Assembly (NCBI GenBank): GCA_947086895.1
Contig: CAMUAR010000005.1
Coordinates: 1-64,000, forward strand
DNA length: 64,000 nucleotides
From: an uncultured Lachnospiraceae bacterium
Lineage (GTDB): Bacteria; Bacillota; Clostridia; Lachnospirales; Lachnospiraceae
Direction: 5' to 3'
The position numbers and the translations under genes were made by a program. Below the pieces are notes generated by a model that was not told the DNA's origin, did not search any database, and saw only the letters and a program-made list of their open reading frames with translations. This document shows, piece after piece, positions 1 to 64,000 of the stretch. Position 1 is the first letter of the stretch, and each line of letters begins with the position of its first letter.

Positions 1-36
1 TGTAATGAATCAGCTTACTTCATTACACTTTTTTTG
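1..36 (+). terminator. Intrinsic terminator of a gene lying left of the window
   Basis: TGTAATGAA and TTCATTACA form a 9-bp stem around a 9-nt loop, followed by C and a run of T. This fits a rho-independent terminator for a plus-strand transcript entering from the left. The stem begins at the first base of the window, so it may be longer. Confidence 0.6.
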
Positions 37-459
37 AGTATTAATTTAAAATGCAATGTCTTTCTTCTATAATTTCCCTTGTCTGTGTATAACCAAATTT
101 ACTGTGCCATATTTTTTCTTTGTTTATTTGCAGGGCATATTGAAAAATCCAACCTATTGAAAAAATCAAAAGGACTCGTCAATCGAATCCTTTTCCATTC
201 GCTTTAAATAGAATTTATTCTTTGGTCTTGTAAATTTCTAATTTTCAAACACAAACACACTTCCGATGAAAGTATCGTTTCAGTCTTATATCCTTGCAGT
301 ATATTTCAACGTGTCTTTATTTCAAACTTTATATCTCTTTGTTTCATCAAGCAGTAAGATTCTTCTTTTCCTGCTTCCTGCACGCCATACCTCTTTGGAA
401 CACAGTTTCTCTGCACGGGTCGCACCAGCGGCATAATTCCACTGCATGGGTCTGCGCAT
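37..459. other. AT-rich intergenic region, no gene seen
   Basis: No reading frame here has a plausible start, ribosome binding site and protein-like composition. A weak imperfect hairpin (AAAAGGA with TCCTTTT) lies near 170-200. The 64-codon minus-strand frame at 306-500 looks like chance. Confidence 0.4.
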
Positions 460-520
460 AAAAAAACCGCCCTTTGAACAAATCTTGTCAATCTTGTCAA
501 AGAACGGTTTCTTTTTTTTC
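460..520. terminator. Bidirectional terminator downstream of leuD
   Basis: The arms AAACCG and CGGTTT plus an inner TTTGA/TCAAA pairing form a stem that has a T-run after it on both strands. On the minus strand it follows the leuD stop codon by about 55 nt, so it probably ends the leu transcript. Confidence 0.6.
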
Positions 521-574
521 TTTTATTTTTTCACAGCATGTTGCAATCACAACACATATTTATAAACGTTTTTT

Positions 575-1069
575 TTAATTTTCCTGCTTCTGATTAATAT
601 AATTTATCAGTCCTTCTGCGCGGATAATCTGCTGCATAAATTCCGGGAATGCCTGCCCTTTAAATTCTTTTCCGGTGGTGCGGTCATAAATCATTCCAGA
701 ATCAAAATCGATTTCAACCTGATCGCCCGCGCTGATCTGTTTTGCCGCCTCCGGGCATTCGATAATCGGCAGACCAATATTGATTGCGTTGCGGTAAAAA
801 ATTCTGGCAAATGTCTCTGCAATGACACAGGAAATACCGGATGCTTTAATCGCAATCGGCGCGTGTTCTCTGGAAGAACCGCACCCAAAATTTTTATTTG
901 CAACCATAATATCTCCTAGTTTTACACGATTTACAAAATCAGCATCGATATCTTCCATACACTTTTTTGCCAGTTCCTTTGGATCAGAAGAATTTAAATA
1001 TCTTGCTGGAATAATAACATCCGTATCGACATTATCTCCATATTTGTGTACTATGCCACAAGCTTTCAT
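575..1069 (-). CDS. leuD: 3-isopropylmalate dehydratase small subunit
   Basis: With LeuC this protein isomerises 2-isopropylmalate to 3-isopropylmalate, the second committed step of leucine synthesis in the cytoplasm. The 164-aa product shows the usual swivel-domain features: an N-terminal [17 protein letters not shown] segment, [12 protein letters not shown] near residues 60-72, and [13 protein letters not shown] start at the ATG giving [11 protein letters not shown] because that matches the family N-terminus. An in-frame GTG nine codons upstream (1096) is a possible alternative and lies nearer an AAAGGAG at about 1127-1133. It is the last gene of leuB-membrane protein-leuC-leuD, about 240 nt after leuC. 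Confidence 0.95.
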
Positions 1070-1307
1070 ATTATGTTCAGACTGCAAAACTTTCACTGCT
1101 TTTCAGCGGCAAAAGAAACAGCCATTCTCCTTTCTCTCAACAAATTTTTAATTTATTTTGTAAAGCTCTATCGGTCTAAGGCTTAAATCTGTGTGTCAGA
1201 GTATGTTTAAAATCAAATATTTCATTCAGCATAAATGTAAATAAAGGATTTCTTATCAAAATCTAATTTTCAAATTTTTAAAAAGTTCACTGCAATACTA
1301 GAATAAT

Positions 1308-2573
1308 CTACAGCCCAAGTTCTGACGGTTCACTGATTTTTCCTGTCACTGCGCTTGCTGCGGCAACCGCCGGGCTTGCCAGATAAACTTCAGATTCCGT
1401 ATGTCCCATACGACCGACAAAGTTTCGGTTTGTTGTGGAAACTGCGCGCTCTCCTGCCGCAAGAATTCCCATATGTCCTCCAAGGCAGGGTCCACAGGTC
1501 GGCGTACTTACAATGCAGCCTGCTTCAATAAAAGTTTTTAAAAGCCCTTCCTCCATCGCCTGTAAATAAATTGCCTGCGTTGCCGGAATAACAATCGCGC
1601 GCACGCCGTCTGCAACTTTGCGCCCCTCCAGCACTTTGGCAGCCGCTCTGATATCGCTGATACGACCGTTTGTACAAGAGCCAATCACAACTTGATCGAT
1701 CTTTATATCTCCTGCTTCCTCCACAGTTTTTGTATTTTCTGGAAGATGCGGAAATGCCACAGTAGGCTTTAAGCTGCTTAGATCAATGGTATATGTTTCA
1801 TCATACACTGCATCCTCATCCGCGCAAAAAACATGATATGGTTTTGTGGAACGTTCTTTTATATATTCGATTGTTTTTTCATCCACCGGAAAAATTCCGT
1901 TTTTTGCTCCGGCTTCAATCGCCATATTTGCGATTGTAAAACGGTCGTCCATCGTAAGATTTGCCACGCCGTCCCCCGCAAATTCCATAGAGCGGTACAG
2001 CGCGCCGTCCACACCGATCATTCCGATGATATGCAAAATCACATCTTTGCCAGACACCCATTTTCCCAGCTTTCCGGTCAATATAAACCGGATTGCAGAC
2101 GGCACTTTAAACCATGCTTTTCCGGTGATCATCCCGGCTCCCATATCCGTGCTGCCAACGCCTGTTGAAAATGCTCCCAGCGCACCGTAAGTACATGTAT
2201 GAGAATCTGCGCCAATGCAAGTATCTCCTGCTACTACCAGCCCTTTTTCCGGCAGAAGCGCATGTTCAATCCCCATCTGTCCAACTTCAAAATAGTTGGT
2301 AATTCCATGCTCTTTTGCGTACTCTCTCACACATTTGCAATGTTCTGCCGACTTGATGTCTTTGTTTGGTGCAAAGTGGTCTGGCACAAGCGCCACCTTA
2401 TCTTTGTCAAACACTGTTTTCTTATTTAATTTTGCCACTTCATGGATTGCCACAGGTCCGGTAATATCGTTTGCCAACACCATATCCAAGTCCGCCTCAA
2501 TCAGCTGACCTGCCTCCACCGATTCAAGCCCTGCATGAGCAGCTAAAATTTTTTGTGTCATTGTCATTCCCAT
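1308..2573 (-). CDS. leuC: 3-isopropylmalate dehydratase large subunit
   Basis: This is the aconitase-fold catalytic subunit that binds the 4Fe-4S cluster and works with LeuD. The cluster ligands are visible: the Cys in GSCTNGR (about residue 300) and the two in [10 protein letters not shown] (about 360-364). At 421 aa it is the shorter LeuC type common in Clostridia and archaea rather than the roughly 470-aa enterobacterial type. The start giving [13 protein letters not shown] is kept; the next Met codons (third and fifth) are also possible. An AAAGGAG and a hairpin lie 20-40 nt upstream, so the spacing to the start is unusual. Confidence 0.95.
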
Positions 2574-2580
2574 AATAAAC

Positions 2581-2610
2581 GAATCTACTGCGTAAAGCAG
2601 TATTCTCCTT
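2581..2610 (-). promoter_or_regulatory. Hairpin between SD-like AAAGGAG and leuC start; diverged copy of the recurring start-site element
   Basis: On the minus strand AAAGGAGAATA is followed by CTGC TTTAC GCAG and AGATTCG, then the ATG. It resembles the hairpin-plus-AGAATG element seen before prfA and the coiled-coil gene at 44807, but lacks the terminal GAGGA. It could affect ribosome access to leuC. The relationship to the other copies is inferred from layout only. Confidence 0.35.
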
Positions 2611-2689
2611 TCCTGTTATTTTCAATAGTCAGGCAGCTGCGAAACTGAAAAAGCCCGCATAAATACCTGTTTCTTTCCTTGTGATTTTC

Positions 2690-3055
2690 TTATAATACTA
2701 CCTGCATTACACTCATAAAAAGCAGGAAAAATACAAACCCAACCACAAATGGAATCGTCGGAAATTTTTCGCTTTCTGGTATCGGCTGTCTCATTCTTGT
2801 CAGCCGGTTCTTCTTTAAAAAGTACATTGCCACTTCAAAAAGAATCGCAAAATATCCGAATAACAACACATAGACAAGAACGTTCACCGCGACAATACAG
2901 CCCATTTGCAGCGATCCAAATTCGACTTCAACGCCTGTTTTATCATATTGTTCTTTTGCTGAAGCAATAAAACCCGCCGCTATATTCGCAATCAGAAAAA
3001 ACAAAACAGCAGTTGCGCTGTAGACAAGCGAGGTAATTTTAATCAGTTTTGCCAT
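2690..3055 (-). CDS. Small membrane protein of the leucine operon, unknown function
   Basis: A 121-aa protein with hydrophobic segments at about 8-30, 50-75 and 97-118, which suggests three membrane helices, and a basic segment (KKNRLTRMRQP) between the second and third. I recognise no family. The start is the ATG giving MAKLIKITSL: it lies one base after the leuB stop (TAG C ATG) and is preceded by GGAGAG inside leuB, so translation is probably coupled. Its place between leuB and leuC suggests co-expression with leucine synthesis, but nothing in the sequence shows a transport or catalytic motif. Confidence 0.75.
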   Translation of the reverse strand: MAKLIKITSLVYSATAVLFFLIANIAAGFIASAKEQYDKTGVEVEFGSLQMGCIVAVNVLVYVLLFGYFAILFEVAMYFLKKNRLTRMRQPIPESEKFPTIPFVVGFVFFLLFMSVMQVVL

Positions 3056-3056
3056 G

Positions 3057-4139
3057 CTATATTCTCTCCGCAATTTGATCCCCCATTTCTTTTGTACCGA
3101 TAAGCTTGCAGCCCTCAGACATAATATCCGCTGTGCGCCATCCCTCGTCAAGCACACTGTTTACCGCTGCCTCAATGCAGTCTGCCTCCTCTTCAAGATC
3201 AAAGGAATACCGCAGCATCATAGCGGCGGAAAGAATTGTGGCAATTGGGTTTGCTATATTTTTTCCGGCAATATCCGGCGCCGACCCATGGCTTGGCTCA
3301 TACAGTCCAAGTTTTGTCTCTCCAAGACTTGCTGAGGCAAGCATTCCAATCGAGCCGGTTATCATGCTCGCTTCATCCGACAAAATATCTCCAAACATAT
3401 TTTCTGTCAGAATAACATCAAACTGTTTTGGATCTTTTACTAACTGCATTGCGCAATTATCCACCAACATATCCTGCAATGGAATACCATTGTACTCTTG
3501 GGCTGTCTCTTTTACAACCTGTCTCCAAAGCCTGGAGGTATCCAGCACATTTGCCTTGTCAACGCTTGTGACATGTCCTTTTCTTTTCTTTGCAACCTCA
3601 AACGCCCACTTTGCAATACGCCGAATTTCATTTTCATCATAAGGCATTGTATCTGTCGCCTTGCGCACGCCGTTTTCTGTCACAGTTTCCCTTTTTCCAA
3701 AATAGACACCCCCGGTCAGCTCGCGCACAACAACAAAATCAAAACCGTCTCCAACCAGCTCGTCCTTTAAAGGACATGCTTTCTTCAACTGCGGAAACAA
3801 CACTGCTGGACGAAGATTGCAGAATAGCCCAAGTCCTTTCCGAATCGCCAAAAGCCCTGCCTCCGGTCTTAAATTTGGCGGAAGTTTATACCAATTTGAC
3901 TTTCCCACGTCCCCGCCGACCGCGCCAAGCAGCACAGAATCACTCGCCTTTGCTGTTTCCAACGCCTCGTCCGTCAAAGGTACTCCTGTTTTGTCAATAG
4001 AAACTCCCCCCATCAGCACCTCAGTATAACAAAATTTATGCCCGAATTTTTTTCCAACCACATCGAGAACTTTGCACGCCTCGCGCACAATCTCAGGACC
4101 AATTCCATCTCCGGGAATCACTGCAATTTTGTAATCCAT
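3057..4139 (-). CDS. leuB: 3-isopropylmalate dehydrogenase
   Basis: The enzyme oxidises and decarboxylates 3-isopropylmalate to 2-oxoisocaproate with NAD+. The 360-aa product has the full beta-decarboxylating dehydrogenase pattern: [11 protein letters not shown] at the N-terminus, substrate-binding [24 protein letters not shown], the metal-binding Asp region [12 protein letters not shown], and the coenzyme loop [18 protein letters not shown]. The ATG is set by the AGAATGTGAGGA signal directly upstream. It is the first gene of the leu operon; no leuA is present in the window. Confidence 0.97.
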
Positions 4140-4142
4140 ACT

Positions 4143-4159
4143 TCCTCACATTCTGCCGC
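4143..4159 (-). promoter_or_regulatory. Recurring start-site element before leuB
   Basis: The minus strand reads GCGGCAGAATGTGAGGA, then AGT and the leuB ATG. The GAGG core works as the Shine-Dalgarno sequence. The same 17 nt recur before six other genes in the window (4407, 12985, 31381, 42536, 44811, 48217). Confidence 0.7.
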
Positions 4160-4224
4160 CAAAAGCGACCATATTTTTGATTTCTGCAATGCGGCATCCT
4201 CTTTGCATTGGCTTTATTTGAAAT

Positions 4225-4252
4225 CTGCAAAAACAACATTATGTTTTTACAG
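4225..4252 (-). promoter_or_regulatory. Stem-loop in the leuB leader
   Basis: CTGCAAAAAC and GTTTTTACAG pair through ten positions with one wobble around an 8-nt loop, about 30 nt after the predicted -10 box. There is no T-run, so it is not a standard terminator. No T-box consensus or Leu-rich leader peptide was found. Confidence 0.35.
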
Positions 4253-4274
4253 CAAATCAATAATGATGCTTGCA

Positions 4275-4304
4275 ATTATAACATAAGCTCTGATATAATT
4301 GAAA
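4275..4304 (-). promoter_or_regulatory. Probable sigma-A promoter of the leu operon
   Basis: The minus strand has a perfect TATAAT with an extended TGT in front (4275-4280) and a weak -35 TTTCAA (4299-4304) at 18 nt. It lies 136 nt upstream of leuB in the divergent region shared with the LysR gene, where such regulators normally bind. Confidence 0.55.
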
Positions 4305-4406
4305 TACATATCATGAATACTTTATATAACCTAAAATTATGGAATTACTTTATAATTTAATTTTGTTTTGGCAGACCGTTTTATACTTGTATAAACTTGC
4401 CCCATA

Positions 4407-4423
4407 CCGGCAGAATGTGAGGA
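4407..4423 (+). promoter_or_regulatory. Recurring start-site element before the LysR gene
   Basis: CCGGCAGAATGTGAGGA is followed by ACT and the ATG at 4427. Together with the copy before leuB it gives both genes of this divergent pair the same translation-start signal. Confidence 0.65.
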
Positions 4424-4426
4424 ACT

Positions 4427-5335
4427 ATGGAACCGCAGGCATCTCTTACCAGTTATCAGATTTTCAATAAAGTTGCTGAAACCGGAAATATTTCTCAGGC
4501 GGCGAAGGAACTGTTTATCAGTCAGCCCGCAATTTCAAAATCAATTCAGCGTTTGGAAGCTTCTTTGCACACTGTGCTGTTCACGCGCACTTCCCGCGGG
4601 GTTACTTTAACTGAGGAGGGAAAACTTCTCTATAGCTACACACAGGATGCGTTTCGCGCGCTTGGCGAAGGTGAGACCGCAGTGCGGCAGGCGAGCAGAC
4701 TTGGCATCGGCCATATCCGCATTGGAGCAAGCGCTACGCTGTGCAAACATCTGCTTCTGCCATACTTAAAAGATTTTGCCGCGCTTCATCCACACATTCG
4801 CTTTACAATTTTATGCCAATCTACCTTTCAAACCATTGAGCTGCTTCTCAGTCAAAAAATTGATATTGGACTGATCGGCAAACCGGAAAATTTAAAAGGA
4901 TTAGCCTTTCAGTCTGTCGGTGAAATAGAAGATATTTTTGTTGCAACAAGTGCATACTTGGAAAATTTAAAACTGCGCGAGGGATATCTTCCAGAAAATA
5001 ATGAGATTTTTTCCACTGGAAACTTAATGCTGCTTGATGAAAAAAATATTACGCGCATCTATATCAACAATTATCTTGCTGGACACAATATCCGCACCGG
5101 GCAGATTTTAGAGGTAAACAGCATGGATCTGCTGATTGAGTTCGCGCGCACGGGTATTGGAATCGGCTGTGTAATCCGGGAATTTGTCCAGGAGGATCTT
5201 AGGTCAGGGCAGCTTCTTTTACTGCCGCTTACCTTTTCTATTCCAAAAAGAGAGGTCGGTTTTTCCTATTTGAAAAACCGCGACCTCCCAGTACACGTTC
5301 AAAAATTTATAGAATTTGTAAGTATTACAAGATAA
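4427..5335 (+). CDS. LysR-family transcriptional regulator, probably of the leu operon
   Basis: A 302-aa LysR-type regulator with normal length. The N-terminal winged helix-turn-helix is clear (NISQAAKELFISQPAISKSIQRLEA, about residues 20-44), followed by TRTSRGVTLTEEGK. The C-terminal two-thirds is the periplasmic-binding-like effector domain. It is transcribed away from leuB across a 287-bp spacer, the classic arrangement for a LysR protein controlling its neighbour. That target, and a branched-chain precursor as effector, are inferences from position only. The gene ends 12 bp before the convergent thioesterase. Confidence 0.85.
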   Translation: MEPQASLTSYQIFNKVAETGNISQAAKELFISQPAISKSIQRLEASLHTVLFTRTSRGVTLTEEGKLLYSYTQDAFRALGEGETAVRQASRLGIGHIRIGASATLCKHLLLPYLKDFAALHPHIRFTILCQSTFQTIELLLSQKIDIGLIGKPENLKGLAFQSVGEIEDIFVATSAYLENLKLREGYLPENNEIFSTGNLMLLDEKNITRIYINNYLAGHNIRTGQILEVNSMDLLIEFARTGIGIGCVIREFVQEDLRSGQLLLLPLTFSIPKREVGFSYLKNRDLPVHVQKFIEFVSITR

Positions 5336-5347
5336 TACAACCACAAT

Positions 5348-5785
5348 TTACAAAGTATATTCTTTTGCTTTTTCACAGCTTTCTTTAAACATATGATATA
5401 CCTGTGGAAATTCTTTTTTCAGCCTGAGCGGACGGTAATCCTTGTCAAGAAAACAGTGAGCTGACGTTCCTGTTGTTGTCAGCACCCCAGTCTTCGCATT
5501 TCTAATTTCATAGCGCAGTGAAAGTTTTATTCCGTTAAATTGTTCCACAAACGGAGCAATAATTACTTCATCACCATAATGCACCATACATTTATATTCT
5601 GCTGCCACAGAAAGTACTGGAATAATAATGCCGTGTTCTTCCATCCAAGCGTAGGAAAATCCCGCTTTTTCAAGAAAATCAGTTCTTGCTTCCTCAAACC
5701 AGCGAATATAATTGGAATGGTGGACAATTTTCATCTGATCTGTTTCATAATACTGCACTTTATGCTTGTAACTTGTCCATTCCAT
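5348..5785 (-). CDS. Acyl-CoA thioesterase, 4HBT / YbgC-type hotdog
   Basis: A 145-aa single hotdog-fold protein. The 4-hydroxybenzoyl-CoA thioesterase signature is visible near the N-terminus: ETDQMKIVHHSNYIRWFEEAR (residues 14-34) with the likely catalytic Asp16 and the HH pair. Such enzymes hydrolyse short or aromatic acyl-CoA esters in the cytoplasm; the substrate cannot be read from the sequence. The start is supported by TGAGGAC about 9 nt upstream. It lies downstream of the deacetylase gene on the same strand with a gap of about 50 nt and may be co-transcribed. Confidence 0.85.
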   Translation of the reverse strand: MEWTSYKHKVQYYETDQMKIVHHSNYIRWFEEARTDFLEKAGFSYAWMEEHGIIIPVLSVAAEYKCMVHYGDEVIIAPFVEQFNGIKLSLRYEIRNAKTGVLTTTGTSAHCFLDKDYRPLRLKKEFPQVYHMFKESCEKAKEYTL

Positions 5786-5832
5786 ACATTGTCCTCATAC
5801 AATACCATTCTTAATTTTATCAGTTCAAAAAC

Positions 5833-6648
5833 TTATAAACGGTGTAAATTGCTAATTTTTCCGCCTTCGATTTCCACTGTCCCTTTATCATTTGTCTGAA
5901 TCCACACACTCTGCGCGGAAGGATTGTACACGGCAGTATTATCTGCTGTAAACCGCAGATTTTTCGCCGCTTCCATATAATCGATAATCTCAATGTTTGT
6001 GGCATACCAAATATCATTCCTGCCGCCGATATATCTGCAAAATGTCTCAATCACTTCCCAGTTATGCGCCTGGTCAAACTCATAACTATGCCCCCACACA
6101 TACATCAATTTCAGATATTGTCTCTTCTGAAAATTTGCAAAATACTCTGCCAATTCCATTAAATTTGACGCATTATGATGGCACGTTGGATGCCATTCCA
6201 TCGGGTCTGACGGAAGTGCAAAATCTGGCTTTGCTTCCACTACTCTTCCGTAAGCAATCCCAAGCTGCTGAAACAATTGCTTGATTTCCTTATTGTAAGA
6301 ACCATTTGGATATGCATGTCCACGGACAATCCCGCCGGTCAGCATCTCCAAGCCCTTCCGGTCTTCCAAAATCTCGTATGCAGTCTCGCTTAACGGGCAT
6401 CGCTCAATGGTCGGGTGCGTCAGCGTGTGGGTTGCAACTTCATGCCCTGAATACAATTCCTTTACACGCTCCGCTGGTATGCGCATATTGTCATGCTGCA
6501 TAATTCCATAATTTAAATTAAATGTTCCTTTTATACCATATTGATTGAAAATATCAATCAGCCTCTCATCCTGAGTTCTGCCATCGTCATAGCTCATCGT
6601 AAGCGCTTTTGTTTTTCCTTCTGGAAAACAGATATAAATTTTTTGCAT
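5833..6648 (-). CDS. Polysaccharide deacetylase family protein (CE4-like)
   Basis: A 271-aa NodB-type protein without a signal peptide, so probably cytoplasmic. Motif 1 is MSYDDGRT (Asp21-Asp22), motif 2 is HEVATHTLTHPTI with metal-binding His74 and His78, and HAYPNGSY stands where the third motif is expected. The family removes N- or O-acetyl groups from sugars in a metal-dependent way; here a small soluble sugar derivative seems likelier than cell wall because no export signal is seen. The start giving MQKIYICFPEG is chosen because GAAGG sits just upstream; an in-frame Met 12 codons earlier has no such site. Confidence 0.8.
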   Translation of the reverse strand: MQKIYICFPEGKTKALTMSYDDGRTQDERLIDIFNQYGIKGTFNLNYGIMQHDNMRIPAERVKELYSGHEVATHTLTHPTIERCPLSETAYEILEDRKGLEMLTGGIVRGHAYPNGSYNKEIKQLFQQLGIAYGRVVEAKPDFALPSDPMEWHPTCHHNASNLMELAEYFANFQKRQYLKLMYVWGHSYEFDQAHNWEVIETFCRYIGGRNDIWYATNIEIIDYMEAAKNLRFTADNTAVYNPSAQSVWIQTNDKGTVEIEGGKISNLHRL

Positions 6649-6783
6649 TTTTCCTTCTTTCTCTCCAAATTGCACCAAAGACATGGATCGCTGTATTTTC
6701 CTAACATCAAAAATATTCTTAAACTTCCCGCTGATTGCAAAATAAATTTATCCCATAGAAAATGTACTTTTATTTGCAAAAAT

Positions 6784-7317
6784 CTATAATAAATCCGATC
6801 CGTTCTCGATCATCACCTGACATGTCTGCATCGCCAAAAGCGCTCTGTTATGACTTTCCGGCGTAACGCCTGCACAGCAGGCTGCATCGACAGCAACTGG
6901 TGTTTCCGGCAAAAATGCCTTTGCAAGAAGAGCATTTGAGATTACACAAATATCAGTACACAAACCGACAAGTGTAATCTTTTCAATTTTTTCCTTTTCA
7001 TCCAAAGCTTTTAGCTGCCTCCAAAGTTCTACACTTCCAAACGTCTCTTTATCCACCGGCGGCTCGGAAATCAATTCTTTTATTTCCGCCCGGATTTCCC
7101 ATCCGCTGCTTTCGCGTATACAGTGCGCAACCGGCAAAATTTTTCCTTCCTGCGTATCCAGATAGTCTGCGCCGTGAGTATCTCTTGTCGCTATAATCTT
7201 ACCGGAAAAATTCTTAATTTTCTCTGCAACCTTTGGGACAATCAAAACGGCTTCCTGCGTGCCAAGAGTACCGTCGATAAAATCATTCTGCATATCTACA
7301 ACAACAAGAACCTGCAT
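6784..7317 (-). CDS. Isochorismatase-like cysteine hydrolase
   Basis: A 177-aa protein of the nicotinamidase/isochorismatase fold. The catalytic triad can be placed at Asp8 (VVVDMQNDF), Lys90 (VDKETFGS) and Cys124 (GLCTDICV). The combination resembles nicotinamidases, which release nicotinate in NAD recycling, but the family also includes other amidohydrolases, so the substrate is uncertain. AAGGAGG seven nt before the ATG fixes the start; the upstream Met at 7353 is not needed. It is the first gene of a minus-strand run with the deacetylase and thioesterase genes, although about 135 nt separates it from the next. Confidence 0.82.
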   Translation of the reverse strand: MQVLVVVDMQNDFIDGTLGTQEAVLIVPKVAEKIKNFSGKIIATRDTHGADYLDTQEGKILPVAHCIRESSGWEIRAEIKELISEPPVDKETFGSVELWRQLKALDEKEKIEKITLVGLCTDICVISNALLAKAFLPETPVAVDAACCAGVTPESHNRALLAMQTCQVMIENGSDLL

Positions 7318-7415
7318 AAAAATCCTCCTTTTTTCTTTGCAATTACAGCCCATAAATCATCCCGGACTTGCATACAATAAAGATATCTGACTAGGTTTCA
7401 AACCAATTTTATAAA

Positions 7416-7444
7416 TTGCTTTTTTTGACAAAAAATGATATACT
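7416..7444 (+). promoter_or_regulatory. Probable promoter of the alpha/beta hydrolase gene
   Basis: TTGCTT (7416-7421) and TATACT (7439-7444) are separated by 17 nt and lie 47 nt before the start codon of the only downstream plus-strand gene. Confidence 0.45.
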
Positions 7445-7491
7445 ATTTTTTATAACCCCCATCAATGCTATCCAGAATGGAGATTGAAACA

Positions 7492-8415
7492 ATGAATGCA
7501 AACGAATTTATTTTAATACATGAAGACGGTTATCATACAACGGTCTACCCATCCCTCTCAGACCAGGAAACCATCAAAGGCACAGTTGTTGTGCTTCACG
7601 GACTTGCAGAGCACCATAACCGCTACCGTGAATTCTCATTATTTTTAAACAATAATGGTTATGATGTGTACTTGTACGATCACAGAGGACATGGCACGGA
7701 CAAAAAGCTTACTGATCTGGGTTATATTGCGGATTCCCGCGGCTGGGAAAAATTGATTCTCGACGCGGTTGATGTTCTCAGTTATGTGTCGGATCACAAG
7801 CGCGGCAAAAAACTGATTTTGTTTGGACATAGTATGGGTTCCCTGATTGCACGCGGCGCTACAGAGTACAGTGATCTTGTCAATGCAGCTGTTTTCTGCG
7901 GTACCACCGCACCGCCGATCCTCGACTCCCTCTCCGGGCTTTTTGTGACAAATCTAGTAAAATTATTAAAAGGAAAACGCCATATTTCTCCATTTTTAAA
8001 CAATGTTTTATTTGGTCGTAAACCGTACCGCGCTCTTTCTGAGCGCACGCAAAATGACTGGCTGACAAGAAGCAATGCCGCTGTTGGTCTTTATATGAAC
8101 GATCCTTACTGTGGTTTTATCTGCACCGCCGGGCTTTATCACGACCTTGTCAAGCTTGCAACCGTAGTGACAAAACCGGCAAATATCAAAAACACGCGGA
8201 AAAATCTTCCGATTTTCTTTTTGAGCGGCGACTGCGACCCGGTCGGCGGCTACGGCAACGAGGTTATGAAGCTGTTTGAAACATACAAGTCTCTCGGTTT
8301 TACAAATGTCGATTGCACTTTATACGAAAACTGCCGACACGAACTGTTAAATGAACTGAATCGACATGAAATTATGGCTGATATCCTCACTTTTATCGAT
8401 AAAGTGTCCTCTTGA
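7492..8415 (+). CDS. Alpha/beta hydrolase, monoacylglycerol lipase-like
   Basis: A 307-aa cytoplasmic serine hydrolase of the Hydrolase_4 (lysophospholipase/monoglyceride lipase) group. The nucleophile elbow GHSMGS puts the active Ser at residue 114; VLHGLAEHHNRY gives the oxyanion-hole segment, GDCDPVGG the acid and NCRHELLNE the His. Family members cleave monoacylglycerols or related esters; the natural substrate is unknown. I start at the ATG at 7492 because GGAG lies 9 nt upstream. It is a single gene between divergent and convergent neighbours. Confidence 0.82.
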   Translation: MNANEFILIHEDGYHTTVYPSLSDQETIKGTVVVLHGLAEHHNRYREFSLFLNNNGYDVYLYDHRGHGTDKKLTDLGYIADSRGWEKLILDAVDVLSYVSDHKRGKKLILFGHSMGSLIARGATEYSDLVNAAVFCGTTAPPILDSLSGLFVTNLVKLLKGKRHISPFLNNVLFGRKPYRALSERTQNDWLTRSNAAVGLYMNDPYCGFICTAGLYHDLVKLATVVTKPANIKNTRKNLPIFFLSGDCDPVGGYGNEVMKLFETYKSLGFTNVDCTLYENCRHELLNELNRHEIMADILTFIDKVSS

Positions 8416-8499
8416 CCTTCTGCTTTGACCGGGGATTCTTCACGAAACCGCCGCATGGAATCCCTGATCGACCGGTTCGGGTGTGTTCTGCTGTCCTGT

Positions 8500-8542
8500 A
8501 AAAAGTCCCTCACTTTTTCAATATTTTTTTGAAGGTGAGGGA
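8500..8542 (-). terminator. Terminator of the THUMP methyltransferase gene
   Basis: TCCCTCAC and GTGAGGGA form an 8-bp stem that continues with TTCAA/TTGAA. On the minus strand it is followed by CTTTTTA, 12 nt after the stop codon of the gene at 8554. Confidence 0.65.
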
Positions 8543-8553
8543 TAAACTGCACG

Positions 8554-9717
8554 CTACAAAATATTTTCCTGCTTTGGTTTTTTTGGTGGTTTTGGTCCTG
8601 AAAACTGGTAATAGTATGCTTTTAACATACCATTGTATATTTTTCGATTTTTGTCCGCCTTCTTTCCTATGTAGCGCTCGGCGTCCTCATACCCCGTAAT
8701 CATGTAACATGACCATGTATCTAATCTCTTTAACACTTCTCCAACTTCGCGGTAGAGTTCTGGCAGAGACTCCTCCTCTCCAATTCTTTCTCCATAAGGA
8801 GGATTTGTAATAATAAATCCATATTTTTTTGTACTTGAAAGTTCTTTTACCGCCCTTGCTTGCAGATGAATGTCTGCATCCACTCCTGCAAGAACCGCGT
8901 TATGCCGCGCTGCTTCCACAATATCGCGGTCAATATCATAGCCCTGTATCATCAATTCGCCATCTCTTTGCACCATATCGTCGGCTTCCTGTCTGGCGCG
9001 CAGAAAATCCTCTGGTTTTATCAGGTTGTCCCATTTTTCTGCCAAAAAATTTCGACTTCTGCCGGGTGCGATATTCCTTCCAATCAGCGCTGCTTCAATG
9101 GGAATTGTTCCGCTGCCGCAGAACGGATCTACAAGAATTCGATCCTTTTTCCACGGCGTTAAAAGAATCAGCGCCGCCGCAAGCGTCTCTGTGATTGGCG
9201 CGCGGCTTGTCATCTTCCGATAACCGCGCTTGTGCAGCGATTCTCCAGAAGTATCCAGTCCGACTGTCACTTCATCTTTTAACAAAGCTACGCGAAGCGG
9301 ATAACTTGCTCCATCCTCAGCAAACCAGTCCTGATGATATTTTTGCTTTAACCGCTCTACAATCGCTTTTTTTATAATTGCCTGAATATCTGACGGGCTG
9401 AACAGCGTGCTTTTTACGGAGGTCGCTTTCGCTACCCAGAACTTCCCATCGCGCGGAATATACTGCTCCCACGGTATTTCTTTGGTTCGCTCAAACAATT
9501 CCTCAAATGTTTTCGCACGAAACTTCGCAACGTTCAGCATTACCCGCTCTGTTGTTCTTAAAAACATATTTGCTCTCGCGATATCACTCTGTTCCCCGCG
9601 GTAAGTCACCCTGCCGTCCTCCACCTGCACAAGCTCCATACCAAGTCCTGTAATCTCCCGCTTTAAAACTGCCTCAAGTCCAAAATGGCACGGCGAGATA
9701 AATTCATATTGCTTCAA
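8554..9717 (-). CDS. THUMP-domain class I SAM-dependent RNA methyltransferase (YpsC/RlmL-like)
   Basis: The protein (387 aa) has an N-terminal ferredoxin-like/THUMP region (about 1-160) that binds RNA and a C-terminal Rossmann methyltransferase domain with DPFCGSGTIPIEAAL (SAM binding) and the catalytic TNPPYGERIG. The family methylates guanine N2 in 23S rRNA (RlmL/RlmK group); the exact target here is inferred from the family. The likely start is the TTG giving MKQYEFISPCHFGLE, because AGGAGG lies 6 nt before it; the longer frame would run through that site. The C-terminus is basic and Pro/Lys-rich. Confidence 0.88.
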   Translation of the reverse strand: MKQYEFISPCHFGLEAVLKREITGLGMELVQVEDGRVTYRGEQSDIARANMFLRTTERVMLNVAKFRAKTFEELFERTKEIPWEQYIPRDGKFWVAKATSVKSTLFSPSDIQAIIKKAIVERLKQKYHQDWFAEDGASYPLRVALLKDEVTVGLDTSGESLHKRGYRKMTSRAPITETLAAALILLTPWKKDRILVDPFCGSGTIPIEAALIGRNIAPGRSRNFLAEKWDNLIKPEDFLRARQEADDMVQRDGELMIQGYDIDRDIVEAARHNAVLAGVDADIHLQARAVKELSSTKKYGFIITNPPYGERIGEEESLPELYREVGEVLKRLDTWSCYMITGYEDAERYIGKKADKNRKIYNGMLKAYYYQFSGPKPPKKPKQENIL

Positions 9718-9768
9718 TTTTTTCCTCCTACACCGCAAAACTATCTGAAAATTATCAGAAATTCTTTT

Positions 9769-9786
9769 GGGGGCAATTATGCCCCC
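9769..9786. other. Small GC-rich hairpin between two genes
   Basis: GGGGGC and GCCCCC pair perfectly around AATTAT, 12 nt after the rhodanese stop codon. A T-run follows only on the plus strand, so as a terminator for the minus-strand rhodanese gene it would be weak. Confidence 0.4.
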
Positions 9787-9798
9787 GTTTTATCTATT

Positions 9799-10140
9799 TT
9801 AATTCTTTTCCCATATATAGTCAATGTTATTTTTACCGGTGCGGCGCAGCTCTTTTTCAAAACCATGTACGCCGCCCCACAAATTGACAACCGGATAACC
9901 CTCACGTCTCAGATCTCTGCTGGCAAGCAAGCTTGCATTTCCCCGGTCGCAATACAAATAAATCCTTCTCCATCCAGAAAGCATTTCTTTTTTTTCCTGG
10001 AGCGACTCATAAGGAATATTGACCGCTCCTTTTAAATGTCTTTTATGATAATCTTCTTTATCCCGCAAGTCCACAAAAAGACAGTCTTTGCGCTCAAGCA
10101 TACCAAGTACATCAATTATCCTTATATCATCCTGTCCCAT
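9799..10140 (-). CDS. Single-domain rhodanese-like protein
   Basis: A 113-aa rhodanese homology domain with the active-site Cys64 in YLYCDRGNAS, the conserved FVDLRDKEDYHKRHLKGAVNIPY segment and GGVHGFE near the end. Such proteins carry a persulfide on the cysteine and move sulfane sulfur; the acceptor is unknown. The active loop CDRGNA departs from the common CxxGxR loop of thiosulfate sulfurtransferases. AAGGAGG just upstream supports the start. It precedes the THUMP methyltransferase gene by about 80 nt on the same strand. Confidence 0.83.
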   Translation of the reverse strand: MGQDDIRIIDVLGMLERKDCLFVDLRDKEDYHKRHLKGAVNIPYESLQEKKEMLSGWRRIYLYCDRGNASLLASRDLRREGYPVVNLWGGVHGFEKELRRTGKNNIDYIWEKN

Positions 10141-10365
10141 AACCAGCCTCCTTAGCGGCGGCCCAAAAAGACAGCGGTTCAGCTATTGTTTTCCCTCTCA
10201 CAAATAAAACAACTCGGTTAAAAACACATCAAAAAGCCGGACTGCTGTGCAAAACCATTTTTTATGTTCCATTGACGGCACGCCCCTGCTTTATTATATG
10301 TAGCGCCGCAGCGGGGCGTTCCTTCCTGACAGAAGTACCTCCGCCACAGCTTTTTGGTCGCACAA

Positions 10366-10545
10366 TTACTCGTTGTAATCGTTCTGGCTCTTGTTCGAAG
10401 TCTTATTTGAAGTACGGTTGGATGTCTTGTTCTCTGAATTCTTTGTAGAGTTGTTGCAGTTCGATGTGCTGTTCTGGGAGCTGTTCTTCGAGCTGTTCTG
10501 ATAATTGTTCTGAGAGCTGTTCTTTGAATTATTCTCTGTTGCCAT
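10366..10545 (-). CDS. Asn/Ser/Lys-rich low-complexity small protein, unknown function
   Basis: A 59-aa protein made almost only of Asn, Ser, Lys, Thr and Gln, with repeated NSSxN steps and one Cys (SNCNNS). The start giving MATENNSKNSS is backed by GGAGG 8 nt upstream. No membrane segment or signal peptide is visible. I recognise no family; a disordered or spore-associated role would be a guess. It has its own start signal and lies about 220 nt ahead of the rhodanese gene. The DNA is internally repetitive (several copies of GAGCTGTTCT on the plus strand), so slippage may change its length between strains. Confidence 0.55.
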   Translation of the reverse strand: MATENNSKNSSQNNYQNSSKNSSQNSTSNCNNSTKNSENKTSNRTSNKTSNKSQNDYNE

Positions 10546-11069
10546 GATATTTCCTCCATTCTTGCGCTGTACGGCGCGCATCTGATCTTATAACAGTCCA
10601 ATCGCCCAAACGTTGAAACGTCTTATAAAACTGACGACCAAACTGCAACTTCGTGGTACGTGATGTTCACGATACGATGTTATTATTTCTTGGAGGCGGT
10701 AAATTATTCATAAAAATAAAAAACAATTTTGCAATTATTTTCGGGCAGCAACTACTTTCCCTCTGCGGGCGTGCATTACAATCAAGCAGAAAAATGCTTT
10801 TTCTTTTCTGCTTGCCGCGCCGCTCGCATGTTGCGGCAGCAACTACTTTCCCTTTGCGAGCGTGCGCATAGAAAGTGAAACAGCAGACCGGGAAATGTCT
10901 GCTGCTTCGATGAGGGGAGTATATAATTAATAAGGGGTTATATAGTGTATGATTATCTCATACACCCAGATTATAATATAACTTTCGACAGATTACAATA
11001 GTTTTTTTCAAAATTTTTAATTTTTCTTTAAATTTTTTTTGCGGTCCATCGCTTCAACACGATTTTTTG
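10546..11069. other. Gene-free region rich in small repeats and hairpins
   Basis: No coding frame is convincing. It holds a 30-bp direct repeat, a perfect 11-bp inverted repeat (10783-10793 with 10804-10814) and an 8-bp hairpin CAGCAGAC/GTCTGCTG (10881-10904). The right end is AT-rich and leads into the ABC-F promoter. Confidence 0.5.
10745..10865. repeat. 30-bp direct repeat (10745-10774 and 10836-10865)
   Basis: Both copies begin GCAGCAACTACTTTCCCT and agree at 28 of 30 positions. The 61 bp between them contain the perfect inverted repeat CAAGCAGAAAA/TTTTCTGCTTG. Only two copies exist, so this is not a CRISPR array. Origin unknown. Confidence 0.6.
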
Positions 11070-11098
11070 TTGTAATTTTCCACCATTTCCCCTATAAT
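11070..11098 (+). promoter_or_regulatory. Promoter of the ABC-F gene
   Basis: TTGTAA (11070-11075) and a perfect TATAAT (11093-11098) at 17-nt spacing. The transcript would have a leader of about 105 nt in which TGCACAGG occurs twice. ABC-F resistance genes are often controlled by attenuation in such leaders, but no clear terminator hairpin is visible here. Confidence 0.6.
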
Positions 11099-11211
11099 CA
11101 GAATATATTATATTGCACAGGTACGAATTCGACGCGCCTTGCAGTAAAATCACTGAAAGGCATCCTTAAAATTAAAAACTGCACAGGATATCCAGAAAGG
11201 TACATATCATT

Positions 11212-12768
11212 ATGAGTATATTAAATGTCGAAAATTTAAGCCATGGGTTTGGCGACCGCGCGATCTTTCATAACGTATCATTCCGGCTGTTAAAAGGCGA
11301 ACATATCGGTCTGATTGGCGCGAACGGCGAAGGAAAATCAACCTTTATGAACATTATCACGGGAAAACTTATGCCCGATGAAGGTATCGTTGAATGGGCA
11401 AAAAATGCCCGCGTAGGCTATCTTGACCAGCATTCGGTTCTGCAAAAAGGAATGAGTATAAAAGACGTGCTTACTTCTGCCTTTGATTTTTTATATGAGG
11501 GCGAAGCGCGCATGACAGAACTTTGCACAAAGATGGGCGAGGCAGATGACCGGGAACTTGCCGCAATGATGGACGAGTTCGGACAGCTCCAGGATATGCT
11601 CGACATGTATGATTTCTACAGTATCAACAGCAAAGTGGATGAAATAGCATCCGCGCTTGGGCTTTCAGAGCTTGGAACCAACCGGGACGTCACGGAACTG
11701 TCCGGCGGTCAGCGCACAAAGGTGCTGCTTGGAAAACTGCTGCTGCAAAAACCGGATATTCTTCTTCTTGACGAACCGACAAACTATCTGGATACTGCCC
11801 ATATTGAATGGCTGAAAAAATACTTACAGACTTATGAAAATGCATTTATTGTTATTTCACATGATATCCCGTTCCTTAATAGTGTTGTAAATCTGATTTA
11901 TCATATGGAAAATGGAAATCTAACTCGCTATGTTGGGGATTATAATAAATTTCTGGAAGTTTATGAGGTGAAAAAAAGTCAGCTTGAAGCTGCCTACAAA
12001 CGGCAGCAGCAAGAAATCAGCGATTTAAAAGACTTTGTTGCGCGCAACAAATCTCGTGTCGCCACGCGCAATATGGCGATGTCCCGGCAAAAAAAGCTGG
12101 ACAAAATGGAGGTAATTGAACTGGCAAAAGAACGTCCAAAACCGGAGTTTCACTTTAAAGAAGCCCGCGCGTCAAGCCGTTTTATTTTTACATGTGAAGG
12201 TCTTGTGATCGGTTATGATTCTCCTCTGACCAAACCTTTTACTTTCTCGATGGAGCGGGGAGAAAAAATTGTTTTTAAAGGTGCAAACGGGATTGGCAAG
12301 ACAACGCTGCTAAAAAGTATTATCGGTCTCGTTCCTCCGCTGAAAGGGCGCGTTACTCTCGGTGATTATCTGTATCAAGGTTACTTTGAACAAGAAATGT
12401 CCGGCGCAAAAAACAATACTTGCATTGAGGAATTATGGTGCAGCTTCCCGTCATGGACACAGTATGAAGTGCGCTCTGCTCTTGCGAAATGCGGTCTGAC
12501 AACAAAACATATCGAAAGTCCGGTTCGCGTACTTTCCGGCGGAGAACAAGCAAAAGTGCGTTTATGCAAACTGATCCATTGTGAGACCAATCTTCTTCTT
12601 CTCGATGAGCCGACCAATCATCTTGATGTCGAAGCAAAGGACGAGCTAAAACGCGCTCTTATCGAATACAATGGAAGTATTGTACTAATATGCCACGAGC
12701 CAGAGTTTTATGAAGATTTTGCCACAAAAGTAATTGATATCAGTAATATATCTTTAAAAATATCATAG
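11212..12768 (+). CDS. ABC-F family ATPase (YkpA/YbiT-like)
   Basis: A 518-aa protein with two ABC ATPase domains and no membrane segment. Domain 1 has Walker A GANGEGKST (about 36-44), LSGGQ and LLLDEPTNYLD; domain 2 has GANGIGKTT, LSGGEQ and LLLDEPTNHLD. The charged linker between them (about 240-320) is typical of ABC-F. These proteins bind the ribosomal E site and act in translation or ribosome protection; this one looks closer to the housekeeping YkpA/YbiT group than to antibiotic-resistance forms, judging by the N-terminal MSILNVENLSHGFGDR. The start is preceded by AAAGG at 11 nt. Confidence 0.85.
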   Translation: MSILNVENLSHGFGDRAIFHNVSFRLLKGEHIGLIGANGEGKSTFMNIITGKLMPDEGIVEWAKNARVGYLDQHSVLQKGMSIKDVLTSAFDFLYEGEARMTELCTKMGEADDRELAAMMDEFGQLQDMLDMYDFYSINSKVDEIASALGLSELGTNRDVTELSGGQRTKVLLGKLLLQKPDILLLDEPTNYLDTAHIEWLKKYLQTYENAFIVISHDIPFLNSVVNLIYHMENGNLTRYVGDYNKFLEVYEVKKSQLEAAYKRQQQEISDLKDFVARNKSRVATRNMAMSRQKKLDKMEVIELAKERPKPEFHFKEARASSRFIFTCEGLVIGYDSPLTKPFTFSMERGEKIVFKGANGIGKTTLLKSIIGLVPPLKGRVTLGDYLYQGYFEQEMSGAKNNTCIEELWCSFPSWTQYEVRSALAKCGLTTKHIESPVRVLSGGEQAKVRLCKLIHCETNLLLLDEPTNHLDVEAKDELKRALIEYNGSIVLICHEPEFYEDFATKVIDISNISLKIS

Positions 12769-12984
12769 AATACAAGCTTATAAATTTTTGATTCTAATTT
12801 TTTACAAAAATATACAACAGAAAAATATATTAAATTAAAAATATTTGTTTTGTCTATAATTTCTTAATATAAAATTTGTAAACTGTTGTAGAAGAATTTT
12901 GCAAAGAAATTCTTAATATTAAATATGGAAAAACTTTGCCGCGTGATCTTAAATTTTATATGATAAAATCGTCTATACTGTCCT

Positions 12985-13001
12985 GCGGCAGAATGTGAGG
13001 A
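12985..13001 (+). promoter_or_regulatory. Recurring start-site element before the response regulator
   Basis: GCGGCAGAATGTGAGGA is followed by AAATT and a TTG start. Taking this as the ribosome site shifts the start from an in-frame GTG inside the element to TTG at 13007. Confidence 0.65.
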
Positions 13002-13006
13002 AAATT

Positions 13007-13681
13007 TTGAAAACTATTGCTGTAATCGACGACGATGTTCCTATCAGCGACCTGCTTTTTGAAGTGCTTACAAACGAGGGGTACGGCGTACTGCGTGCCT
13101 ACTCCGGCACTGAGGCAAAATACCTGCTCTGTGAAAATAAACCAGATCTTATACTGCTTGATTTAATGCTTCCTGGTCTTTCCGGCGAGGAACTTTTGCC
13201 GTCTCTTGCCGGAATCCCTGTTATCGTTGTCAGTGCCAAAGCAAATATCCAAGATAAAGTAAATCTTTTGCTTGGCGGAGCCGCAGACTATATTACAAAA
13301 CCATTCGATATCAGTGAACTGCTCGCAAGAATTGCAGTACAATTAAGAAATTCTTCCAGCTCTTTTCTTGCAAAAACACTCCACTACCGTGAACTTGCAC
13401 TTGATCCATCCTCCCATACCCTTACTGTCTGCGGATATCCGGTAAAACTTACAAAAACCGAATACGCCATCTTAAAACTTCTGATGCAGCATCCTGGTCA
13501 GGCAATTGCAAAATCTGTGATTCTTGATAAAATCAGCATAGATACGCCGGACTGCACCGACAGTTCCTTAAAACAGCATATAAGCAATCTGCGCCGGAAA
13601 TTAAAAGAAGCCGGTGGTGAAGAATACATTGAAGCCGTCTGGGGCATCGGTTTTATGCTGCCTGCAAAACCCGCCTTATAG
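13007..13681 (+). CDS. OmpR-family response regulator of an ABC transporter cluster
   Basis: A 224-aa regulator: receiver domain (about 1-115) with Asp9-Asp10, phospho-acceptor Asp52 in LILLDLMLPG and Lys in ITKPFD, then a winged-helix DNA-binding domain ending in YIEAVWGIGFML. The TTG start giving MKTIAVIDDD is chosen from the GTGAGGA signal. It opens a plus-strand cluster with an ABC transporter and the cognate kinase at 15839, so it probably activates that transporter. The upstream region has two similar AT-rich sites (TTCTTAATAT near 12861 and 12910) that could be binding sites. Confidence 0.87.
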   Translation: MKTIAVIDDDVPISDLLFEVLTNEGYGVLRAYSGTEAKYLLCENKPDLILLDLMLPGLSGEELLPSLAGIPVIVVSAKANIQDKVNLLLGGAADYITKPFDISELLARIAVQLRNSSSSFLAKTLHYRELALDPSSHTLTVCGYPVKLTKTEYAILKLLMQHPGQAIAKSVILDKISIDTPDCTDSSLKQHISNLRRKLKEAGGEEYIEAVWGIGFMLPAKPAL

Positions 13682-13797
13682 ATGCAAAAAATTTTTATCT
13701 TTACCAAATCTTTTCTTTTTTCTTTACCGCCTCCTTTACTTTTCTATGTTATGCTGTAAAAAACAACATACTAAGGCAAGAATAAGGAGGAAATATT

Positions 13798-14715
13798 ATG
13801 GAATACGTTTTAACCACAAGCAGCTTAGAAAAATGCTACCGGCATTTTAAAGCGCTTTCCGGGCTGACAATGCATGTTCCAAAAGGAGCAATTTACGGCT
13901 TTGTCGGAAAAAACGGAGCTGGAAAAACAACATTGATCCGCATAATCTGCGGACTGCAGGAACCAACGTCCGGCGGCTATGCTCTGTATGGAACGAGCAA
14001 CCGCCAGACGCCAGAACTTTTAAAAGCCAGACATCGTATCGGAGCGGTTGTAGAAACACCGTCGCTGTACTTAGATATGACCGCAGAAGATAATTTAAAA
14101 CAGCAATACCAAGTTCTTGGACTTCCATCCTTTTCTGATATTCCAGAATTGCTAAAGCTTGTAGGACTTTCTGACACCGGACGGAAAAAAGCCAAACACT
14201 TCTCTCTCGGAATGCGGCAGCGGCTTGGGATTGCGGTTGCTCTTGCAGGCAACCCGGACTTTCTGATTTTGGACGAGCCAATCAATGGTCTTGATCCTCA
14301 GGGCATTATTGAGATTCGTGAACTGCTTCTGCGCCTAAACCATGAACGCCAGATTACTCTGCTGATCTCAAGCCATATTCTTGATGAACTGTCCCGCCTT
14401 GCAACTCATTATGGTTTTATCGACGATGGTCGCATTGTAAAAGAAATCAGCGCGCACGACTTAGAAACTGCCTGCCGCAAGTGTGTGTACATCGAAGTTT
14501 CCGATGTAAAAGCACTTGCAAGAGTATTGGACGAACGACACTTCGAATACCATATTCTCTCCGACCAATCAGCAAATATTTTTGGAACCATTGGCGTCTC
14601 CAAACTTGCAAAAGCACTGGAACAGGAAAACTGTGAAATTTTTTCAATGCGCGATCAAGGTGAAACTTTGGAAAGTTACTATATTAACTTAATCGGAGGG
14701 GCTTTGCATGAATAA
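13798..14715 (+). CDS. ABC transporter ATP-binding protein, BcrA/lantibiotic-immunity type
   Basis: A 305-aa ATPase with Walker A GKNGAGKTT (about 39-47), signature FSLGMRQRLGIA, Walker B FLILDEPINGLDP and the switch His in LISSHILDELS. The C-terminal 80 residues are the extension found in BcrA and lantibiotic immunity ATPases. With the permease at 14940 it would form an exporter that removes membrane-active peptides; the substrate is inferred from the cluster. GGAGG at 13787-13791 supports the start. Its last codons overlap the start of the small gene at 14708 in an ATGAATAA junction. Confidence 0.88.
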   Translation: MEYVLTTSSLEKCYRHFKALSGLTMHVPKGAIYGFVGKNGAGKTTLIRIICGLQEPTSGGYALYGTSNRQTPELLKARHRIGAVVETPSLYLDMTAEDNLKQQYQVLGLPSFSDIPELLKLVGLSDTGRKKAKHFSLGMRQRLGIAVALAGNPDFLILDEPINGLDPQGIIEIRELLLRLNHERQITLLISSHILDELSRLATHYGFIDDGRIVKEISAHDLETACRKCVYIEVSDVKALARVLDERHFEYHILSDQSANIFGTIGVSKLAKALEQENCEIFSMRDQGETLESYYINLIGGALHE

Positions 14716-14947
14716 GAAATCTTTCGCAGAGAAAGGTATTTTTCGAAAATATAAATTATGGATTAATATTTCTGTCTTTTTTGCTTTTATTATAACTATT
14801 ATTCTCTATAAAAAACAAAAAAAGCCAAAACATTTCTTTGAAATATATAACAATTGTACAATAGCAAAATCTTTGTACCATCTGGCATCACAAAGTTCCC
14901 TTGATCAAAACGCCGCATGCAAGGCAGACTGGAGGAAAAATGAATAA
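14708..14947 (+). CDS. Small single-span membrane protein between transporter ATPase and permease
   Basis: A 79-aa frame with a basic N-terminus, one hydrophobic segment at about 17-36 (WINISVFFAFIITIILY) and a Lys-rich tail. A strong GGAGGGG lies 6 nt before its ATG. It overlaps the ATPase gene by 8 nt and the permease gene by 8 nt, and both junctions read ATGAATAA. It could be a transporter subunit, a decayed permease fragment, or a chance frame; I recognise no family. Overlaps at both ends and the good ribosome site favour a translated gene. Confidence 0.5.
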   Translation: MNKKSFAEKGIFRKYKLWINISVFFAFIITIILYKKQKKPKHFFEIYNNCTIAKSLYHLASQSSLDQNAACKADWRKNE

Positions 14948-15800
14948 ATTAATTCATGCAAATTTTTCAAGACTCTGGAAGAGCAAAATATTCTGGATTG
15001 GTCTGATTCTTACAAATCTTTTGGCCATCTGGATTCTGGCAGATCGAATTCACTTTAAAATGATTTCTGGTTACCAGCTTTCCTCCGATGATATGATTTT
15101 CTCTGGCACCATAACACTTCCCTTTGTAGCGGCAGTTGTTATTTCTATTTTTATTGGAACCGAATACAGCGACGGCACAATCCGCAACAAACTAATTGCA
15201 GGGCATTCCAGACATTCCATATACTTTGCAAATCTTATTACATCGACTGCCGCAGTATTTATTATATACACCAGCTACCTTCTTATTATTGTCTGCGCAG
15301 GCATCCCGCTGGTTGGAAACTTTGCCGCTCCAATAAAAATACTACTCGCCAATTTTATAATAAATTTTGTTGCACTTGCATCTCTTTCCGCAATCCTTCT
15401 ACTTTTATGCATGTTAATACCAAGCAAATCGATTGCTGCGGTTTCTTCCCTTATACTTGTTCTTATTGTATTCTTTTCCACAATGATTTCTGTACAAAGG
15501 TTGGAAGCCCCGGAATATTACGAAGGTTACACATGGCTGGATGAGGAGAGCGGCATGATAGAGCAAGATGAGGAGCCTCATAAAAATCTCAGCTATCTGC
15601 CGGAGGGCAGTCTGAAAAGAAAAATTTTGGAAACATGGGTTAACATCAGTCCAATTGGTCAGATTTATCAGTATGGCAATATACAATCTCAAACGTCCGT
15701 GCCAAAAGACCTTCCAAAACCATTGCTCTATTCATTTGGAATTATCACGGTAACTCTTATTTTTGGTATAATACAATTTCGGCGGCAGAATTTAAAATAA
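14940..15800 (+). CDS. ABC-2 type permease of the peptide-defence transporter
   Basis: A 286-aa integral membrane protein with about six helices (roughly residues 16-36, 57-76, 93-122, 130-158, 163-182 and 260-280) and the ISIFIGTEYSDGTIRNKLIAG segment typical of BcrB-like ABC-2 permeases. A soluble loop of about 70 residues rich in Glu and Asp lies between helices five and six. The start is the ATG after GGAGG at 14931; the upstream in-frame Met is not supported. It pairs with the ATPase at 13798. Confidence 0.85.
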   Translation: MNKLIHANFSRLWKSKIFWIGLILTNLLAIWILADRIHFKMISGYQLSSDDMIFSGTITLPFVAAVVISIFIGTEYSDGTIRNKLIAGHSRHSIYFANLITSTAAVFIIYTSYLLIIVCAGIPLVGNFAAPIKILLANFIINFVALASLSAILLLLCMLIPSKSIAAVSSLILVLIVFFSTMISVQRLEAPEYYEGYTWLDEESGMIEQDEEPHKNLSYLPEGSLKRKILETWVNISPIGQIYQYGNIQSQTSVPKDLPKPLLYSFGIITVTLIFGIIQFRRQNLK

Positions 15801-15838
15801 AAAATCCGTTATAAATTTTAGAAAGGCTGGCACTTTTT

Positions 15839-16744
15839 ATGGAACTTTGGTCGTATATTATAATTATTACTTTATTTTGCACCACAGTTTATCTTCTCCT
15901 TCGCCTTCTTTTTATGCGCAAAGCTGTAAAGGAAATTGGAGAAGAATTTGCCAGCCGAATTGCTGCTGGCTCCAACACAAGCATTGGAATTTCAAGCCGC
16001 GACCGGTCTTTGCTTAATCTGACAGACCATATTAACCAGCAGCTAAAAAAACTGCAAACCGAGCGGCATCGCTTTGAACAGGGCGATTTGGAATTAAAAA
16101 ATGCGATCACCAACATCTCCCATGACCTGCGCACCCCGCTAACCACAATCTGCGGCTATTTGGAATTGCTGGAAAAAGAGGAACTTGGTGAGACGTCAAA
16201 ACGCTATCTTTCCAATATCAAAAACCGCACAGAAACATTAAAAGTTCTGACGGAAGAACTTCTATGCTACTCGGTCAATACCTCTGTAAAAGAACTTGTC
16301 ATACAGCCGCTGGATCTAAGGCGCGCGCTTGAAGAAAGTCTGATTTCTTTTTATGGCGTTATGCGCCAAAACGATATTGAGCCAAATATTAAACTTCCGG
16401 AGAATTCCGTTTACCGCAATTTAGATTCCGGCGCTACTGCCCGTATTTTAAGCAATATTATCAACAATGCCATCAAGTACAGCAACGGTGATTTTCATGT
16501 TGAGATGAACTACAATGGAACAATAATATTCTCCAATTTAACCACGAACCTGGACACGGTTTTGGTCGGTCAGCTTTTTGACCGCTTTTTCACGGTTCAT
16601 AATGGCGGCAGCTCCACTGGTCTTGGTCTTTCCATTGCAAAGCTTTTAACAGAGCGCATGGGAGGCACGATCTCGGCAGATTATAAGGATAAACGACTTT
16701 TTATCACTCTATATTTTCCAGATAACTCAGATATCGCCATGTAA
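15839..16744 (+). CDS. Intramembrane-sensing histidine kinase
   Basis: A 301-aa kinase with one N-terminal hydrophobic hairpin (about residues 4-26), no extracellular sensor domain, HisKA with the phospho-acceptor His94 (NISHDLRTPL), and an ATPase domain with N-box NIINNAIKYS and G-box STGLGLSIAKLL. This minimal layout is typical of kinases that detect peptide antibiotics through a partner transporter. It closes the cluster regulator-ATPase-small protein-permease-kinase. A GAAAGG lies 13 nt upstream, a rather long spacing. Confidence 0.87.
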   Translation: MELWSYIIIITLFCTTVYLLLRLLFMRKAVKEIGEEFASRIAAGSNTSIGISSRDRSLLNLTDHINQQLKKLQTERHRFEQGDLELKNAITNISHDLRTPLTTICGYLELLEKEELGETSKRYLSNIKNRTETLKVLTEELLCYSVNTSVKELVIQPLDLRRALEESLISFYGVMRQNDIEPNIKLPENSVYRNLDSGATARILSNIINNAIKYSNGDFHVEMNYNGTIIFSNLTTNLDTVLVGQLFDRFFTVHNGGSSTGLGLSIAKLLTERMGGTISADYKDKRLFITLYFPDNSDIAM

Positions 16745-16857
16745 ACTGCTTTTCGACATTCTTCAAGCGATCATGCCAAGTTTTTTTATAATTGCCTGAG
16801 ACAAAGAGATTTTTAGTTTTATATACAAATTTTTCTCAGACACCCTTGCTGCACAAC

Positions 16858-16884
16858 AAAAAAAGGATCAGTAACCTGATCCTT
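16858..16884 (-). terminator. Intrinsic terminator of the tRNA-Arg gene
   Basis: On the minus strand GGATCAG GTTA CTGATCC is followed by seven or more T. It starts 8 nt after the tRNA 3' end. Confidence 0.85.
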
Positions 16885-16891
16885 CTTTCAG

Positions 16892-16965
16892 CGTGTGCTA
16901 GAAGATTCGAACTCCCGACCTCTTGATCCGTAGTCAAGCGCTCTATCCAGCTGAGCTAAGCACAC
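16892..16965 (-). tRNA. tRNA-Arg (anticodon ACG)
   Basis: A 74-nt cloverleaf reads on the minus strand: acceptor GTGTGCT/AGCACAC, D-arm with AGCTCAGCTGGATAGAGC, anticodon stem CTTGA/TCAAG around CTACGGA, and T-loop GTTCGAATC. The anticodon ACG, with A34 normally modified to inosine, reads CGU, CGC and CGA arginine codons. The discriminator is G and CCA is not encoded. It stands alone with its own terminator. Confidence 0.96.
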
Positions 16966-16985
16966 ATACATTTTCTGGAACTTGT

Positions 16986-17324
16986 CTAATTCCATCGAAC
17001 ATTGTGTATTCTATCACGTTGTTATTCTTTTGTCAACCCCTTTTTCATTATTTTTTATATTTTCAAATTATAAATTACACTACATAGCAGCGCAAACCAA
17101 AAAAATCATATAAATCAATAAAATTTGTTATTCTGTTCTTTAAAAAACGAAAATAAATTTCTTTTCTTTTTTATCTTTAAAGTAAATAAAGACTATTCTA
17201 TCTCTAATTCAGAAATTATATCATTATTTTTGAAAATTTTCTTGAAATTTTATCTACATTATGATAATTTAGATATAGTTAGAAACAGAGACAGTATGTC
17301 ACTGAGTACTGTATGCTGCCTTCT
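16986..17324. other. AT-rich intergenic region, no gene seen
   Basis: The DNA between the tRNA and the chemoreceptor is very AT-rich. The 92-codon plus-strand frame at 17125-17403 has Phe/Lys/Ile-rich chance composition and no ribosome site. Confidence 0.45.
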
Positions 17325-17352
17325 ACGGATTTTATACTGCGCAGAAATCCGT
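17325..17352 (+). promoter_or_regulatory. Stem-loop in the leader of the chemoreceptor gene
   Basis: ACGGATTT and AAATCCGT pair perfectly around a 12-nt loop, 48 nt before the start codon. No T-run follows and no c-di-GMP riboswitch consensus is recognisable. It could be an operator or an RNA structure. Confidence 0.35.
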
Positions 17353-17399
17353 TGCATCAAGCAGTTTCCCAAATTTAGTCGCAGTAGGGAGGATTCAGC

Positions 17400-19136
17400 A
17401 TGAAAAAATTATCTATCGGATTTAAGATTAATTTAATGGTAGATATTCTTGCAATTCTTATTTTTGCAACAGTAGCTGTAAATTTTACTTTAGTAGGTTC
17501 AATCAAAAATCTAAACTCTGAAATCTCAGAAAAAAGCATTGCGCTGGAAAAAGCTCAGGGAAATATTCGCAGCGATTTCCTTCAAGTCCGTCTCTATGCC
17601 AATTTTTCTTATTATAAAATCGATACGGAAGACGGATACGACATTATTTTAGAGCGTCTGGAATCTTCTATAAAAGTACTTGAAGATGATTTTTCTCATG
17701 CGATCGATTTGTGTATTCAAACCAAGGACTCTAATCTTACCACATTCACCAATGTCCTCGCCGACTCAAGAGATTCTTTTCTCCCTTATATCACTGCTAT
17801 TCTTGAAACTGCAAAAGCCGGAAAAACCGACAACCTTCTTCTGATGATCAACGGTCTGTTTCCTTATTCTGATGATATGGAGGATGCGTTAAGCAAGTTT
17901 CAGTCTGTGACCAACGACTTCACTTCCCGTCTTGTTGACCTTACTGCCAGCCGCACTTCCATAGCTCATACATTCAACGGTGTCATTATTGGACTGTGCA
18001 TTATCGTCTGGATTTTTGTTCTTTTCTTTGTTCGAAATACAATCTCCAAACCAGCAAGGCTTTCCGGCAAACAGTTACAGTATATTGTCAACCGGATTGA
18101 ACGTAATGAGGGCGACCTGACCGAACGCATTCCTGTTAAATCGCAGGATGAGATTGGACAGATGGTAGGCGGCATCAACAATTTTATCGGGCAGCTGCAG
18201 CGTATTATGAAAAATTTAAAACATCATGCTGACACTCTGACAAAATCCGCTGCCACTGTTGGAATACAAGTCGCAGACTCCAACCAAAATGCAGGCAGCG
18301 TCTCCACTGTGATGGAACAGGTTTCTGCAAGTATGGAGGAGATCTCCGCCACGCTTGGACAAATGGTAGGCGACAGCAACAATGTTATGAATGAGATACA
18401 AAGTATGGACAAACGTGTTAAAGATGGCGTTGATCTGGTTGCACAGTTTAAAGTTCACGCTGGCAACATGTATCAAAATTCCATTAACAGTAAAGAAAAT
18501 ACCAGTTTTATGCTGAATGAAATTCGTTCCTCGTTAAACTCTGCCCTGGAAGAAAGTCGAACAGTGGAAAAAATCAATCAGCTGACACAAGAAATTCTTG
18601 ATATTTCCAGTCAGACCAATCTTCTCTCCCTGAATGCTTCCATTGAGGCAGCCAGAGCTGGCGACGCCGGAAGAGGCTTTTCTGTTGTTGCGGATGAAAT
18701 CCGCGTACTTGCTGATGGCAGTGCAAAAACCGCTGGAAATATTCAATCGATCAGTTTGCTTGTCACAAACGCTGTAAATAAACTGGCAAAAAATGCTGAG
18801 GATATGATTCATTTTATCGATGATAAAGTAATCAAGGATTATGATGATCTTGTCAGCGTCGCACAGCAGTACGAGCGCGATACAGATGATGTCAACGAAC
18901 TTTTCCGGGAATTTGCAGGAAACACAAGCGATATCAACTCCACGATACAGTCAATCACACAGGGCATTAACAATATTTCCATTGCTGCGGACGAAAGTGC
19001 GCGCGGCGTGGCAACAGCGGCGGAAAATGTTGTCAATCTTGTCGATTCTATATCGATGATTCAGGAAGAAACAGAAAACCACCGCCAAATCTCTTCACAG
19101 CTTGAGGAAGAGGTAAACCGATTTAAAAACGTATAA
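17400..19136 (+). CDS. Methyl-accepting chemotaxis protein
   Basis: A 578-aa transmembrane chemoreceptor: helix 1 at about 9-29, an extracellular four-helix-type sensor region (about 30-195), helix 2 at 196-213, HAMP (about 215-275) and the signalling coiled coil to the end. The hairpin tip [40 protein letters not shown] (about 398-440) binds CheA and CheW. The ligand is unknown. GGGAGG 7 nt before the ATG sets the start. It is far from the che operon at 48-53 kb and is a single gene with a terminator right behind it. Confidence 0.93.
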
Positions 19137-19163
19137 AATCGCGCCGGATCTCTTTATGTATAG

Positions 19164-19203
19164 AAAAAGCCTGCTGCATTACATTTTGCACCAGGCTTTT
19201 TTT
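19164..19203. terminator. Bidirectional terminator between convergent genes
   Basis: AAAAAGCCTG and CAGGCTTTTT form a 10-bp stem around an 18-nt loop, with T-runs in both directions. It serves the chemoreceptor gene and the convergent gene at 19216. Confidence 0.85.
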
Positions 19204-19215
19204 GTTTTCATTCTT

Positions 19216-20205
19216 TTATTTTCTTTTTCGGAACTTTTTCTTTAGTTTCTTAAATTTTGTACGTATCTTCCACAGTAATGTTCTTTCTCGATAATGACCA
19301 TACTTTTTCGCAATATAGTCAAACGGCTTATCTCCAAAATCCCTCCAGAACTCGTCGCGTCCCTCCGGCCGCTTAAACGGTTTTTTTAATGGAACCTGCA
19401 TACTGTCCTCAATACGGCACGAACGGATATCCAAATTTTCTTTTACCGCCTCAAAAGCTGCCAATCCCTGCTCAGTATTTAGCAGAACAAGCGAAACGCC
19501 TTTGTTATCGTCAAAATTTGGCGTCGCATTATCCACCCTCCAAAAATCTCCAATTGTGATATCGCTTGGGTGTGTAATATCTTTATAAGGGCATTTATAG
19601 CAACTTAACCGGATAATTTTATGAGAATAAAACAGATTTCGAAACACTTTGCTATTTACTGTTTCAATTGTGCCGTCCCCTTTTTCTATCTTAAGAGTCT
19701 CAACATGGTCGTCCCAGCCAAAATCTTTTTTATTTCGAAAATCAATCTCCACACACGTTCCATGGTTTTTCTCCTCCTGCCACTGCAGATACTCCTTCCA
19801 TACCAAAGGACTGGGAACACCGTGGCAAAGAATATCCATACAAAAAAGCTGTTCGCCGTAATCTTTTCTAAGAAATGCCAAAAGTCCTGCAACCTGGCAG
19901 GAAGTTCCCGAAAACAATACCTTCCTGCCAGCTTCTAAGTCTGCTTTCACATTCCGAAACGTATCTGCCATATTGCTTTGAATATATTTGGAACCGCGCA
20001 TGCGGTTCCTCTCCTCTTTTGTTGTTGCTCGGACATGAAACGCCTCAAATTTCTCATCCAGCACACAGCCATAAACAATGCCGCCTTTTTCTAATACCAC
20101 ATCGGACACTGCGGTAAAAATCCCGCCGGAACGGGAGGCCATACGCACATCAAGGTCTTTATGCTTTACTGCATATACTATTGGAAAATCCATATTAATT
20201 TCCAT
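19216..20205 (-). CDS. Coenzyme F420 hydrogenase/dehydrogenase beta-subunit-like protein, main part of a split gene
   Basis: This part (about 329 aa) holds the FrhB_FdhB N and C domains: VYAVKHKDLDVRMASRSGGIFTAVSD, VLFSGTSCQVAGLLAFL, ILCHGVPSPLVWKEYL, then SCYKCPYKDITHPSDITIGDFW with Fe-S-type Cys residues, and a basic tail. Relatives in gut Firmicutes usually begin with a two-cluster ferredoxin domain in the same chain; here that domain is a separate frame (20304-20540). The start is unclear: ATG at 20205 or 20193, both with weak ribosome sites. The frame stays open to 20382 but that stretch does not look like family sequence. Function in electron transfer is inferred. Confidence 0.7.
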   Translation of the reverse strand: MEINMDFPIVYAVKHKDLDVRMASRSGGIFTAVSDVVLEKGGIVYGCVLDEKFEAFHVRATTKEERNRMRGSKYIQSNMADTFRNVKADLEAGRKVLFSGTSCQVAGLLAFLRKDYGEQLFCMDILCHGVPSPLVWKEYLQWQEEKNHGTCVEIDFRNKKDFGWDDHVETLKIEKGDGTIETVNSKVFRNLFYSHKIIRLSCYKCPYKDITHPSDITIGDFWRVDNATPNFDDNKGVSLVLLNTEQGLAAFEAVKENLDIRSCRIEDSMQVPLKKPFKRPEGRDEFWRDFGDKPFDYIAKKYGHYRERTLLWKIRTKFKKLKKKFRKRK

Positions 20206-20303
20206 TTCTACGTTACTTTTTCTATAGAAACAACTTTGTGTCAAGCAACGCGCAGACACAAACCCGCGTGTAAAAAATAAACTTTTCACACGATTCTCCC
20301 ACC

Positions 20304-20540
20304 CTACGACCGAAGATATCCCTTTTTTCTCTGATCTGCCTTGAATGCACAGACACTTAAACATTGGTAACACCGAATACACTTCTGTTTGTTTACAACA
20401 GGATAAAAGAATCCCGCCTTATTCGGCTGCATTGTAATTGCTTCAACTGGACAGACCGCGTAACACGCGGAGCAGCCACAACAATTTTCTCGTTTCCCAT
20501 AAAGTACCGGCGGCTTTCTTTTTTCTGAATCTGATTCCAT
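20304..20540 (-). CDS. Two-[4Fe-4S] ferredoxin domain, detached N-terminal part of the F420-dehydrogenase-like gene
   Basis: A 78-aa product with two classic cluster motifs, CCGCSACYAVCP and CIRCYQCLSVCAF, each with four Cys. In the usual family member this domain is fused to the FrhB-like domain found next door at 19216. The frame stops (KKGYLRS) about 100 nt before the conserved part of that gene. GGGG six nt before the ATG at 20540 favours this start; 20552 is possible. It follows the sugar kinase gene by under 30 nt, so it is probably in that operon. It may still work as a free ferredoxin. Confidence 0.65.
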   Translation of the reverse strand: MESDSEKRKPPVLYGKRENCCGCSACYAVCPVEAITMQPNKAGFFYPVVNKQKCIRCYQCLSVCAFKADQRKKGYLRS

Positions 20541-20567
20541 TTTCATCCCCATTCCAGAGTGTTTTGT

Positions 20568-22166
20568 TTATTTCAATGCATCTACAGCTGCACGCTCAAT
20601 ACAAAGTCCTGAAGTATAGCGCTTGATAAATTCGTCAAACCCTGCAACATCCGTTGGTTTTGGATCCACGGTAGTTCCTACCGCCCCCTTAAATACGCGA
20701 TTTGCAAGGAATTCATCCAGTGTTTCTTTCTCCTGCTTATTCTTCATATAGGACGCAAGCAGTGCAATTCCCCACGCGCCGCCCTCGCCCGCGTTTTCCA
20801 TTACTGTGACCGGTGTGTTCATCGCCGCAGCGAGAATGCTTTGACCGACTCCTTTTGTCTTGAACAATCCGCCATGCCCTGTCACGCGATCCGCCTGTAC
20901 ATGCTCCTGCTTAAACAAAATATCAAGCCCTGTCTTAAGCGCCCCAAGCGAAGTGTACAGATGTACGCGCATAAAGTTTGCAAGATTAAATTTGCTCTCC
21001 GGCGTGCGCACAAACATCGGTCTGCCCTCGGTAAATCCAGTAATATGCTCTCCTGAAAAATAATTGTAGGCAAGCAGCCCGCCGCAGTCTGCATCTCCCT
21101 CAAGCGCCTTGTTGTACAGCGTGCCAAACAGCTTGTCCATATTTACTTCCATACCAAAGCTCTCAGCAAACTCCTTGAAAATGCCAACCCACGCATTTAG
21201 ATCAGAAGTACAATTGTTGCAATGAACCATTCCCACAAGCGCACCGGTCGGCGTTGTCACAAGATCAATTGCCCCATAAACATGGCTTAATTCCTTTTCA
21301 AGAACGATCATTGCAAACACGGAAGTACCAGCGGATACATTGCCGGTTCTCACTGCAACGCTGTTTGTCGCCGTCATTCCGGTTCCGGCATCTCCCTCCG
21401 GCGGGCAAAGCGAAATTCCAGCTTCCAGATTTCCTGAAACATCGAGCAGTTTTGCTCCCTGCTCAGTCAATGTACCAGCATTCTGACCAGCTACCATCAC
21501 TTCCGGCAAAATCTCTTTCAGCTTCCATGAAAAGTTTTTGTCCGCTACAAATTGGTCAAACTTATCAATCATTTCCTGATTGAAATTTTTTGTATTTATA
21601 TCAATCGGGAACATTCCTGATGCCTCTCCGACACCAACCACTTTTTTTCCGGTCAGCTTCCAGTGAATATAGCCTGCAAGCGTAGTTAATGTACAGATTC
21701 TTCCAACATGTTCCTCGCCGTTTTCAATTGCCTGAAGCAAATGCGCAATACTCCACCGCTGAGGAATCGGATAGGAAAACAGTTCTGTCAGCTTGTCCGC
21801 CGCCGAGCCTGTAATATTGTTTCTCCAAGTGCGGAATGGCACTAACAATTCATCCTCCTGATCAAACGCCATATAGCCGTGCATCATTGCAGAAAAACCG
21901 ATCGCACCAATCTTTTTCAGCACAACACCATATCTATTTTGTACATCAGCAGCAAGCTTTATGTAAGCGTCCTGCAATCCTCCCCAAATATCTTCCAGAG
22001 AATATGTCCATACACCGTTCTCATAACGGTTCTCCCAGTCATGGCTACCCGATGCAACCGGTTCAAAATCCTCACCTACCAGCACTGCCTTAATTCTTGT
22101 TGAGCCAAGCTCAATTCCCAAAACAGTTTTCCCCGATTCCAGGGCATTTATCACATCATATCTCAT
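20568..22166 (-). CDS. FGGY-family carbohydrate kinase (pentulose kinase type)
   Basis: A 532-aa sugar kinase with the two actin-like FGGY domains: [14 protein letters not shown] at the N-terminus (phosphate 1), [13 protein letters not shown], and the C-terminal ATP-site segments [15 protein letters not shown] and [15 protein letters not shown]. The family phosphorylates ketopentoses such as xylulose or ribulose; which one cannot be decided because no isomerase or transporter is nearby. AGAGGA lies upstream of the ATG at 22166; the Met two codons earlier sits on top of it. A good promoter precedes it at 22208-22236. Confidence 0.85.
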
Positions 22167-22207
22167 AACCATTCCTCTTTCTGCGCATCATTGCGCCTTT
22201 TCGTTTT

Positions 22208-22236
22208 AGTATACACGAAATTACTGTTGTTTTCAA
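22208..22236 (-). promoter_or_regulatory. Promoter of the sugar kinase operon
   Basis: On the minus strand TTGAAA (22231-22236) and TATACT (22208-22213) are spaced by 17 nt, 42 nt upstream of the kinase start. Confidence 0.7.
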
Positions 22237-22445
22237 GCAAAAGCTTCTTTTTATTGTCCGTTGTTTCTCTATATTTTTATAAAATATTTTTCTTTTCGTC
22301 ATAACAGAAATTGCGAAATATTTTCATAGCAAACATCAAGCAGGATTTTTGGCAAAAAACATTTTGTTTTTTCTTTACATTCAACCTTCCAGCGTGTTAA
22401 ACTGTTCTTAATAATAAAATACATAATGTATGAGGTCAAAAAAAA

Positions 22446-23252
22446 ATGGGAATTATTATTTTCTTGGTTATATGGTATTTTTTCGTTGGGCGAAATCGCC
22501 CAAAAACCTTTGAAAAAGTGAAAAAAAATAAAAATAAATGGATTCCTCTCCTGATTGTCTTATTTTTATTTTCCATTGTGGGCAGCGGCGATATCTTTGT
22601 TTTTACCATTGGATTCGGCGCGCTTATTATGCCATTTTACTTAATTTACCGCTTTCTGCGCTTTATTTTTTCTCCAAAAAACAGCCAAAAACAGCAGACC
22701 ACCAGATCTGAGCGAAACCAGGCGATCCCCAAAGCAGAACAGCTTCCTTCCGCCGTTCCAAAACGAATACGCATTGTCGAAAAGTTTAACCGTCAGTATG
22801 AACTTAATCTGACTTCCGGGCAAATTCAAACGATTGTGGACGCCTCCTACATATCAACGGACTGGGAATTGTTTCTCTCCTCTTTGACAAAAGAGTACGC
22901 AACAGTCCATCAGTGGTTTAAAACTCCTGCAAACAGCTGGCTTCGCGTCTATCTTCGCGTATTTAACACACAGACGATCTCGCCGGATATGGCACAGCAA
23001 AAACAAATTTGTATCGACTCATTTCATCAGATCTTTCAATATGCCGACTTATCCTCCTACAATACGCCTGCATGGGATATACGCGATATAAATAATAAAT
23101 TTATGACAAATTTTGATGATACCACCTTTATGCTCGCCTACCGCTTTCTCGAAGCAAATGGCATTCAATATCCTCTTGGCAAAGTCAAAATTCTTTCCGC
23201 AGATAATGAATTAGAACAATTAAAAGAAAAATATGCCCGTCAGACATCCTGA
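22446..23252 (+). CDS. Membrane protein of unknown function
   Basis: A 268-aa protein with two or three hydrophobic segments in the first 75 residues (about 3-15, 32-48, 52-73), a Gln/Ser-rich linker (78-105) and a soluble C-terminal domain of about 160 residues without motifs I know. The N-terminus is short before the first helix. TGAGG lies 9 nt before the ATG. It is a lone gene, divergent from the sugar kinase, and its stop codon lies inside its own terminator hairpin. Confidence 0.7.
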   Translation: MGIIIFLVIWYFFVGRNRPKTFEKVKKNKNKWIPLLIVLFLFSIVGSGDIFVFTIGFGALIMPFYLIYRFLRFIFSPKNSQKQQTTRSERNQAIPKAEQLPSAVPKRIRIVEKFNRQYELNLTSGQIQTIVDASYISTDWELFLSSLTKEYATVHQWFKTPANSWLRVYLRVFNTQTISPDMAQQKQICIDSFHQIFQYADLSSYNTPAWDIRDINNKFMTNFDDTTFMLAYRFLEANGIQYPLGKVKILSADNELEQLKEKYARQTS

Positions 23253-23267
23253 CAGGCATATTTTTTT
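23232..23267 (+). terminator. Terminator overlapping the stop codon of the gene at 22446
   Basis: TATGCC and GTCAG pair with CTGAC and GGCATA around a short loop, followed by seven T. The TGA stop at 23250-23252 is within the right arm. Confidence 0.8.
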
Positions 23268-23352
23268 CGCACACGCCCGCACAAAGGTGCAAAATGTACC
23301 TTTAAATTTTGTTGCCGTCGCGGCGAGACAATGCGCAAAGCTCTCTTCTTAA

Positions 23353-24585
23353 TTATTTCTTTTCTGCATCGTTTTCTGTTACGACAATCTGGAATTCTTT
23401 CACTTCCGTCGTCGGCTTGTATGCCGTTACTTTGCCGTTTTCATCGTAAGTAGGATACTCTGACTGGATTGCCCACACAGTTAATGTAGCTCTTCCTGCA
23501 CCAACCGCGGTAACTTTTCCGTTCTTTAAACCTACAGTAAATACTTTCTTGTTCGAGGACTTAAAGCGAAGAGTATCCGTAATCTTTGTTGTTCCGCTCC
23601 ATACCTTGTTTCCGTCCGAATCTGCGCGGTATGCCCTTAATGTATACACATCGCCCACCTTCAGCTTTTTCATCTTTCTCTCGCTGACTGGGGTCAAGCC
23701 TACATCCACAGCATTCCGTTTTACTGTTACTTTACAGATTCGTACAATCTGCTCTCCTGTATCTTTGTGCGTAAAGGTAACTTTAATGTTTGCCTTTCCT
23801 ACACCGACTGCCGTGACAAGTCCTTTGGTCTTTCCAACCTTGGCAACTTTTTTGTTGTCTGACTGGAATGTAACCTTATAGTCTGTTTTATACCACACGG
23901 ATGCATACTTCTTTTCCGCATACTTTCCGGTGACATCACCGCCCAAATACAGCTTTATGCTCTTTAACGTCTGCGGTTCTTTTGCAGGCGCAGGAGTCGC
24001 TGTTGGTTTCTCGGTCGGCTCTGGCTCCGGTGTTGGAGTAGCCGTTGGTGTTGGGGTTGGTGTTGCAGCTGGGATCCAAGAACCGCCGCCAGACCAGCCT
24101 GGGGTTGGCGTTGGGCTTGGAGTTGGTGTTGGACTAGGAATTACAAGTTCTGCTCCATTCACATACTTAACAGAGGATGGTATTGCACTGACAGACACAT
24201 TAACCGTCTGTCCAGCCGCATTGTAAGCTACAACTTTTCCCACGGAAATTGAAGTTGCTCCCTCTTCAAAAAGAGGCTCTGTTCCTGCAATATAAACGTT
24301 CAGAATTCTTGTATCTTTCTGGTAACGGCTCTCCCAAACCTTTGCAGCCACTTTCACTTTGTCGGAGAACTCAAAATCCACGACCTGGGCGCTCCCTGTT
24401 ATGGTAAGCCCGAACTGAACGGAGGAAACTTTCTTTGCCGCCGCATCCGCGGAGGCGAGGGTAACCCCCGCCCCGTCCGTCCGGATTTGAAACTCAACGT
24501 CGCCAACGCCTGCAAACGCTCTAACTGGAATTAAAACTGCGACCAGAAGCGCCATAACTACGATCTTTGCTAACGTCTTTTTCAT
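23353..24585 (-). CDS. Secreted protein with cohesin-like N-terminal domain, Pro/Thr linker and two bacterial Ig domains
   Basis: A 410-aa exported protein. Residues 1-25 are a signal peptide (ends VRAFAG). About 27-150 is a beta-rich domain with VSSVQFGLTIT, VDFEFSD, RILNVYIAGTEPLF and ISVGKVVAYN; this strand pattern resembles cohesins, an inference from layout rather than a clear match. A PTPTPSPTPTP-type linker with GWSGGGSW (about 151-205) follows, then two Big_2-like domains, each with the SDNKKVAKV...GLVTAVGVGKA or SSNKKVFTV...GKVTAVGAGRA signature. No LPXTG anchor is seen. It lies 16 nt after the M60 metallopeptidase gene, whose internal dockerin makes a docking partnership possible. 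Confidence 0.8.
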   Translation of the reverse strand: MKKTLAKIVVMALLVAVLIPVRAFAGVGDVEFQIRTDGAGVTLASADAAAKKVSSVQFGLTITGSAQVVDFEFSDKVKVAAKVWESRYQKDTRILNVYIAGTEPLFEEGATSISVGKVVAYNAAGQTVNVSVSAIPSSVKYVNGAELVIPSPTPTPSPTPTPGWSGGGSWIPAATPTPTPTATPTPEPEPTEKPTATPAPAKEPQTLKSIKLYLGGDVTGKYAEKKYASVWYKTDYKVTFQSDNKKVAKVGKTKGLVTAVGVGKANIKVTFTHKDTGEQIVRICKVTVKRNAVDVGLTPVSERKMKKLKVGDVYTLRAYRADSDGNKVWSGTTKITDTLRFKSSNKKVFTVGLKNGKVTAVGAGRATLTVWAIQSEYPTYDENGKVTAYKPTTEVKEFQIVVTENDAEKK

Positions 24586-24601
24586 CTCATATCCCTTCTA
24601 C

Positions 24602-27600
24602 TTACTGCTGAATTCCGTCAAGTGTAATTCCAGGCAATTGGTCTTGAGCTGGCATAACTTCAAACAGGGAATCGCTGACCAGTCTCTCTCCATCGTTGGT
24701 CAGAGCATCATTTACGCGGTACAGTTCTGCACGTACCTGTGTAATTTTGCTCCAATCTACCTTCCATGCCGGATCAATCCAATAGAGCCAGATACCATCG
24801 CTGGTATCCTCAATATTTCCTGTTGCCGGTACAGGCGCATAGATTACATGAAGAGATTTTCTGCTGCCGTCCGTGTCTGTTCCTGCTATAATGTTGCCAT
24901 CCTGGTCATAGAGCACAACAACATTGTAAGCTGCATTCCCCTTATAGCTTCCTGAGAACACAATAGAATCTGCCTTAATTACATCTTCTGGTTTATCACC
25001 ATACTGGTAATCTGCCGTCAATCTTCCGATCGACGCCGCGCCTTCTCTGGCAGCTGCAAACGTAGTTGCATCGATCGCAGCACCACTGATTGCGCCGCCG
25101 CTGACTGCCTCAACAGAAGCTAAGCTGTAGGACGCTACCTGATGGAAATCAATATTATCGCCGGTTACACCGAGTACATCAAGTTCCGCAATGGATACTG
25201 TGCTGCCGCTGATCCCTGTAAGAACAAGTTTTACAGCATCCGCAGAACCAACATGCTTCCAGACGTCATTGGTAAAGTAGATGCGCTGTGGTTCTGTTGT
25301 TCCAGGAACAAAGCTTCCCTTTGCAACGGATACCCAGCTGCCTGCCGAGCGAGCGAATACTTCATAGCTGCCCGCCGGAACACTATTGCCAAATGTGCAT
25401 TTGATTCCTGTGATTGTGTTAAGTTTATTAAACTCCATCACAATCTCAGCATTTTCGCCAGCGGTCGCTTCGTAGATGGTTGAGATATCATGATCAACCA
25501 AATAGGTGCGTGCTGGTACAGTCTCATCATCTGGATCCTTATCATAGATCACATCGGAAGTGCTGCCTGTCTCCTCCGTCTCGCCTTCCACAACCAAATT
25601 GTTTGTGGAAACGGTCCAGAATGTCTTGTCAAGACTTCCGTCATGCTGAATCTTAATCGGATCAAGTACCTTTACTGCAGAACGGTTCAGATACTTATCA
25701 ATTACCGTAATCTCATACCATACCATTCTGTTGTTGATCGATACGATTGTATCGCTGAACGTATTTCCTGTTGCAAATCCTACGGTTTCACGAATCTTTT
25801 CGCTGCCGGACCACATACATCTTACGATCTCATAGCCAAGCACGTCGCTTTCTGGAATTGTCTTTGAGCCAAGCGTAAAGTCAACCTGGTTTGCAGCATT
25901 TGCATTGACTGCTGCTGTCACCATATCGCCAACTGCATCAACGTTTCCTTGTGTGCCAAGGCTGCTTGTTCCGCCCTGCTTTCTGTAAACTCTGGACTCA
26001 TCGTTCACATAGTAGATTGCTCTTGTCTCTTCTGCAAACTGACCTGCATAAGCCTTGGTATCATCATCTGGAGTCATGCCCCAGCGCTCAAAGAAATCAA
26101 GGATATTTTTCTCTGCCGCAGCACATGCCAGACGCATCAGAGCCTGGTCAGATCCGCCGGAAATTGTCAAAGCTACTCCTCCCGGCTTTGGAGCATTTGC
26201 AGGCGTTCTCGCATAGTTATCCACTCTTGCAAAGAAAAGATTTGCCAACTGCTCGCTATAATCATCATAAGTCTTATAGTTGTAACCATTATCATAAGCT
26301 AAGTGAAGCTGCCAGTACATACCAAGCTGTGTAAATACATTAGAAGCTTTCCCCTTCGTGCCGGAGGTCACCTTCTTGTATACATTATCGTACAGGAACC
26401 GCACGCTGTCATTGGTATCCTTTGCCTGCGCAAGCACAGCGAAATAGTTGTTTGTAATCTCAGCTACTGCATAGGCGCCCTGATTGATATCATGACCAAT
26501 CTCGTGTGCAATGCCCCAGCCGAAATAATTGCCAGACTGGTATCTGCCCTCAGCGTCGGCCTGAACTGGAACAGAAGTTACCATACCTGGTGTTGAACCC
26601 CATTCAATACCGATATGATTGCCTGCCGCATACATAAACGCGCCTGCAAACATTCTCTGGTAACGAATATTTAAGTGTCCCTTTGGTATCTGATCAATTT
26701 CTGCTGTCGCATTTTTATTTAAACCTTTGTGCTGATAGAACAGATGCATCATATCTTCCATCGCATCCATGGAATTTACAAGCTTCTGTGCTCTCTCTTT
26801 TACTGTTCCGGTTCCCAGACCTGCAAGTACCTGCGGTGCCGGGATCGAGATCATCATTTTATTTAAAAGAAGATCTGTTGCACCAAGAACACAGTTTGTT
26901 CTGTCATAATCCATCTGTACATACTGATGTTCGGAATTTTTATGGAATCTGTTGTGATTCTGCTCCATCGCAGCCACATAAGAATCCAGCTCTGTCACGT
27001 ACTTTTCAGCCCGCGCCAAACGCTCCGCCGCATCCGTGACATCGTAAAGATCAAGCTTTGGAACCGCAACGCCGCCGCTTACGCGAACCGCATAACGCTC
27101 CGCACCTGCCTTTCCTGTATACTCAATATACAGTGCTCCGCCGTTTTCCTGCTCAGCAAGTGTGCCGATTCTTGGAATATCAACAACATTTGCACCGACT
27201 TTTAATGTCTGTACACCGGATGCCAACGCTCCCGACTCAGAATGATACTGTGTTGCCACAAGTCTCAAGCTTGTCATCTCACCGGACTTCTTTTTATCGC
27301 TGCCCACATAAATTGTTATCTTCTCGCCAGCTGCCGCTGTGATACCGAGCGGCTGCCATGCATTCAGTCCGCCAAAACCGCGACCTATATCCTTCATTGT
27401 GATTTTGTTATGAATCTCAACCGGCGCATTCAGTGATGCATTGTGCAGAATATCCTCCGCTGTCTGAAGTTCGCGCTCCAGCGCTTCCAGATTTGGATTG
27501 TACTCGCCGCTCACCTCATCGATCTCTTTGCTTCTCACGCGAAGCGCGTCGATCGTCGCCTGTGTTACATCCGGGCGAAGAACGGTATGAAGATCATCTT

Positions 27601-29797
27601 CATAAAGAGCCATAATATCGCCCATCACGGTATCATAATGGTAGAAATAAACTTCAGAAACACGCATTGCTGGAGCACTTGCCAGATACGCTCCAATACC
27701 GATCTGAATTTTCTTTACCATCACTGGTTCTGCAAACAAAAGAACTGTGTAGCTGCGCCCGTCAACATCCTGCTTTGTAAGCTTCTGAACACCAGAAAGA
27801 TCATGAGAAGCACCTTTCTCATCCCAGTAGCGAACTCTGTAATAGGTAAATTCATGACCTGGCAGACAATACATAGCGATCGTATCCATCTTGTACGCCT
27901 GGTCAAACTCATAAGTTAACCCTGCTACTTTGCTCATTACGTTGAAACCGCCCTCGTCCCAGCCTGCAGTCTGGTAATAGGAAGTTGGGGTGCTGTCCAC
28001 AGTTCCCCATGCAGTTGTTTCTGTCGTATCAAGCGGACTGTCCACCATAGGACATACAGTGCGCTTTGTCGCGCTGATAATATGCGCTCCCTTTTGTCCC
28101 GGCTGACCAAAATTGATCATGTGGTAACGAGGGATCACCGGCGCATTCAAATCTGTTGTTTTTGCAGAAGCGGTCAAAGACGGTCCGCTCTCGCCAAGTT
28201 CATTGACACCGGTCACATAAATCAGGTACTCTACCTTGTCTTTCAGGTCTAAAATTGTGTATCTTGGATCTTCAATTCCTGTAATCTTCTGGTATGTAGC
28301 AGCCGTTTTCTCTTTGTAGTACAGATTATAGGTTTGCGTATCCTTCATCTTCTTCCAGGAAACATTGATGCTCTGGTAACTTCCCGTTGCGGATACATTG
28401 TCCGGCTTATCTGGTTTTTTGGTTGGCTTTGGAATCGCAGATACTTCGCTGCCATACCCGCTGCGCCATGTACCATTTACGGACTGAACCTTAATCTTAT
28501 ACTCCTTGTAGTTTTCCAGTTCATCTTCGCCAAGCGAAGCAATCTGAATGGAATTGCCCGCGACGCGCACAGTTGCTTCAGCACCGGTCTCACTGTCCTT
28601 TACAGATATTTCATATCCTGTAACATTGACACATGGATCCCAGCTTACGCTGATCAGCTCGCTGCCTGGAACCGCTGCCACGTTTTGAGGAATATCCATC
28701 TGCGGCTCTGGTATTCTGTTCTCCATACCGTTGACAAACTCAACTTTGGAGATCTCTGCAAGCGGACTTGTCTTTTTCATTCCTGTAATTGTCAGCGTGA
28801 CTCTCTTGACTGCGACCTGACCGCCAAGATTCAGCACAATATTGCCGTGCTTGTCAAATTCCGCTCTTGCAGTGGAAGATTTTAAGAGATAGGAAACGCC
28901 TGCTGTTGCAGGTACCTCTACAATCTGATCCTGACCATTTTCCACATAGGTAATGGAAATCACTGCATCGCTGATTGAATTGTCACCTGCGGTCTCAATT
29001 ACCATACCGTCGGCAACTGTGGCAGCCTCTCCAGAAACACCGATCTCAAAATCGAGAGAAACCGGATTTTGTTTTGAAATATCGCCGCCAAACGCCGGCT
29101 TAACTTTAACGCTTGCTTCATTTTTCAAAAGCCCGTTTAAGTCGCCTTCCACTTTTGTATTTTCTCCTTCTTTCGGCACAATCACCGAGGCTGGTACAAA
29201 AGTCTCGATGCTTGCTAAAGTATCCCCGGATACTTGATATCCTTTTGTAAAATACTCCAGATCCACAAGATTCACTACACCATCTCCGTTTAAATCCATC
29301 AGAGCATTTGTACTTCCCTGATCAATGGCGTCCACAAGCAGTTTTCTGTCGGTCTCATCAATCTTGCCGTTGCCGTCAACATCACCGATCAAAAGAACGC
29401 CCGGATGCAGCGCCCCTTTGCTGTAATTTAGACCGCCGAGGAAACCTGTTGCCAGATTAACGTCCAACCCCTGTGTGCCAACGTCGAGCTGCTGTGTGTA
29501 GTCTGCGAAACCAGCCGCCTTCAGGCCAAGCGTGTACGTTCCTGCTGCCAGATGCTCGAAACTAGCACTGGAACTGTCCGCGCCAAGCGTAATGGTATCG
29601 CTGAGGGTCGTGCCGTTCCCCTCAAGGCTGACGGTAAAGTCAACCTGCTTTTTCAGGATAAGCCCGGAGGCAATGGATACATCTACCTGCCCTGTGCCTG
29701 CCCCGGCAGCGTTTCCGCTGCCTGCTTCGGCGGCATTTACGGTCTGACCCTGCAGAGCCAGTGTTGCCGCCAGAAAGAATGCCATCTTTCTTTTCAT
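24602..29797 (-). CDS. Secreted M60-family (enhancin-like) metallopeptidase with internal dockerin
   Basis: The protein has 1731 aa. Signal peptide 1-22 (ends TVNA), a carboxypeptidase-regulatory-like beta domain (about 35-115), a type I dockerin with two calcium loops (DVDGNGKIDETD at 139-150 and DLNGDGVVNLVD at 168-179), a discoidin-like region, two fibronectin III domains (about 366-550), a galactose-binding-like domain (about 555-730), the peptidase domain with HEIGH at 1098-1102 and Glu1113 fitting HExxHx(8,28)E, then a second discoidin-like module (about 1435-1560) and a C-terminal beta domain. M60 peptidases cut mucin-type glycoproteins, so host or dietary mucin is the likely substrate. 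AAGGAG before the ATG at 29797 sets the start. Confidence 0.9.
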   Translation of the reverse strand: MKRKMAFFLAATLALQGQTVNAAEAGSGNAAGAGTGQVDVSIASGLILKKQVDFTVSLEGNGTTLSDTITLGADSSSASFEHLAAGTYTLGLKAAGFADYTQQLDVGTQGLDVNLATGFLGGLNYSKGALHPGVLLIGDVDGNGKIDETDRKLLVDAIDQGSTNALMDLNGDGVVNLVDLEYFTKGYQVSGDTLASIETFVPASVIVPKEGENTKVEGDLNGLLKNEASVKVKPAFGGDISKQNPVSLDFEIGVSGEAATVADGMVIETAGDNSISDAVISITYVENGQDQIVEVPATAGVSYLLKSSTARAEFDKHGNIVLNLGGQVAVKRVTLTITGMKKTSPLAEISKVEFVNGMENRIPEPQMDIPQNVAAVPGSELISVSWDPCVNVTGYEISVKDSETGAEATVRVAGNSIQIASLGEDELENYKEYKIKVQSVNGTWRSGYGSEVSAIPKPTKKPDKPDNVSATGSYQSINVSWKKMKDTQTYNLYYKEKTAATYQKITGIEDPRYTILDLKDKVEYLIYVTGVNELGESGPSLTASAKTTDLNAPVIPRYHMINFGQPGQKGAHIISATKRTVCPMVDSPLDTTETTAWGTVDSTPTSYYQTAGWDEGGFNVMSKVAGLTYEFDQAYKMDTIAMYCLPGHEFTYYRVRYWDEKGASHDLSGVQKLTKQDVDGRSYTVLLFAEPVMVKKIQIGIGAYLASAPAMRVSEVYFYHYDTVMGDIMALYEDDLHTVLRPDVTQATIDALRVRSKEIDEVSGEYNPNLEALERELQTAEDILHNASLNAPVEIHNKITMKDIGRGFGGLNAWQPLGITAAAGEKITIYVGSDKKKSGEMTSLRLVATQYHSESGALASGVQTLKVGANVVDIPRIGTLAEQENGGALYIEYTGKAGAERYAVRVSGGVAVPKLDLYDVTDAAERLARAEKYVTELDSYVAAMEQNHNRFHKNSEHQYVQMDYDRTNCVLGATDLLLNKMMISIPAPQVLAGLGTGTVKERAQKLVNSMDAMEDMMHLFYQHKGLNKNATAEIDQIPKGHLNIRYQRMFAGAFMYAAGNHIGIEWGSTPGMVTSVPVQADAEGRYQSGNYFGWGIAHEIGHDINQGAYAVAEITNNYFAVLAQAKDTNDSVRFLYDNVYKKVTSGTKGKASNVFTQLGMYWQLHLAYDNGYNYKTYDDYSEQLANLFFARVDNYARTPANAPKPGGVALTISGGSDQALMRLACAAAEKNILDFFERWGMTPDDDTKAYAGQFAEETRAIYYVNDESRVYRKQGGTSSLGTQGNVDAVGDMVTAAVNANAANQVDFTLGSKTIPESDVLGYEIVRCMWSGSEKIRETVGFATGNTFSDTIVSINNRMVWYEITVIDKYLNRSAVKVLDPIKIQHDGSLDKTFWTVSTNNLVVEGETEETGSTSDVIYDKDPDDETVPARTYLVDHDISTIYEATAGENAEIVMEFNKLNTITGIKCTFGNSVPAGSYEVFARSAGSWVSVAKGSFVPGTTEPQRIYFTNDVWKHVGSADAVKLVLTGISGSTVSIAELDVLGVTGDNIDFHQVASYSLASVEAVSGGAISGAAIDATTFAAAREGAASIGRLTADYQYGDKPEDVIKADSIVFSGSYKGNAAYNVVVLYDQDGNIIAGTDTDGSRKSLHVIYAPVPATGNIEDTSDGIWLYWIDPAWKVDWSKITQVRAELYRVNDALTNDGERLVSDSLFEVMPAQDQLPGITLDGIQQ

Positions 29798-29865
29798 GTT
29801 GCATTTCTCCTTTTTGTTTTGTCGCACGAAAAAGTTGCACCAAATGTTCCCAATTTGGCACTTTA

Positions 29866-29894
29866 ATTATACCAGAATGCACAAATAATTTCAA
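29866..29894 (-). promoter_or_regulatory. Promoter of the M60/Ig operon
   Basis: On the minus strand TTGAAA (29889-29894) and a perfect TATAAT (29866-29871) are 17 nt apart, about 70 nt before the start codon. Just downstream the dyad CCAAAT/ATTTGG (about 29841-29858) falls in the early transcript. Confidence 0.8.
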
Positions 29895-29918
29895 TATAAA
29901 AAGTAAAACAAACCCTTA

Positions 29919-29931
29919 TTACATTATGTAA
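29919..29931. promoter_or_regulatory. Candidate operator, perfect dyad upstream of the M60 promoter
   Basis: TTACAT T ATGTAA is a perfect 13-bp dyad 25 bp upstream of the -35 box, where an activator could bind. The surrounding DNA is AT-rich, which raises the chance of coincidence. Confidence 0.35.
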
Positions 29932-30202
29932 CAATAACGGTCTTTATTTTAATAATTTATTTATATATTTATTAAAAAATAAATTTATATATTTATTTTA
30001 TTTTTCTTTTTAGTCGCAATGCGAATAATTTTTTCAGTAACTATTTTAGTATTTTTATGTATTGTAGTCGTGTTTTATACTGTCAGATTTGTATTTTAAT
30101 TTTTCACATCACAGTAATAGCTCTTTGTCGTGTTGCATCCTGCCAAATCAAACAGAAAAGATTTCGCATTCGCTTGCTTTGCAGGCAATTTTTCTCAGAT
30201 AT
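29932..30202. other. AT-rich gene-free region upstream of the M60 operon
   Basis: Poly-A/T tracts dominate 29940-30010. No frame with a start signal or protein-like composition is seen on either strand. Confidence 0.45.
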
Positions 30203-30260
30203 AAAAAATACCTTTAAAGTAACTGATTTTTATATTTCATCGGTCTACTTTAAAGGTATT
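30203..30260 (-). terminator. Terminator of the prfA operon
   Basis: A perfect 15-bp inverted repeat (AATACCTTTAAAGTA at 30207-30221 and its complement at 30246-30260) with a 24-nt loop is followed on the minus strand by TTTTATAT. It lies about 40 nt after the prfA stop. Confidence 0.7.
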
Positions 30261-30296
30261 ATATGAAACTGAAATAAGATGTTCGACAAACTGCTT

Positions 30297-31376
30297 TTAC
30301 TCTTCTGCCATACTCGCTAATTTTGCAGCTTGGTCCGCGGTGATACATGCATCGATAATCTCCTCGATATCTCCATCCATCACTTTGTCAAGTTTATAGA
30401 TTGTCAGCCCAATGCGGTGGTCAGTCAATCGTCCCTGCGGAAAATTGTATGTTCTGATTTTCTCAGAACGGTCGCCTGTACCGACCTGGGATTTTCTTGC
30501 CGCCGCTTCCGCATCATGCGCCTTTTCAAGTTCTAATTCATAGAGTCTTGACCTTAAAACTTTTAACGCTTTGTCCCTGTTTTTCAGCTGGGATTTTTCA
30601 TCCTGACATGAAATCACAATGCCTGTCGGAATATGTGTAAGTCTTACTGCGGAGTCTGTAGTATTTACGCACTGACCACCATTTCCAGAAGCACGGAACA
30701 CATCAAATTTACAATCATTTAAATCAAGTTGTACATCGACTTCCTCCGCTTCCGGCATAATTGCAACGGTTGCCGTCGAAGTGTGAATGCGTCCGCCGGA
30801 TTCTGTTACAGGGATGCGCTGCACGCGGTGAACGCCGCTCTCATATTTCAATCTTGAATATGCGCCGTTTCCCTCAATCATAAAAATAACTTCTTTGCAG
30901 CCGCCGATTCCGCTCTCATTTAAATTCATCATATCAATCTTCCAGCGCTTTGTCTCGGCGTACTTACAGTACATACGAAACAATTCCGCCGCAAACAGCG
31001 CTGCTTCGTCGCCGCCTGCGCCTGCACGTATCTCAACAATCACGTTTTTTTCATCATTCGGGTCTTTTGGAAGCAGCAAAACTTTTAATTGCTGCTCTAA
31101 TTTTTCAACTTCCGTCTTATTTTCAGCCAGCTCTTCCTTCGCCAGCTCCCGCAGCTCCTCGTCGCCTTCCTCCTCAAGCATAGCAAGGCTGTCCTCTATA
31201 TTTTGCTTTGCCTGCTTATATTTTCGAAATGTCTCAACAACCTCTCCAAGATCATTTTGTTCTTTCATCAACTTTCGAAAACGGTTTGTGTCATTCGCCA
31301 CTGTCGGCTCGTTCAGTTCCGCCTGCAGTTCCTCGTAACGGCGTTCTGTATCTTCCAACCGATCAAATATTTCCAT
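30297..31376 (-). CDS. prfA: Peptide chain release factor 1
   Basis: RF1 reads UAA and UAG stop codons and triggers release of the finished chain. The 359-aa product has the GNGGQCVN motif that reaches the peptidyl-transferase centre, the [10 protein letters not shown] stretch containing the PxT codon-reading motif, and the basic C-terminal domain. The start is set at the ATG giving [17 protein letters not shown], which matches the family; the longer frame would translate the hairpin and AGAATGCGAGGA signal just upstream. It is followed by a terminator, and prmC, which methylates its GGQ glutamine, is the next gene upstream. Confidence 0.96.
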
Positions 31377-31380
31377 AATT

Positions 31381-31407
31381 TCCTCGCATTCTGCCGCGTA
31401 AGCGGCA
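31381..31407 (-). promoter_or_regulatory. Recurring start-site element with hairpin before prfA
   Basis: The minus strand has TGCCGC TTAC GCGGCA, a perfect 6-bp stem, running directly into GAATGCGAGGA, then AATT and the prfA ATG. This is the clearest hairpin form of the element. One T-to-C change (GCGAGGA instead of GTGAGGA) separates it from the other copies. Confidence 0.7.
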
Positions 31408-31506
31408 TTTTCAATCAAAGGAACTTTGGGCTGCGCAGCAGCACAAATTCCAAGGTTGAAAATTTTTAATTTTCAATCTTATCCCTCCCGTTACAGTTTC
31501 CTGCAA

Positions 31507-32343
31507 CTATTTCTGGTTATCTTTTTTTGCGGATATTACACGGTCAAGTCCCGCGTAATCCTTTGTTACTTTTATCCCACCAAATCCACCGCCCAAAAGC
31601 AGCTCTGTAACTTCTGCCGCCTGACGGCTGCCAATCTCAAAAAACAGCTGTCCTCCCAGCTTTAAATACTTTGATGCTTCCGCGATAATTTTTTTGTAAA
31701 AGTAAAGACCATCCGCCATTCCATCCAGTGCCATTCTCGGCTCATGACAACGCACTTCTGGCATTAAAGTTTCAATTTCTTCGCTTTTAATATACGGCGG
31801 GTTGGAAACAATAATATCAAACGTTTTATTCACAGGCTCAAATAAATCTCCCTGCAAAAATTCTACCAGGACACCGCAATGCTTCGCGTTCTTTTTTGCA
31901 ACTGCAAGCGCTCCTTCTGAAAGATCACAGCCGCAGGCATACGTTAAGTTTCCAAACTTTGCAAGGCTGATAATAATACAACCAGAACCTGTACAAAGGT
32001 CAAGAACACTTTTTTCACTGCAGCAGCTAAGTACTTCCTCGACAAGCCGCTCGGTATCTTGTCTTGGAATCAGCACATCTGGAGTTACAAAAAATTCCAG
32101 CCCCATAAATTCCTGCATGCCTGTCAAATATTGCAGAGGTATACGCTTTGCGCGCTCTTCAACAAGCTTATCAAAATACGCCTGCTGTTTTTCCTGAAAC
32201 GGCAGCCCCCCGTCAAACAGCAAATCTGCTTGTCCAAGTCCAGTCACAAAATAAAACAAATACTTTGCGGTAATCTCTGCCTCCTCAACTCCTGAAGCTG
32301 CAAGTCGCACCTCGGCGGCTTTTACTGCCTCTCTTCTTGTCAT
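31507..32343 (-). CDS. prmC: Release factor glutamine N5-methyltransferase
   Basis: This 278-aa enzyme methylates the Gln of the GGQ motif in release factors, using SAM. It has the helical N-terminal RF-binding domain with FYGLEF-like sequence (MGLEFFVTPDVLIPRQDTERLVEE), the SAM site VLDLCTGSGCIIISLA and the catalytic NPPYIKSEE. Its start overlaps the yqhQ stop by 4 nt (ATGA), so translation is coupled, and prfA lies about 130 nt downstream: enzyme and substrate are made from one operon. Confidence 0.95.
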   Translation of the reverse strand: MTRREAVKAAEVRLAASGVEEAEITAKYLFYFVTGLGQADLLFDGGLPFQEKQQAYFDKLVEERAKRIPLQYLTGMQEFMGLEFFVTPDVLIPRQDTERLVEEVLSCCSEKSVLDLCTGSGCIIISLAKFGNLTYACGCDLSEGALAVAKKNAKHCGVLVEFLQGDLFEPVNKTFDIIVSNPPYIKSEEIETLMPEVRCHEPRMALDGMADGLYFYKKIIAEASKYLKLGGQLFFEIGSRQAAEVTELLLGGGFGGIKVTKDYAGLDRVISAKKDNQK

Positions 32344-33608
32344 TCCTTTTTATCCTTCTCATCCTCGGATTTACTGTTATAAACAAAATAGCGGTCCAAA
32401 GCGCGCAGAATATCATCGTCCTCGTCATGCACATTGTATATTGTATCTGTATTATAACCAGCATGAACTTTCTTTTTCATTGTTTCTTGATTCTCTTTCG
32501 CTGCTGCGGCAAGCTCTTCCTCGTCGCCTGGTCTGTCTGCAAAAAGATGGTCAAGGGAAGTCAGCTCGCTCTTTCCTCCGCCCAATTCTTCCACGGTAGC
32601 TGTCGAGACGGCTTTATCAACATCTGGTTTCTCAATCTGCTCCGGCTTTTTATTCTCCGCCTGCTTTTTCTTTCCCTTACTTCTTTTCAAGTACTTCGCA
32701 ATTCCTTCCTGTTCTTGATAAGCACGCCAGTCAAACACGGACTCTACGGCTGCAATCCCAGTTTCAATCATAGAATCGTCAGGCTCTTTTGTTGTCAAAC
32801 CCTGCAGCAAAAGTCCCGGCTTACTCAACAAAACCACCACTTTATTTTCACTGTTTCCTGCCAGTCGGATAAACTCATAAGAAATCCCTGCAATCAACGG
32901 CACAAGCACAATGCGAAGCACATATCGCATCCATGCTGTCTCAACCCGGATAAACATAAACAGAACAAAACTCACAAGCATAACAACAAGCATAAAACTT
33001 GTGCCGCAGCGCTTGTGACAGCGGCTCTGCCGTCTTACATTCGCCACAGTCAGCTCCTCGCCGCGCTCTATGCAGTTGATACATTTATGTTCAGCTCCAT
33101 GATACATAAAAACCCGCTTAATATCATTTAGCCTAGAAATCAACGCTACGTAAACCACAAACATCAAAATACGCAGCACGCCTTCGAAAAGCAGCTGCAC
33201 AGTTTCTGAACCAGCCAGCTTTCCAAGAATACTTGAGATTGCTAACGGAAACAAAATAAATACAACAACTGCCATAAGAATCGATAATATAACCACTCCA
33301 ACATCTGCAAATGCCTCTTTTGTCTTTGAACCTTTCTTCGCTGGCTCTTTTTCTTCCTGCTCTTCGCTGGCTAGACCAGCAGACCAAGTAAGCGTCCGAA
33401 TTCCAAGCACCAAAGACTCCACAAATGCCGCCATCCCTCGAAATACTGGCAATTTAAACAGTTGGATTCGTTCACTGACACTGTGAAATTCATCTGTCTT
33501 GACTTCTACCTTGTTATCCGGCTTTCTGACTGCGACTGAGTAGCGACTGCCATTTTTCATCATTATGCCCTCAAGCACTGCCTGCCCGCCAATTCCCGAT
33601 GACTTCAT
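32340..33608 (-). CDS. YqhQ-type DUF1385 membrane protein
   Basis: A 422-aa membrane protein with the DUF1385 signature near the N-terminus (GIGGQAVLEGIMMKNGSRYSVAVRKPD), four or so helices (about 100-125, 140-165, 205-225, 228-250) and MYHGAEHKCINCIERGEELTVANVRRQSRCHKRCGTSF, a His/Cys-rich stretch suggesting metal binding. The last 130 residues are a charged, disordered tail, longer than in B. subtilis YqhQ. Function is unknown. It commonly neighbours rpmE, prmC and prfA in Firmicutes, as it does here. Confidence 0.88.
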   Translation of the reverse strand: MKSSGIGGQAVLEGIMMKNGSRYSVAVRKPDNKVEVKTDEFHSVSERIQLFKLPVFRGMAAFVESLVLGIRTLTWSAGLASEEQEEKEPAKKGSKTKEAFADVGVVILSILMAVVVFILFPLAISSILGKLAGSETVQLLFEGVLRILMFVVYVALISRLNDIKRVFMYHGAEHKCINCIERGEELTVANVRRQSRCHKRCGTSFMLVVMLVSFVLFMFIRVETAWMRYVLRIVLVPLIAGISYEFIRLAGNSENKVVVLLSKPGLLLQGLTTKEPDDSMIETGIAAVESVFDWRAYQEQEGIAKYLKRSKGKKKQAENKKPEQIEKPDVDKAVSTATVEELGGGKSELTSLDHLFADRPGDEEELAAAAKENQETMKKKVHAGYNTDTIYNVHDEDDDILRALDRYFVYNSKSEDEKDKKE

Positions 33609-33734
33609 CCGAATCGTTCTCCTTCCTTACTATAAACCCGCCAAAAACCGAAAATTTATCACGCGGCGCCCGCGTATTTAAAAATAGGCTGAGATTATTT
33701 TTTCCATAACCTCAACCTCTTTCCCGCCCGTATG

Positions 33735-33757
33735 CAAAAAAACCGCCTTTTCGCAGT
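33735..33757 (-). terminator. Possible weak terminator after rpmE
   Basis: On the minus strand ACTGC GAAAAG GCGGT forms a 5-bp stem with one wobble, followed by seven T, 27 nt after the rpmE stop. Confidence 0.45.
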
Positions 33758-33783
33758 CTGCTTAAAGGGTACACCATATAAAA

Positions 33784-33990
33784 CTACTTATTGTTTAAAC
33801 CGTATCTGCGGTTAAACTTATCAATCGCACCGCGCACTGTTGCAGCTTTCTGCTGACCCGTATAGAACGGATGGCACTTAGAGCATATTTCTACATGGAT
33901 CTCCGGCTTTGTCGAACCAGTCACAAACTCATTGCCACAGTTGCAGGTAACCTTTGCCTGGAAATATTTCGGCTGAATGGACTCTCTCAT
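33784..33990 (-). CDS. rpmE: 50S ribosomal protein L31, zinc-type
   Basis: This 68-aa ribosomal protein bridges the subunits. Cys residues in CNCGNEF and [13 protein letters not shown] give the zinc-binding (C+) form. AAAGGGG seven nt before the ATG giving [10 protein letters not shown] sets the start; the longer frame is not family-like. It has its own promoter and a leader hairpin. Confidence 0.96.
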
Positions 33991-34010
33991 TTTTATACCC
34001 CTTTCCTGTA

Positions 34011-34032
34011 TATCGCGGGCTTGTCCGCGATA
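34011..34032 (-). promoter_or_regulatory. Leader hairpin immediately before the rpmE ribosome site
   Basis: TATCGCGG and CCGCGATA pair perfectly over 8 bp around a 6-nt loop, ending about 10 nt before the rpmE Shine-Dalgarno. Ribosomal protein leaders for L31 are known in bacteria; whether this matches one needs a covariance model. Confidence 0.5.
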
Positions 34033-34141
34033 CTGCTCCGGCAAGAAACCTGGGAATTTTCTCCTCCAGACTTTTCACCCCGCATTATCCTTTTATATAT
34101 CGATTTCTAACCGATATACCTGATTTTTAAACAGCTTTTTG

Positions 34142-34170
34142 ATTATAACATACCATGTCAAACTTTGCAA
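34142..34170 (-). promoter_or_regulatory. Promoter of rpmE
   Basis: On the minus strand TTGCAA (34165-34170), 17 nt, then TGT-TATAAT (34142-34147), an extended -10. The leader would be about 145 nt long. Confidence 0.75.
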
Positions 34171-34195
34171 TACCCAATCAAAATTTTCCCATCCG

Positions 34196-35185
34196 TTATA
34201 CAATGCTTTTGTATATTCGAATACGAAAACAAGCTCCGCCTTCTCTTTTGTTCTCTGCATGTACCGTGCCGTTCTGCGATGCGACAATCGCCTGAGTCAG
34301 CGCCAGCCCAATACCGACGCTTTGACTGCCCGAATTTTTACCTTTAAAAAATCGCTCAAATAGATGTGGCAGCTCGTCCTCACCAATGCCCGCGCCGTTG
34401 TCCGATATCGAAATCTCCGTGTAAATCGCGTTCTCCATTCCCTCCACGGTAATTGTACCGCCTTCTTTTGTATGTTCCATACAGTTTTTCAATACATTGC
34501 TTATCGCTTCTACACTCCATGCAAAGTCTCCGATAAATCCCGCATCTTTTGCAATTTTTGCAGTATCCAGCTGCTGCCCTCGCAGTTCAAACGGTATCAA
34601 AAACGGCTCCGCAGCCGCTTTGACAAGCGCGGTCAAAGACACTCTCTCCGACGCAAATTCAATCGTTCTTGCATCTAACTTCGACAATTTTAAAAGTGCT
34701 TCGATCAGCCACTCCATCCGCGCGGTAAGCTGCCTTGCCTGCTGGACTTCCTGTCCTGTATTTTTGCCGGAAGTAAGCGAGGCAAGATTTAAATTCAATG
34801 CAGTCAACGGTGTTCGGATCTGATGGGAAATATCCGCAATGGAATCCGCCAAAAATCTCTTTTCTTTTACAAGCTGTTCCGCCTGCGTTTTCAACGTATC
34901 TGTAACCTTCGCAAGCTCACTTGCAAGAATCGCAAGTTCCCCCTCCTCATAATTGTTAAACCGCACCCCATAATCTCCATGCAAAAGCTTGTCAAGGTCA
35001 CACGAAAGTTCTTTCAGCCGCCGAACTCGAATTTTTATTGTGACAGCAAATGCAATGCCAAACGCAGCCGAGATAAAAAATACAAGCACCGCCGCATTGC
35101 GCGAAACAAAAAATCCTGCTGCCACACCTGTTGCAGCAATTATGAAAAATAAAATTAATTCCCTGCGAATATCCTGATCTTTCAT
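34196..35185 (-). CDS. Sensor histidine kinase
   Basis: A 329-aa kinase with two N-terminal helices (about 10-27 and 31-50) separated by only a few residues, a short HAMP-like linker, HisKA with His121 (DISHQIRTPLTAL) and an ATPase domain with NVLKNCMEHT, DNGAGIGEDELPHLFERFFKG and GIGLALTQAIV. The lack of an extracellular domain suggests sensing within the membrane or through a partner. It lies 37 nt after its response regulator on the same strand. No transporter or other target is adjacent. Confidence 0.88.
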   Translation of the reverse strand: MKDQDIRRELILFFIIAATGVAAGFFVSRNAAVLVFFISAAFGIAFAVTIKIRVRRLKELSCDLDKLLHGDYGVRFNNYEEGELAILASELAKVTDTLKTQAEQLVKEKRFLADSIADISHQIRTPLTALNLNLASLTSGKNTGQEVQQARQLTARMEWLIEALLKLSKLDARTIEFASERVSLTALVKAAAEPFLIPFELRGQQLDTAKIAKDAGFIGDFAWSVEAISNVLKNCMEHTKEGGTITVEGMENAIYTEISISDNGAGIGEDELPHLFERFFKGKNSGSQSVGIGLALTQAIVASQNGTVHAENKREGGACFRIRIYKSIV

Positions 35186-35222
35186 AAAATTTTTACTTAA
35201 CTTTCCCTATATTTTCACTGTC

Positions 35223-35888
35223 TTATGCGCGGTAGCCAAGCCCGCGCACGGTCTTGATGCGTTCTGGCTTCGCAGGATCATCCTCTATTTTCTCCCGCAA
35301 GCGTTTTATGTAGACCGTCAGCGTATTATCATTCACAAATTCCCCCGCCATATCCCACATTTCCGAGAGCAATCTCTCGCGTGTCAATACCTGCCCTTTG
35401 TTTTGGCAAAATAATAAAAGCAACCGATATTCCAGCGCAGAAAGCGCAAGTTCTTGTCCATCTTTTACAACTACCGCCTTGTTGGTATCAACACGGACTC
35501 CATAAAAATCCATAATGCTCTGCCCTCGCCCAGTGCGCCGAAGCACGGCGCGTATTCTGGAGACAAGTTCTCTTGGCCGGAATGGTTTGCGGATATAATC
35601 CTCCGCTCCCATATCAAATCCCGCAACCACGCTGTACTCATCCCCCGAAGCAGTCAGAAAAATAACAGGCAAATTATATTCCTGTCTCAGCGCGCCGCAG
35701 AGGGAGAAGCCATTGCCATCCTCAAGAGAAATATCGAGAAGCGCCAAATCAAAACTTTTCTTTTCCAAAAGTTCCCTCGCCGCACGTTGTCCTGACACAC
35801 AAGCAGCTGCAAAACCTTCTTGTGTCAGAAACGCATAAAGACTTTGAGAAATCATTTTATCATCTTCAACAAGCAAGATTCGCTCCAT
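35223..35888 (-). CDS. OmpR-family response regulator
   Basis: A 221-aa regulator: receiver domain with Glu8-Asp9-Asp10, phospho-acceptor Asp52 (LALLDISLEDGNG), the switch Thr in FLTASGD and Lys in IRKPFRPRE, followed by a winged-helix domain ending in ERIKTVRGLGYRA. It is transcribed ahead of the kinase at 34196. Targets cannot be told from the window. Confidence 0.9.
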   Translation of the reverse strand: MERILLVEDDKMISQSLYAFLTQEGFAAACVSGQRAARELLEKKSFDLALLDISLEDGNGFSLCGALRQEYNLPVIFLTASGDEYSVVAGFDMGAEDYIRKPFRPRELVSRIRAVLRRTGRGQSIMDFYGVRVDTNKAVVVKDGQELALSALEYRLLLLFCQNKGQVLTRERLLSEMWDMAGEFVNDNTLTVYIKRLREKIEDDPAKPERIKTVRGLGYRA

Positions 35889-35989
35889 CCAAACCTCCTC
35901 CCATCCGCAGCTAACCTACATATAACTTTTTTAATATTCTTTTCTGTGCTGCATTTAGATCAAAATACTTTGCTCAGCCAAGTTGCTTT

Positions 35990-36943
35990 TTATTTATTTC
36001 GCAGATATTCCGCTGCGGATATCGCTGCATTTGCGCCGTCTGAAACAGCGGTAATCACCTGGCGAAGCTGCTTTGTTCTGACATCTCCGGCAGCAAAAAA
36101 GCCATCCTTATTTGTCCGCCCAGTCTCATCAGCCACAATATAACCCGATTCATCCAGCGCGACAATTTCCTTTACGCATTCTGTCTCAGGAATCATCCCA
36201 ACTGCAATAAATATTCCCGACACAGCCAGACAACGTCCATCGGCAAGAGCGACCGATTGAACTCTTTTGTCTCCCAAAATTTCTTTGATCACCGCGCTGG
36301 TAATGATCTCCACATTTTCTTTTTGCCGCAATTTTTCTAATGTTGCGGCGGCGCCGCGGAATTTATCCCTGCGGTGAACAAGATATACTTTCTCACATAG
36401 TTCCGATAAATAGAGCGCATCGTCGAGCGCGGTGTCTCCGCCTCCCGCAACCACAACCGACTTGCCGCGGTAAAACGCCCCGTCACAGACAGCGCAATAC
36501 GACACGCCCCTGCCGCCGAACTCCTCCTCCCCAGGCACGCCCAGATGACGGTGTTTTGCACCGGCAGCATAAATGATCGCCCGCGCCTTCTGTACCTCTC
36601 CATTGGAAAGTTTTACAATCCAACAATCGCAATCCCTGCTTTTTTCAAACCTGCATACTTCGCCTTCCAAAAACGGGACATCAAATTCCTGTGCATGACT
36701 GCGAAATACTTCGCCCATCTCATAGCCGTTCATTCCCGGAAGCCCCAAATAGTTATCTACTCTTCCGCTCTCCGCCACCTGGCCAGTACCCATATACATC
36801 TTTTCTACAACTTTTACAGACATACTGGCGCGCTTTGCATAGACTGCGGCGGACAGTCCCGCCGGACCGCTTCCGACCACCAGCACGTCAAGTGTTCTTT
36901 TTGCCGACTCTTCTTGTATTATATTTTTTGTTTCACCCTGCAT
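35990..36943 (-). CDS. trxB: Thioredoxin reductase-like FAD/NAD(P) oxidoreductase
   Basis: A 317-aa two-nucleotide flavoprotein: FAD motif VVGSGPAGLSAA near residue 22, redox-active CAVC (SYCAVCDGAFY), NADPH motif VVVAGGGDTALDDA and the C-terminal AAGDVRTKQLRQV segment. It reduces thioredoxin or a related acceptor. GAAGGG upstream of the ATG giving MQGETKNI sets the start; the N-terminus has about 15 extra residues compared with short TrxB. No thioredoxin gene is nearby. Confidence 0.87.
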   Translation of the reverse strand: MQGETKNIIQEESAKRTLDVLVVGSGPAGLSAAVYAKRASMSVKVVEKMYMGTGQVAESGRVDNYLGLPGMNGYEMGEVFRSHAQEFDVPFLEGEVCRFEKSRDCDCWIVKLSNGEVQKARAIIYAAGAKHRHLGVPGEEEFGGRGVSYCAVCDGAFYRGKSVVVAGGGDTALDDALYLSELCEKVYLVHRRDKFRGAAATLEKLRQKENVEIITSAVIKEILGDKRVQSVALADGRCLAVSGIFIAVGMIPETECVKEIVALDESGYIVADETGRTNKDGFFAAGDVRTKQLRQVITAVSDGANAAISAAEYLRNK

Positions 36944-36997
36944 TGTATTTTTCCCTTCTGTGAATTTAAAAAAAATTTTTAAAGCACTTCTGAAAAC

Positions 36998-37197
36998 TTT
37001 AAAATCAAACAAACGTGTTTGAAAATTCCAATCAATTTGTCAACCTGCCAAAACAGGAGAAAAAATAAAGAAAGATCAGGAATACTTTTTCTTTCGAAGA
37101 AAATCCGATTCATTTTTTTCTTGTTTCATAGATTTTTCCCTTTGATTTTGTGCAATTTTTCATTTTCAAACACGCTTTAGGAAGTTTGATTTTTTAA
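36998..37197. repeat. Inverted-repeat-flanked 200-bp element upstream of trxB
   Basis: The left arm (36998-37026) and right arm (37162-37197) share CGTGTTTGAAAAT exactly in opposite orientation and also an outer TTAAAA(n)TCAAAC block, so the imperfect arms span about 29 and 36 nt. The 135 bp inside carry no gene, but contain a near-palindrome around TTCGAAGAA. It resembles a miniature non-coding element or a large cruciform; no target duplication was confirmed. Confidence 0.45.
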
Positions 37198-37213
37198 TAT
37201 AGTATTTTGTTTT

Positions 37214-38155
37214 TTACCATGTTCCGTCCTGCCTGATTTCCATGCTGTGCAGCTTTGTACCGCCCGCTTCATAACTTAACTCTTGATTTTTAATACTGAC
37301 GCGCGTACCAGCTGGAATGGAGGAAGTAATAAACGCATTGCCTCCAATCACTGCCCCTGCGCCAATCACCGTTTCTCCGCCAAGAATGGAAGCCCCGGAA
37401 TAAATGGTTACATTGTCCTCTATGGTCGGGTGACGTTTTCTGTTTTTTAACGTCTGCCCGCCTTTCGTGGAAAGCGCGCCGAGCGTCACTCCCTGATAGA
37501 CTTTGACATTATTTCCGATCACGGTTGTCTCACCAATCACAATCCCCGTCCCATGATCAATAAAAAAATATTTCCCAATTGTCGCTCCGGGATGAATATC
37601 AATTCCTGTCACTCCATGCGCATACTCTGTCATAATACGCGGAATCAGCGGCACGGATAATAGATGCAACTCATGTGCAAGACGATTGACCATAATTGCA
37701 TACAGCCCTGGATATGAAAAAATAATCTCATCGGTGTTGTATGCCGCGGGATCTCCATCATAGGCGGCCTGCACATCCGTCTCAATGATTTGCCGCACCG
37801 CTGGTATTTTTTCCAAAAATGCGACGCACCGCGATCTGGCAAGCTCTGTAAGCTCGCTGCGCCCACAGCTGCTATATTCTGGAATATTTGAAAATACAAT
37901 CTCTACCTGATGGCTTAAATGAAATAAAACATCTTCCAAAAGCATGGACAAATTGTTTTTTACTGTATAAACACGGTACTTTTTGTTTTTAAAATAACCT
38001 GGAAAAATCATCTGCTGCAGTTTGTGTACAATCTCAATAATCGCTTCCTTGTCAAGCTGATTTACCGTATTTTTCTGATCAATTCTGCCCTCTCGTCGGT
38101 AATCGCCAAGAATATTGTCCACCAGCATTCCAATCTGTTGTTCCATGCCTTCCAT
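37214..38155 (-). CDS. cysE: Serine O-acetyltransferase, long EpsC-type
   Basis: The enzyme makes O-acetylserine for cysteine synthesis. The 313-aa protein has a helical N-terminal part (about 1-170) and a left-handed beta-helix built from hexapeptide repeats, with DIHPGATIGKYFFIDHGTGIVIGETTVIGNNV carrying the active His and GALSTKGG. The start is the ATG giving MEGMEQQIG, preceded by GGGGGAT. It lies 125 nt after trpS on the same strand. No cysK is visible in the window. Confidence 0.88.
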   Translation of the reverse strand: MEGMEQQIGMLVDNILGDYRREGRIDQKNTVNQLDKEAIIEIVHKLQQMIFPGYFKNKKYRVYTVKNNLSMLLEDVLFHLSHQVEIVFSNIPEYSSCGRSELTELARSRCVAFLEKIPAVRQIIETDVQAAYDGDPAAYNTDEIIFSYPGLYAIMVNRLAHELHLLSVPLIPRIMTEYAHGVTGIDIHPGATIGKYFFIDHGTGIVIGETTVIGNNVKVYQGVTLGALSTKGGQTLKNRKRHPTIEDNVTIYSGASILGGETVIGAGAVIGGNAFITSSIPAGTRVSIKNQELSYEAGGTKLHSMEIRQDGTW

Positions 38156-38280
38156 AATATAATATCCCCCAAAATTGTGCCGTATTCCGGCGCCATACGA
38201 TTGTTCCATTTTTTCTTCTATTTTATTCGGCGCGCCGAAAACTTGTGCTGCTTTTCTTCCAAGAAATCACGCGGATCTGT

Positions 38281-39294
38281 TTATGGCAAAAGCAATCCTA
38301 TTTTCTTTTTTACTTTCAAAAGCGTCCGCGCAGAAATCTCTGCCGCCTTTTCAGCTCCAATTTTGCACTGCTGTTCCAAATAGCTTCGGTCTGCCATCAA
38401 TTCAGCAAATTTTTCACGGATTGGACGCAGCTTTTCTGCCACTGCACTGCCTACTTCCGCTTTAAAATCACCGTAACCCTTTCCCTCAAAATCATGTTCT
38501 ATCTGCTCAAAAGACATTCCTGTTACCGCAGAATAAATGGACATTAAATTGTTAATCCCATCCTTGCCTTCCCGGAAACAAACTTCTGTTTCACTGTCTG
38601 TCACAGCACGGCGGAATTTACTTACAATCACTTTCGGATCATCGAGAATCGTGATAAATGCATTTGGATTTGTGTCAGATTTTGACATTTTCTTTGTCGG
38701 TTCCTGCAAGGACATAATGCGCGCGCCGGTCTTTGCAATATATGCTTCTGGCATACGAAATACATTGCCGTAAATACCATTAAAATGCTCCACAACATCG
38801 CGCGTAAATTCCAAATGCTGTCTCTGATCCTCCCCGACCGGCACATAATCTGGCTGATACAAAAGAATATCGGCTGCCATCAGCGCCGGATAAGTAAACA
38901 GCCCTGCATTTACATTGTCCGCATGTTTTGCCGCCTTATCTTTAAACTGTGTCATTCGCGAGAGTGCGCCAAACGGGGAATAGCATGAAAGAATCCACGA
39001 TAATTCTGCATGATTGCAGACATGGCTCTGCACAAATACAAGACTTTTTTCCGGGTCAACACCACACGCAAGAAGCAGTGCAAACGCCTCCAATGTCCGC
39101 CGGCGAAGTTCCGCCGGTTCTTGGCGTACCGTCAGCGAATGCAGGTCGGCAACAAAATATGCGCACTGATACTCCTCCTGCATCAAGCCCCAATGCCGAA
39201 CTGCTCCGATATAATTTCCAAGCGTAAATATGCCTGTCGGCTGTATCCCGCTTAATATAACTTTTTTTCTTTCCTTTTTTAATTCTTCTTCCAT
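38281..39294 (-). CDS. trpS: Tryptophanyl-tRNA synthetase
   Basis: This class I synthetase charges tRNA-Trp. The 337-aa protein has the HIGH-like PTGIFTLGNYIGA near residue 18, a PVGEDQRQHLEFTRDV segment and KKMSKSDTNPN as the KMSKS loop. The start is the ATG giving MEEELKKERKKVILSG, after AAGGAAGG. No T-box leader is recognisable in the 120 nt upstream. Confidence 0.96.
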   Translation of the reverse strand: MEEELKKERKKVILSGIQPTGIFTLGNYIGAVRHWGLMQEEYQCAYFVADLHSLTVRQEPAELRRRTLEAFALLLACGVDPEKSLVFVQSHVCNHAELSWILSCYSPFGALSRMTQFKDKAAKHADNVNAGLFTYPALMAADILLYQPDYVPVGEDQRQHLEFTRDVVEHFNGIYGNVFRMPEAYIAKTGARIMSLQEPTKKMSKSDTNPNAFITILDDPKVIVSKFRRAVTDSETEVCFREGKDGINNLMSIYSAVTGMSFEQIEHDFEGKGYGDFKAEVGSAVAEKLRPIREKFAELMADRSYLEQQCKIGAEKAAEISARTLLKVKKKIGLLLP

Positions 39295-39414
39295 GCTTTC
39301 CTTCCTTTCTTTCCATAATACAAATTTAAACAATCGCAAAACTTAATATTTCTTGAATTTTTTGAAAACAGAACAACGAACAACAATTTAAATTTTATAA
39401 AGTAACAGCTATTT

Positions 39415-41415
39415 TTAGTATGCGATCATAGGAATTTTTTCGGCTTTCTCCTGCGTCTTTTCGATTCTTTTATCCGCTACAGCATACATTCTGCTGCTGC
39501 ATTCTTTCACTTTTTTCAACATATCTGGATAAGGGATCGAACAAATATCAAACAGCCCGATATTGTAATTTTCTCCGTCAAAACGCCCAAGAACAAACTG
39601 GTCATAACACTGAAAATAATGACATCCTACCCCGTTTGGATGCGCCGCCACGCTCTCGACATAATACTGGTATGCAGTCCCCCGATCTTTTTGACTTTTT
39701 ACGCCTTCAAGTCCAGTTGCAGGAAGCCCGGCGTCAAGTGCTCCAAAATGAAATTCTCCGATCATCACGGGAAGGTCTACCCCTAAATCTGCAACGCGCT
39801 GCAGATTCTTCGTCGGGTCTACCGCATAGCAGTTAATGGAAAATACATCAAAATTCTCCCATCCTGCAACCAGATCCGGGTTGGAAATCCACGCCCAGCG
39901 CATCCCTAGAATCATATGATTTTTATCTACTCTGCGGCACGCTTCTGACGGTATTCCAATATAAGCTCTAAGCATCTGTCTGGAAAATTCCCTCATATCT
40001 TCTTTTGCCGCTTCCGAATACTTTGACACATCTTTTTTCGGCTCATACAAACTTTCAAAATCTTTTAGAGAACAATTCCATGAAATATTTAATTTTTCAA
40101 TCTCTTTATAGCGCTCTTTTAAAAATCCGACAAGCTTCTCTTTACACACTGTTTTTACTGGATTGTACAACACTTCATCCGCCAGCATCAAATTATCCAC
40201 AAATGCCCATGCCGGTTCGTTTCTAAGAAAATATCCAATCATCCACGGGTCGTCCTTCGCCTCTTTTAACGCCTGTGCGCAGTGTTCTGCCTGCTCTTTA
40301 TACTCTTCGCTAAACACATCTGGAAAGTCTCTGAAAATGGTTTCTTTTGTTGAAGGAAATTCTGGAAGTGAAGTTACATAGGGAATATTTCTTGTTCCAA
40401 ACAATGCAGGATCACTCCAGTTTCCAAGTGTATTCATTCCGTACTTTTTTAACTGCCCGCAGATCATGCTCTTCCATGTTTCATACCAGTCTTTGCCGAA
40501 CGCTTTATATAAGTTTGCTTTTGTGTAAGAAAACATAACCGGACTGCGCTTTGCTTTTGCATTCATCCGCCCAGAAAACATTTTACCATACACTGCGTCC
40601 TCTTTTTCTGGCAGCCAGTCCAACCACTGTTCTACACCGTCAACCCGGCAGTCGTTTCCTGCTCCTACACAGTCTGGTCCAACGCTAAAATAAGCATAGC
40701 CGAGAGGATCGACCAGCCACCATTTGCCGGATTCCTTCTGTTTTGAAAAATATCCTGTTCCCTCTTTTAATTTCTTCTCTTTCCAGCCGCCATAGATGGA
40801 CCAATCTGCAAAAGGATATCCTTCCTCTTTTTTTCCCGCCTGTTCTTGCAGTTTTTCTTTTAAATTATCCAGACTTGTTGTCTTATTTTCCCATTCTTTC
40901 CATTTTGCCTGACCAAAACAATCTACCAGCTTTTCTTCGGACAGCGAAATCTGATCTGGATACTGTTCCGACAATACCATACTGCCGATTTCCAACTTGA
41001 TATCGTGAAAGGATGGAAGCGGAGACAATGCTATTTTCGTAATCTCATCCTTGGATACCCGTCTTCCATGACAGACAATCTTCAACATGCCCGGCGTATG
41101 TTCTGGAAATAGCTCTTTGGCGGCAAACCATTCAAAATCAAGACATACTTGCGTTCTAACCTGAGGCAGCAAACCAAATCGCACTTCAAGCGCCGGTTTT
41201 TCTTCTCCTGTATAGACCAGTAAGTGCATAGGAACACTGTGTTCTTCAAGTACTTTAACTTGAAAAGACAAATACTGTTCTTTGCATCCTACAGCCTGTG
41301 GAATCCAAAAGCCTGATCCAGCTTTCGGGAAATGAAACAAACTGGTATCGCTATTTTGTTCTTTTTTTACTACCCCATCCATCAAATATTTTGGATCTAT
41401 AATAATATTTTGCAT
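39415..41415 (-). CDS. Glycoside hydrolase of clan GH-A, agarase-like (putative)
   Basis: A 666-aa protein without a signal peptide. The first 200 residues are a beta-rich carbohydrate-binding-like region; the TIM-barrel part has KWWLVDPLGYAYFSVGPDCV, IGYFLRNEPAW with the probable acid/base Glu, and MIGEFHFGALDAG with the probable nucleophile Glu, a pattern of clan GH-A seen in agarase and beta-galactosidase groups. The substrate is not determinable. The lack of export suggests action on an imported oligosaccharide. The ATG at 41415 follows GGAGGGG. It sits alone between trpS and the tsf terminator with no transporter nearby. Confidence 0.65.
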   Translation of the reverse strand: MQNIIIDPKYLMDGVVKKEQNSDTSLFHFPKAGSGFWIPQAVGCKEQYLSFQVKVLEEHSVPMHLLVYTGEEKPALEVRFGLLPQVRTQVCLDFEWFAAKELFPEHTPGMLKIVCHGRRVSKDEITKIALSPLPSFHDIKLEIGSMVLSEQYPDQISLSEEKLVDCFGQAKWKEWENKTTSLDNLKEKLQEQAGKKEEGYPFADWSIYGGWKEKKLKEGTGYFSKQKESGKWWLVDPLGYAYFSVGPDCVGAGNDCRVDGVEQWLDWLPEKEDAVYGKMFSGRMNAKAKRSPVMFSYTKANLYKAFGKDWYETWKSMICGQLKKYGMNTLGNWSDPALFGTRNIPYVTSLPEFPSTKETIFRDFPDVFSEEYKEQAEHCAQALKEAKDDPWMIGYFLRNEPAWAFVDNLMLADEVLYNPVKTVCKEKLVGFLKERYKEIEKLNISWNCSLKDFESLYEPKKDVSKYSEAAKEDMREFSRQMLRAYIGIPSEACRRVDKNHMILGMRWAWISNPDLVAGWENFDVFSINCYAVDPTKNLQRVADLGVDLPVMIGEFHFGALDAGLPATGLEGVKSQKDRGTAYQYYVESVAAHPNGVGCHYFQCYDQFVLGRFDGENYNIGLFDICSIPYPDMLKKVKECSSRMYAVADKRIEKTQEKAEKIPMIAY

Positions 41416-41503
41416 TAACCCCTCCGTCTGGCTCAACAAAGCAACCTTATAAATACTACACTGAACTCCTGCAAACCATAAGTTCTCTGGCACGCCCCAG
41501 TTA

Positions 41504-41566
41504 GAAAAATAGGCCCGGAAAATCCCTGCTGCCTCATGGCTGCACGGCTTCCCAGACCTGTTTTTT
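41504..41566. terminator. Terminator after rpsB-tsf
   Basis: AGGCCCGGAA and TTCCCAGACCT pair over about 11 positions including wobbles, with T-runs outside on both strands. On the minus strand it follows the tsf stop by about 25 nt and separates the glycosidase gene from rpsB-tsf. Confidence 0.65.
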
Positions 41567-41591
41567 CTATATTTCCACTGCGGAATTCCGC

Positions 41592-42530
41592 TTACATGCC
41601 CATCTGCTTTGCAACTTCGGCAGCGAAATCCTCATTCTTCTTTTCAAGACCTTCGCCTGTCTCAAAACGCACAAATCTCTTGATGGAGAAGTTTGCATTG
41701 TTCTCCTTCGCCACCTGCGCAACATACTGACCTACTGTCTGTTTGCCGTCTTCCGCCTTGACATAAACCTGATCTACAAGGCAAATTTCCTTGAGTTCCT
41801 TGTTGATACGACCAGCAATCATACCCTCGATCACACGCTCTGGCTTCTGGGACTCCTTTGGATCATTCATAATCTGAGCCTTGATAATCTCTTTTTCATG
41901 CTCAATATAATCTGCTCCAATCTCATCTTTGCTCACATACTTCGGATACAGCGCAGCAACCTGCATTGCCACATTGGACATCGCTTCCTTGATCGCATCA
42001 TTGACAACATCTGTATTTGCCTCAACAATTACACCAATTCTGCCGCCGCCGTGAGTGTAAGTTACAACACAGCCGTTCTCCGCTTCTACTTTTGCGAAAC
42101 GACGGATGCTGAGTTTCTCACCAATCGTTGCAATTTTTTCCACCAACGCCTCTTTTACAGTTTTTGATGTATCTCCGACAAATTGTGCCTCAAGCAGCGC
42201 GTCAACGTCCGCATAGCTTCCGGTCATAACCTGTTCTGCAATCTGACCTACAAAATTCTGGAACTGCTCGTTCTTTGCAACAAAGTCTGTCTCAGAATTT
42301 ACTTCTACAACAGCTGCTGCTTTCTCGCCTGAAACAGCAATTTTACAGATACCTTCCGCTGCAATTCTGTTTGCCTTTGTATCCGCTTTGGCTTGTCCCT
42401 TCTTTCTCAAGAATTCGACAGCCTCCTCCATATTTCCATTTGTCTCCGCAAGCGCTTTTTTGCAGTCCATCATACCAGCGCCTGTCATCTCCCTTAATTC
42501 CTTTACCATACTTGCTGTAACATCAGCCAT
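41592..42530 (-). CDS. tsf: Translation elongation factor Ts
   Basis: EF-Ts regenerates EF-Tu-GTP. The 312-aa protein has the UBA-like N-terminus (VKELREMTGAGMMDCKKALAETNGN), the core signature FLRKKGQAKADTKANRIAAEG and TDFVAKNEQFQNF. The start is the ATG giving MADVTASM, directly after GTGAGGGAAAAG. The gene follows rpsB with a gap of about 60 nt, the usual pairing. Confidence 0.97.
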   Translation of the reverse strand: MADVTASMVKELREMTGAGMMDCKKALAETNGNMEEAVEFLRKKGQAKADTKANRIAAEGICKIAVSGEKAAAVVEVNSETDFVAKNEQFQNFVGQIAEQVMTGSYADVDALLEAQFVGDTSKTVKEALVEKIATIGEKLSIRRFAKVEAENGCVVTYTHGGGRIGVIVEANTDVVNDAIKEAMSNVAMQVAALYPKYVSKDEIGADYIEHEKEIIKAQIMNDPKESQKPERVIEGMIAGRINKELKEICLVDQVYVKAEDGKQTVGQYVAQVAKENNANFSIKRFVRFETGEGLEKKNEDFAAEVAKQMGM

Positions 42531-42535
42531 CTTTT

Positions 42536-42561
42536 CCCTCACATTCTGCTGCCGACAGCAG
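42536..42561 (-). promoter_or_regulatory. Recurring start-site element with hairpin before tsf
   Basis: The minus strand has CTGCTG TCGG CAGCAG, a perfect 6-bp stem, continuing into AATGTGAGGG and the tsf start. The stem sequence differs from the prfA copy while pairing is kept, which suggests the structure matters. Confidence 0.65.
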
Positions 42562-42593
42562 CTTTACATCTCAAATTCTTCTCTTTATTTGAT

Positions 42594-43343
42594 CTACTCT
42601 TCTGCCGCCGCAGTCTCCTCTGAGACTTCCTCCGCAGCATCCTCAGTATCTGTCATCTGAACACCCTGATTTGCCTCGATTACGGCATCCGCCATCTTCG
42701 CTACAATCAATTTTACAGCGCGGATTGCATCGTCATTGCCCGGAATCACGTAGTCAAGCTCCTCTGGATCACAGTTTGTATCAGCAATACCAATCAACGG
42801 AATACCTAATGTGTGTGCTTCCTGAACACAGATCCTCTCTTTCTTTGGATCGACAACAAAAATGGCATCAGGAATATTCTTCATATTTTTAATACCGCCA
42901 AGGTTTTTCTCTAACTTTTCCCATTCCTTGCGAAGCTCGATTACTTCTTTCTTTGGAAGCACATCAAAGGTACCATCCTCGGACATCGTCTCAATCTGCT
43001 TTAATCTTGCAATTCTGGACTGGATTGTCTTGAAGTTGGTGAGCATACCGCCAAGCCATCTCTCATTGACATAGAACATTCCGCAGCGCTCTGCTTCCGC
43101 TTTAATTGAATCCTGCGCCTGCTTCTTTGTTCCTACAAAAAGGATTTTTCCGCCGTCTGCAACGATATCTTTGATCGCAAAATACGCCTCGTCCACCTTT
43201 CCGACAGACTTCTGCAAATCGATAATGTAGATACCGTTTCTCTCGGTGTAGATGTACTCCGCCATCTTAGGGTTCCATCTTCTTGTCTGATGTCCAAAAT
43301 GAACACCTGCCTCCAGCAACTGCTTCATTGAAATAACGCTCAT
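42594..43343 (-). CDS. rpsB: 30S ribosomal protein S2
   Basis: The 249-aa protein begins [27 protein letters not shown], the classic S2 N-terminus, and has [12 protein letters not shown] and [12 protein letters not shown] further on; the acidic Glu/Ala tail is normal. GGAGGG seven nt upstream sets the start. It has its own promoter (43459-43487) with a leader of about 110 nt in which an outer CATAGC/GCTATG pairing is possible, so autoregulation by S2 is plausible. Confidence 0.97.
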
Positions 43344-43458
43344 GTCTTTCCCTCCATTTGGTTTTTCTTCCATAGCCATGTCTATCTGTTTCCATCCGAC
43401 ACCAAATTGTCAGCCACCAGAAACCAGATCAAAGCTATGTGATTTTTGTGACTTTCTC

Positions 43459-43487
43459 AGTCTAGCATAGATTCCCCTGATTTTCAA
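43459..43487 (-). promoter_or_regulatory. Promoter of rpsB-tsf
   Basis: On the minus strand TTGAAA (43482-43487), 17 nt including a TGC extended element, then TAGACT (43459-43464). Confidence 0.7.
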
Positions 43488-43624
43488 GTATTTTTTGCCA
43501 AAAATATTATGCCTGGTGGCTATTTTAACACTTCTCATACTGAAAGGCAGAAATATTTTATCACGTTTGCAAAATATTCTAACCTGCAAATCCTGAAATT
43601 TTAATTTTCACTTTATGAGTCTGT
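43488..43624. other. Spacer between the flagellar operon and the rpsB promoter
   Basis: No gene is seen. The expected terminator for the long flagellar transcript is not obvious; AGCCACCAG (43413) and CTGGTGGCT (43513) are inverted copies but lie on opposite sides of the promoter. Confidence 0.35.
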
Positions 43625-44008
43625 TTATATCGCCAAACAGGGTTGTGGGTTCACCTTTTTTGTCATTCCCAAATCTGGGGTCTCCGGCTCTTTATCTGAT
43701 TTTTCTGACTCGGAACTTCCCGTCATTGCCGGGGATGGCTGTTCTGGTTCTTCAGGCTTTTCCGGCAGTTCTGGTGTTGGTTCTGGAGTCGATTTTTGTT
43801 CTTGTGCCGGAGTTGGACCTGGAGTTATCGTCAAAGCAGATAAATCTACATCGTCATTCTTTTGCTTTATACTAAGTTCATTGGCTTTTTGGATAATCTC
43901 CTCGTCGGACAATCTATAGTTTGGAATAACGATTATAGAGTACAAAAAAACAGTTATCAAAATTCCAAGACCGGCTCCTTGCAAATAATATTTAAATCTT
44001 CGTTTCAA
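43625..44008 (-). CDS. Membrane-anchored Pro/Glu-rich protein at the end of the flagellar operon
   Basis: The product (127 aa) has one membrane helix at about 11-30, then a short segment (LSDEEIIQKANEL) and a disordered Pro/Glu/Ser/Thr-rich tail (PTPAQEQKSTPEPTPELPEKPEEPEQ). The start is probably the TTG giving MKRRFKYYLQG, because GGGG lies 7 nt ahead; another TTG is two codons earlier. It follows the gene at 44064 by about 50 nt and ends the flagellar operon. No known family; a small endolytic-transglycosylase-like anchor or envelope role would be speculation. Confidence 0.65.
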   Translation of the reverse strand: MKRRFKYYLQGAGLGILITVFLYSIIVIPNYRLSDEEIIQKANELSIKQKNDDVDLSALTITPGPTPAQEQKSTPEPTPELPEKPEEPEQPSPAMTGSSESEKSDKEPETPDLGMTKKVNPQPCLAI

Positions 44009-44063
44009 CGTCAATCCCCATTTCTAAATTTAGACAACTAAACTGCCAATCACTTTTTTCTGC

Positions 44064-44807
44064 TTATTTTTTGCCGTACAGATCAATAATCAATTTCACT
44101 GCACCTTGTCCCATAGAAAGCATCTTTGATATCTCTTTGATCGATTTTTCTTCAGCGTAAAGCGCAAGTACCTTCTCCTGCTTCTCCAGCTTATCTTCTG
44201 GAGTTTCCGCAGCTTCTATCAGCTCTTCCTCTGGTTCTTCCGTTTTTTCTGCCGCCGTATTTACGGCAGTTTGTTCTTTCCCTGGCTGCGCGCCAGTTTT
44301 GGAAACCTGATCTTCCATCTGCGGCAGCTCTCCTTGTTTTTTCGCCGCATTCCGGCTGCTGACTCTTGCCTTTGCCTGTTTCAACTCCTCAATACGGTCA
44401 AACAGCTCCTTGTTCTCTCTGCGCATCTGTTCCATCTTATTCATTGTGGACTTCATCTCTTCTTCTTTTTTCTGAAGCATATCATAAAGGAAGATGATTT
44501 CTTGGTTATTGTTTTCGATCTTTTCTAAAACTTGATTTGAAAACTCATCCACTGCCATAATCTTATCGTTTGATACCTGCGCCAGCTTGTCCTCCACATC
44601 CGCCAAAGCCTTCTCACTGGCATTTGCCAAAAGCTCATCCAATTTTCGGCGCACTTCTTCCTCCTGGTAAACAGCAGCCTCCTTAATTTTTTTAATCTCT
44701 TCATCAAGGTCCAATGGTTCTGTTTGATTTTTTCTCTCTCCGAAAAAAAAGCTGCCAACCAGCAAAACAAAGCCTAAAATCAATATTATAATCTCGGTTG
44801 CTGTCAT
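44064..44807 (-). CDS. Membrane-anchored coiled-coil protein, DUF6115-like
   Basis: A 247-aa protein with an N-terminal helix (about 4-22), a long heptad coiled coil (about 35-150), a disordered Glu/Ala/Pro segment, and a C-terminal helical motif KSIKEISKMLSMGQGAVKLIIDLYGKK that looks like a small helix-turn-helix. Proteins of this layout occur at the end of flagellar operons in Clostridia; the role is unknown. The start follows a full copy of the hairpin-AGAATGTGAGGA element. Confidence 0.75.
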   Translation of the reverse strand: MTATEIIILILGFVLLVGSFFFGERKNQTEPLDLDEEIKKIKEAAVYQEEEVRRKLDELLANASEKALADVEDKLAQVSNDKIMAVDEFSNQVLEKIENNNQEIIFLYDMLQKKEEEMKSTMNKMEQMRRENKELFDRIEELKQAKARVSSRNAAKKQGELPQMEDQVSKTGAQPGKEQTAVNTAAEKTEEPEEELIEAAETPEDKLEKQEKVLALYAEEKSIKEISKMLSMGQGAVKLIIDLYGKK

Positions 44808-44810
44808 GTG

Positions 44811-44841
44811 TCCTCACATTCTTCCGCATAAGCGGTATTTC
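44811..44841 (-). promoter_or_regulatory. Recurring start-site element with hairpin before the coiled-coil gene
   Basis: The minus strand reads AAATA CCGC TTAT GCGG AAGAATGTGAGGA, then CAC and ATG. The AAGGAAATA in front matches the upstream part of the leuC copy, which defines the longer form of the element. Confidence 0.7.
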
Positions 44842-44984
44842 CTTACAGTTTAGCTTCTAGCTTCTATCATTTATTCTCTGCCAAACTGCAATAAATTTAT
44901 ACATCAGCACTGTCACCGATGCTTATCGGCAGGAAAGGCGGGGCAAAAGCCCTGCCTTTCTCTGTCAGCAAACTTTTTCTTCCG

Positions 44985-45296
44985 CTAAATTCGGATGTCA
45001 AAGCCCCTTTTTTCTTTATCCAAATTTTCTTGTTCTTTTCTATTCTTTTTTTTCATGCCGCCTTTCTTGTACAGCATTCCCTTTCCATTGCCGGAACTTC
45101 CATCATAACGGTATTCGGGCTGATCGGATTTTGCAAGCATTATTGTTCTTGTACTGTCCATCTTCTGCTTTTGCTCCATCGCAGCTCCAAGCGCCGTCTG
45201 CTCATGAACTGGTCTTTGCACTTCCGTCTGTTTTTGAAATGAAGCTTCCTGTGACTTTGGCACAAACGCCGCTGTCTCAATCGGTGTGATTGCCAT
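44985..45296 (-). CDS. Small basic protein of the flagellar operon, unknown function
   Basis: The 103-aa protein is soluble and mostly disordered: a Gln/Glu-rich middle, YRYDGSSGNGKG and a strongly basic GGMKKKNRKEQE stretch near the end. No known family. GGGAGG seven nt upstream supports the start. It lies 36 nt after the FapA-like gene, so it is in the operon; co-expression with motility genes is the only clue to its job. Confidence 0.7.
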   Translation of the reverse strand: MAITPIETAAFVPKSQEASFQKQTEVQRPVHEQTALGAAMEQKQKMDSTRTIMLAKSDQPEYRYDGSSGNGKGMLYKKGGMKKKNRKEQENLDKEKRGFDIRI

Positions 45297-45332
45297 AAAA
45301 CACCTCCCTGCCCAAGTCTGGCAGCTATCCGC

Positions 45333-46913
45333 TTATAGATATTCTACCATTTTCACATCTGCACGATCTTTGATCAACCTGCAATATTTCATCGCTGACC
45401 GGATATGATATGGCGTATTGTATAACACAACCTTACAGCCTGGATAAATCACGCCGCTGATACGGACGCATCCGCCGGACTGCTCTCCGGTAATCGCCTG
45501 TAATTCGGTCATGCGCTCCAAAGATTTTTTGATTTTTTCCTGAAGCTGCTGTATCGACTGTTCCAGCGACTGAATCGCCGCTGCCCTCTCCGGCGTCGGT
45601 TTTTGCGACAATGCCTGATAATTTTTCGTCACCTTCTCAAGCTCCGCTTCCATCTTTGGCAGTTTCTTTTCAATTCGCTCGCACTCTTCCAGCATCGCTG
45701 GATCAAAACCAACTTCCAAAAGAGTTGTTGTTCCCATCGTTGAACCTGCTGTTTTTACGGATATTCCTTTACCAGAATGAATCTCTCCGCCGACAATAAA
45801 TCCTTTTTTTCCAGATGCTGTCACTTCACCGCGCGCGCTTACTCTGCTGTGCAGAATCGCATCTGTCTCAATATAACCTCCAGCGCTGACCTCCGCATTT
45901 TCAATAAATTTTGAAAGGATATTTCCCTCGGCAATCAGTTTTCCACGTCCCATTCCCTGAATTCCACGCTTGAGAATAATCTGACCTCCAGCGTACAATT
46001 CTGCGCCTTCCACAACGCCGTCTACAATAATATCGCCTTTTGCGCGAACGACAAAACCCGTAATTACATTGCCGCGAACGGACACGCTGCCATCAAAATT
46101 AATATCGCCGGTTGAAGTATCTACATTTGCTGGTATCTCATAATGATTTGACACAAAAACGCTTCCCGAAATCATTGCCACATGCCCGTCTACCGTTGAA
46201 ATCAAATGACATCCATCCTCGGAAATACAAGTGTTTTTTTCCTGTTTTAATACCATCTGTTTTACATTTGCTGGTTTTAAAAGTCTCCCTGTAACATCAA
46301 TCCCCGGCTTTCCCAAAATCGCTGGAGTCAGCGTTGCCAAACAGTCCCCCTCATGTACAGGGTTGACCGTCTCAAGCTGGTGAAAATCCACACTGCCGTC
46401 CTCATTCATCTTTGGTTTTCTAGAAAGATCCGTATTGAAATGCCAAGTGATTGACGCACTTTGTCCTTCCACCGGAGGCATCGCTTTCGCCAAAACATAA
46501 GTCTGTCCATACTGTCTGTCTTTTAGAAAAGACTCTACTGTCTCTTCAATTACTCCAAACTTCACGCCATAACCTACCAGACTACTGATAATCCCCTCTT
46601 TACTTATGCGTTTGCCATTTTTAGACGGCGGATAAAATCTTCCCGTCGCCTGGCTGCGCGTTTCATCCACCTTTACAATCAGTGTTTCATCCACTGGTTT
46701 AATCGCAGTTGGACACAGTTTTACACTGCATTCATCACTAAAGCGATTCAGCGCTTTCATCACTTCTACTTTATTAAAATCAATACGTTTCAAGCGAAGA
46801 TATTCATCAATCTCACTATAGTTTAAATATCTCGAATTTTCCCCTGGGAAAAGTATTAAGTATGTGCCGTCCATCCTGATATCTAACTGAAAATATGCTG
46901 CCTTATTTGCCAT
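45333..46913 (-). CDS. FapA/DUF342 family protein
   Basis: A 526-aa protein. The middle (about 220-410) is a right-handed beta-helix built of Gly/Val-rich rungs such as VRGNVITGFVVRAKGDIIVDGVVEGAELYAGGQIILKRG; a coiled coil (about 415-470) follows, ending in ISGVIYPGCKVVLYN. FapA-like proteins take part in polymer or surface-linked regulation in some bacteria and often sit beside motility genes; the function is not established. GGAGGGAGG before the ATG is a strong ribosome site. It follows fliA by under 30 nt. Confidence 0.85.
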   Translation of the reverse strand: MANKAAYFQLDIRMDGTYLILFPGENSRYLNYSEIDEYLRLKRIDFNKVEVMKALNRFSDECSVKLCPTAIKPVDETLIVKVDETRSQATGRFYPPSKNGKRISKEGIISSLVGYGVKFGVIEETVESFLKDRQYGQTYVLAKAMPPVEGQSASITWHFNTDLSRKPKMNEDGSVDFHQLETVNPVHEGDCLATLTPAILGKPGIDVTGRLLKPANVKQMVLKQEKNTCISEDGCHLISTVDGHVAMISGSVFVSNHYEIPANVDTSTGDINFDGSVSVRGNVITGFVVRAKGDIIVDGVVEGAELYAGGQIILKRGIQGMGRGKLIAEGNILSKFIENAEVSAGGYIETDAILHSRVSARGEVTASGKKGFIVGGEIHSGKGISVKTAGSTMGTTTLLEVGFDPAMLEECERIEKKLPKMEAELEKVTKNYQALSQKPTPERAAAIQSLEQSIQQLQEKIKKSLERMTELQAITGEQSGGCVRISGVIYPGCKVVLYNTPYHIRSAMKYCRLIKDRADVKMVEYL

Positions 46914-46940
46914 TGTTCGGCCTCCCTCCTGTGCTCATAA

Positions 46941-47702
46941 TTATCCAAAAAATAAATCCATGTTTCCCCCCAATTTCAGACGCATCTTCTGCAGCGCCCT
47001 CGTGTGGAGCTGAGAAATTCTTGACTCAGACACCTCCAAGATCAAACTAATCTCCTTTAATGTCAAGTCCTCATAATAGTACAGGTAAATGACCTTTTGT
47101 TCTTTCTCTGTAAGTTCTTTCAATGTTTTTGCCAAGATTTCTTTTAACTCTTTTTGCTCTACAATTCTTTCTGGCTGAACATAATCCTCACTGAACGAAT
47201 TCTCAGCTTTCGGTTCACCTTGTTCCATATATTCATCTAATGATACAAGCCCGCCAATCTGTGTCTGTGACTGCCAATTCTCCAACTCCTCAACCGAGAT
47301 TTCAAGTTCTTTTGCAACTTCCTCGTCTGTTGCAGACCTTCCTGCTTCCAATTCAAGTTTTTGATAGACGGCATCCAGCTTTCTCTGCTTTTGTCTAAGC
47401 GTTCTTGGTATCCAATCCATCTTTCTCACTTGATCAAGAATTGCCCCGCGAATGCGCAGAGATGCATAAGTCTCAAATTTTACCCCTTTATCATAATCAA
47501 ATTTGTCAATGGCATCAATCAAACCAAACGTGCCATATCCGACAAGATCGTCATATTCTACATTATAGCCTAGATACATACTAAGCTTGCCGGCAACAAT
47601 TTTTACCAGCCCGGCATACTCCAAAATCAGCTGCTCACGCAGCTTATCCGTCCTTTTTTTACTGTATTCCTCCCATAGCCTTTGCCTTGCATCTGTATCC
47701 AT
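46941..47702 (-). CDS. fliA: Flagellar RNA polymerase sigma factor (sigma-28, FliA/WhiG type)
   Basis: The 253-aa sigma factor has region 2 (DDLVGYGTFGLIDAIDKFDYDKGVKFETYASLRIRGAILDQVR), region 3 and a region 4 helix-turn-helix (LTLKEISLILEVSESRISQLHTRALQKMR). It directs transcription of late flagellar genes such as flagellin. The ATG follows GGGAGCGGTCG. It lies after the che genes in the same operon, as in other Clostridia. An anti-sigma FlgM gene is not in the window. Confidence 0.95.
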   Translation of the reverse strand: MDTDARQRLWEEYSKKRTDKLREQLILEYAGLVKIVAGKLSMYLGYNVEYDDLVGYGTFGLIDAIDKFDYDKGVKFETYASLRIRGAILDQVRKMDWIPRTLRQKQRKLDAVYQKLELEAGRSATDEEVAKELEISVEELENWQSQTQIGGLVSLDEYMEQGEPKAENSFSEDYVQPERIVEQKELKEILAKTLKELTEKEQKVIYLYYYEDLTLKEISLILEVSESRISQLHTRALQKMRLKLGGNMDLFFG

Positions 47703-47947
47703 CGACCGCTCCCATTCTAAAACTTCTGCCCGTGGTATCGCTTCCTGTAAAAAGGTACAGCGCGGGATTTAAACCTGTAGCTGTGCGTGCCACAAAACCT
47801 CTAGTATCCAGATAAGCAGTTTGGACTTTTCCTTCTATGCTTACCTCTGCGGCGCCGCAGAGGTATACTGCCAGCGCTTTTTGTTTTTCTTTCTGGCTTA
47901 TACTTGACCTGTCACCGCTTCTTCTTCCTGTACCAACTGACCTTCCT
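47659..47947 (-). pseudogene. Coding-like open frame without start codon between the 104-aa gene and fliA
   Basis: About 95 codons are open in a frame that overlaps the end of the gene at 47898 and the first codons of fliA. The translation contains VYLCGAAEVSIEG, TAYLDTRGFVART and NPALYLFTGSDTTG, which looks protein-like, and codon use resembles the neighbours. No ATG, GTG or TTG occurs before the protein-like part, and there is no ribosome site. It may be a gene that lost its start, or it may be read by a -1 shift from the upstream gene; I recognise no family. Confidence 0.3.
47842..47865. repeat. Perfect 24-bp palindrome upstream of fliA
   Basis: TACCTCTGCGGC is followed at once by its exact complement. 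In RNA this would form a very stable GC-rich hairpin about 140 nt before the fliA start codon. No T-run follows. Confidence 0.7.
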
Positions 47948-48212
47948 CAAGTTCCGCTTGCATAGCAGCCTCTTTTTCTGCGGCGATTCTTCTCGCCTCC
48001 TCCTCTGCCAGCCTTTCCGTTTCCTCGACTTGAGCGTTGATCTTTGCAATAATTTTCTCGACGATCTTTCCGACAATAAGGAACAAAATCAGCACGCCGA
48101 GCAATATTTTGAGGATGGTCAAAATCGGCACCCCGCTTAACATTCCGCAAAGTACGGTAAGCGCCCCCGCCACCAACATAATAATCGTTGATATATTATG
48201 CTTTTTATCCAT
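47898..48212 (-). CDS. Small membrane protein of the chemotaxis operon, unknown function
   Basis: The 104-aa protein has two adjacent hydrophobic segments (about 9-28 and 31-52) and a charged coiled-coil-like tail rich in Glu and Ala (AQVEETERLAEEEARRIAAEKEAA). The start giving MDKKHNISTI follows the AGAATGTGAGGA element; a longer frame would translate that element. It lies between cheD and fliA. A membrane anchor with a cytoplasmic helical tail is all that can be said. Confidence 0.7.
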   Translation of the reverse strand: MDKKHNISTIIMLVAGALTVLCGMLSGVPILTILKILLGVLILFLIVGKIVEKIIAKINAQVEETERLAEEEARRIAAEKEAAMQAELEEGQLVQEEEAVTGQV

Positions 48213-48216
48213 ACTC

Positions 48217-48233
48217 TCCTCACATTCTGCCAC
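48217..48233 (-). promoter_or_regulatory. Recurring start-site element before the 104-aa membrane protein gene
   Basis: The minus strand reads GTGGCAGAATGTGAGGA, then GAGT and ATG. This copy lacks the upstream hairpin. Confidence 0.65.
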
Positions 48234-48380
48234 TATAATACAACTCTTATCCATACTGCCAAAAATATCAGAACTCCTACAAAAAAAATTATAAAGTCCT
48301 CTGTTCTTAGCCAGCGTAATATTCTGTAAAAGCGGCACTTAACCACATCTATACTTTAGTATAATTATCTTTATTCTTAA

Positions 48381-48866
48381 TTAAATGGTCTTAATTGGTT
48401 TTCCAACTGATTTTATCAATAAATTGCCTGTCTCTGGATAAAATTCGATCGTCCGCCCATAATTCAACCCTGTATCCTCCGCCAACAATCGAATTCGAAG
48501 TGCCGATAATTTCGCTTTTGTAGCTTCCACATTTCTTCCTCCAACATTTAACATTTCACTGTTGGAATTGAATGCAAACATCTGCGCACCCCCGGCAATT
48601 TTTGCTACCAGCCCAGCGCGCGACGCCCCAGCTTTTATCATTCTGCGCACTAATTCATCAATGCCAGTATCCGCAAATTTAGCAATATTTTCATTGTTCT
48701 TTATTTTTGTACTGTCCGGTAACATCACATGCACCATACCCGATATTTTTTTTGCTGGATCATAGATCACTACACCAACACAAGAACCGAGACCAAGCGT
48801 TGTGATGGAATCCGGCGGCAGACAAATATTCATATCCGCCATTCCTACTTTTATCATTGTCCCCAT
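48381..48866 (-). CDS. cheD: Chemoreceptor glutamine deamidase CheD
   Basis: CheD deamidates Gln residues of chemoreceptors and, in Firmicutes, stimulates CheC. The 161-aa protein has the catalytic Cys29 in GLGSCVGVVIYD and His46 in GMVHVMLPD, plus KIAGGAQMF. AGGAG eight nt before the first ATG sets the start and overlaps the end of cheC (TTTAGGAG), so translation is coupled to cheC. Confidence 0.95.
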   Translation of the reverse strand: MGTMIKVGMADMNICLPPDSITTLGLGSCVGVVIYDPAKKISGMVHVMLPDSTKIKNNENIAKFADTGIDELVRRMIKAGASRAGLVAKIAGGAQMFAFNSNSEMLNVGGRNVEATKAKLSALRIRLLAEDTGLNYGRTIEFYPETGNLLIKSVGKPIKTI

Positions 48867-48877
48867 AACAGCAACTC

Positions 48878-49501
48878 CTAAAGCCCAAGAGAAGTAAGTA
48901 TCTGGCTGTATGAATCCAATGTTGGAATCAAAATAAAATAGCCGTTCACTTCCGTCTCTTGTTCGCCAAATTCCGTTTCTATTAACAGTGCCCTATCACT
49001 GATTTTGCCAAATTCAATCGCAGGTACACTTAAAATTGCCCCTGCCATATCAATTGCCATATGTGGGATGCTGGATGTAATTGTTAAATTCGTCAATGTT
49101 GACAACGAGGATAAATACGCTCCGGCGATAATATTGCCAATTTCCTGAAGCGCGGAGAGTTCCATCTCGGAAAAACTGCCTTCTTCATCGCTGGAACACA
49201 TCCCTCCCATCAGCATCCGCACAATATTTTGTGCGGATGATTTTTCCAACAAAAACATCATCATCCCCTCAATGTCTCCTTGCAGGGTAAGCAGAATACC
49301 TACCACAATATTCTCTGCTCCTCCCATCAAATCACCCATATCTTTAAACTCAAGTAAATCGACTTTCGGCACCTTCATATCAATCTTTACAGCTAACATC
49401 TGAGACAGTGCTGTCGTCGCATTCCCTGCGCCGATATTGCCTATTTCCTTAAGCACATCAAACTGCATGTTATCCATCTGTTCGAGCTTCACTTCCGCCA
49501 T
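48878..49501 (-). CDS. cheC: CheY-phosphate phosphatase CheC
   Basis: The 207-aa protein has two copies of the active-site pattern, FDVLKEIGNIGAGNATTALSQML (about 14-36) and MELSALQEIGNIIAGAYLSSL (about 112-132), each with the Glu and Asn that attack CheY-P. It ends the excitation signal and adapts through CheD. It lies in the order cheB-cheA-cheW-cheC-cheD. Confidence 0.95.
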   Translation of the reverse strand: MAEVKLEQMDNMQFDVLKEIGNIGAGNATTALSQMLAVKIDMKVPKVDLLEFKDMGDLMGGAENIVVGILLTLQGDIEGMMMFLLEKSSAQNIVRMLMGGMCSSDEEGSFSEMELSALQEIGNIIAGAYLSSLSTLTNLTITSSIPHMAIDMAGAILSVPAIEFGKISDRALLIETEFGEQETEVNGYFILIPTLDSYSQILTSLGL

Positions 49502-49564
49502 AAAATCTTCCTTTCAATGCCATGCAAGGGTTGTCACATAACTGCAACAACCCTTCCCTTAAAT

Positions 49565-50026
49565 TCAACCCGCGTTTTCCTTATCTATAACAACCAATGG
49601 GATGTTTAGCAGGGAAACCAGCCCGTCCGGCTGCTTTCCAACACCAGAAAGGTACGCACTTCTCTCGTCATTTGTCCCGCTGACCTTATCGATACTTTCC
49701 TCATCCAGTGTTATCACTTCCTTAACTTCATCCACAATCATTCCAATTGCCGCCTGTGGCTCAATCTTAATAATCAGAATACGTGTCGCGTTTTTGAATT
49801 CATCCGGTTCCAGACCAAATTTAAGGCGAAGACTCATAACTGGAATAATCTCACCTCGTATGTTGATCACGCCCTTAAAATAGTGCTGTGCTTTCGGCAC
49901 TCTTGTCACGCGCTGCATTCGAACAATATTATCCACATACTGAATATCAATTCCATATTGCTCACTGCCAAGTTTTACCACGATATATTGTTTTTCCAAC
50001 TCATCGGTCTTGTTTTCTTCTTCCAT
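49565..50026 (-). CDS. cheW: Chemotaxis coupling protein CheW
   Basis: The 153-aa protein is a single CheW SH3-like domain (YIVVKLGSEQYGIDIQYVDNIVR, GVINIRGEIIPVMSLRLKFG, IGMIVDEVKEVI) that links chemoreceptors to CheA. It starts 14 nt after the cheA stop, preceded by GGAGGGG. Confidence 0.95.
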   Translation of the reverse strand: MEEENKTDELEKQYIVVKLGSEQYGIDIQYVDNIVRMQRVTRVPKAQHYFKGVINIRGEIIPVMSLRLKFGLEPDEFKNATRILIIKIEPQAAIGMIVDEVKEVITLDEESIDKVSGTNDERSAYLSGVGKQPDGLVSLLNIPLVVIDKENAG

Positions 50027-50039
50027 GGTAAGCCCCTCC

Positions 50040-52214
50040 CTACACTAATACATTCACATCGAGAATCAGTGCAATCTCGCCGTCACCAAGAATTGTGGCG
50101 CCGCTGATCATCTTGCTGTTGTTGATATATTTGCCGATGGATTTAATAACGATATCAAGCTGCCCGATCAGATTATCAACGATCAATCCTGCCTGCTTAT
50201 CACCTTTCTTTACAATGATAACCGTAAGATTTGTTGGCTCTTCTGCTACTGGCTCCACATCGAGTACCCTGGCCATACGCATCAGCGGAATAACGGAACC
50301 ACGCAAATTGATCACTTCCTTGTTCCTCACATATTTCACATCACTGATCGGAACATCCTCCAACGTCACAATGCTGCCAAGCGGTATCGCGTATTTTTCT
50401 TTTCCTATCTCAACCATAAGCGCCTGGATAATTGCGAGAGTGAGCGGCAGGCGAATAATAAAATTGCTGCCCTCACCAAGTGCGGTTTTTGTCTCAATGC
50501 TGCCGCCGAGCGTCTCAATCTTTGTTTTGACAACATCAAGTCCAACGCCGCGTCCAGATACATCAGAGATCACTTCCGCAGTTGAAAAGCTCGGTCTAAA
50601 CAAAAGGTCGATAATTTCTTTATCACTCATTATGGCAGCTTGTTCTTCTGTGATTGTCCCCTTATTCAGCGCCTTGTTCTTTACCTTTTCAACATCAATT
50701 CCGGCTCCGTCGTCGCGCACCTCAATCACAACATTGTTGCCTTCTTGGTACGCATCAAGGAAAATGGATCCCACTTCCGGCTTTCCTAAACGAACTCTCT
50801 CCTCATTTGTCTCCAGACCATGATCCGCAGCATTTCGCAGAAGATGCATCAACGGATCACCGATCTCGTCAATCACAGTACGATCAAGCTCGGTGTCCTC
50901 ACCAGTCATATACAATTCCATCTTTTTTCCAAGCTTTTTACTCAAATCGCGGATCATGCGCGGAAAACGATTGACTACGCTCTCAATCGGCACCATCCTG
51001 ACCTTCATAACCGACTGGTGCAGGCTTGTTGTAATGCGCTCCAAATACTCAATCTGCTCATTGAAATTGCCGTCGCGCATTGTCTGACTATCATCATTAA
51101 TCGAAGTTAAACCATTTTTTGCGATAATCAGCTCGCTGACAAGATTCATCAAATCATCCAGCTTTTCAATATCAACACGCACAGAACGGTTGACCACAGG
51201 TTTTGCATTTGCTTTGGCGGTGGTTTTTGGCGGCTCTTTCTTCGTCTCTGTTTCTTTTGCAGGGGACGCTGCTACAGTTTGTGCCGCCGCTTCCTTCGGC
51301 GCGGGAGCAACTGCTGTGGCAGCTGCTCCCGCGCTGGAAGCTGCTTCTGTCTCTGACGATTCTTTATTGTTGTTTGCCGGTGCTTCGGTCACTTGCTCTT
51401 GTGCGGTATGAGTGACTTCCACAGAAGGCGCCGACAAATCAGCATCCTCCACCAAAACTTCTTTAATTTCAGATACGTTTAAAATCATCTGTTCAATTTC
51501 AGGACGTGTTTTTTTTGTCAACAGCACAAGTGAAAACTCAAAATCAAACTTTTCATCCTCAATATCTTGAACTTCTGGTACAGATTTTATAATATCGCCC
51601 GCATCCTCAAGCGCTTTAAATACAAGGAATGCGCGCGCAGCTTTCAGCAAACAGCTTTCTTGTATGTAGACCGCAATTTCAAAAACATTTTCGCCGTCTG
51701 ATTTTGCTTTGTTCGCCGCATGCAGCTCGTGTTCTGCAAGGACAAGGTGCTTTCTTTCTTTGGCGGAAGCCGCCGCGGGAGCCGGAGCTTCCGGCTGCTT
51801 TTCCTTTTCGCCATCGCTTTCACCGCCAAGCCCTTCCTCCAAAAGTTTTTGAAGTCCATCAATAATATCTTGATTGTCCTCCGTCCCCTCATCCTGAGTA
51901 TTTATAATGTTATCCAGATAATTTTCCAGAGCATCTAAGCCGCGGAACAAAACATCGACAAGTGCCGCGCCTGCTTTCATCTTTCCATTGCGGATCTCAG
52001 AAAACACATTCTCCATATCGTGCGTCAAACGCTGCATACGCTTGTAGCCCATTGTGCCAGCCATACCCTTTAGAGAATGCGCTGCGCGGAAAATTTCATT
52101 GATTGTATCCGAATTTTCTGGTTCCTTTTCCAGAACCAACAGCTGTTCGTTTAAGTTTTGCAGATGTTCCCTTGTCTCATCGATGAAAATCTCTAAATAT
52201 TGGCTTACATCCAT
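50040..52214 (-). CDS. cheA: Chemotaxis histidine kinase CheA
   Basis: The 724-aa kinase has an Hpt domain with phospho-acceptor His46 (FRAAHSLKGMAGTMGY), a P2 CheY-binding region, an Ala/Glu-rich linker (about 260-340), dimerisation and ATPase domains (LLRNAADHGLET, DDGAGID, GRGVGLDVVKT) and a C-terminal CheW-like domain. It receives signals from chemoreceptors and phosphorylates CheY and CheB. The start giving MDVSQYLEIF lies one base after the cheB stop (TAA C ATG), with GGGGG inside cheB as ribosome site; that site resembles the AGAATGTGAGGA element (AGAATGTGGGGG). Confidence 0.96.
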   Translation of the reverse strand: MDVSQYLEIFIDETREHLQNLNEQLLVLEKEPENSDTINEIFRAAHSLKGMAGTMGYKRMQRLTHDMENVFSEIRNGKMKAGAALVDVLFRGLDALENYLDNIINTQDEGTEDNQDIIDGLQKLLEEGLGGESDGEKEKQPEAPAPAAASAKERKHLVLAEHELHAANKAKSDGENVFEIAVYIQESCLLKAARAFLVFKALEDAGDIIKSVPEVQDIEDEKFDFEFSLVLLTKKTRPEIEQMILNVSEIKEVLVEDADLSAPSVEVTHTAQEQVTEAPANNNKESSETEAASSAGAAATAVAPAPKEAAAQTVAASPAKETETKKEPPKTTAKANAKPVVNRSVRVDIEKLDDLMNLVSELIIAKNGLTSINDDSQTMRDGNFNEQIEYLERITTSLHQSVMKVRMVPIESVVNRFPRMIRDLSKKLGKKMELYMTGEDTELDRTVIDEIGDPLMHLLRNAADHGLETNEERVRLGKPEVGSIFLDAYQEGNNVVIEVRDDGAGIDVEKVKNKALNKGTITEEQAAIMSDKEIIDLLFRPSFSTAEVISDVSGRGVGLDVVKTKIETLGGSIETKTALGEGSNFIIRLPLTLAIIQALMVEIGKEKYAIPLGSIVTLEDVPISDVKYVRNKEVINLRGSVIPLMRMARVLDVEPVAEEPTNLTVIIVKKGDKQAGLIVDNLIGQLDIVIKSIGKYINNSKMISGATILGDGEIALILDVNVLV

Positions 52215-52215
52215 G

Positions 52216-53343
52216 TTAATGTACCCCCACATTCTTCGTGATTGCTTCTGCCACCGCTGTGAGCGGGACCACCTCGTCCACTAGCCCTGCTTCTGCAATA
52301 ACTCTAGGCATGCCATAAACTGTGCAGGTCTCCTCATTTTGTGCAATGACATATATATTTTTTTTGTTGTTCAACTGTTTGATTCCAAGAGTTCCGTCCC
52401 CGCCCATCCCGGTCAGAACAACGCAGGTAATATCATCAAAATCCAAATCCGTCAGGGATTCGTACATAATGTCCGCACACGGTCTTAACCCTCCGCGCGC
52501 CGGTTCGTCTGGAAACAAAGCGATCTGATATGTGCCGCTGCGTCTCACAACGCGCATTTGGCTGCCGCCCTTTGCAATGTAGACGGTTCCTTTCTGCAGG
52601 ACATCGCCGTCTGCTGCTTCTTTTACAGTAACCTTGCTCATCTCATTCAATCGGTCAGCGAGAGATTTTGTAAAACCTACTGGCATATGCTGCACCAGCA
52701 CAACCGGCGCGTCAAGCGCTGCCGGAAGAAATGGAATCACAGACTGCAATGCTTTTGGTCCTCCTGTCGAACACGCGAGCGCGACAAGTTTTTTTGCGCT
52801 GCTGGACACTGCCTTATGTGGCGCACGCTTTACTTTGGAATAGTTTGTATCCGCCGCCTTCGACACTAAACTTCCCGAGACAGACGTTGATGCAGCAGTC
52901 TTTTTCAGCGCAGTCCGCGGTATTCCTATATCCACTCCTGTAGCCGTGCAGAGTGCTGACAAAAGCAGCGTTTTAAACGCTACGTTTCTCGCCTCCATAT
53001 AGCTGTCAGGTTTTGTCACAAAGTCAAATGCGCCAAGTTCAAGACAGCGCACAGTCTCCGCTGCGCCCTCCTTCGCCACTGTGCTGACCACAATGACTTT
53101 TTGTTTGATTCTCATTTTTTCAAGCTTTTCCAGGAACTGTATACCATTCATCTTTGGCATATTGATGTCCAAAATAACCGCATCATACTTTGCTGTGTTG
53201 CGGGTAACCAAATCAAAGGCCTCCAGACCATTCATAGCAAGGTCAGATACTTGGAACCTTCCATCCGAATTTATTATATCAGACATGAGCCTTCTCATAA
53301 GTGCAGAATCATCAACAACCAAAATATTTTTTTTACTGTCCAT
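52216..53343 (-). CDS. cheB: Chemotaxis response regulator methylesterase CheB
   Basis: This 375-aa protein removes methyl groups from chemoreceptors. The receiver domain has Asp11-Asp12 and phospho-acceptor Asp59 (YDAVILDINMP); the esterase domain has the catalytic Ser in ACSTGGPKAL, His in VLVQHMP and Asp in GMGGDGTLG. GGGAGG before the ATG sets the start. No cheR is seen in the window. Confidence 0.96.
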   Translation of the reverse strand: MDSKKNILVVDDSALMRRLMSDIINSDGRFQVSDLAMNGLEAFDLVTRNTAKYDAVILDINMPKMNGIQFLEKLEKMRIKQKVIVVSTVAKEGAAETVRCLELGAFDFVTKPDSYMEARNVAFKTLLLSALCTATGVDIGIPRTALKKTAASTSVSGSLVSKAADTNYSKVKRAPHKAVSSSAKKLVALACSTGGPKALQSVIPFLPAALDAPVVLVQHMPVGFTKSLADRLNEMSKVTVKEAADGDVLQKGTVYIAKGGSQMRVVRRSGTYQIALFPDEPARGGLRPCADIMYESLTDLDFDDITCVVLTGMGGDGTLGIKQLNNKKNIYVIAQNEETCTVYGMPRVIAEAGLVDEVVPLTAVAEAITKNVGVH

Positions 53344-53364
53344 GTTTTGACCTCCCTTTCCGTA

Positions 53365-54051
53365 TTATCTATCTGCCCTTTCTCGTTTTCGACGTCTGCG
53401 CTCTTCCCGAAATATGTATTTTACAATATCTTCTCGGTCATTTTCGGAAATATCTTTAAATTCAACTCTGTTTTCATAACCTACATCTTTATTTTTCATA
53501 GGGCTGCTGGAAATCACTTTTGACGGCAGCGCAAAATCTTTTGTTTCTTCTTTTGTTTGCAGCCTAAAATACAAAACCAACTCATCTCCAAGTTTAAATT
53601 GCTTATGACTGTTAAAACGTACACCGCCGCCGCTGATATCAATAATAATTCCTGACCGCAGTTTTTCCCGCTCCACACCTTCCGGTGTCTCATAAGCCAT
53701 ATCGACAACGCAGTTTAACCGATAAAATTGTCTTCGCTGATAGCGTTCCAGCTCCGATAAAAAAACCAAGTCAACAGTATATATCTGCTCTGTACGGCTT
53801 CGTCCCTCCACCTCGGCAATACAATGATACACGCCCAGAACTGTATAAAAGTATAAATTAAACCGTTCCCCAACATCGAGCAGAACCATCTTTCCACCCT
53901 CCATTGGCATGGTCACTTGAATATGCAGTTCATCTCGAATCTCCAACAGCTGGCTGGCGAATGACTTTTCCTCTCCCACCTGCTGAAACGGGTTTCCGTA
54001 ATAACGTGTTATATCTATTTTTTGTCCAATAGAAAGTGCATTCCCTGCCAT
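53365..54051 (-). CDS. PilZ-domain flagellar brake protein, YcgR/YpfA-like
   Basis: The 228-aa protein has a YcgR N-terminal domain and a PilZ domain with both c-di-GMP binding motifs: RRQFYR (about 119-124) and DISGGGVRF (about 148-156). Such proteins bind c-di-GMP and slow the flagellar motor by contacting stator or switch proteins. The basic C-terminus (EERRRRKRERADR) is notable. Its position between flhG and cheB ties second-messenger control to the motility operon. Confidence 0.9.
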   Translation of the reverse strand: MAGNALSIGQKIDITRYYGNPFQQVGEEKSFASQLLEIRDELHIQVTMPMEGGKMVLLDVGERFNLYFYTVLGVYHCIAEVEGRSRTEQIYTVDLVFLSELERYQRRQFYRLNCVVDMAYETPEGVEREKLRSGIIIDISGGGVRFNSHKQFKLGDELVLYFRLQTKEETKDFALPSKVISSSPMKNKDVGYENRVEFKDISENDREDIVKYIFREERRRRKRERADR

Positions 54052-54058
54052 TATATCC

Positions 54059-54958
54059 TCAACCCCTTCGTTTTTGTTTGGAAACTGTCTTGATCAAATC
54101 ATTAAACAACTGTGCAATTCCCTTTTTCTCGGCAGTTTGCTGCTCATTTGGTCCATTGATATCGACCGCCAACTTTTTCAGCGCTCTGCCGACGTTAGAA
54201 TCCGGCTCTGACAACACAACTGGCTTTTGCCGGATAATTGCCCTTGATGCCTGAGAATCCTGTGGTATCTCTCCAAGATACTCCAGTTCAAAGCTCAGAA
54301 ACTTCGCCGCCACAACGGAGAGTTTTTCAAACAACTCTCTTCCCTCCCCAGCTCGCGCAACCCGGTTTGCGATAACTCGTATCCTTGTCTGCTCCATGGA
54401 AAACTCTGATTTTCGGTTTAATGTTTTTAGGAGGGCATAAGCATCCGTGATCGAAGTTGGCTCCGGCGTCGCAATCAGCAGTACCTCCGTACTCGCCGCC
54501 ACAAACTCCAAGACACTATCCGCAATTCCTGCTCCGGTATCAATCAACACAATATCTGCGAGTTCATCCAGCTCCGCCAGCCTCATTGTAAGATTTACAA
54601 TCTGTTCTCTCGACATCATTGTCAGCTCATGAATACCAGATCCACCGGAAATAATTCCGATATTTTCCGGACCTCTTGTGATAATATCACTGACACTTTT
54701 TCCTCGAAACATTACATCCGCCAGATTATACTCTGGTCTTATTCCAAGCATTACCTCAATATTTGCCAGCCCGAAATCCGCATCCAGAATTGTGACACGG
54801 TTTCCGGCTTTTGCGAGTTCAATCGCCAAATTGACTGATATGCTCGTCTTTCCTACCCCGCCTTTTCCGCTCGTCACCGTGATCACCCGCGCAGCACTGA
54901 TTGGCGGATTGTTATTCTGTTTGACAAGCTTCCTCAGCTGTTCTGCCTGATCCATCAT
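54059..54958 (-). CDS. flhG: MinD-like ATPase FlhG (YlxH)
   Basis: The 299-aa ATPase has the deviant Walker [17 protein letters not shown] (about 30-45), [18 protein letters not shown] and the switch region [12 protein letters not shown]. It works with FlhF to set the number and place of flagella and contacts FliM/FliY. Its start overlaps the flhF stop by 4 nt (ATGA). Confidence 0.94.
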
Positions 54959-56127
54959 TCGCTGCCTCCTAACAACTGCTTTGCCACATTCTGTGGGTCA
55001 ATCACGCTGATATCATCTGGTACATTCTGCCCAAAAGTTGCATAGGAAAGCGGTGCTCCTGTTTTCATATGAAGATTTAATATATTTCCTATGCTTCCAG
55101 TCTCGTCCAGTTTCGTAAATATCAGAGAATAATCGGTAATCTGTGAATAAATATCCGTAATTCTCAATAAATCTCTGTACTTTGTTGTGGCACTTAAAAC
55201 AAGATAAACTTCCCTGTGTTCTGGCGGCACTGTGTTGAGAAGCTGCTCTAAATCGTCCCGCTGCTCCCTGTTTTTATGAGATCTGCCCGCCGTGTCAACA
55301 AGGATAACATCATAGTCTCCCGCCTGATTTCTCGCCTCTGCAACCTCATCGGCGGAATAAATCACACGCAGAGGAATATCTAAAATATTTGCATAGGTTG
55401 TCAGCTGCTCCACCGCGGCAATCCGGTATGTGTCCGCCGTCATCAGCGCAACCTTTTTTTTCTGATTCATTTTTAACATCGATGCGATCTTTGCGATTGT
55501 TGTTGTCTTTCCAACTCCAGTTGGTCCAACAAAAAAAATATATTTCACCTGGTTGTCATCAAGCTCAATTGTTTTGATCTGCCCTAATTTTAACACAAGC
55601 TTCTGATACATGCTCATCAAAATATTGTTGACGCCTGCATTTTTTTTCAGCTTGTTCTCAATCTCCCCGATCACTTGATTCGCATACTGCTCATCAACCT
55701 CGTTCGCAACCATCTGATTATAAATTAACTGCATACAGGCGATATTGGAATCGTCCTCATCTTCTTCCCCCGCTTGCCTCATGTCGTCCTCCCCCTGTTT
55801 CCGTGAATGCTCCGACATCTGGTTTTCCAGCATATCCTGCAGCTTGTCAAGCTTCTGCTCAATCGCTGTCTCTGGCTTATAAACGACCGCTGGCTCTTCA
55901 TCATAGATAATGTCTGGATTGCGCTTTGGCGCTTCCTTTTTTGACTGATAGACAATATTTTCATCCAGCGCTGCTGTTATCTCAACCGTCGTTTTTCGGA
56001 AAAGCTTGTAAATACCTTTTGGGGCATTTGTCTTGACATTCATCACGACCGCATCCGCGCCAAGTTCTTCCTTAGCAAGCATAATAGCCTCCTTTTCTGT
56101 ACCAGCTGTAAACTTTTTGATTATCAT
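54955..56127 (-). CDS. flhF: SRP-type GTPase FlhF
   Basis: The 390-aa GTPase has an N-terminal basic/B domain (about 1-130), then the NG domain with [41 protein letters not shown] and [14 protein letters not shown]. It recruits early flagellar components to the membrane. It begins one base after the flhA stop codon and is coupled to flhG. Confidence 0.95.
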
Positions 56128-56128
56128 G

Positions 56129-58162
56129 TTATGCTGTCACCATCCCTACTGATTGTAATTCTACATTGGATTCTATCTCATTGTAGGATACCACGATCAA
56201 ATCCTGGAAGTAATCTTTCGTCAACCGCTTAAAATACATACGCACAATCGGAGAAGTGACAATAACCGGGTTTTTCCCAAGATTTTCCAATTTTCCAACT
56301 TCTGACTCTACAGACTTCATAATCCTCTGGGTACGATCTGGATCAATCGCGAGATACGCACCCTGCTCAGTCTGTTTCACGCTCCCCATAATCTCCTGTT
56401 CAATTTTTGGATCAAGAGTCACGACGCTTGTCATCTCACCGCCAGGAAAATACTTGTTGGAGATTGCACGTTTTAAACTCTGCCGCACGTACTCTGTAAG
56501 AACATCTGTGTCCCGTGTTGTCGGCGCATAATCAGCTAACGTTTCAAATATTGTAATCAAATCGAGAATAGATATGCCTTCACGCAGCAAATTCTGCAAA
56601 ACTTTTTGTATTTCTCCGACTCCGAGAAGCTTTGGCACAAGTTCTGTGATCAAAGTCTGGTTTGAATCCTGCACATTGTTGATTAGGTTCTGTACATCCT
56701 GGCGTGTCAAAAGCTCATCAAGATGGCTGCTGATTACCTGAGTCAAATGAGTTGCAATGATCGACGGCGGATCTACAACGGTATAACCATAAGATTCCGC
56801 GCGCTCGCGCTGCCCTTCTGTAATCCAGATTGCAGGCAGATGATACGACGGCTCAAATGTAGGAATACCAGTAATCTCCTCCTCGACATACCCAGGGTTC
56901 ATCGCCATATAATGATCGAACAAGATCTCGCCGTCACTCACTGGAATCCCCTTAATTTTAATTACATACTGATTCGGATTTAACTGAATATTGTCGCGCA
57001 GACGAATCGTCGGTACAACACAGCCAAGTTCCAGAGCAATCTGTCTTCGTATCATAACAACGCGGTCAAGCAAATCTCCGCCCTGATTCACATCGGCAAG
57101 AGGAATAATACCATAGCCAAACTCAAGTTCAATCGCATCGACATGCAACAGCGACGTGACATTCTCTGGTCTTCGAATCTCCTCGGCACTCGTCTCTTCG
57201 ACACCTGCTTCTGCCTCGACTTCCTTGATCTTTGTACGCCTTTTAATCACTTGAGCCGTAGCCAAAAATGCAGAACCGTAAGGCACAAAAATATACCATG
57301 GCAGCGGGGTAAACAGCCCTAAAAATACCATACTTCCGCCAACCATATAAAGCACTTTTGGAATAGAAAATAACTGTGTGACAAGCAAATCTCCGATATC
57401 TGCTTCCTTGGATACTTTTGTAACCAAAATACCAGTTGCAAGCGAGATCATCAGCGACGGAATCTGACTGACAAGACCGTCTCCAATTGTTAAAATTGCA
57501 TATTTGCTCAGTGCATCCGTCGCGGTTAAACCGCTGCGCGTCATTCCCATCACAACACCGCCGACAATATTGATCACGGTGATAATCAAGCCCGCCGTCG
57601 CATCTCCCTTTACGTACTTTGTAGCACCGTCCATAGAACCGAAAAATGCAGATTCTTCCTGAATCTTTTCGCGGCGTTCTTTTGCCTGCTGGTCTGTGAT
57701 TGCTCCAGTATTCAAATCTGCGTCGATCGCCATCTGCTTGCCTGGCATCGCGTCAAGTGTAAATCTCGCCGTCACTTCCGACACGCGCTCAGATCCCTTA
57801 TTGATCACAAGAAACTGGACAATAACAAGAATAATAAAGACAATCATGCCGACAACCGGATCGCCGCGCCCAACAAAATTTCCAAACTGAGTAACGACAT
57901 TTCCCGGATCACCTGTTGTAAGAATCAGCTTTGTCGAAGAGACATTGAGCGCAATGCGGAATGTCGTTGTGAAGAGCAGGATTGTCGGGAACGTAGACAT
58001 ATTCAGCACTTCCTGAGAAAAAAGCGCATTGAACAGGATAATCATTGCGATTGAGATATTCAGCGCAAGCATCACGTCAAGCAGCGTCGAGTTCATCGGC
58101 ACGATCAAGAACACGATCGCGGCCAGTATGTATATACCAATCGCAAAATCTGCTTTTTTCAT
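56129..58162 (-). CDS. flhA: Flagellar export gate protein FlhA
   Basis: The 677-aa protein has about eight N-terminal helices (1-310) with the conserved FHIPEP-type cytoplasmic loop region (ARFTLDAMPGKQMAIDADLNTG) and a C-terminal cytoplasmic ring domain that docks export chaperones. It is the core of the type III export gate together with FlhB and FliPQR. GGAGGGGG precedes the start. Confidence 0.97.
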   Translation of the reverse strand: MKKADFAIGIYILAAIVFLIVPMNSTLLDVMLALNISIAMIILFNALFSQEVLNMSTFPTILLFTTTFRIALNVSSTKLILTTGDPGNVVTQFGNFVGRGDPVVGMIVFIILVIVQFLVINKGSERVSEVTARFTLDAMPGKQMAIDADLNTGAITDQQAKERREKIQEESAFFGSMDGATKYVKGDATAGLIITVINIVGGVVMGMTRSGLTATDALSKYAILTIGDGLVSQIPSLMISLATGILVTKVSKEADIGDLLVTQLFSIPKVLYMVGGSMVFLGLFTPLPWYIFVPYGSAFLATAQVIKRRTKIKEVEAEAGVEETSAEEIRRPENVTSLLHVDAIELEFGYGIIPLADVNQGGDLLDRVVMIRRQIALELGCVVPTIRLRDNIQLNPNQYVIKIKGIPVSDGEILFDHYMAMNPGYVEEEITGIPTFEPSYHLPAIWITEGQRERAESYGYTVVDPPSIIATHLTQVISSHLDELLTRQDVQNLINNVQDSNQTLITELVPKLLGVGEIQKVLQNLLREGISILDLITIFETLADYAPTTRDTDVLTEYVRQSLKRAISNKYFPGGEMTSVVTLDPKIEQEIMGSVKQTEQGAYLAIDPDRTQRIMKSVESEVGKLENLGKNPVIVTSPIVRMYFKRLTKDYFQDLIVVSYNEIESNVELQSVGMVTA

Positions 58163-58210
58163 TTTGTCCCCCTCCTTTCATATTCAAATCGCCATTCCTT
58201 GGCTTTGCTG

Positions 58211-59350
58211 CTAACCAGTCTTTCCCTGTAGACCGTACACATAAGCGAGCACTTCCGCTGTCATCTGATACAATTCTTCCGGGATTTCTTGTTCAAGATC
58301 AACATTGTAGTACAACATCCTTGCAAGCGGCTTGTTCTCCACAATCGGTATGCCATTGTCCTTTGCGGCTTCCTTGATCTTTGCGGCGACATAGTCCGCA
58401 CCCTTTGCAACCAGAAGCGGCGCTGAAGCGACTTCCTTGTCATATTTTATCGCACATGCAAAGTGCGTTGGGTTTGTGATAACAACATCTGCCTCTGGAA
58501 GTCTCTGCATCATTCTGCGCTGAGACGCTTCCCGCATCTTCTGTCGAATGCGACCCTTGATCTGCGGGTCACCTTCCGTCTGCTTATATTCATCCTTCAC
58601 TTCCTGTTTTGTCATCCTCATGTCCTTTTTAAACTTTCTCTTCTGGTAAAATAAATCCGCAAAACCGACGACGACAAACACCAGACTGATGCGCAGACCA
58701 AGATCGATAATTTCACTGCCAACAAGAAGCACTGGTACTTCAAGACTATCAAATTGGTACAAAACAAATATTTCCTGTACTTTATCCTTAATAAATGTAT
58801 AAACAAGTATCAGGATAACCCCTATTTTCACAATAGACTTGATAAGATCCATCACCTTGTCAAACGAAAAGATTTTCTTAAACCCGCTGATCGGATTGAT
58901 TTTGCTAAGTTTTGGCATCAATGGTTTTCCTGTGACCTTCCATTTGACCTGCGCAACATTCGACAAAAATGCAATCAAAAACGCAAACGCCATAAACGGA
59001 AACGCTGCCAGTAAAATCTGAATTATCGCATCCTGCAGCAAAGTTGCTATCACATTCTGATCAACCGTGTCCAGAGCCACCCTTGAAATTGCCTGGTAAC
59101 TGCCGGAAAACAAGGTGAGAAAACGACTTCCAACCATTCCGACAAAAGCTTTAAGGGCTAAAAACAATCCTGTTAAACTAAGTGCTGTCGTCAACTCTTG
59201 GCTCTTGGAAACCTGACCTTCTTTTCGGGCATCCTCCAACTTTTTTGTTGTTGCTTCCTCGGTCTTTTCCCCGCCCAATCCTTCCTTGGCAAAGAACTGC
59301 AGCCGAATCTTTCGATATTGACCGCCGTTCTCCTGCCGCAGTACCACCAT
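58211..59350 (-). CDS. flhB: Flagellar export switch protein FlhB
   Basis: The 379-aa protein has four helices in its N-terminal half and a cytoplasmic C-terminal domain with the autocleavage motif NPTH near residue 293 (VVITNPTHFACAIKYD), which switches substrate specificity from rod/hook to filament. The start is the ATG after GGAAGGGGGC; a GTG 6 codons earlier overlaps the fliR stop and is less likely. Confidence 0.96.
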   Translation of the reverse strand: MVVLRQENGGQYRKIRLQFFAKEGLGGEKTEEATTKKLEDARKEGQVSKSQELTTALSLTGLFLALKAFVGMVGSRFLTLFSGSYQAISRVALDTVDQNVIATLLQDAIIQILLAAFPFMAFAFLIAFLSNVAQVKWKVTGKPLMPKLSKINPISGFKKIFSFDKVMDLIKSIVKIGVILILVYTFIKDKVQEIFVLYQFDSLEVPVLLVGSEIIDLGLRISLVFVVVGFADLFYQKRKFKKDMRMTKQEVKDEYKQTEGDPQIKGRIRQKMREASQRRMMQRLPEADVVITNPTHFACAIKYDKEVASAPLLVAKGADYVAAKIKEAAKDNGIPIVENKPLARMLYYNVDLEQEIPEELYQMTAEVLAYVYGLQGKTG

Positions 59351-59367
59351 CTTTTTGCCCCCTTCCA

Positions 59368-60135
59368 CTAATGCAGATATGGTATTGTCGATTTCAGCAT
59401 CTTGTACATTTCATCAAAAATTGCATCGGAAATCGCATCCAGCCGCAAAGTGACAACTGCCAGCACCGCCAGCCCGACCAGTACTTTTAACTGCATACCA
59501 ATCACAAACATATTCATCTGCGGCGCCACTTTTGCCAAAATTGCAAGAACGGTATTAACAATCAGAATTGCCGCGAATACTGGAAGCGCAATTCGAAAAC
59601 CAATAAAACAAAAATCTATAATAAACTGGAGTGCCAACTTGTAAATTTCTGGTCGCAGCACCGCACCATCCAACGGAATCACCTGAAAAGAATCGGTAAG
59701 CGCACTGATAATATAGTAATGCAGCCTTGTTACAAGCAGGATCAGCATAACTGCGTAATTAAAAATATTGGATGTCAATGACACTGTCATACGAGTTGTG
59801 GGATCATATTCTGTAGCCATAGAAAAGCCAATTTGCATATCAACTACCTGCCCGGTAAAACTTAAGATATACGTGCAGATATTAGCAAAAAAACCCATAA
59901 CAAGCCCTGCTATGGTATTGGTCGCAACCATCATCAAAAAACCTATCGCTCCTTCATACTGAAGCGGCTGATAGGACAACAATGTGAACACCAGATATGA
60001 CAACACAGCAGACAATCCGATCTTCACCCTCTGCGGGACAGACCCGATGCTAAAAAACGGCGCAGTATAGATAAAAGCAGAAATCCGTGCTATAATCATC
60101 AGGAAAAACTCAAATTGTTCCACTGTAAATGTCAT
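59368..60135 (-). CDS. fliR: Flagellar export gate protein FliR
   Basis: The 255-aa integral membrane protein has about six helices and the family N-terminus (QFEFFLMIIARISAFIYTAPFF). With FliP and FliQ it forms the export channel. It follows fliQ by about 40 nt and its stop lies just before flhB. Confidence 0.96.
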   Translation of the reverse strand: MTFTVEQFEFFLMIIARISAFIYTAPFFSIGSVPQRVKIGLSAVLSYLVFTLLSYQPLQYEGAIGFLMMVATNTIAGLVMGFFANICTYILSFTGQVVDMQIGFSMATEYDPTTRMTVSLTSNIFNYAVMLILLVTRLHYYIISALTDSFQVIPLDGAVLRPEIYKLALQFIIDFCFIGFRIALPVFAAILIVNTVLAILAKVAPQMNMFVIGMQLKVLVGLAVLAVVTLRLDAISDAIFDEMYKMLKSTIPYLH

Positions 60136-60173
60136 CGCAAAACTTCAGATCCTTCCTTAAACCAACAAAAATT

Positions 60174-60446
60174 CTAACCTTTAAGAAAATACGGCAGGTT
60201 TTCCATCAAATAGCTGAAAAATTCTACTACAGAATTTAAAATCCATCTGCCGCACAACATAATCGTCAAAAAAATTCCCAAAAGTTTTGGCACAAAGGTA
60301 AGCGTCTGCTCCTGAATCGAGGTCACTGTCTGTAGAATACTGATCACAAGACCTACAATCAGCGATACCAAAAGCATTGGCGCCGACACTTTAACAATCA
60401 AGAAAAGCGCCCGGTTGACAATCTCCATCACTTGTGTCTCGTTCAT
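60174..60446 (-). CDS. fliQ: Flagellar export gate protein FliQ
   Basis: The 90-aa protein has two helices (about 15-40 and 53-75), with the signature VGLVISILQTVTSIQEQTLTFVPKLLGI. It is part of the FliPQR export core. Confidence 0.96.
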   Translation of the reverse strand: MNETQVMEIVNRALFLIVKVSAPMLLVSLIVGLVISILQTVTSIQEQTLTFVPKLLGIFLTIMLCGRWILNSVVEFFSYLMENLPYFLKG

Positions 60447-60478
60447 TCAATCCCCCCTTAACCGGAACATCTACCTCT

Positions 60479-61327
60479 TTACAAGCGGTGGAATGTCTTA
60501 ATCAGCTCCCCAATAATCAGATTCCATCCATCTGCCATAATAAAAAGCAATATCTTAAATGGCATGGAAATCGTCGTCGGAGGCAACATCATCATACCCA
60601 TGGACATCAAGGTGGAGGCCACCACCATATCAATGATAATAAACGGAATATAAATTATAAAACCGATGATAAATGCCATCCTCAGCTCACTGATAATAAA
60701 CGCCGGTATCAGAACAGAAGTTGGACATTCATCACGACTCTCCAACGAGGAATATCCAGCGATTCTCAAAAACAGTTTTAAATCTTTTTCATCCGTCTCC
60801 TGGAACATAAACTCGCGCAGTGGTTTTATTCCCCGCTCAAACGCTTCCTCCTGAGAGATCTCCCCCGCAGATAAAGGCTGAACGGCTTCTGTATTGATTT
60901 CACTAAACACAGGCGACATCAAAAACACGGTCAGAAACAGCGCCAGCCCAATCAAAACTTGATTTGGTGGCGTTGTCTGCATACCAATCGCCGTTCTTGC
61001 AAAATGCAGTACAACGATAATTCTTGTGAACGACGTCACCATAATCAGGATGGACGGCGCAATCGAAATCACTGTGATCACCAAAAGCATCTGCAATGTT
61101 GACGTCAGTGATCCGCCCTCCCCTGTATTAATATAAAATGATAACTCTCCAGAGCTTTGATCTGTCAAACCATTGTCTGTCCCTGCATCGCCGGACACTG
61201 TACTGTCCGGCGCAGAAGCATAAGCTGTTTTTGGGACAGCAAAAAGAAAGGTTAATAGACACACTACAATGAAAAGCCCTGCAATAAACCATTTCTTATT
61301 TCTTTTAGAACAGACTTTACTCTTCAT
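60479..61327 (-). CDS. fliP: Flagellar export gate protein FliP
   Basis: The 282-aa protein has an N-terminal signal-like segment (FIVVCLLTFLFAVPKTAYASA) and four helices, with the conserved ILIMVTSFTRIIVVLHFARTAIGMQTTPPNQVLIGLALFLT and MGMMMLPPTTISMPFKILLF. It is the main subunit of the export channel. The ATG at 61327 overlaps the fliO stop by 11 nt and follows AAAGG. Confidence 0.96.
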   Translation of the reverse strand: MKSKVCSKRNKKWFIAGLFIVVCLLTFLFAVPKTAYASAPDSTVSGDAGTDNGLTDQSSGELSFYINTGEGGSLTSTLQMLLVITVISIAPSILIMVTSFTRIIVVLHFARTAIGMQTTPPNQVLIGLALFLTVFLMSPVFSEINTEAVQPLSAGEISQEEAFERGIKPLREFMFQETDEKDLKLFLRIAGYSSLESRDECPTSVLIPAFIISELRMAFIIGFIIYIPFIIIDMVVASTLMSMGMMMLPPTTISMPFKILLFIMADGWNLIIGELIKTFHRL

Positions 61328-61733
61328 GCGTATCAACCTTTACTTCTTTCTTGGTCTCTCCATCCAAAGGCTCCGTCTGCTTTTTTTTAAGGGCAGACAA
61401 GATCCCCTGAAAACTTGCAACACCTGGAGCGCTCTCCCTCCACCAAGTGATATCTTCCTTTTCCAGCTCAGAAACCATTGAGATGTTCTCTTTGCTGATT
61501 GCTATTACAAAATAGCGTTTTCCAATCTGTATAATCTGCAGGTATTTGTTCTGTGTAAGCCGAAATGTGTCCAGTACAAGGAAATTACTGTTTTTCTGTT
61601 GGGCAAGCTGCTTTGCGCCCACAAATCTTGTGACGAAATAGCAGGCGGCTACCACAATAATAAAGACGACCACCATGCCGATCAACTGCAAAGTACTTGT
61701 ATATCTCGTACCCTCCGCGACCAAAAACAACAT
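61317..61733 (-). CDS. fliO: Flagellar biosynthesis protein FliO
   Basis: The 138-aa protein has one helix (about 16-40) and a cytoplasmic domain with LVLDTFRLTQNKYLQIIQIGKRYFVIAIS, as expected for FliO, which helps FliP assemble. The tail is charged and lowly conserved. It lies between cheY and fliP. Confidence 0.9.
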   Translation of the reverse strand: MLFLVAEGTRYTSTLQLIGMVVVFIIVVAACYFVTRFVGAKQLAQQKNSNFLVLDTFRLTQNKYLQIIQIGKRYFVIAISKENISMVSELEKEDITWWRESAPGVASFQGILSALKKKQTEPLDGETKKEVKVDTHEE

Positions 61734-61756
61734 TCCTCTCCTCTTTCTAACACCAA

Positions 61757-62119
61757 TTAGCCGATTGCTTTCTTAACTGCTTCAAGGACACGATCTGGCT
61801 GAAACGGCTTTACAATAAAGTCTTTTGCTCCAGACTGAATCGATTCAATAACCATCGCCTGCTGACCCATCGCAGAACACATAATAATATTCGCTGATGG
61901 ATCGCCCGATTTAATCTTCTTCAATGCCTGAATACCATCCATTTCCGGCATGGTAATATCCATCATAACAAGATCTGGCTTTGTTTCATTATATTTCTCC
62001 ACCGCCTTAAGTCCGTTCTCTGCTTCCCCAACGATCGTATAGCCGTTTTTTGTCAAAATGTCTTTGATCATCATCCGCATAAATGCTGCATCGTCACAAA
62101 TTAAAATATTCTTTGCCAT
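61757..62119 (-). CDS. cheY: Chemotaxis response regulator CheY
   Basis: The 120-aa single receiver domain has Asp9-Asp10, phospho-acceptor Asp54 (LVMMDITMPEMDG), the switch region MCSAMGQQ and Lys in IVKPFQPDR. In its phosphorylated form it binds FliM/FliY at the motor. Its position between fliY and fliO is usual for Firmicutes. Confidence 0.96.
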   Translation of the reverse strand: MAKNILICDDAAFMRMMIKDILTKNGYTIVGEAENGLKAVEKYNETKPDLVMMDITMPEMDGIQALKKIKSGDPSANIIMCSAMGQQAMVIESIQSGAKDFIVKPFQPDRVLEAVKKAIG

Positions 62120-62167
62120 AACCTATCTCCTCTTTTATAATTTTCATCAGTTACCTTTGATAGAACA

Positions 62168-63403
62168 TTATTTATCTTTCACGATTTCTGTCACACGAAT
62201 GCCGAACGCCTCCTCAATCACGACGACCTCACCTTTTGCGACATACTTTCCATTGACAAGAACATCGATTGGTTCACCTGCCAACCGATTTAATTCTATG
62301 ATAGTACCAGGTGAAAAGTCAAGTATTTCTTTTATTGATTTGCTTGTCCTGCCAAGCTCAACCGTAACCTCAAGCGGGACATCGAGCAAAAGGTCAATAT
62401 GCTCCGTTTGAAGAAGAGGACTTCCCGCCATCATAAATGGCTGGAATTGCGCAGGAGCGATATTGACTTCCTGTGGCTGATACATTCCCATCTGTCCATT
62501 TGGCATCATACCCATCTGAGGTTGGTACATCATCTGTCCATTTGGCATCATACCCATCTGAGGTTGGTACATCATCTGTCCATTTGGCATCATACCCATC
62601 TGAGACAACATATCATTCTGAGATGCCGCATTCCCCTGCTGTTCTGCATCTTCATCATGAACATTAATGCTCTCTGCTTCCGATTCATCAACACCAGTAT
62701 ATTTGATAAACTGATGATACAAATCTCTTGCAAACTCAAACGGATATAACTGCATCAACTGACTGTTTACCAGATCGCCGATTTCCATGTGAAACGAAAC
62801 TTTAACAAATCTTCCTTTCAAAAATTCAGCGATATCTGACCCATCAATAATATCATTCAAGTCAACAACATTGGCGCTTGGCGGACTGATATCAACCTTC
62901 TTTTCAAGCATTGAAGAAATCGAAGTTGCGGCGGAACCCATCATCTGATTCATCGCTTCACTGATCGCACTTAAGTGCAGCTCTGTCAGCTCTCCTGCCG
63001 TATTTGTCCCGTCGCCGCCCATCATCAAATCTGTGATGATTTTAACATCTGTTTCTTTCAAGACAAGAATATTACTTCCGTCCAAACCCTCTTTATAATA
63101 AATCTGAATAAAAACGCATGGTTTATCATAATTCTGGATCAAATCGTCCCACGTCGCGTAAGTAACAACTGGCGTTGTGATACTAACCCTTTGGTTTACA
63201 AGGGAAAACAGCGTTGTCGCAGCAGTCCCCATGCTGATATTAGAAATCTCACCAACCGCATCTTTCTCCGCATCGGTAAGCACCTCATCTGCATTTGAGA
63301 CAGTCCCGGCAGTCGGCGCAGCATCCTGTGTCGGCGCATCACCGCCGCTGTCCATGCCAGTCAACAGTGCATTTATTTCATCTTGTGTCAACATACCATC
63401 CAT
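62168..63403 (-). CDS. fliY: Flagellar motor switch phosphatase FliY
   Basis: The 411-aa protein has an N-terminal CheC-like part with DAVGEISNISMGTAATTLFSLV (about 48-70) and HLSAISEAMNQMMGSAATSISSM, a Met/Gln/Pro-rich linker, and a C-terminal SpoA/FliN domain (LLDVPLEVTVELGRTSKSIKEILDFSPGTIIELNRLAGEPIDVLVNGK). It is a C-ring component and CheY-P phosphatase. The linker is made of three tandem 14-residue units (about 267-305). TGAGGACGCC precedes the ATG. Confidence 0.95.
   Translation of the reverse strand: MDGMLTQDEINALLTGMDSGGDAPTQDAAPTAGTVSNADEVLTDAEKDAVGEISNISMGTAATTLFSLVNQRVSITTPVVTYATWDDLIQNYDKPCVFIQIYYKEGLDGSNILVLKETDVKIITDLMMGGDGTNTAGELTELHLSAISEAMNQMMGSAATSISSMLEKKVDISPPSANVVDLNDIIDGSDIAEFLKGRFVKVSFHMEIGDLVNSQLMQLYPFEFARDLYHQFIKYTGVDESEAESINVHDEDAEQQGNAASQNDMLSQMGMMPNGQMMYQPQMGMMPNGQMMYQPQMGMMPNGQMGMYQPQEVNIAPAQFQPFMMAGSPLLQTEHIDLLLDVPLEVTVELGRTSKSIKEILDFSPGTIIELNRLAGEPIDVLVNGKYVAKGEVVVIEEAFGIRVTEIVKDK
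62489..62604. repeat. 42-bp tandem repeat inside fliY (2.8 copies)
   Basis: Units start at 62489, 62531 and 62573 and are almost identical; they encode QMGMMPNGQMMYQP-type residues in the FliY linker. Near-identity at DNA level points to recent expansion. Confidence 0.85.
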
Positions 63404-63410
63404 GGCGTCC

Positions 63411-64000
63411 TCACTCCTCCTCCCTCAATATATTTGTCAGTTTCACTGCATAAGTGTCGGAGAACGACCCTGGCAATGCTGTGAATTTTTTTATGTTTCC
63501 GACATAAATATTCATCTCGTCATCTACCTTTGAATTTAGCTTTATAATATCACCCTTTTGCATATTTAACAAATCGTTTAATGAAATCGTACTCTTTCCC
63601 AACACTGCGCGAACCGGTATTCTGGCTCTGGCAATGGCCACTTCAATCGCATCTTTGTAACTTTTTTCATCCATTGTCTGCATCGATGCATACCAAAACT
63701 TTGTATTCAGCTTGTCGATAACACTTTCAATTCCCGTGTACGGTATACAGACATTCATCATTCCTTCCACCTTACCGATCTTTACATTCATCGTAACAAT
63801 CGCTGCCATATCGGTCGGTGAAATAATCTGGGCAAACTGCGAATTTGTCTCAATCCTTGTAAGCCGTGGATCAAGCTTTACAACATTCGCCCAAGGTTCT
63901 GACAAAAGGTTTGTAATTACTGTAAAAATTCTCTCAATAATCACAAGTTCTATCTCCGTAAAGTCCCGCGCTTTCTCAAGTGGCAGCCCCTCACCGCCGA
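63411..64000 (-). CDS. fliM: Flagellar motor switch protein FliM, N-terminus beyond the window
   Basis: The frame stays open to the window edge; the visible part (about 196 aa) holds most of the CheC-like middle domain (EKARDFTEIELVIIERIFTVITNLLSEPW, LTRIETNSQFAQIISPTDMAAIVTM) and the C-terminal SpoA domain (VRAVLGKSTISLNDLLNMQKGDIIKLN). The N-terminal CheY-binding segment is outside. FliM is the C-ring protein that sets rotation direction. Its stop overlaps the fliY ribosome site. Confidence 0.95.
   Translation of the reverse strand, partial: GGEGLPLEKARDFTEIELVIIERIFTVITNLLSEPWANVVKLDPRLTRIETNSQFAQIISPTDMAAIVTMNVKIGKVEGMMNVCIPYTGIESVIDKLNTKFWYASMQTMDEKSYKDAIEVAIARARIPVRAVLGKSTISLNDLLNMQKGDIIKLNSKVDDEMNIYVGNIKKFTALPGSFSDTYAVKLTNILREEE

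Follow-up and report, generated by a model that had tools for sequence, protein, structure and literature searches.

The window, the 64,000-nt stretch of an uncultured Lachnospiraceae genome analyzed here, carries a 17-nt motif in front of seven unrelated genes, namely leuB, a LysR-family gene, a response-regulator gene, prfA, tsf, a DUF6115 gene and a membrane-protein ORF (Table 1). All seven copies, which a first-pass annotation had listed at 3-6 nt from the start codon, are present at that spacing. The motif is the 3′ end of a larger repeat unit, in which a GC hairpin (GCCGC-loop-GCGGC) is followed by R-GAATG-N-GAGGA. Stems had been described for the prfA, tsf and 44811 copies and as occurring "often"; these three are there, but "often" understates the pattern, as each of the seven copies has a stem, which ends at or next to the base preceding GAATG. 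The diverged form claimed before leuC could not be upheld, since that region consists of GGAAAGGAG and an unrelated CTGC/GCAG hairpin.

Table 1 Hairpin and Shine-Dalgarno (SD) units of the window, with the position of the 17-nt motif copy where one was listed
Feature	Position	Strand	Motif	Remarks
Hairpin + SD unit before leuB	4143..4169	-	4143	Iso_dh; ATG 4139; stem GTCGCT/GGCGGC 4155-4169
Hairpin + SD unit before LysR-family gene	4398..4423	+	4407	ATG 4427; stem TGCC/GGCA
Hairpin + SD unit before response-regulator gene	12979..13001	+	12985	TTG 13007; stem TGTC/GGCA
Putative decayed long copy before 14940 gene	about 14833..14942	+		286 aa; covariance model E 3e-4
Full-length unit before prfA	31381..31480	-	31381	covariance model 108 bits; BLAST repeat; prfA ATG 31376-31374
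prfA unit, P0 hairpin	31452-31480	-
prfA unit, P1 hairpin	31420-31451	-
prfA unit, linker	31407-31418	-
prfA unit, P2 hairpin	31393-31406	-		GCCGC-TTAC-GCGGC
prfA unit, ribosome-site end	31381-31392	-		AGAATGCGAGGA
SD-like sequence directly 5′ of prfA unit	31481..31490	-		CGGGAGGGAT
Hairpin + SD unit before tsf	42536..42562	-	42536	stem GCTGCT/GGCAGC; G136 ortholog has unit too
Hairpin + SD unit before DUF6115 gene	44811..44835	-	44811	ATG 44807; stem CCGC/GCGG
Hairpin + SD unit before 104-aa membrane-protein ORF	48217..48244	-	48217	no Pfam match; stem GTTGT/GTGGC

Copy number, start-codon placement and the SD-proximal hairpin

Searching the window for GCGGCAGAATGTGAGGA with up to 3 mismatches returns 7 copies against 0.16 expected, a count reached by none of 100 shuffles. 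Across the whole genome (3.75 Mb in 138 contigs; G000 below, where G numbers denote genomes and L numbers loci), a pattern search with up to 2 mismatches gives 114 matches, compared with 0 for the reversed pattern. A position-weight profile finds 36 start-site copies in 461 kb, which extrapolates to ~290 genome-wide, or roughly one gene in ten; copy counts for this genome rest on searches and examined stretches, the total being the extrapolation. The core of the motif is R-GAATG-N-GAGG-A, in which N is completely free in G000. A start codon lies directly 3′ in 93 of the 98 distinct places examined (95%), with spacers of 3 nt (56 places), 4 nt (23) or 5 nt (9). GAGG sits 4-6 nt ahead of start codons, at the distance of an SD sequence, and the role of the unit as a ribosome site is well supported by this position. 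The first-pass annotation had named chance-level genome counts, or a lack of conservation 5′ of GAGGA, as grounds for abandoning its proposal; counts instead lie far above expectation and the upstream bases are strongly conserved. A −10-like TATAAT 5′ of the hairpin was considered as a promoter and rejected, with 26 occurrences against 24 in shuffles and no enrichment.

The hairpin adjoining the SD (P2) is itself under constraint. When copies were picked regardless of stem, they had stems much more often than did shuffled left arms or other SD starts. Among 190 copies with the right arm GCGGC, the left arm is exactly GCCGC in 102, compared with 1.4 after shuffling, while the loop is free (96 distinct sequences). 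Of 58 changes at the C positions of the left arm, 52 replace C by T and so preserve a G-U pair; pair-breaking G-to-A changes number 4. Other right arms show matching changes, as in GCTGC/GCAGC (tsf) and GCCGT/ACGGC (L143, L173, L207 and L222). This asymmetry, with C-to-T changes tolerated and G-to-A changes rare, shows that the hairpin belongs to the coding strand, whether as RNA or as single-stranded DNA. Folding predicted SD accessibility to be unchanged by P2, and the idea that P2 frees the SD from structure was rejected.

The long form, its decay and sister classes

The prfA copy belongs to a ~100-nt repeat that BLAST recovers as six full and about 26 partial copies, with long repeats 93-100% identical over 84 nt. 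Full copies (about 95-115 nt) consist of three consecutive hairpins, the AT-rich P0, then P1 and the GC-rich P2, followed by the SD. In their alignment 85.5% of cells pair, compared with 37-52% when the partners are slid, and 9 pairs are altered on both sides, compared with 5 after shuffling. A covariance model finds at least 131 matches in G000, at least 132 in G136, and at least 64, 50, 41 and 20 in G329, G281, G004 and G190. No terminal inverted repeats are found between the unit ends, AAGATTG... and ...GAGAGG. At two loci, L010 (G000:C56) and L069 (G000:C10), long-repeat copies have no evident gene 3′ and may be recent or orphan insertions.

Short copies retain parts of the long form. In G000, the GATTAAAAT linker survives in 31 of 57 short copies that have a stem (9.2 after shuffling), and AAAGTTCC of P1 in 12 (0.7 after shuffling). 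As these flanks are kept, the copies form a family related by descent that has probably decayed from the 5′ end, from the long form to a hairpin plus site. The unit is thus a repeat element, a short non-coding sequence in many dispersed copies of common descent. In the copy near 14833, CACAAAGTTCC and the linker are followed by GCC-GCATGCAA-GGC and then AGACTGGAGGAAAAATG, so that remnants of P1 and P2 precede an ordinary SD; we read this copy as the likely end stage of decay, in which the SD has turned ordinary. During decay, P2 and the SD would be retained by selection while P0, P1 and the loop are lost.

It is very improbable that these sites arose instead by convergence on a favored extended SD context, with no common descent. 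An AGAA-type extension 5′ of GGAGG is indeed also enriched at other start sites, yet linker and P1 sequence is shared far beyond the SD and has no role in SD pairing, the long repeats reach the identity given above, and the element is confined to a few Lachnospiraceae genera, other genomes being at control level.

A second class of hairpin-SD unit is found in G136, where varied but matching 6-bp hairpins (GCGCGC/GCGCGC, GCCCGC/GCGGGC, GCGTGC/GCACGC, GCCTGC/GCAGGC) are followed by R-GAYGGGAG-CA before ATG. In 287 kb of that genome GCRGAYGGGAG occurs 25 times, 20 of them at start codons, against 2 for the control, and of 31 copies at start sites, 19 form stems of at least 5 bp compared with 3.1 expected. 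Ahead of genes such as dxr the units form tandem arrays, with 65-67 nt per unit, and several copies away from start codons are followed by the P0 of a next unit. P0 is common to both classes (second-class loci L223-L237, L290, L396 and L403). A possible third class, alike in this genome and an Acetatifactor MAG, is seen at window positions 20191-20304 (- strand), in L031 (- strand, near 3137) and in L173 (+ strand, 7633-7740); here a P0-like hairpin and GTTTGTGTCTGCGCGTTGCTTGACACAAA... are followed by GAAATGGA or GAAATGAGG before the start codon.

Pairing with 16S rRNA and regulatory alternatives

No 16S gene was found in the G000 assembly, the carrier assemblies are MAGs without 16S genes, and a match in G281 was set aside because it does not look like 16S. 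Pairing was therefore computed with the 16S tail generally known for Firmicutes. With that tail the duplex reaches -8.7 kcal/mol in all, compared with -5.6 for GAGG alone. GAGG would pair in cis with the CCUC of the anti-SD, and RGAA could extend the duplex onto the UUCU end of 16S, with a U-U mismatch and the bulged N in between. Should R pair with the terminal base of 16S, the P2 stem would abut the 16S end and could stack on the duplex. The view that only GAGG can pair with 16S was thus too strong, as AGAA is also able to pair, with the UUCU tail. Even so, pairing by itself leaves the T of GAATG, the final A and the stem sequence unaccounted for. Pairing strength would favor neither that T nor the final A, nor a free N.

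Other start sites of these genomes are enriched in A and G where the 16S tail would pair. Ordinary SDs (in the window and in L031-L050) often extend toward AGAAAGGAGG or have T just before GGAGG, and these extensions suggest a wide use of the 16S UUUCU tail. The element resembles an extended SD in that GAGG can pair, as can RGAA with the 16S UUCU tail; it differs in its constant one-base bulge, the unexplained T, the abutting conserved hairpin and its spread as a repeat.

Conserved bases beyond SD pairing (the T of GAATG, the final A and CGGC), together with a hairpin under constraint, could also mark a cis-regulatory RNA, in which P2 and GAATGNGAGGA would be bound by a protein or small RNA that controls the translation of a large regulon. 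CsrA, the protein guessed at in the first-pass annotation, is present in several of the genomes, and its sites, like those of RsmA, resemble the element in having an AGGA core close to a stem where the ribosome binds. The element's GGA, however, lies 3′ of the stem and outside any loop, and no CsrA gene is found in G190, G281 and G312, which have 31, 32 and 12 copies; CsrA was accordingly rejected as a general cause. The target genes are unrelated and are not common to orthologs, no antisense sRNA partner was found among the 98 places, and no Rfam family matches the element, whose gene class is not constant. We regard a cis-regulatory RNA as decidedly unlikely.

Gene turnover, junctions and spread

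Of the 397 family genomes searched, the majority have 0-2 matches, the same as the control. The carriers are G136 (160 matches), G000 (114), G004 (37), G281 (32), G190 (31), G329 (24), G008 (19) and G312 (12), along with a few other genomes at 10-15; those named are mostly Acetatifactor and uncultured Lachnospiraceae MAGs. Plasmid or phage carriage was rejected: searches of plasmids and phages found no match of the element, and two exact viral matches have no such hairpin and look like chance. Occupancy turns over among orthologs. For 12 element-bearing genes, the start regions of orthologs were compared in six relatives, at about 46-96% amino-acid identity across the N-terminal query; dxr in G004 and tsf in G136 were the only ones with a clear unit, the others having ordinary SDs. 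Among 212 copies, only 11 ortholog-like pairs were found, about as many as a random choice of genes would give. This variable occupancy among relatives speaks against a regulon, and a conserved set of carrier genes was rejected on the same grounds.

Nested and tandem junctions of the units lie at GAGG/GGAG. Of 66 copies, 28 have an SD-like sequence no more than 14 nt 5′ of P0, compared with 13% of control windows (p about 1e-7). The matches are, however, short and G/A-rich; with a smaller, earlier set, shuffling of the bases still yielded 30% against 44%; and in G136 part of them belongs to the sister class. GAGG or GGAG is often found on both sides of a unit, though the unit carries its own copy, and no clear target duplication is seen. 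At L372 (G136) a short unit is followed by a long unit joined directly after its GAGAGG, and in G281 at least three arrays consist of 93-100 nt units that each start after the GAGG of the one before. In the same genome, L295, L369, L382 and L410 hold tandem 87-100 nt hairpin-SD units before genes, with P0 and P1 sequences unlike those of G000. The intergenic region of prfA is 130 nt in G000 and 49, 33, 160 and 118 nt in its relatives G003, G136, G001 and G008; without the unit it would be about 36 nt, as in element-free relatives, and the relatives have an SD at normal distance from the prfA ATG. The CGGGAGGGAT directly 5′ of the prfA unit may accordingly be the displaced original ribosome site.

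These junctions fit insertion between SD and start codon by a unit that brings its own SD. A dispersed repeat that enters this gap and then decays to a hairpin plus site is our preferred reading, to which we give a probability of roughly two in three. A new unit would land 3′ of a gene's original SD and 5′ of its start codon, pushing that SD about 95-115 nt upstream and taking over with its own, which might later revert to an ordinary one. Against insertion counts that no leftover SD is seen 5′ of the short copies. The dispersed mobile ribosome-site repeat suggested by the first-pass annotation gains support from the shared long-repeat flanks, the unconserved gene occupancy and the nested and tandem joins at GAGG, which together suggest active movement of the unit.

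The arrays could also be built by recombination, including unequal recombination. With no dedicated mobile element, hairpin units that contain an SD might recombine homologously or undergo gene conversion and so yield both arrays and spread, and array units do break at GAGG/GGAG, a short homology; spread to unrelated genes on 5-8 nt of homology would, however, be hard to explain, and we consider such an origin unlikely.

Equally doubtful is a non-autonomous, IS200/IS605-like (HUH) single-stranded DNA element of the PATE or REP kind that inserts 3′ of GAGG/GGAG, its ribosome role being a by-product. Hairpins toward both ends (P0 and P2), G-T tolerance of the single-strand type and a junction directly after a short motif without clear target duplication are all consistent with it. 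Such stem-loops (PATE, REP/RAYT) are likewise gene-free hairpins with a junction beside a short motif and, likely, one-strand recognition. A search for the Y1 HUH transposase family (PF01797), however, found none in G136, G190 and G004, one copy in G000 and several in G281, so that a resident IS200/RAYT transposase was rejected for three element-rich carriers; G136 nevertheless has many near-identical full copies. No autonomous element with the same ends was present in the loci examined, and 95% of places lie at start codons rather than at GAGG in general. Free-standing IS605 stem-loops of Borrelia have copies at the 3′ ends of genes (PMC2775950), unlike the present element, which is found at 5′ gene ends and serves as a ribosome site. 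An IS200/IS605-like activity would be less a full alternative than a possible mobilizer for insertion of the dispersed repeat, and at present no Y1 transposase needs to be invoked.

Exact-sequence and topic searches of open-access papers returned nothing on the element. Known small bacterial repeats are intergenic and affect expression by chance of position, and we are not aware of one that itself supplies, at its end, the ribosome-binding site for hundreds of genes. The BOX, RUP and SPRITE repeats of Streptococcus pneumoniae are short, non-coding, interspersed sequences predicted to fold when transcribed, with modular structure, tandem inner units (boxB) and nested insertions (PMC3049150). 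The element shares these traits; in contrast to them, its 3′ end is an SD site that lies 3-5 nt 5′ of the start codon in unrelated genes, it has neither terminal inverted repeats nor a clear target duplication, and it belongs to another bacterial family and has another sequence. A broader proposal, which we hold only tentatively, is that a mobile element specialized for ribosome-binding sites targets the gap between SD and start codon, puts its own hairpin-SD module in place of the SD and has reset the translation start signal for about a tenth of the genes of several Lachnospiraceae genera, and that its sister classes rely on different hairpins and forms of the SD.

In these genomes, a conserved motif upstream of genes is not to be taken as the mark of a regulon. 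If the insertion reading is true, translation initiation signals can spread like transposons, and unrelated genes can carry homologous ribosome sites of common descent; the strength of the effect of an SD-abutting hairpin on initiation, and the resetting of the SD strength of many genes at once, would then become testable.
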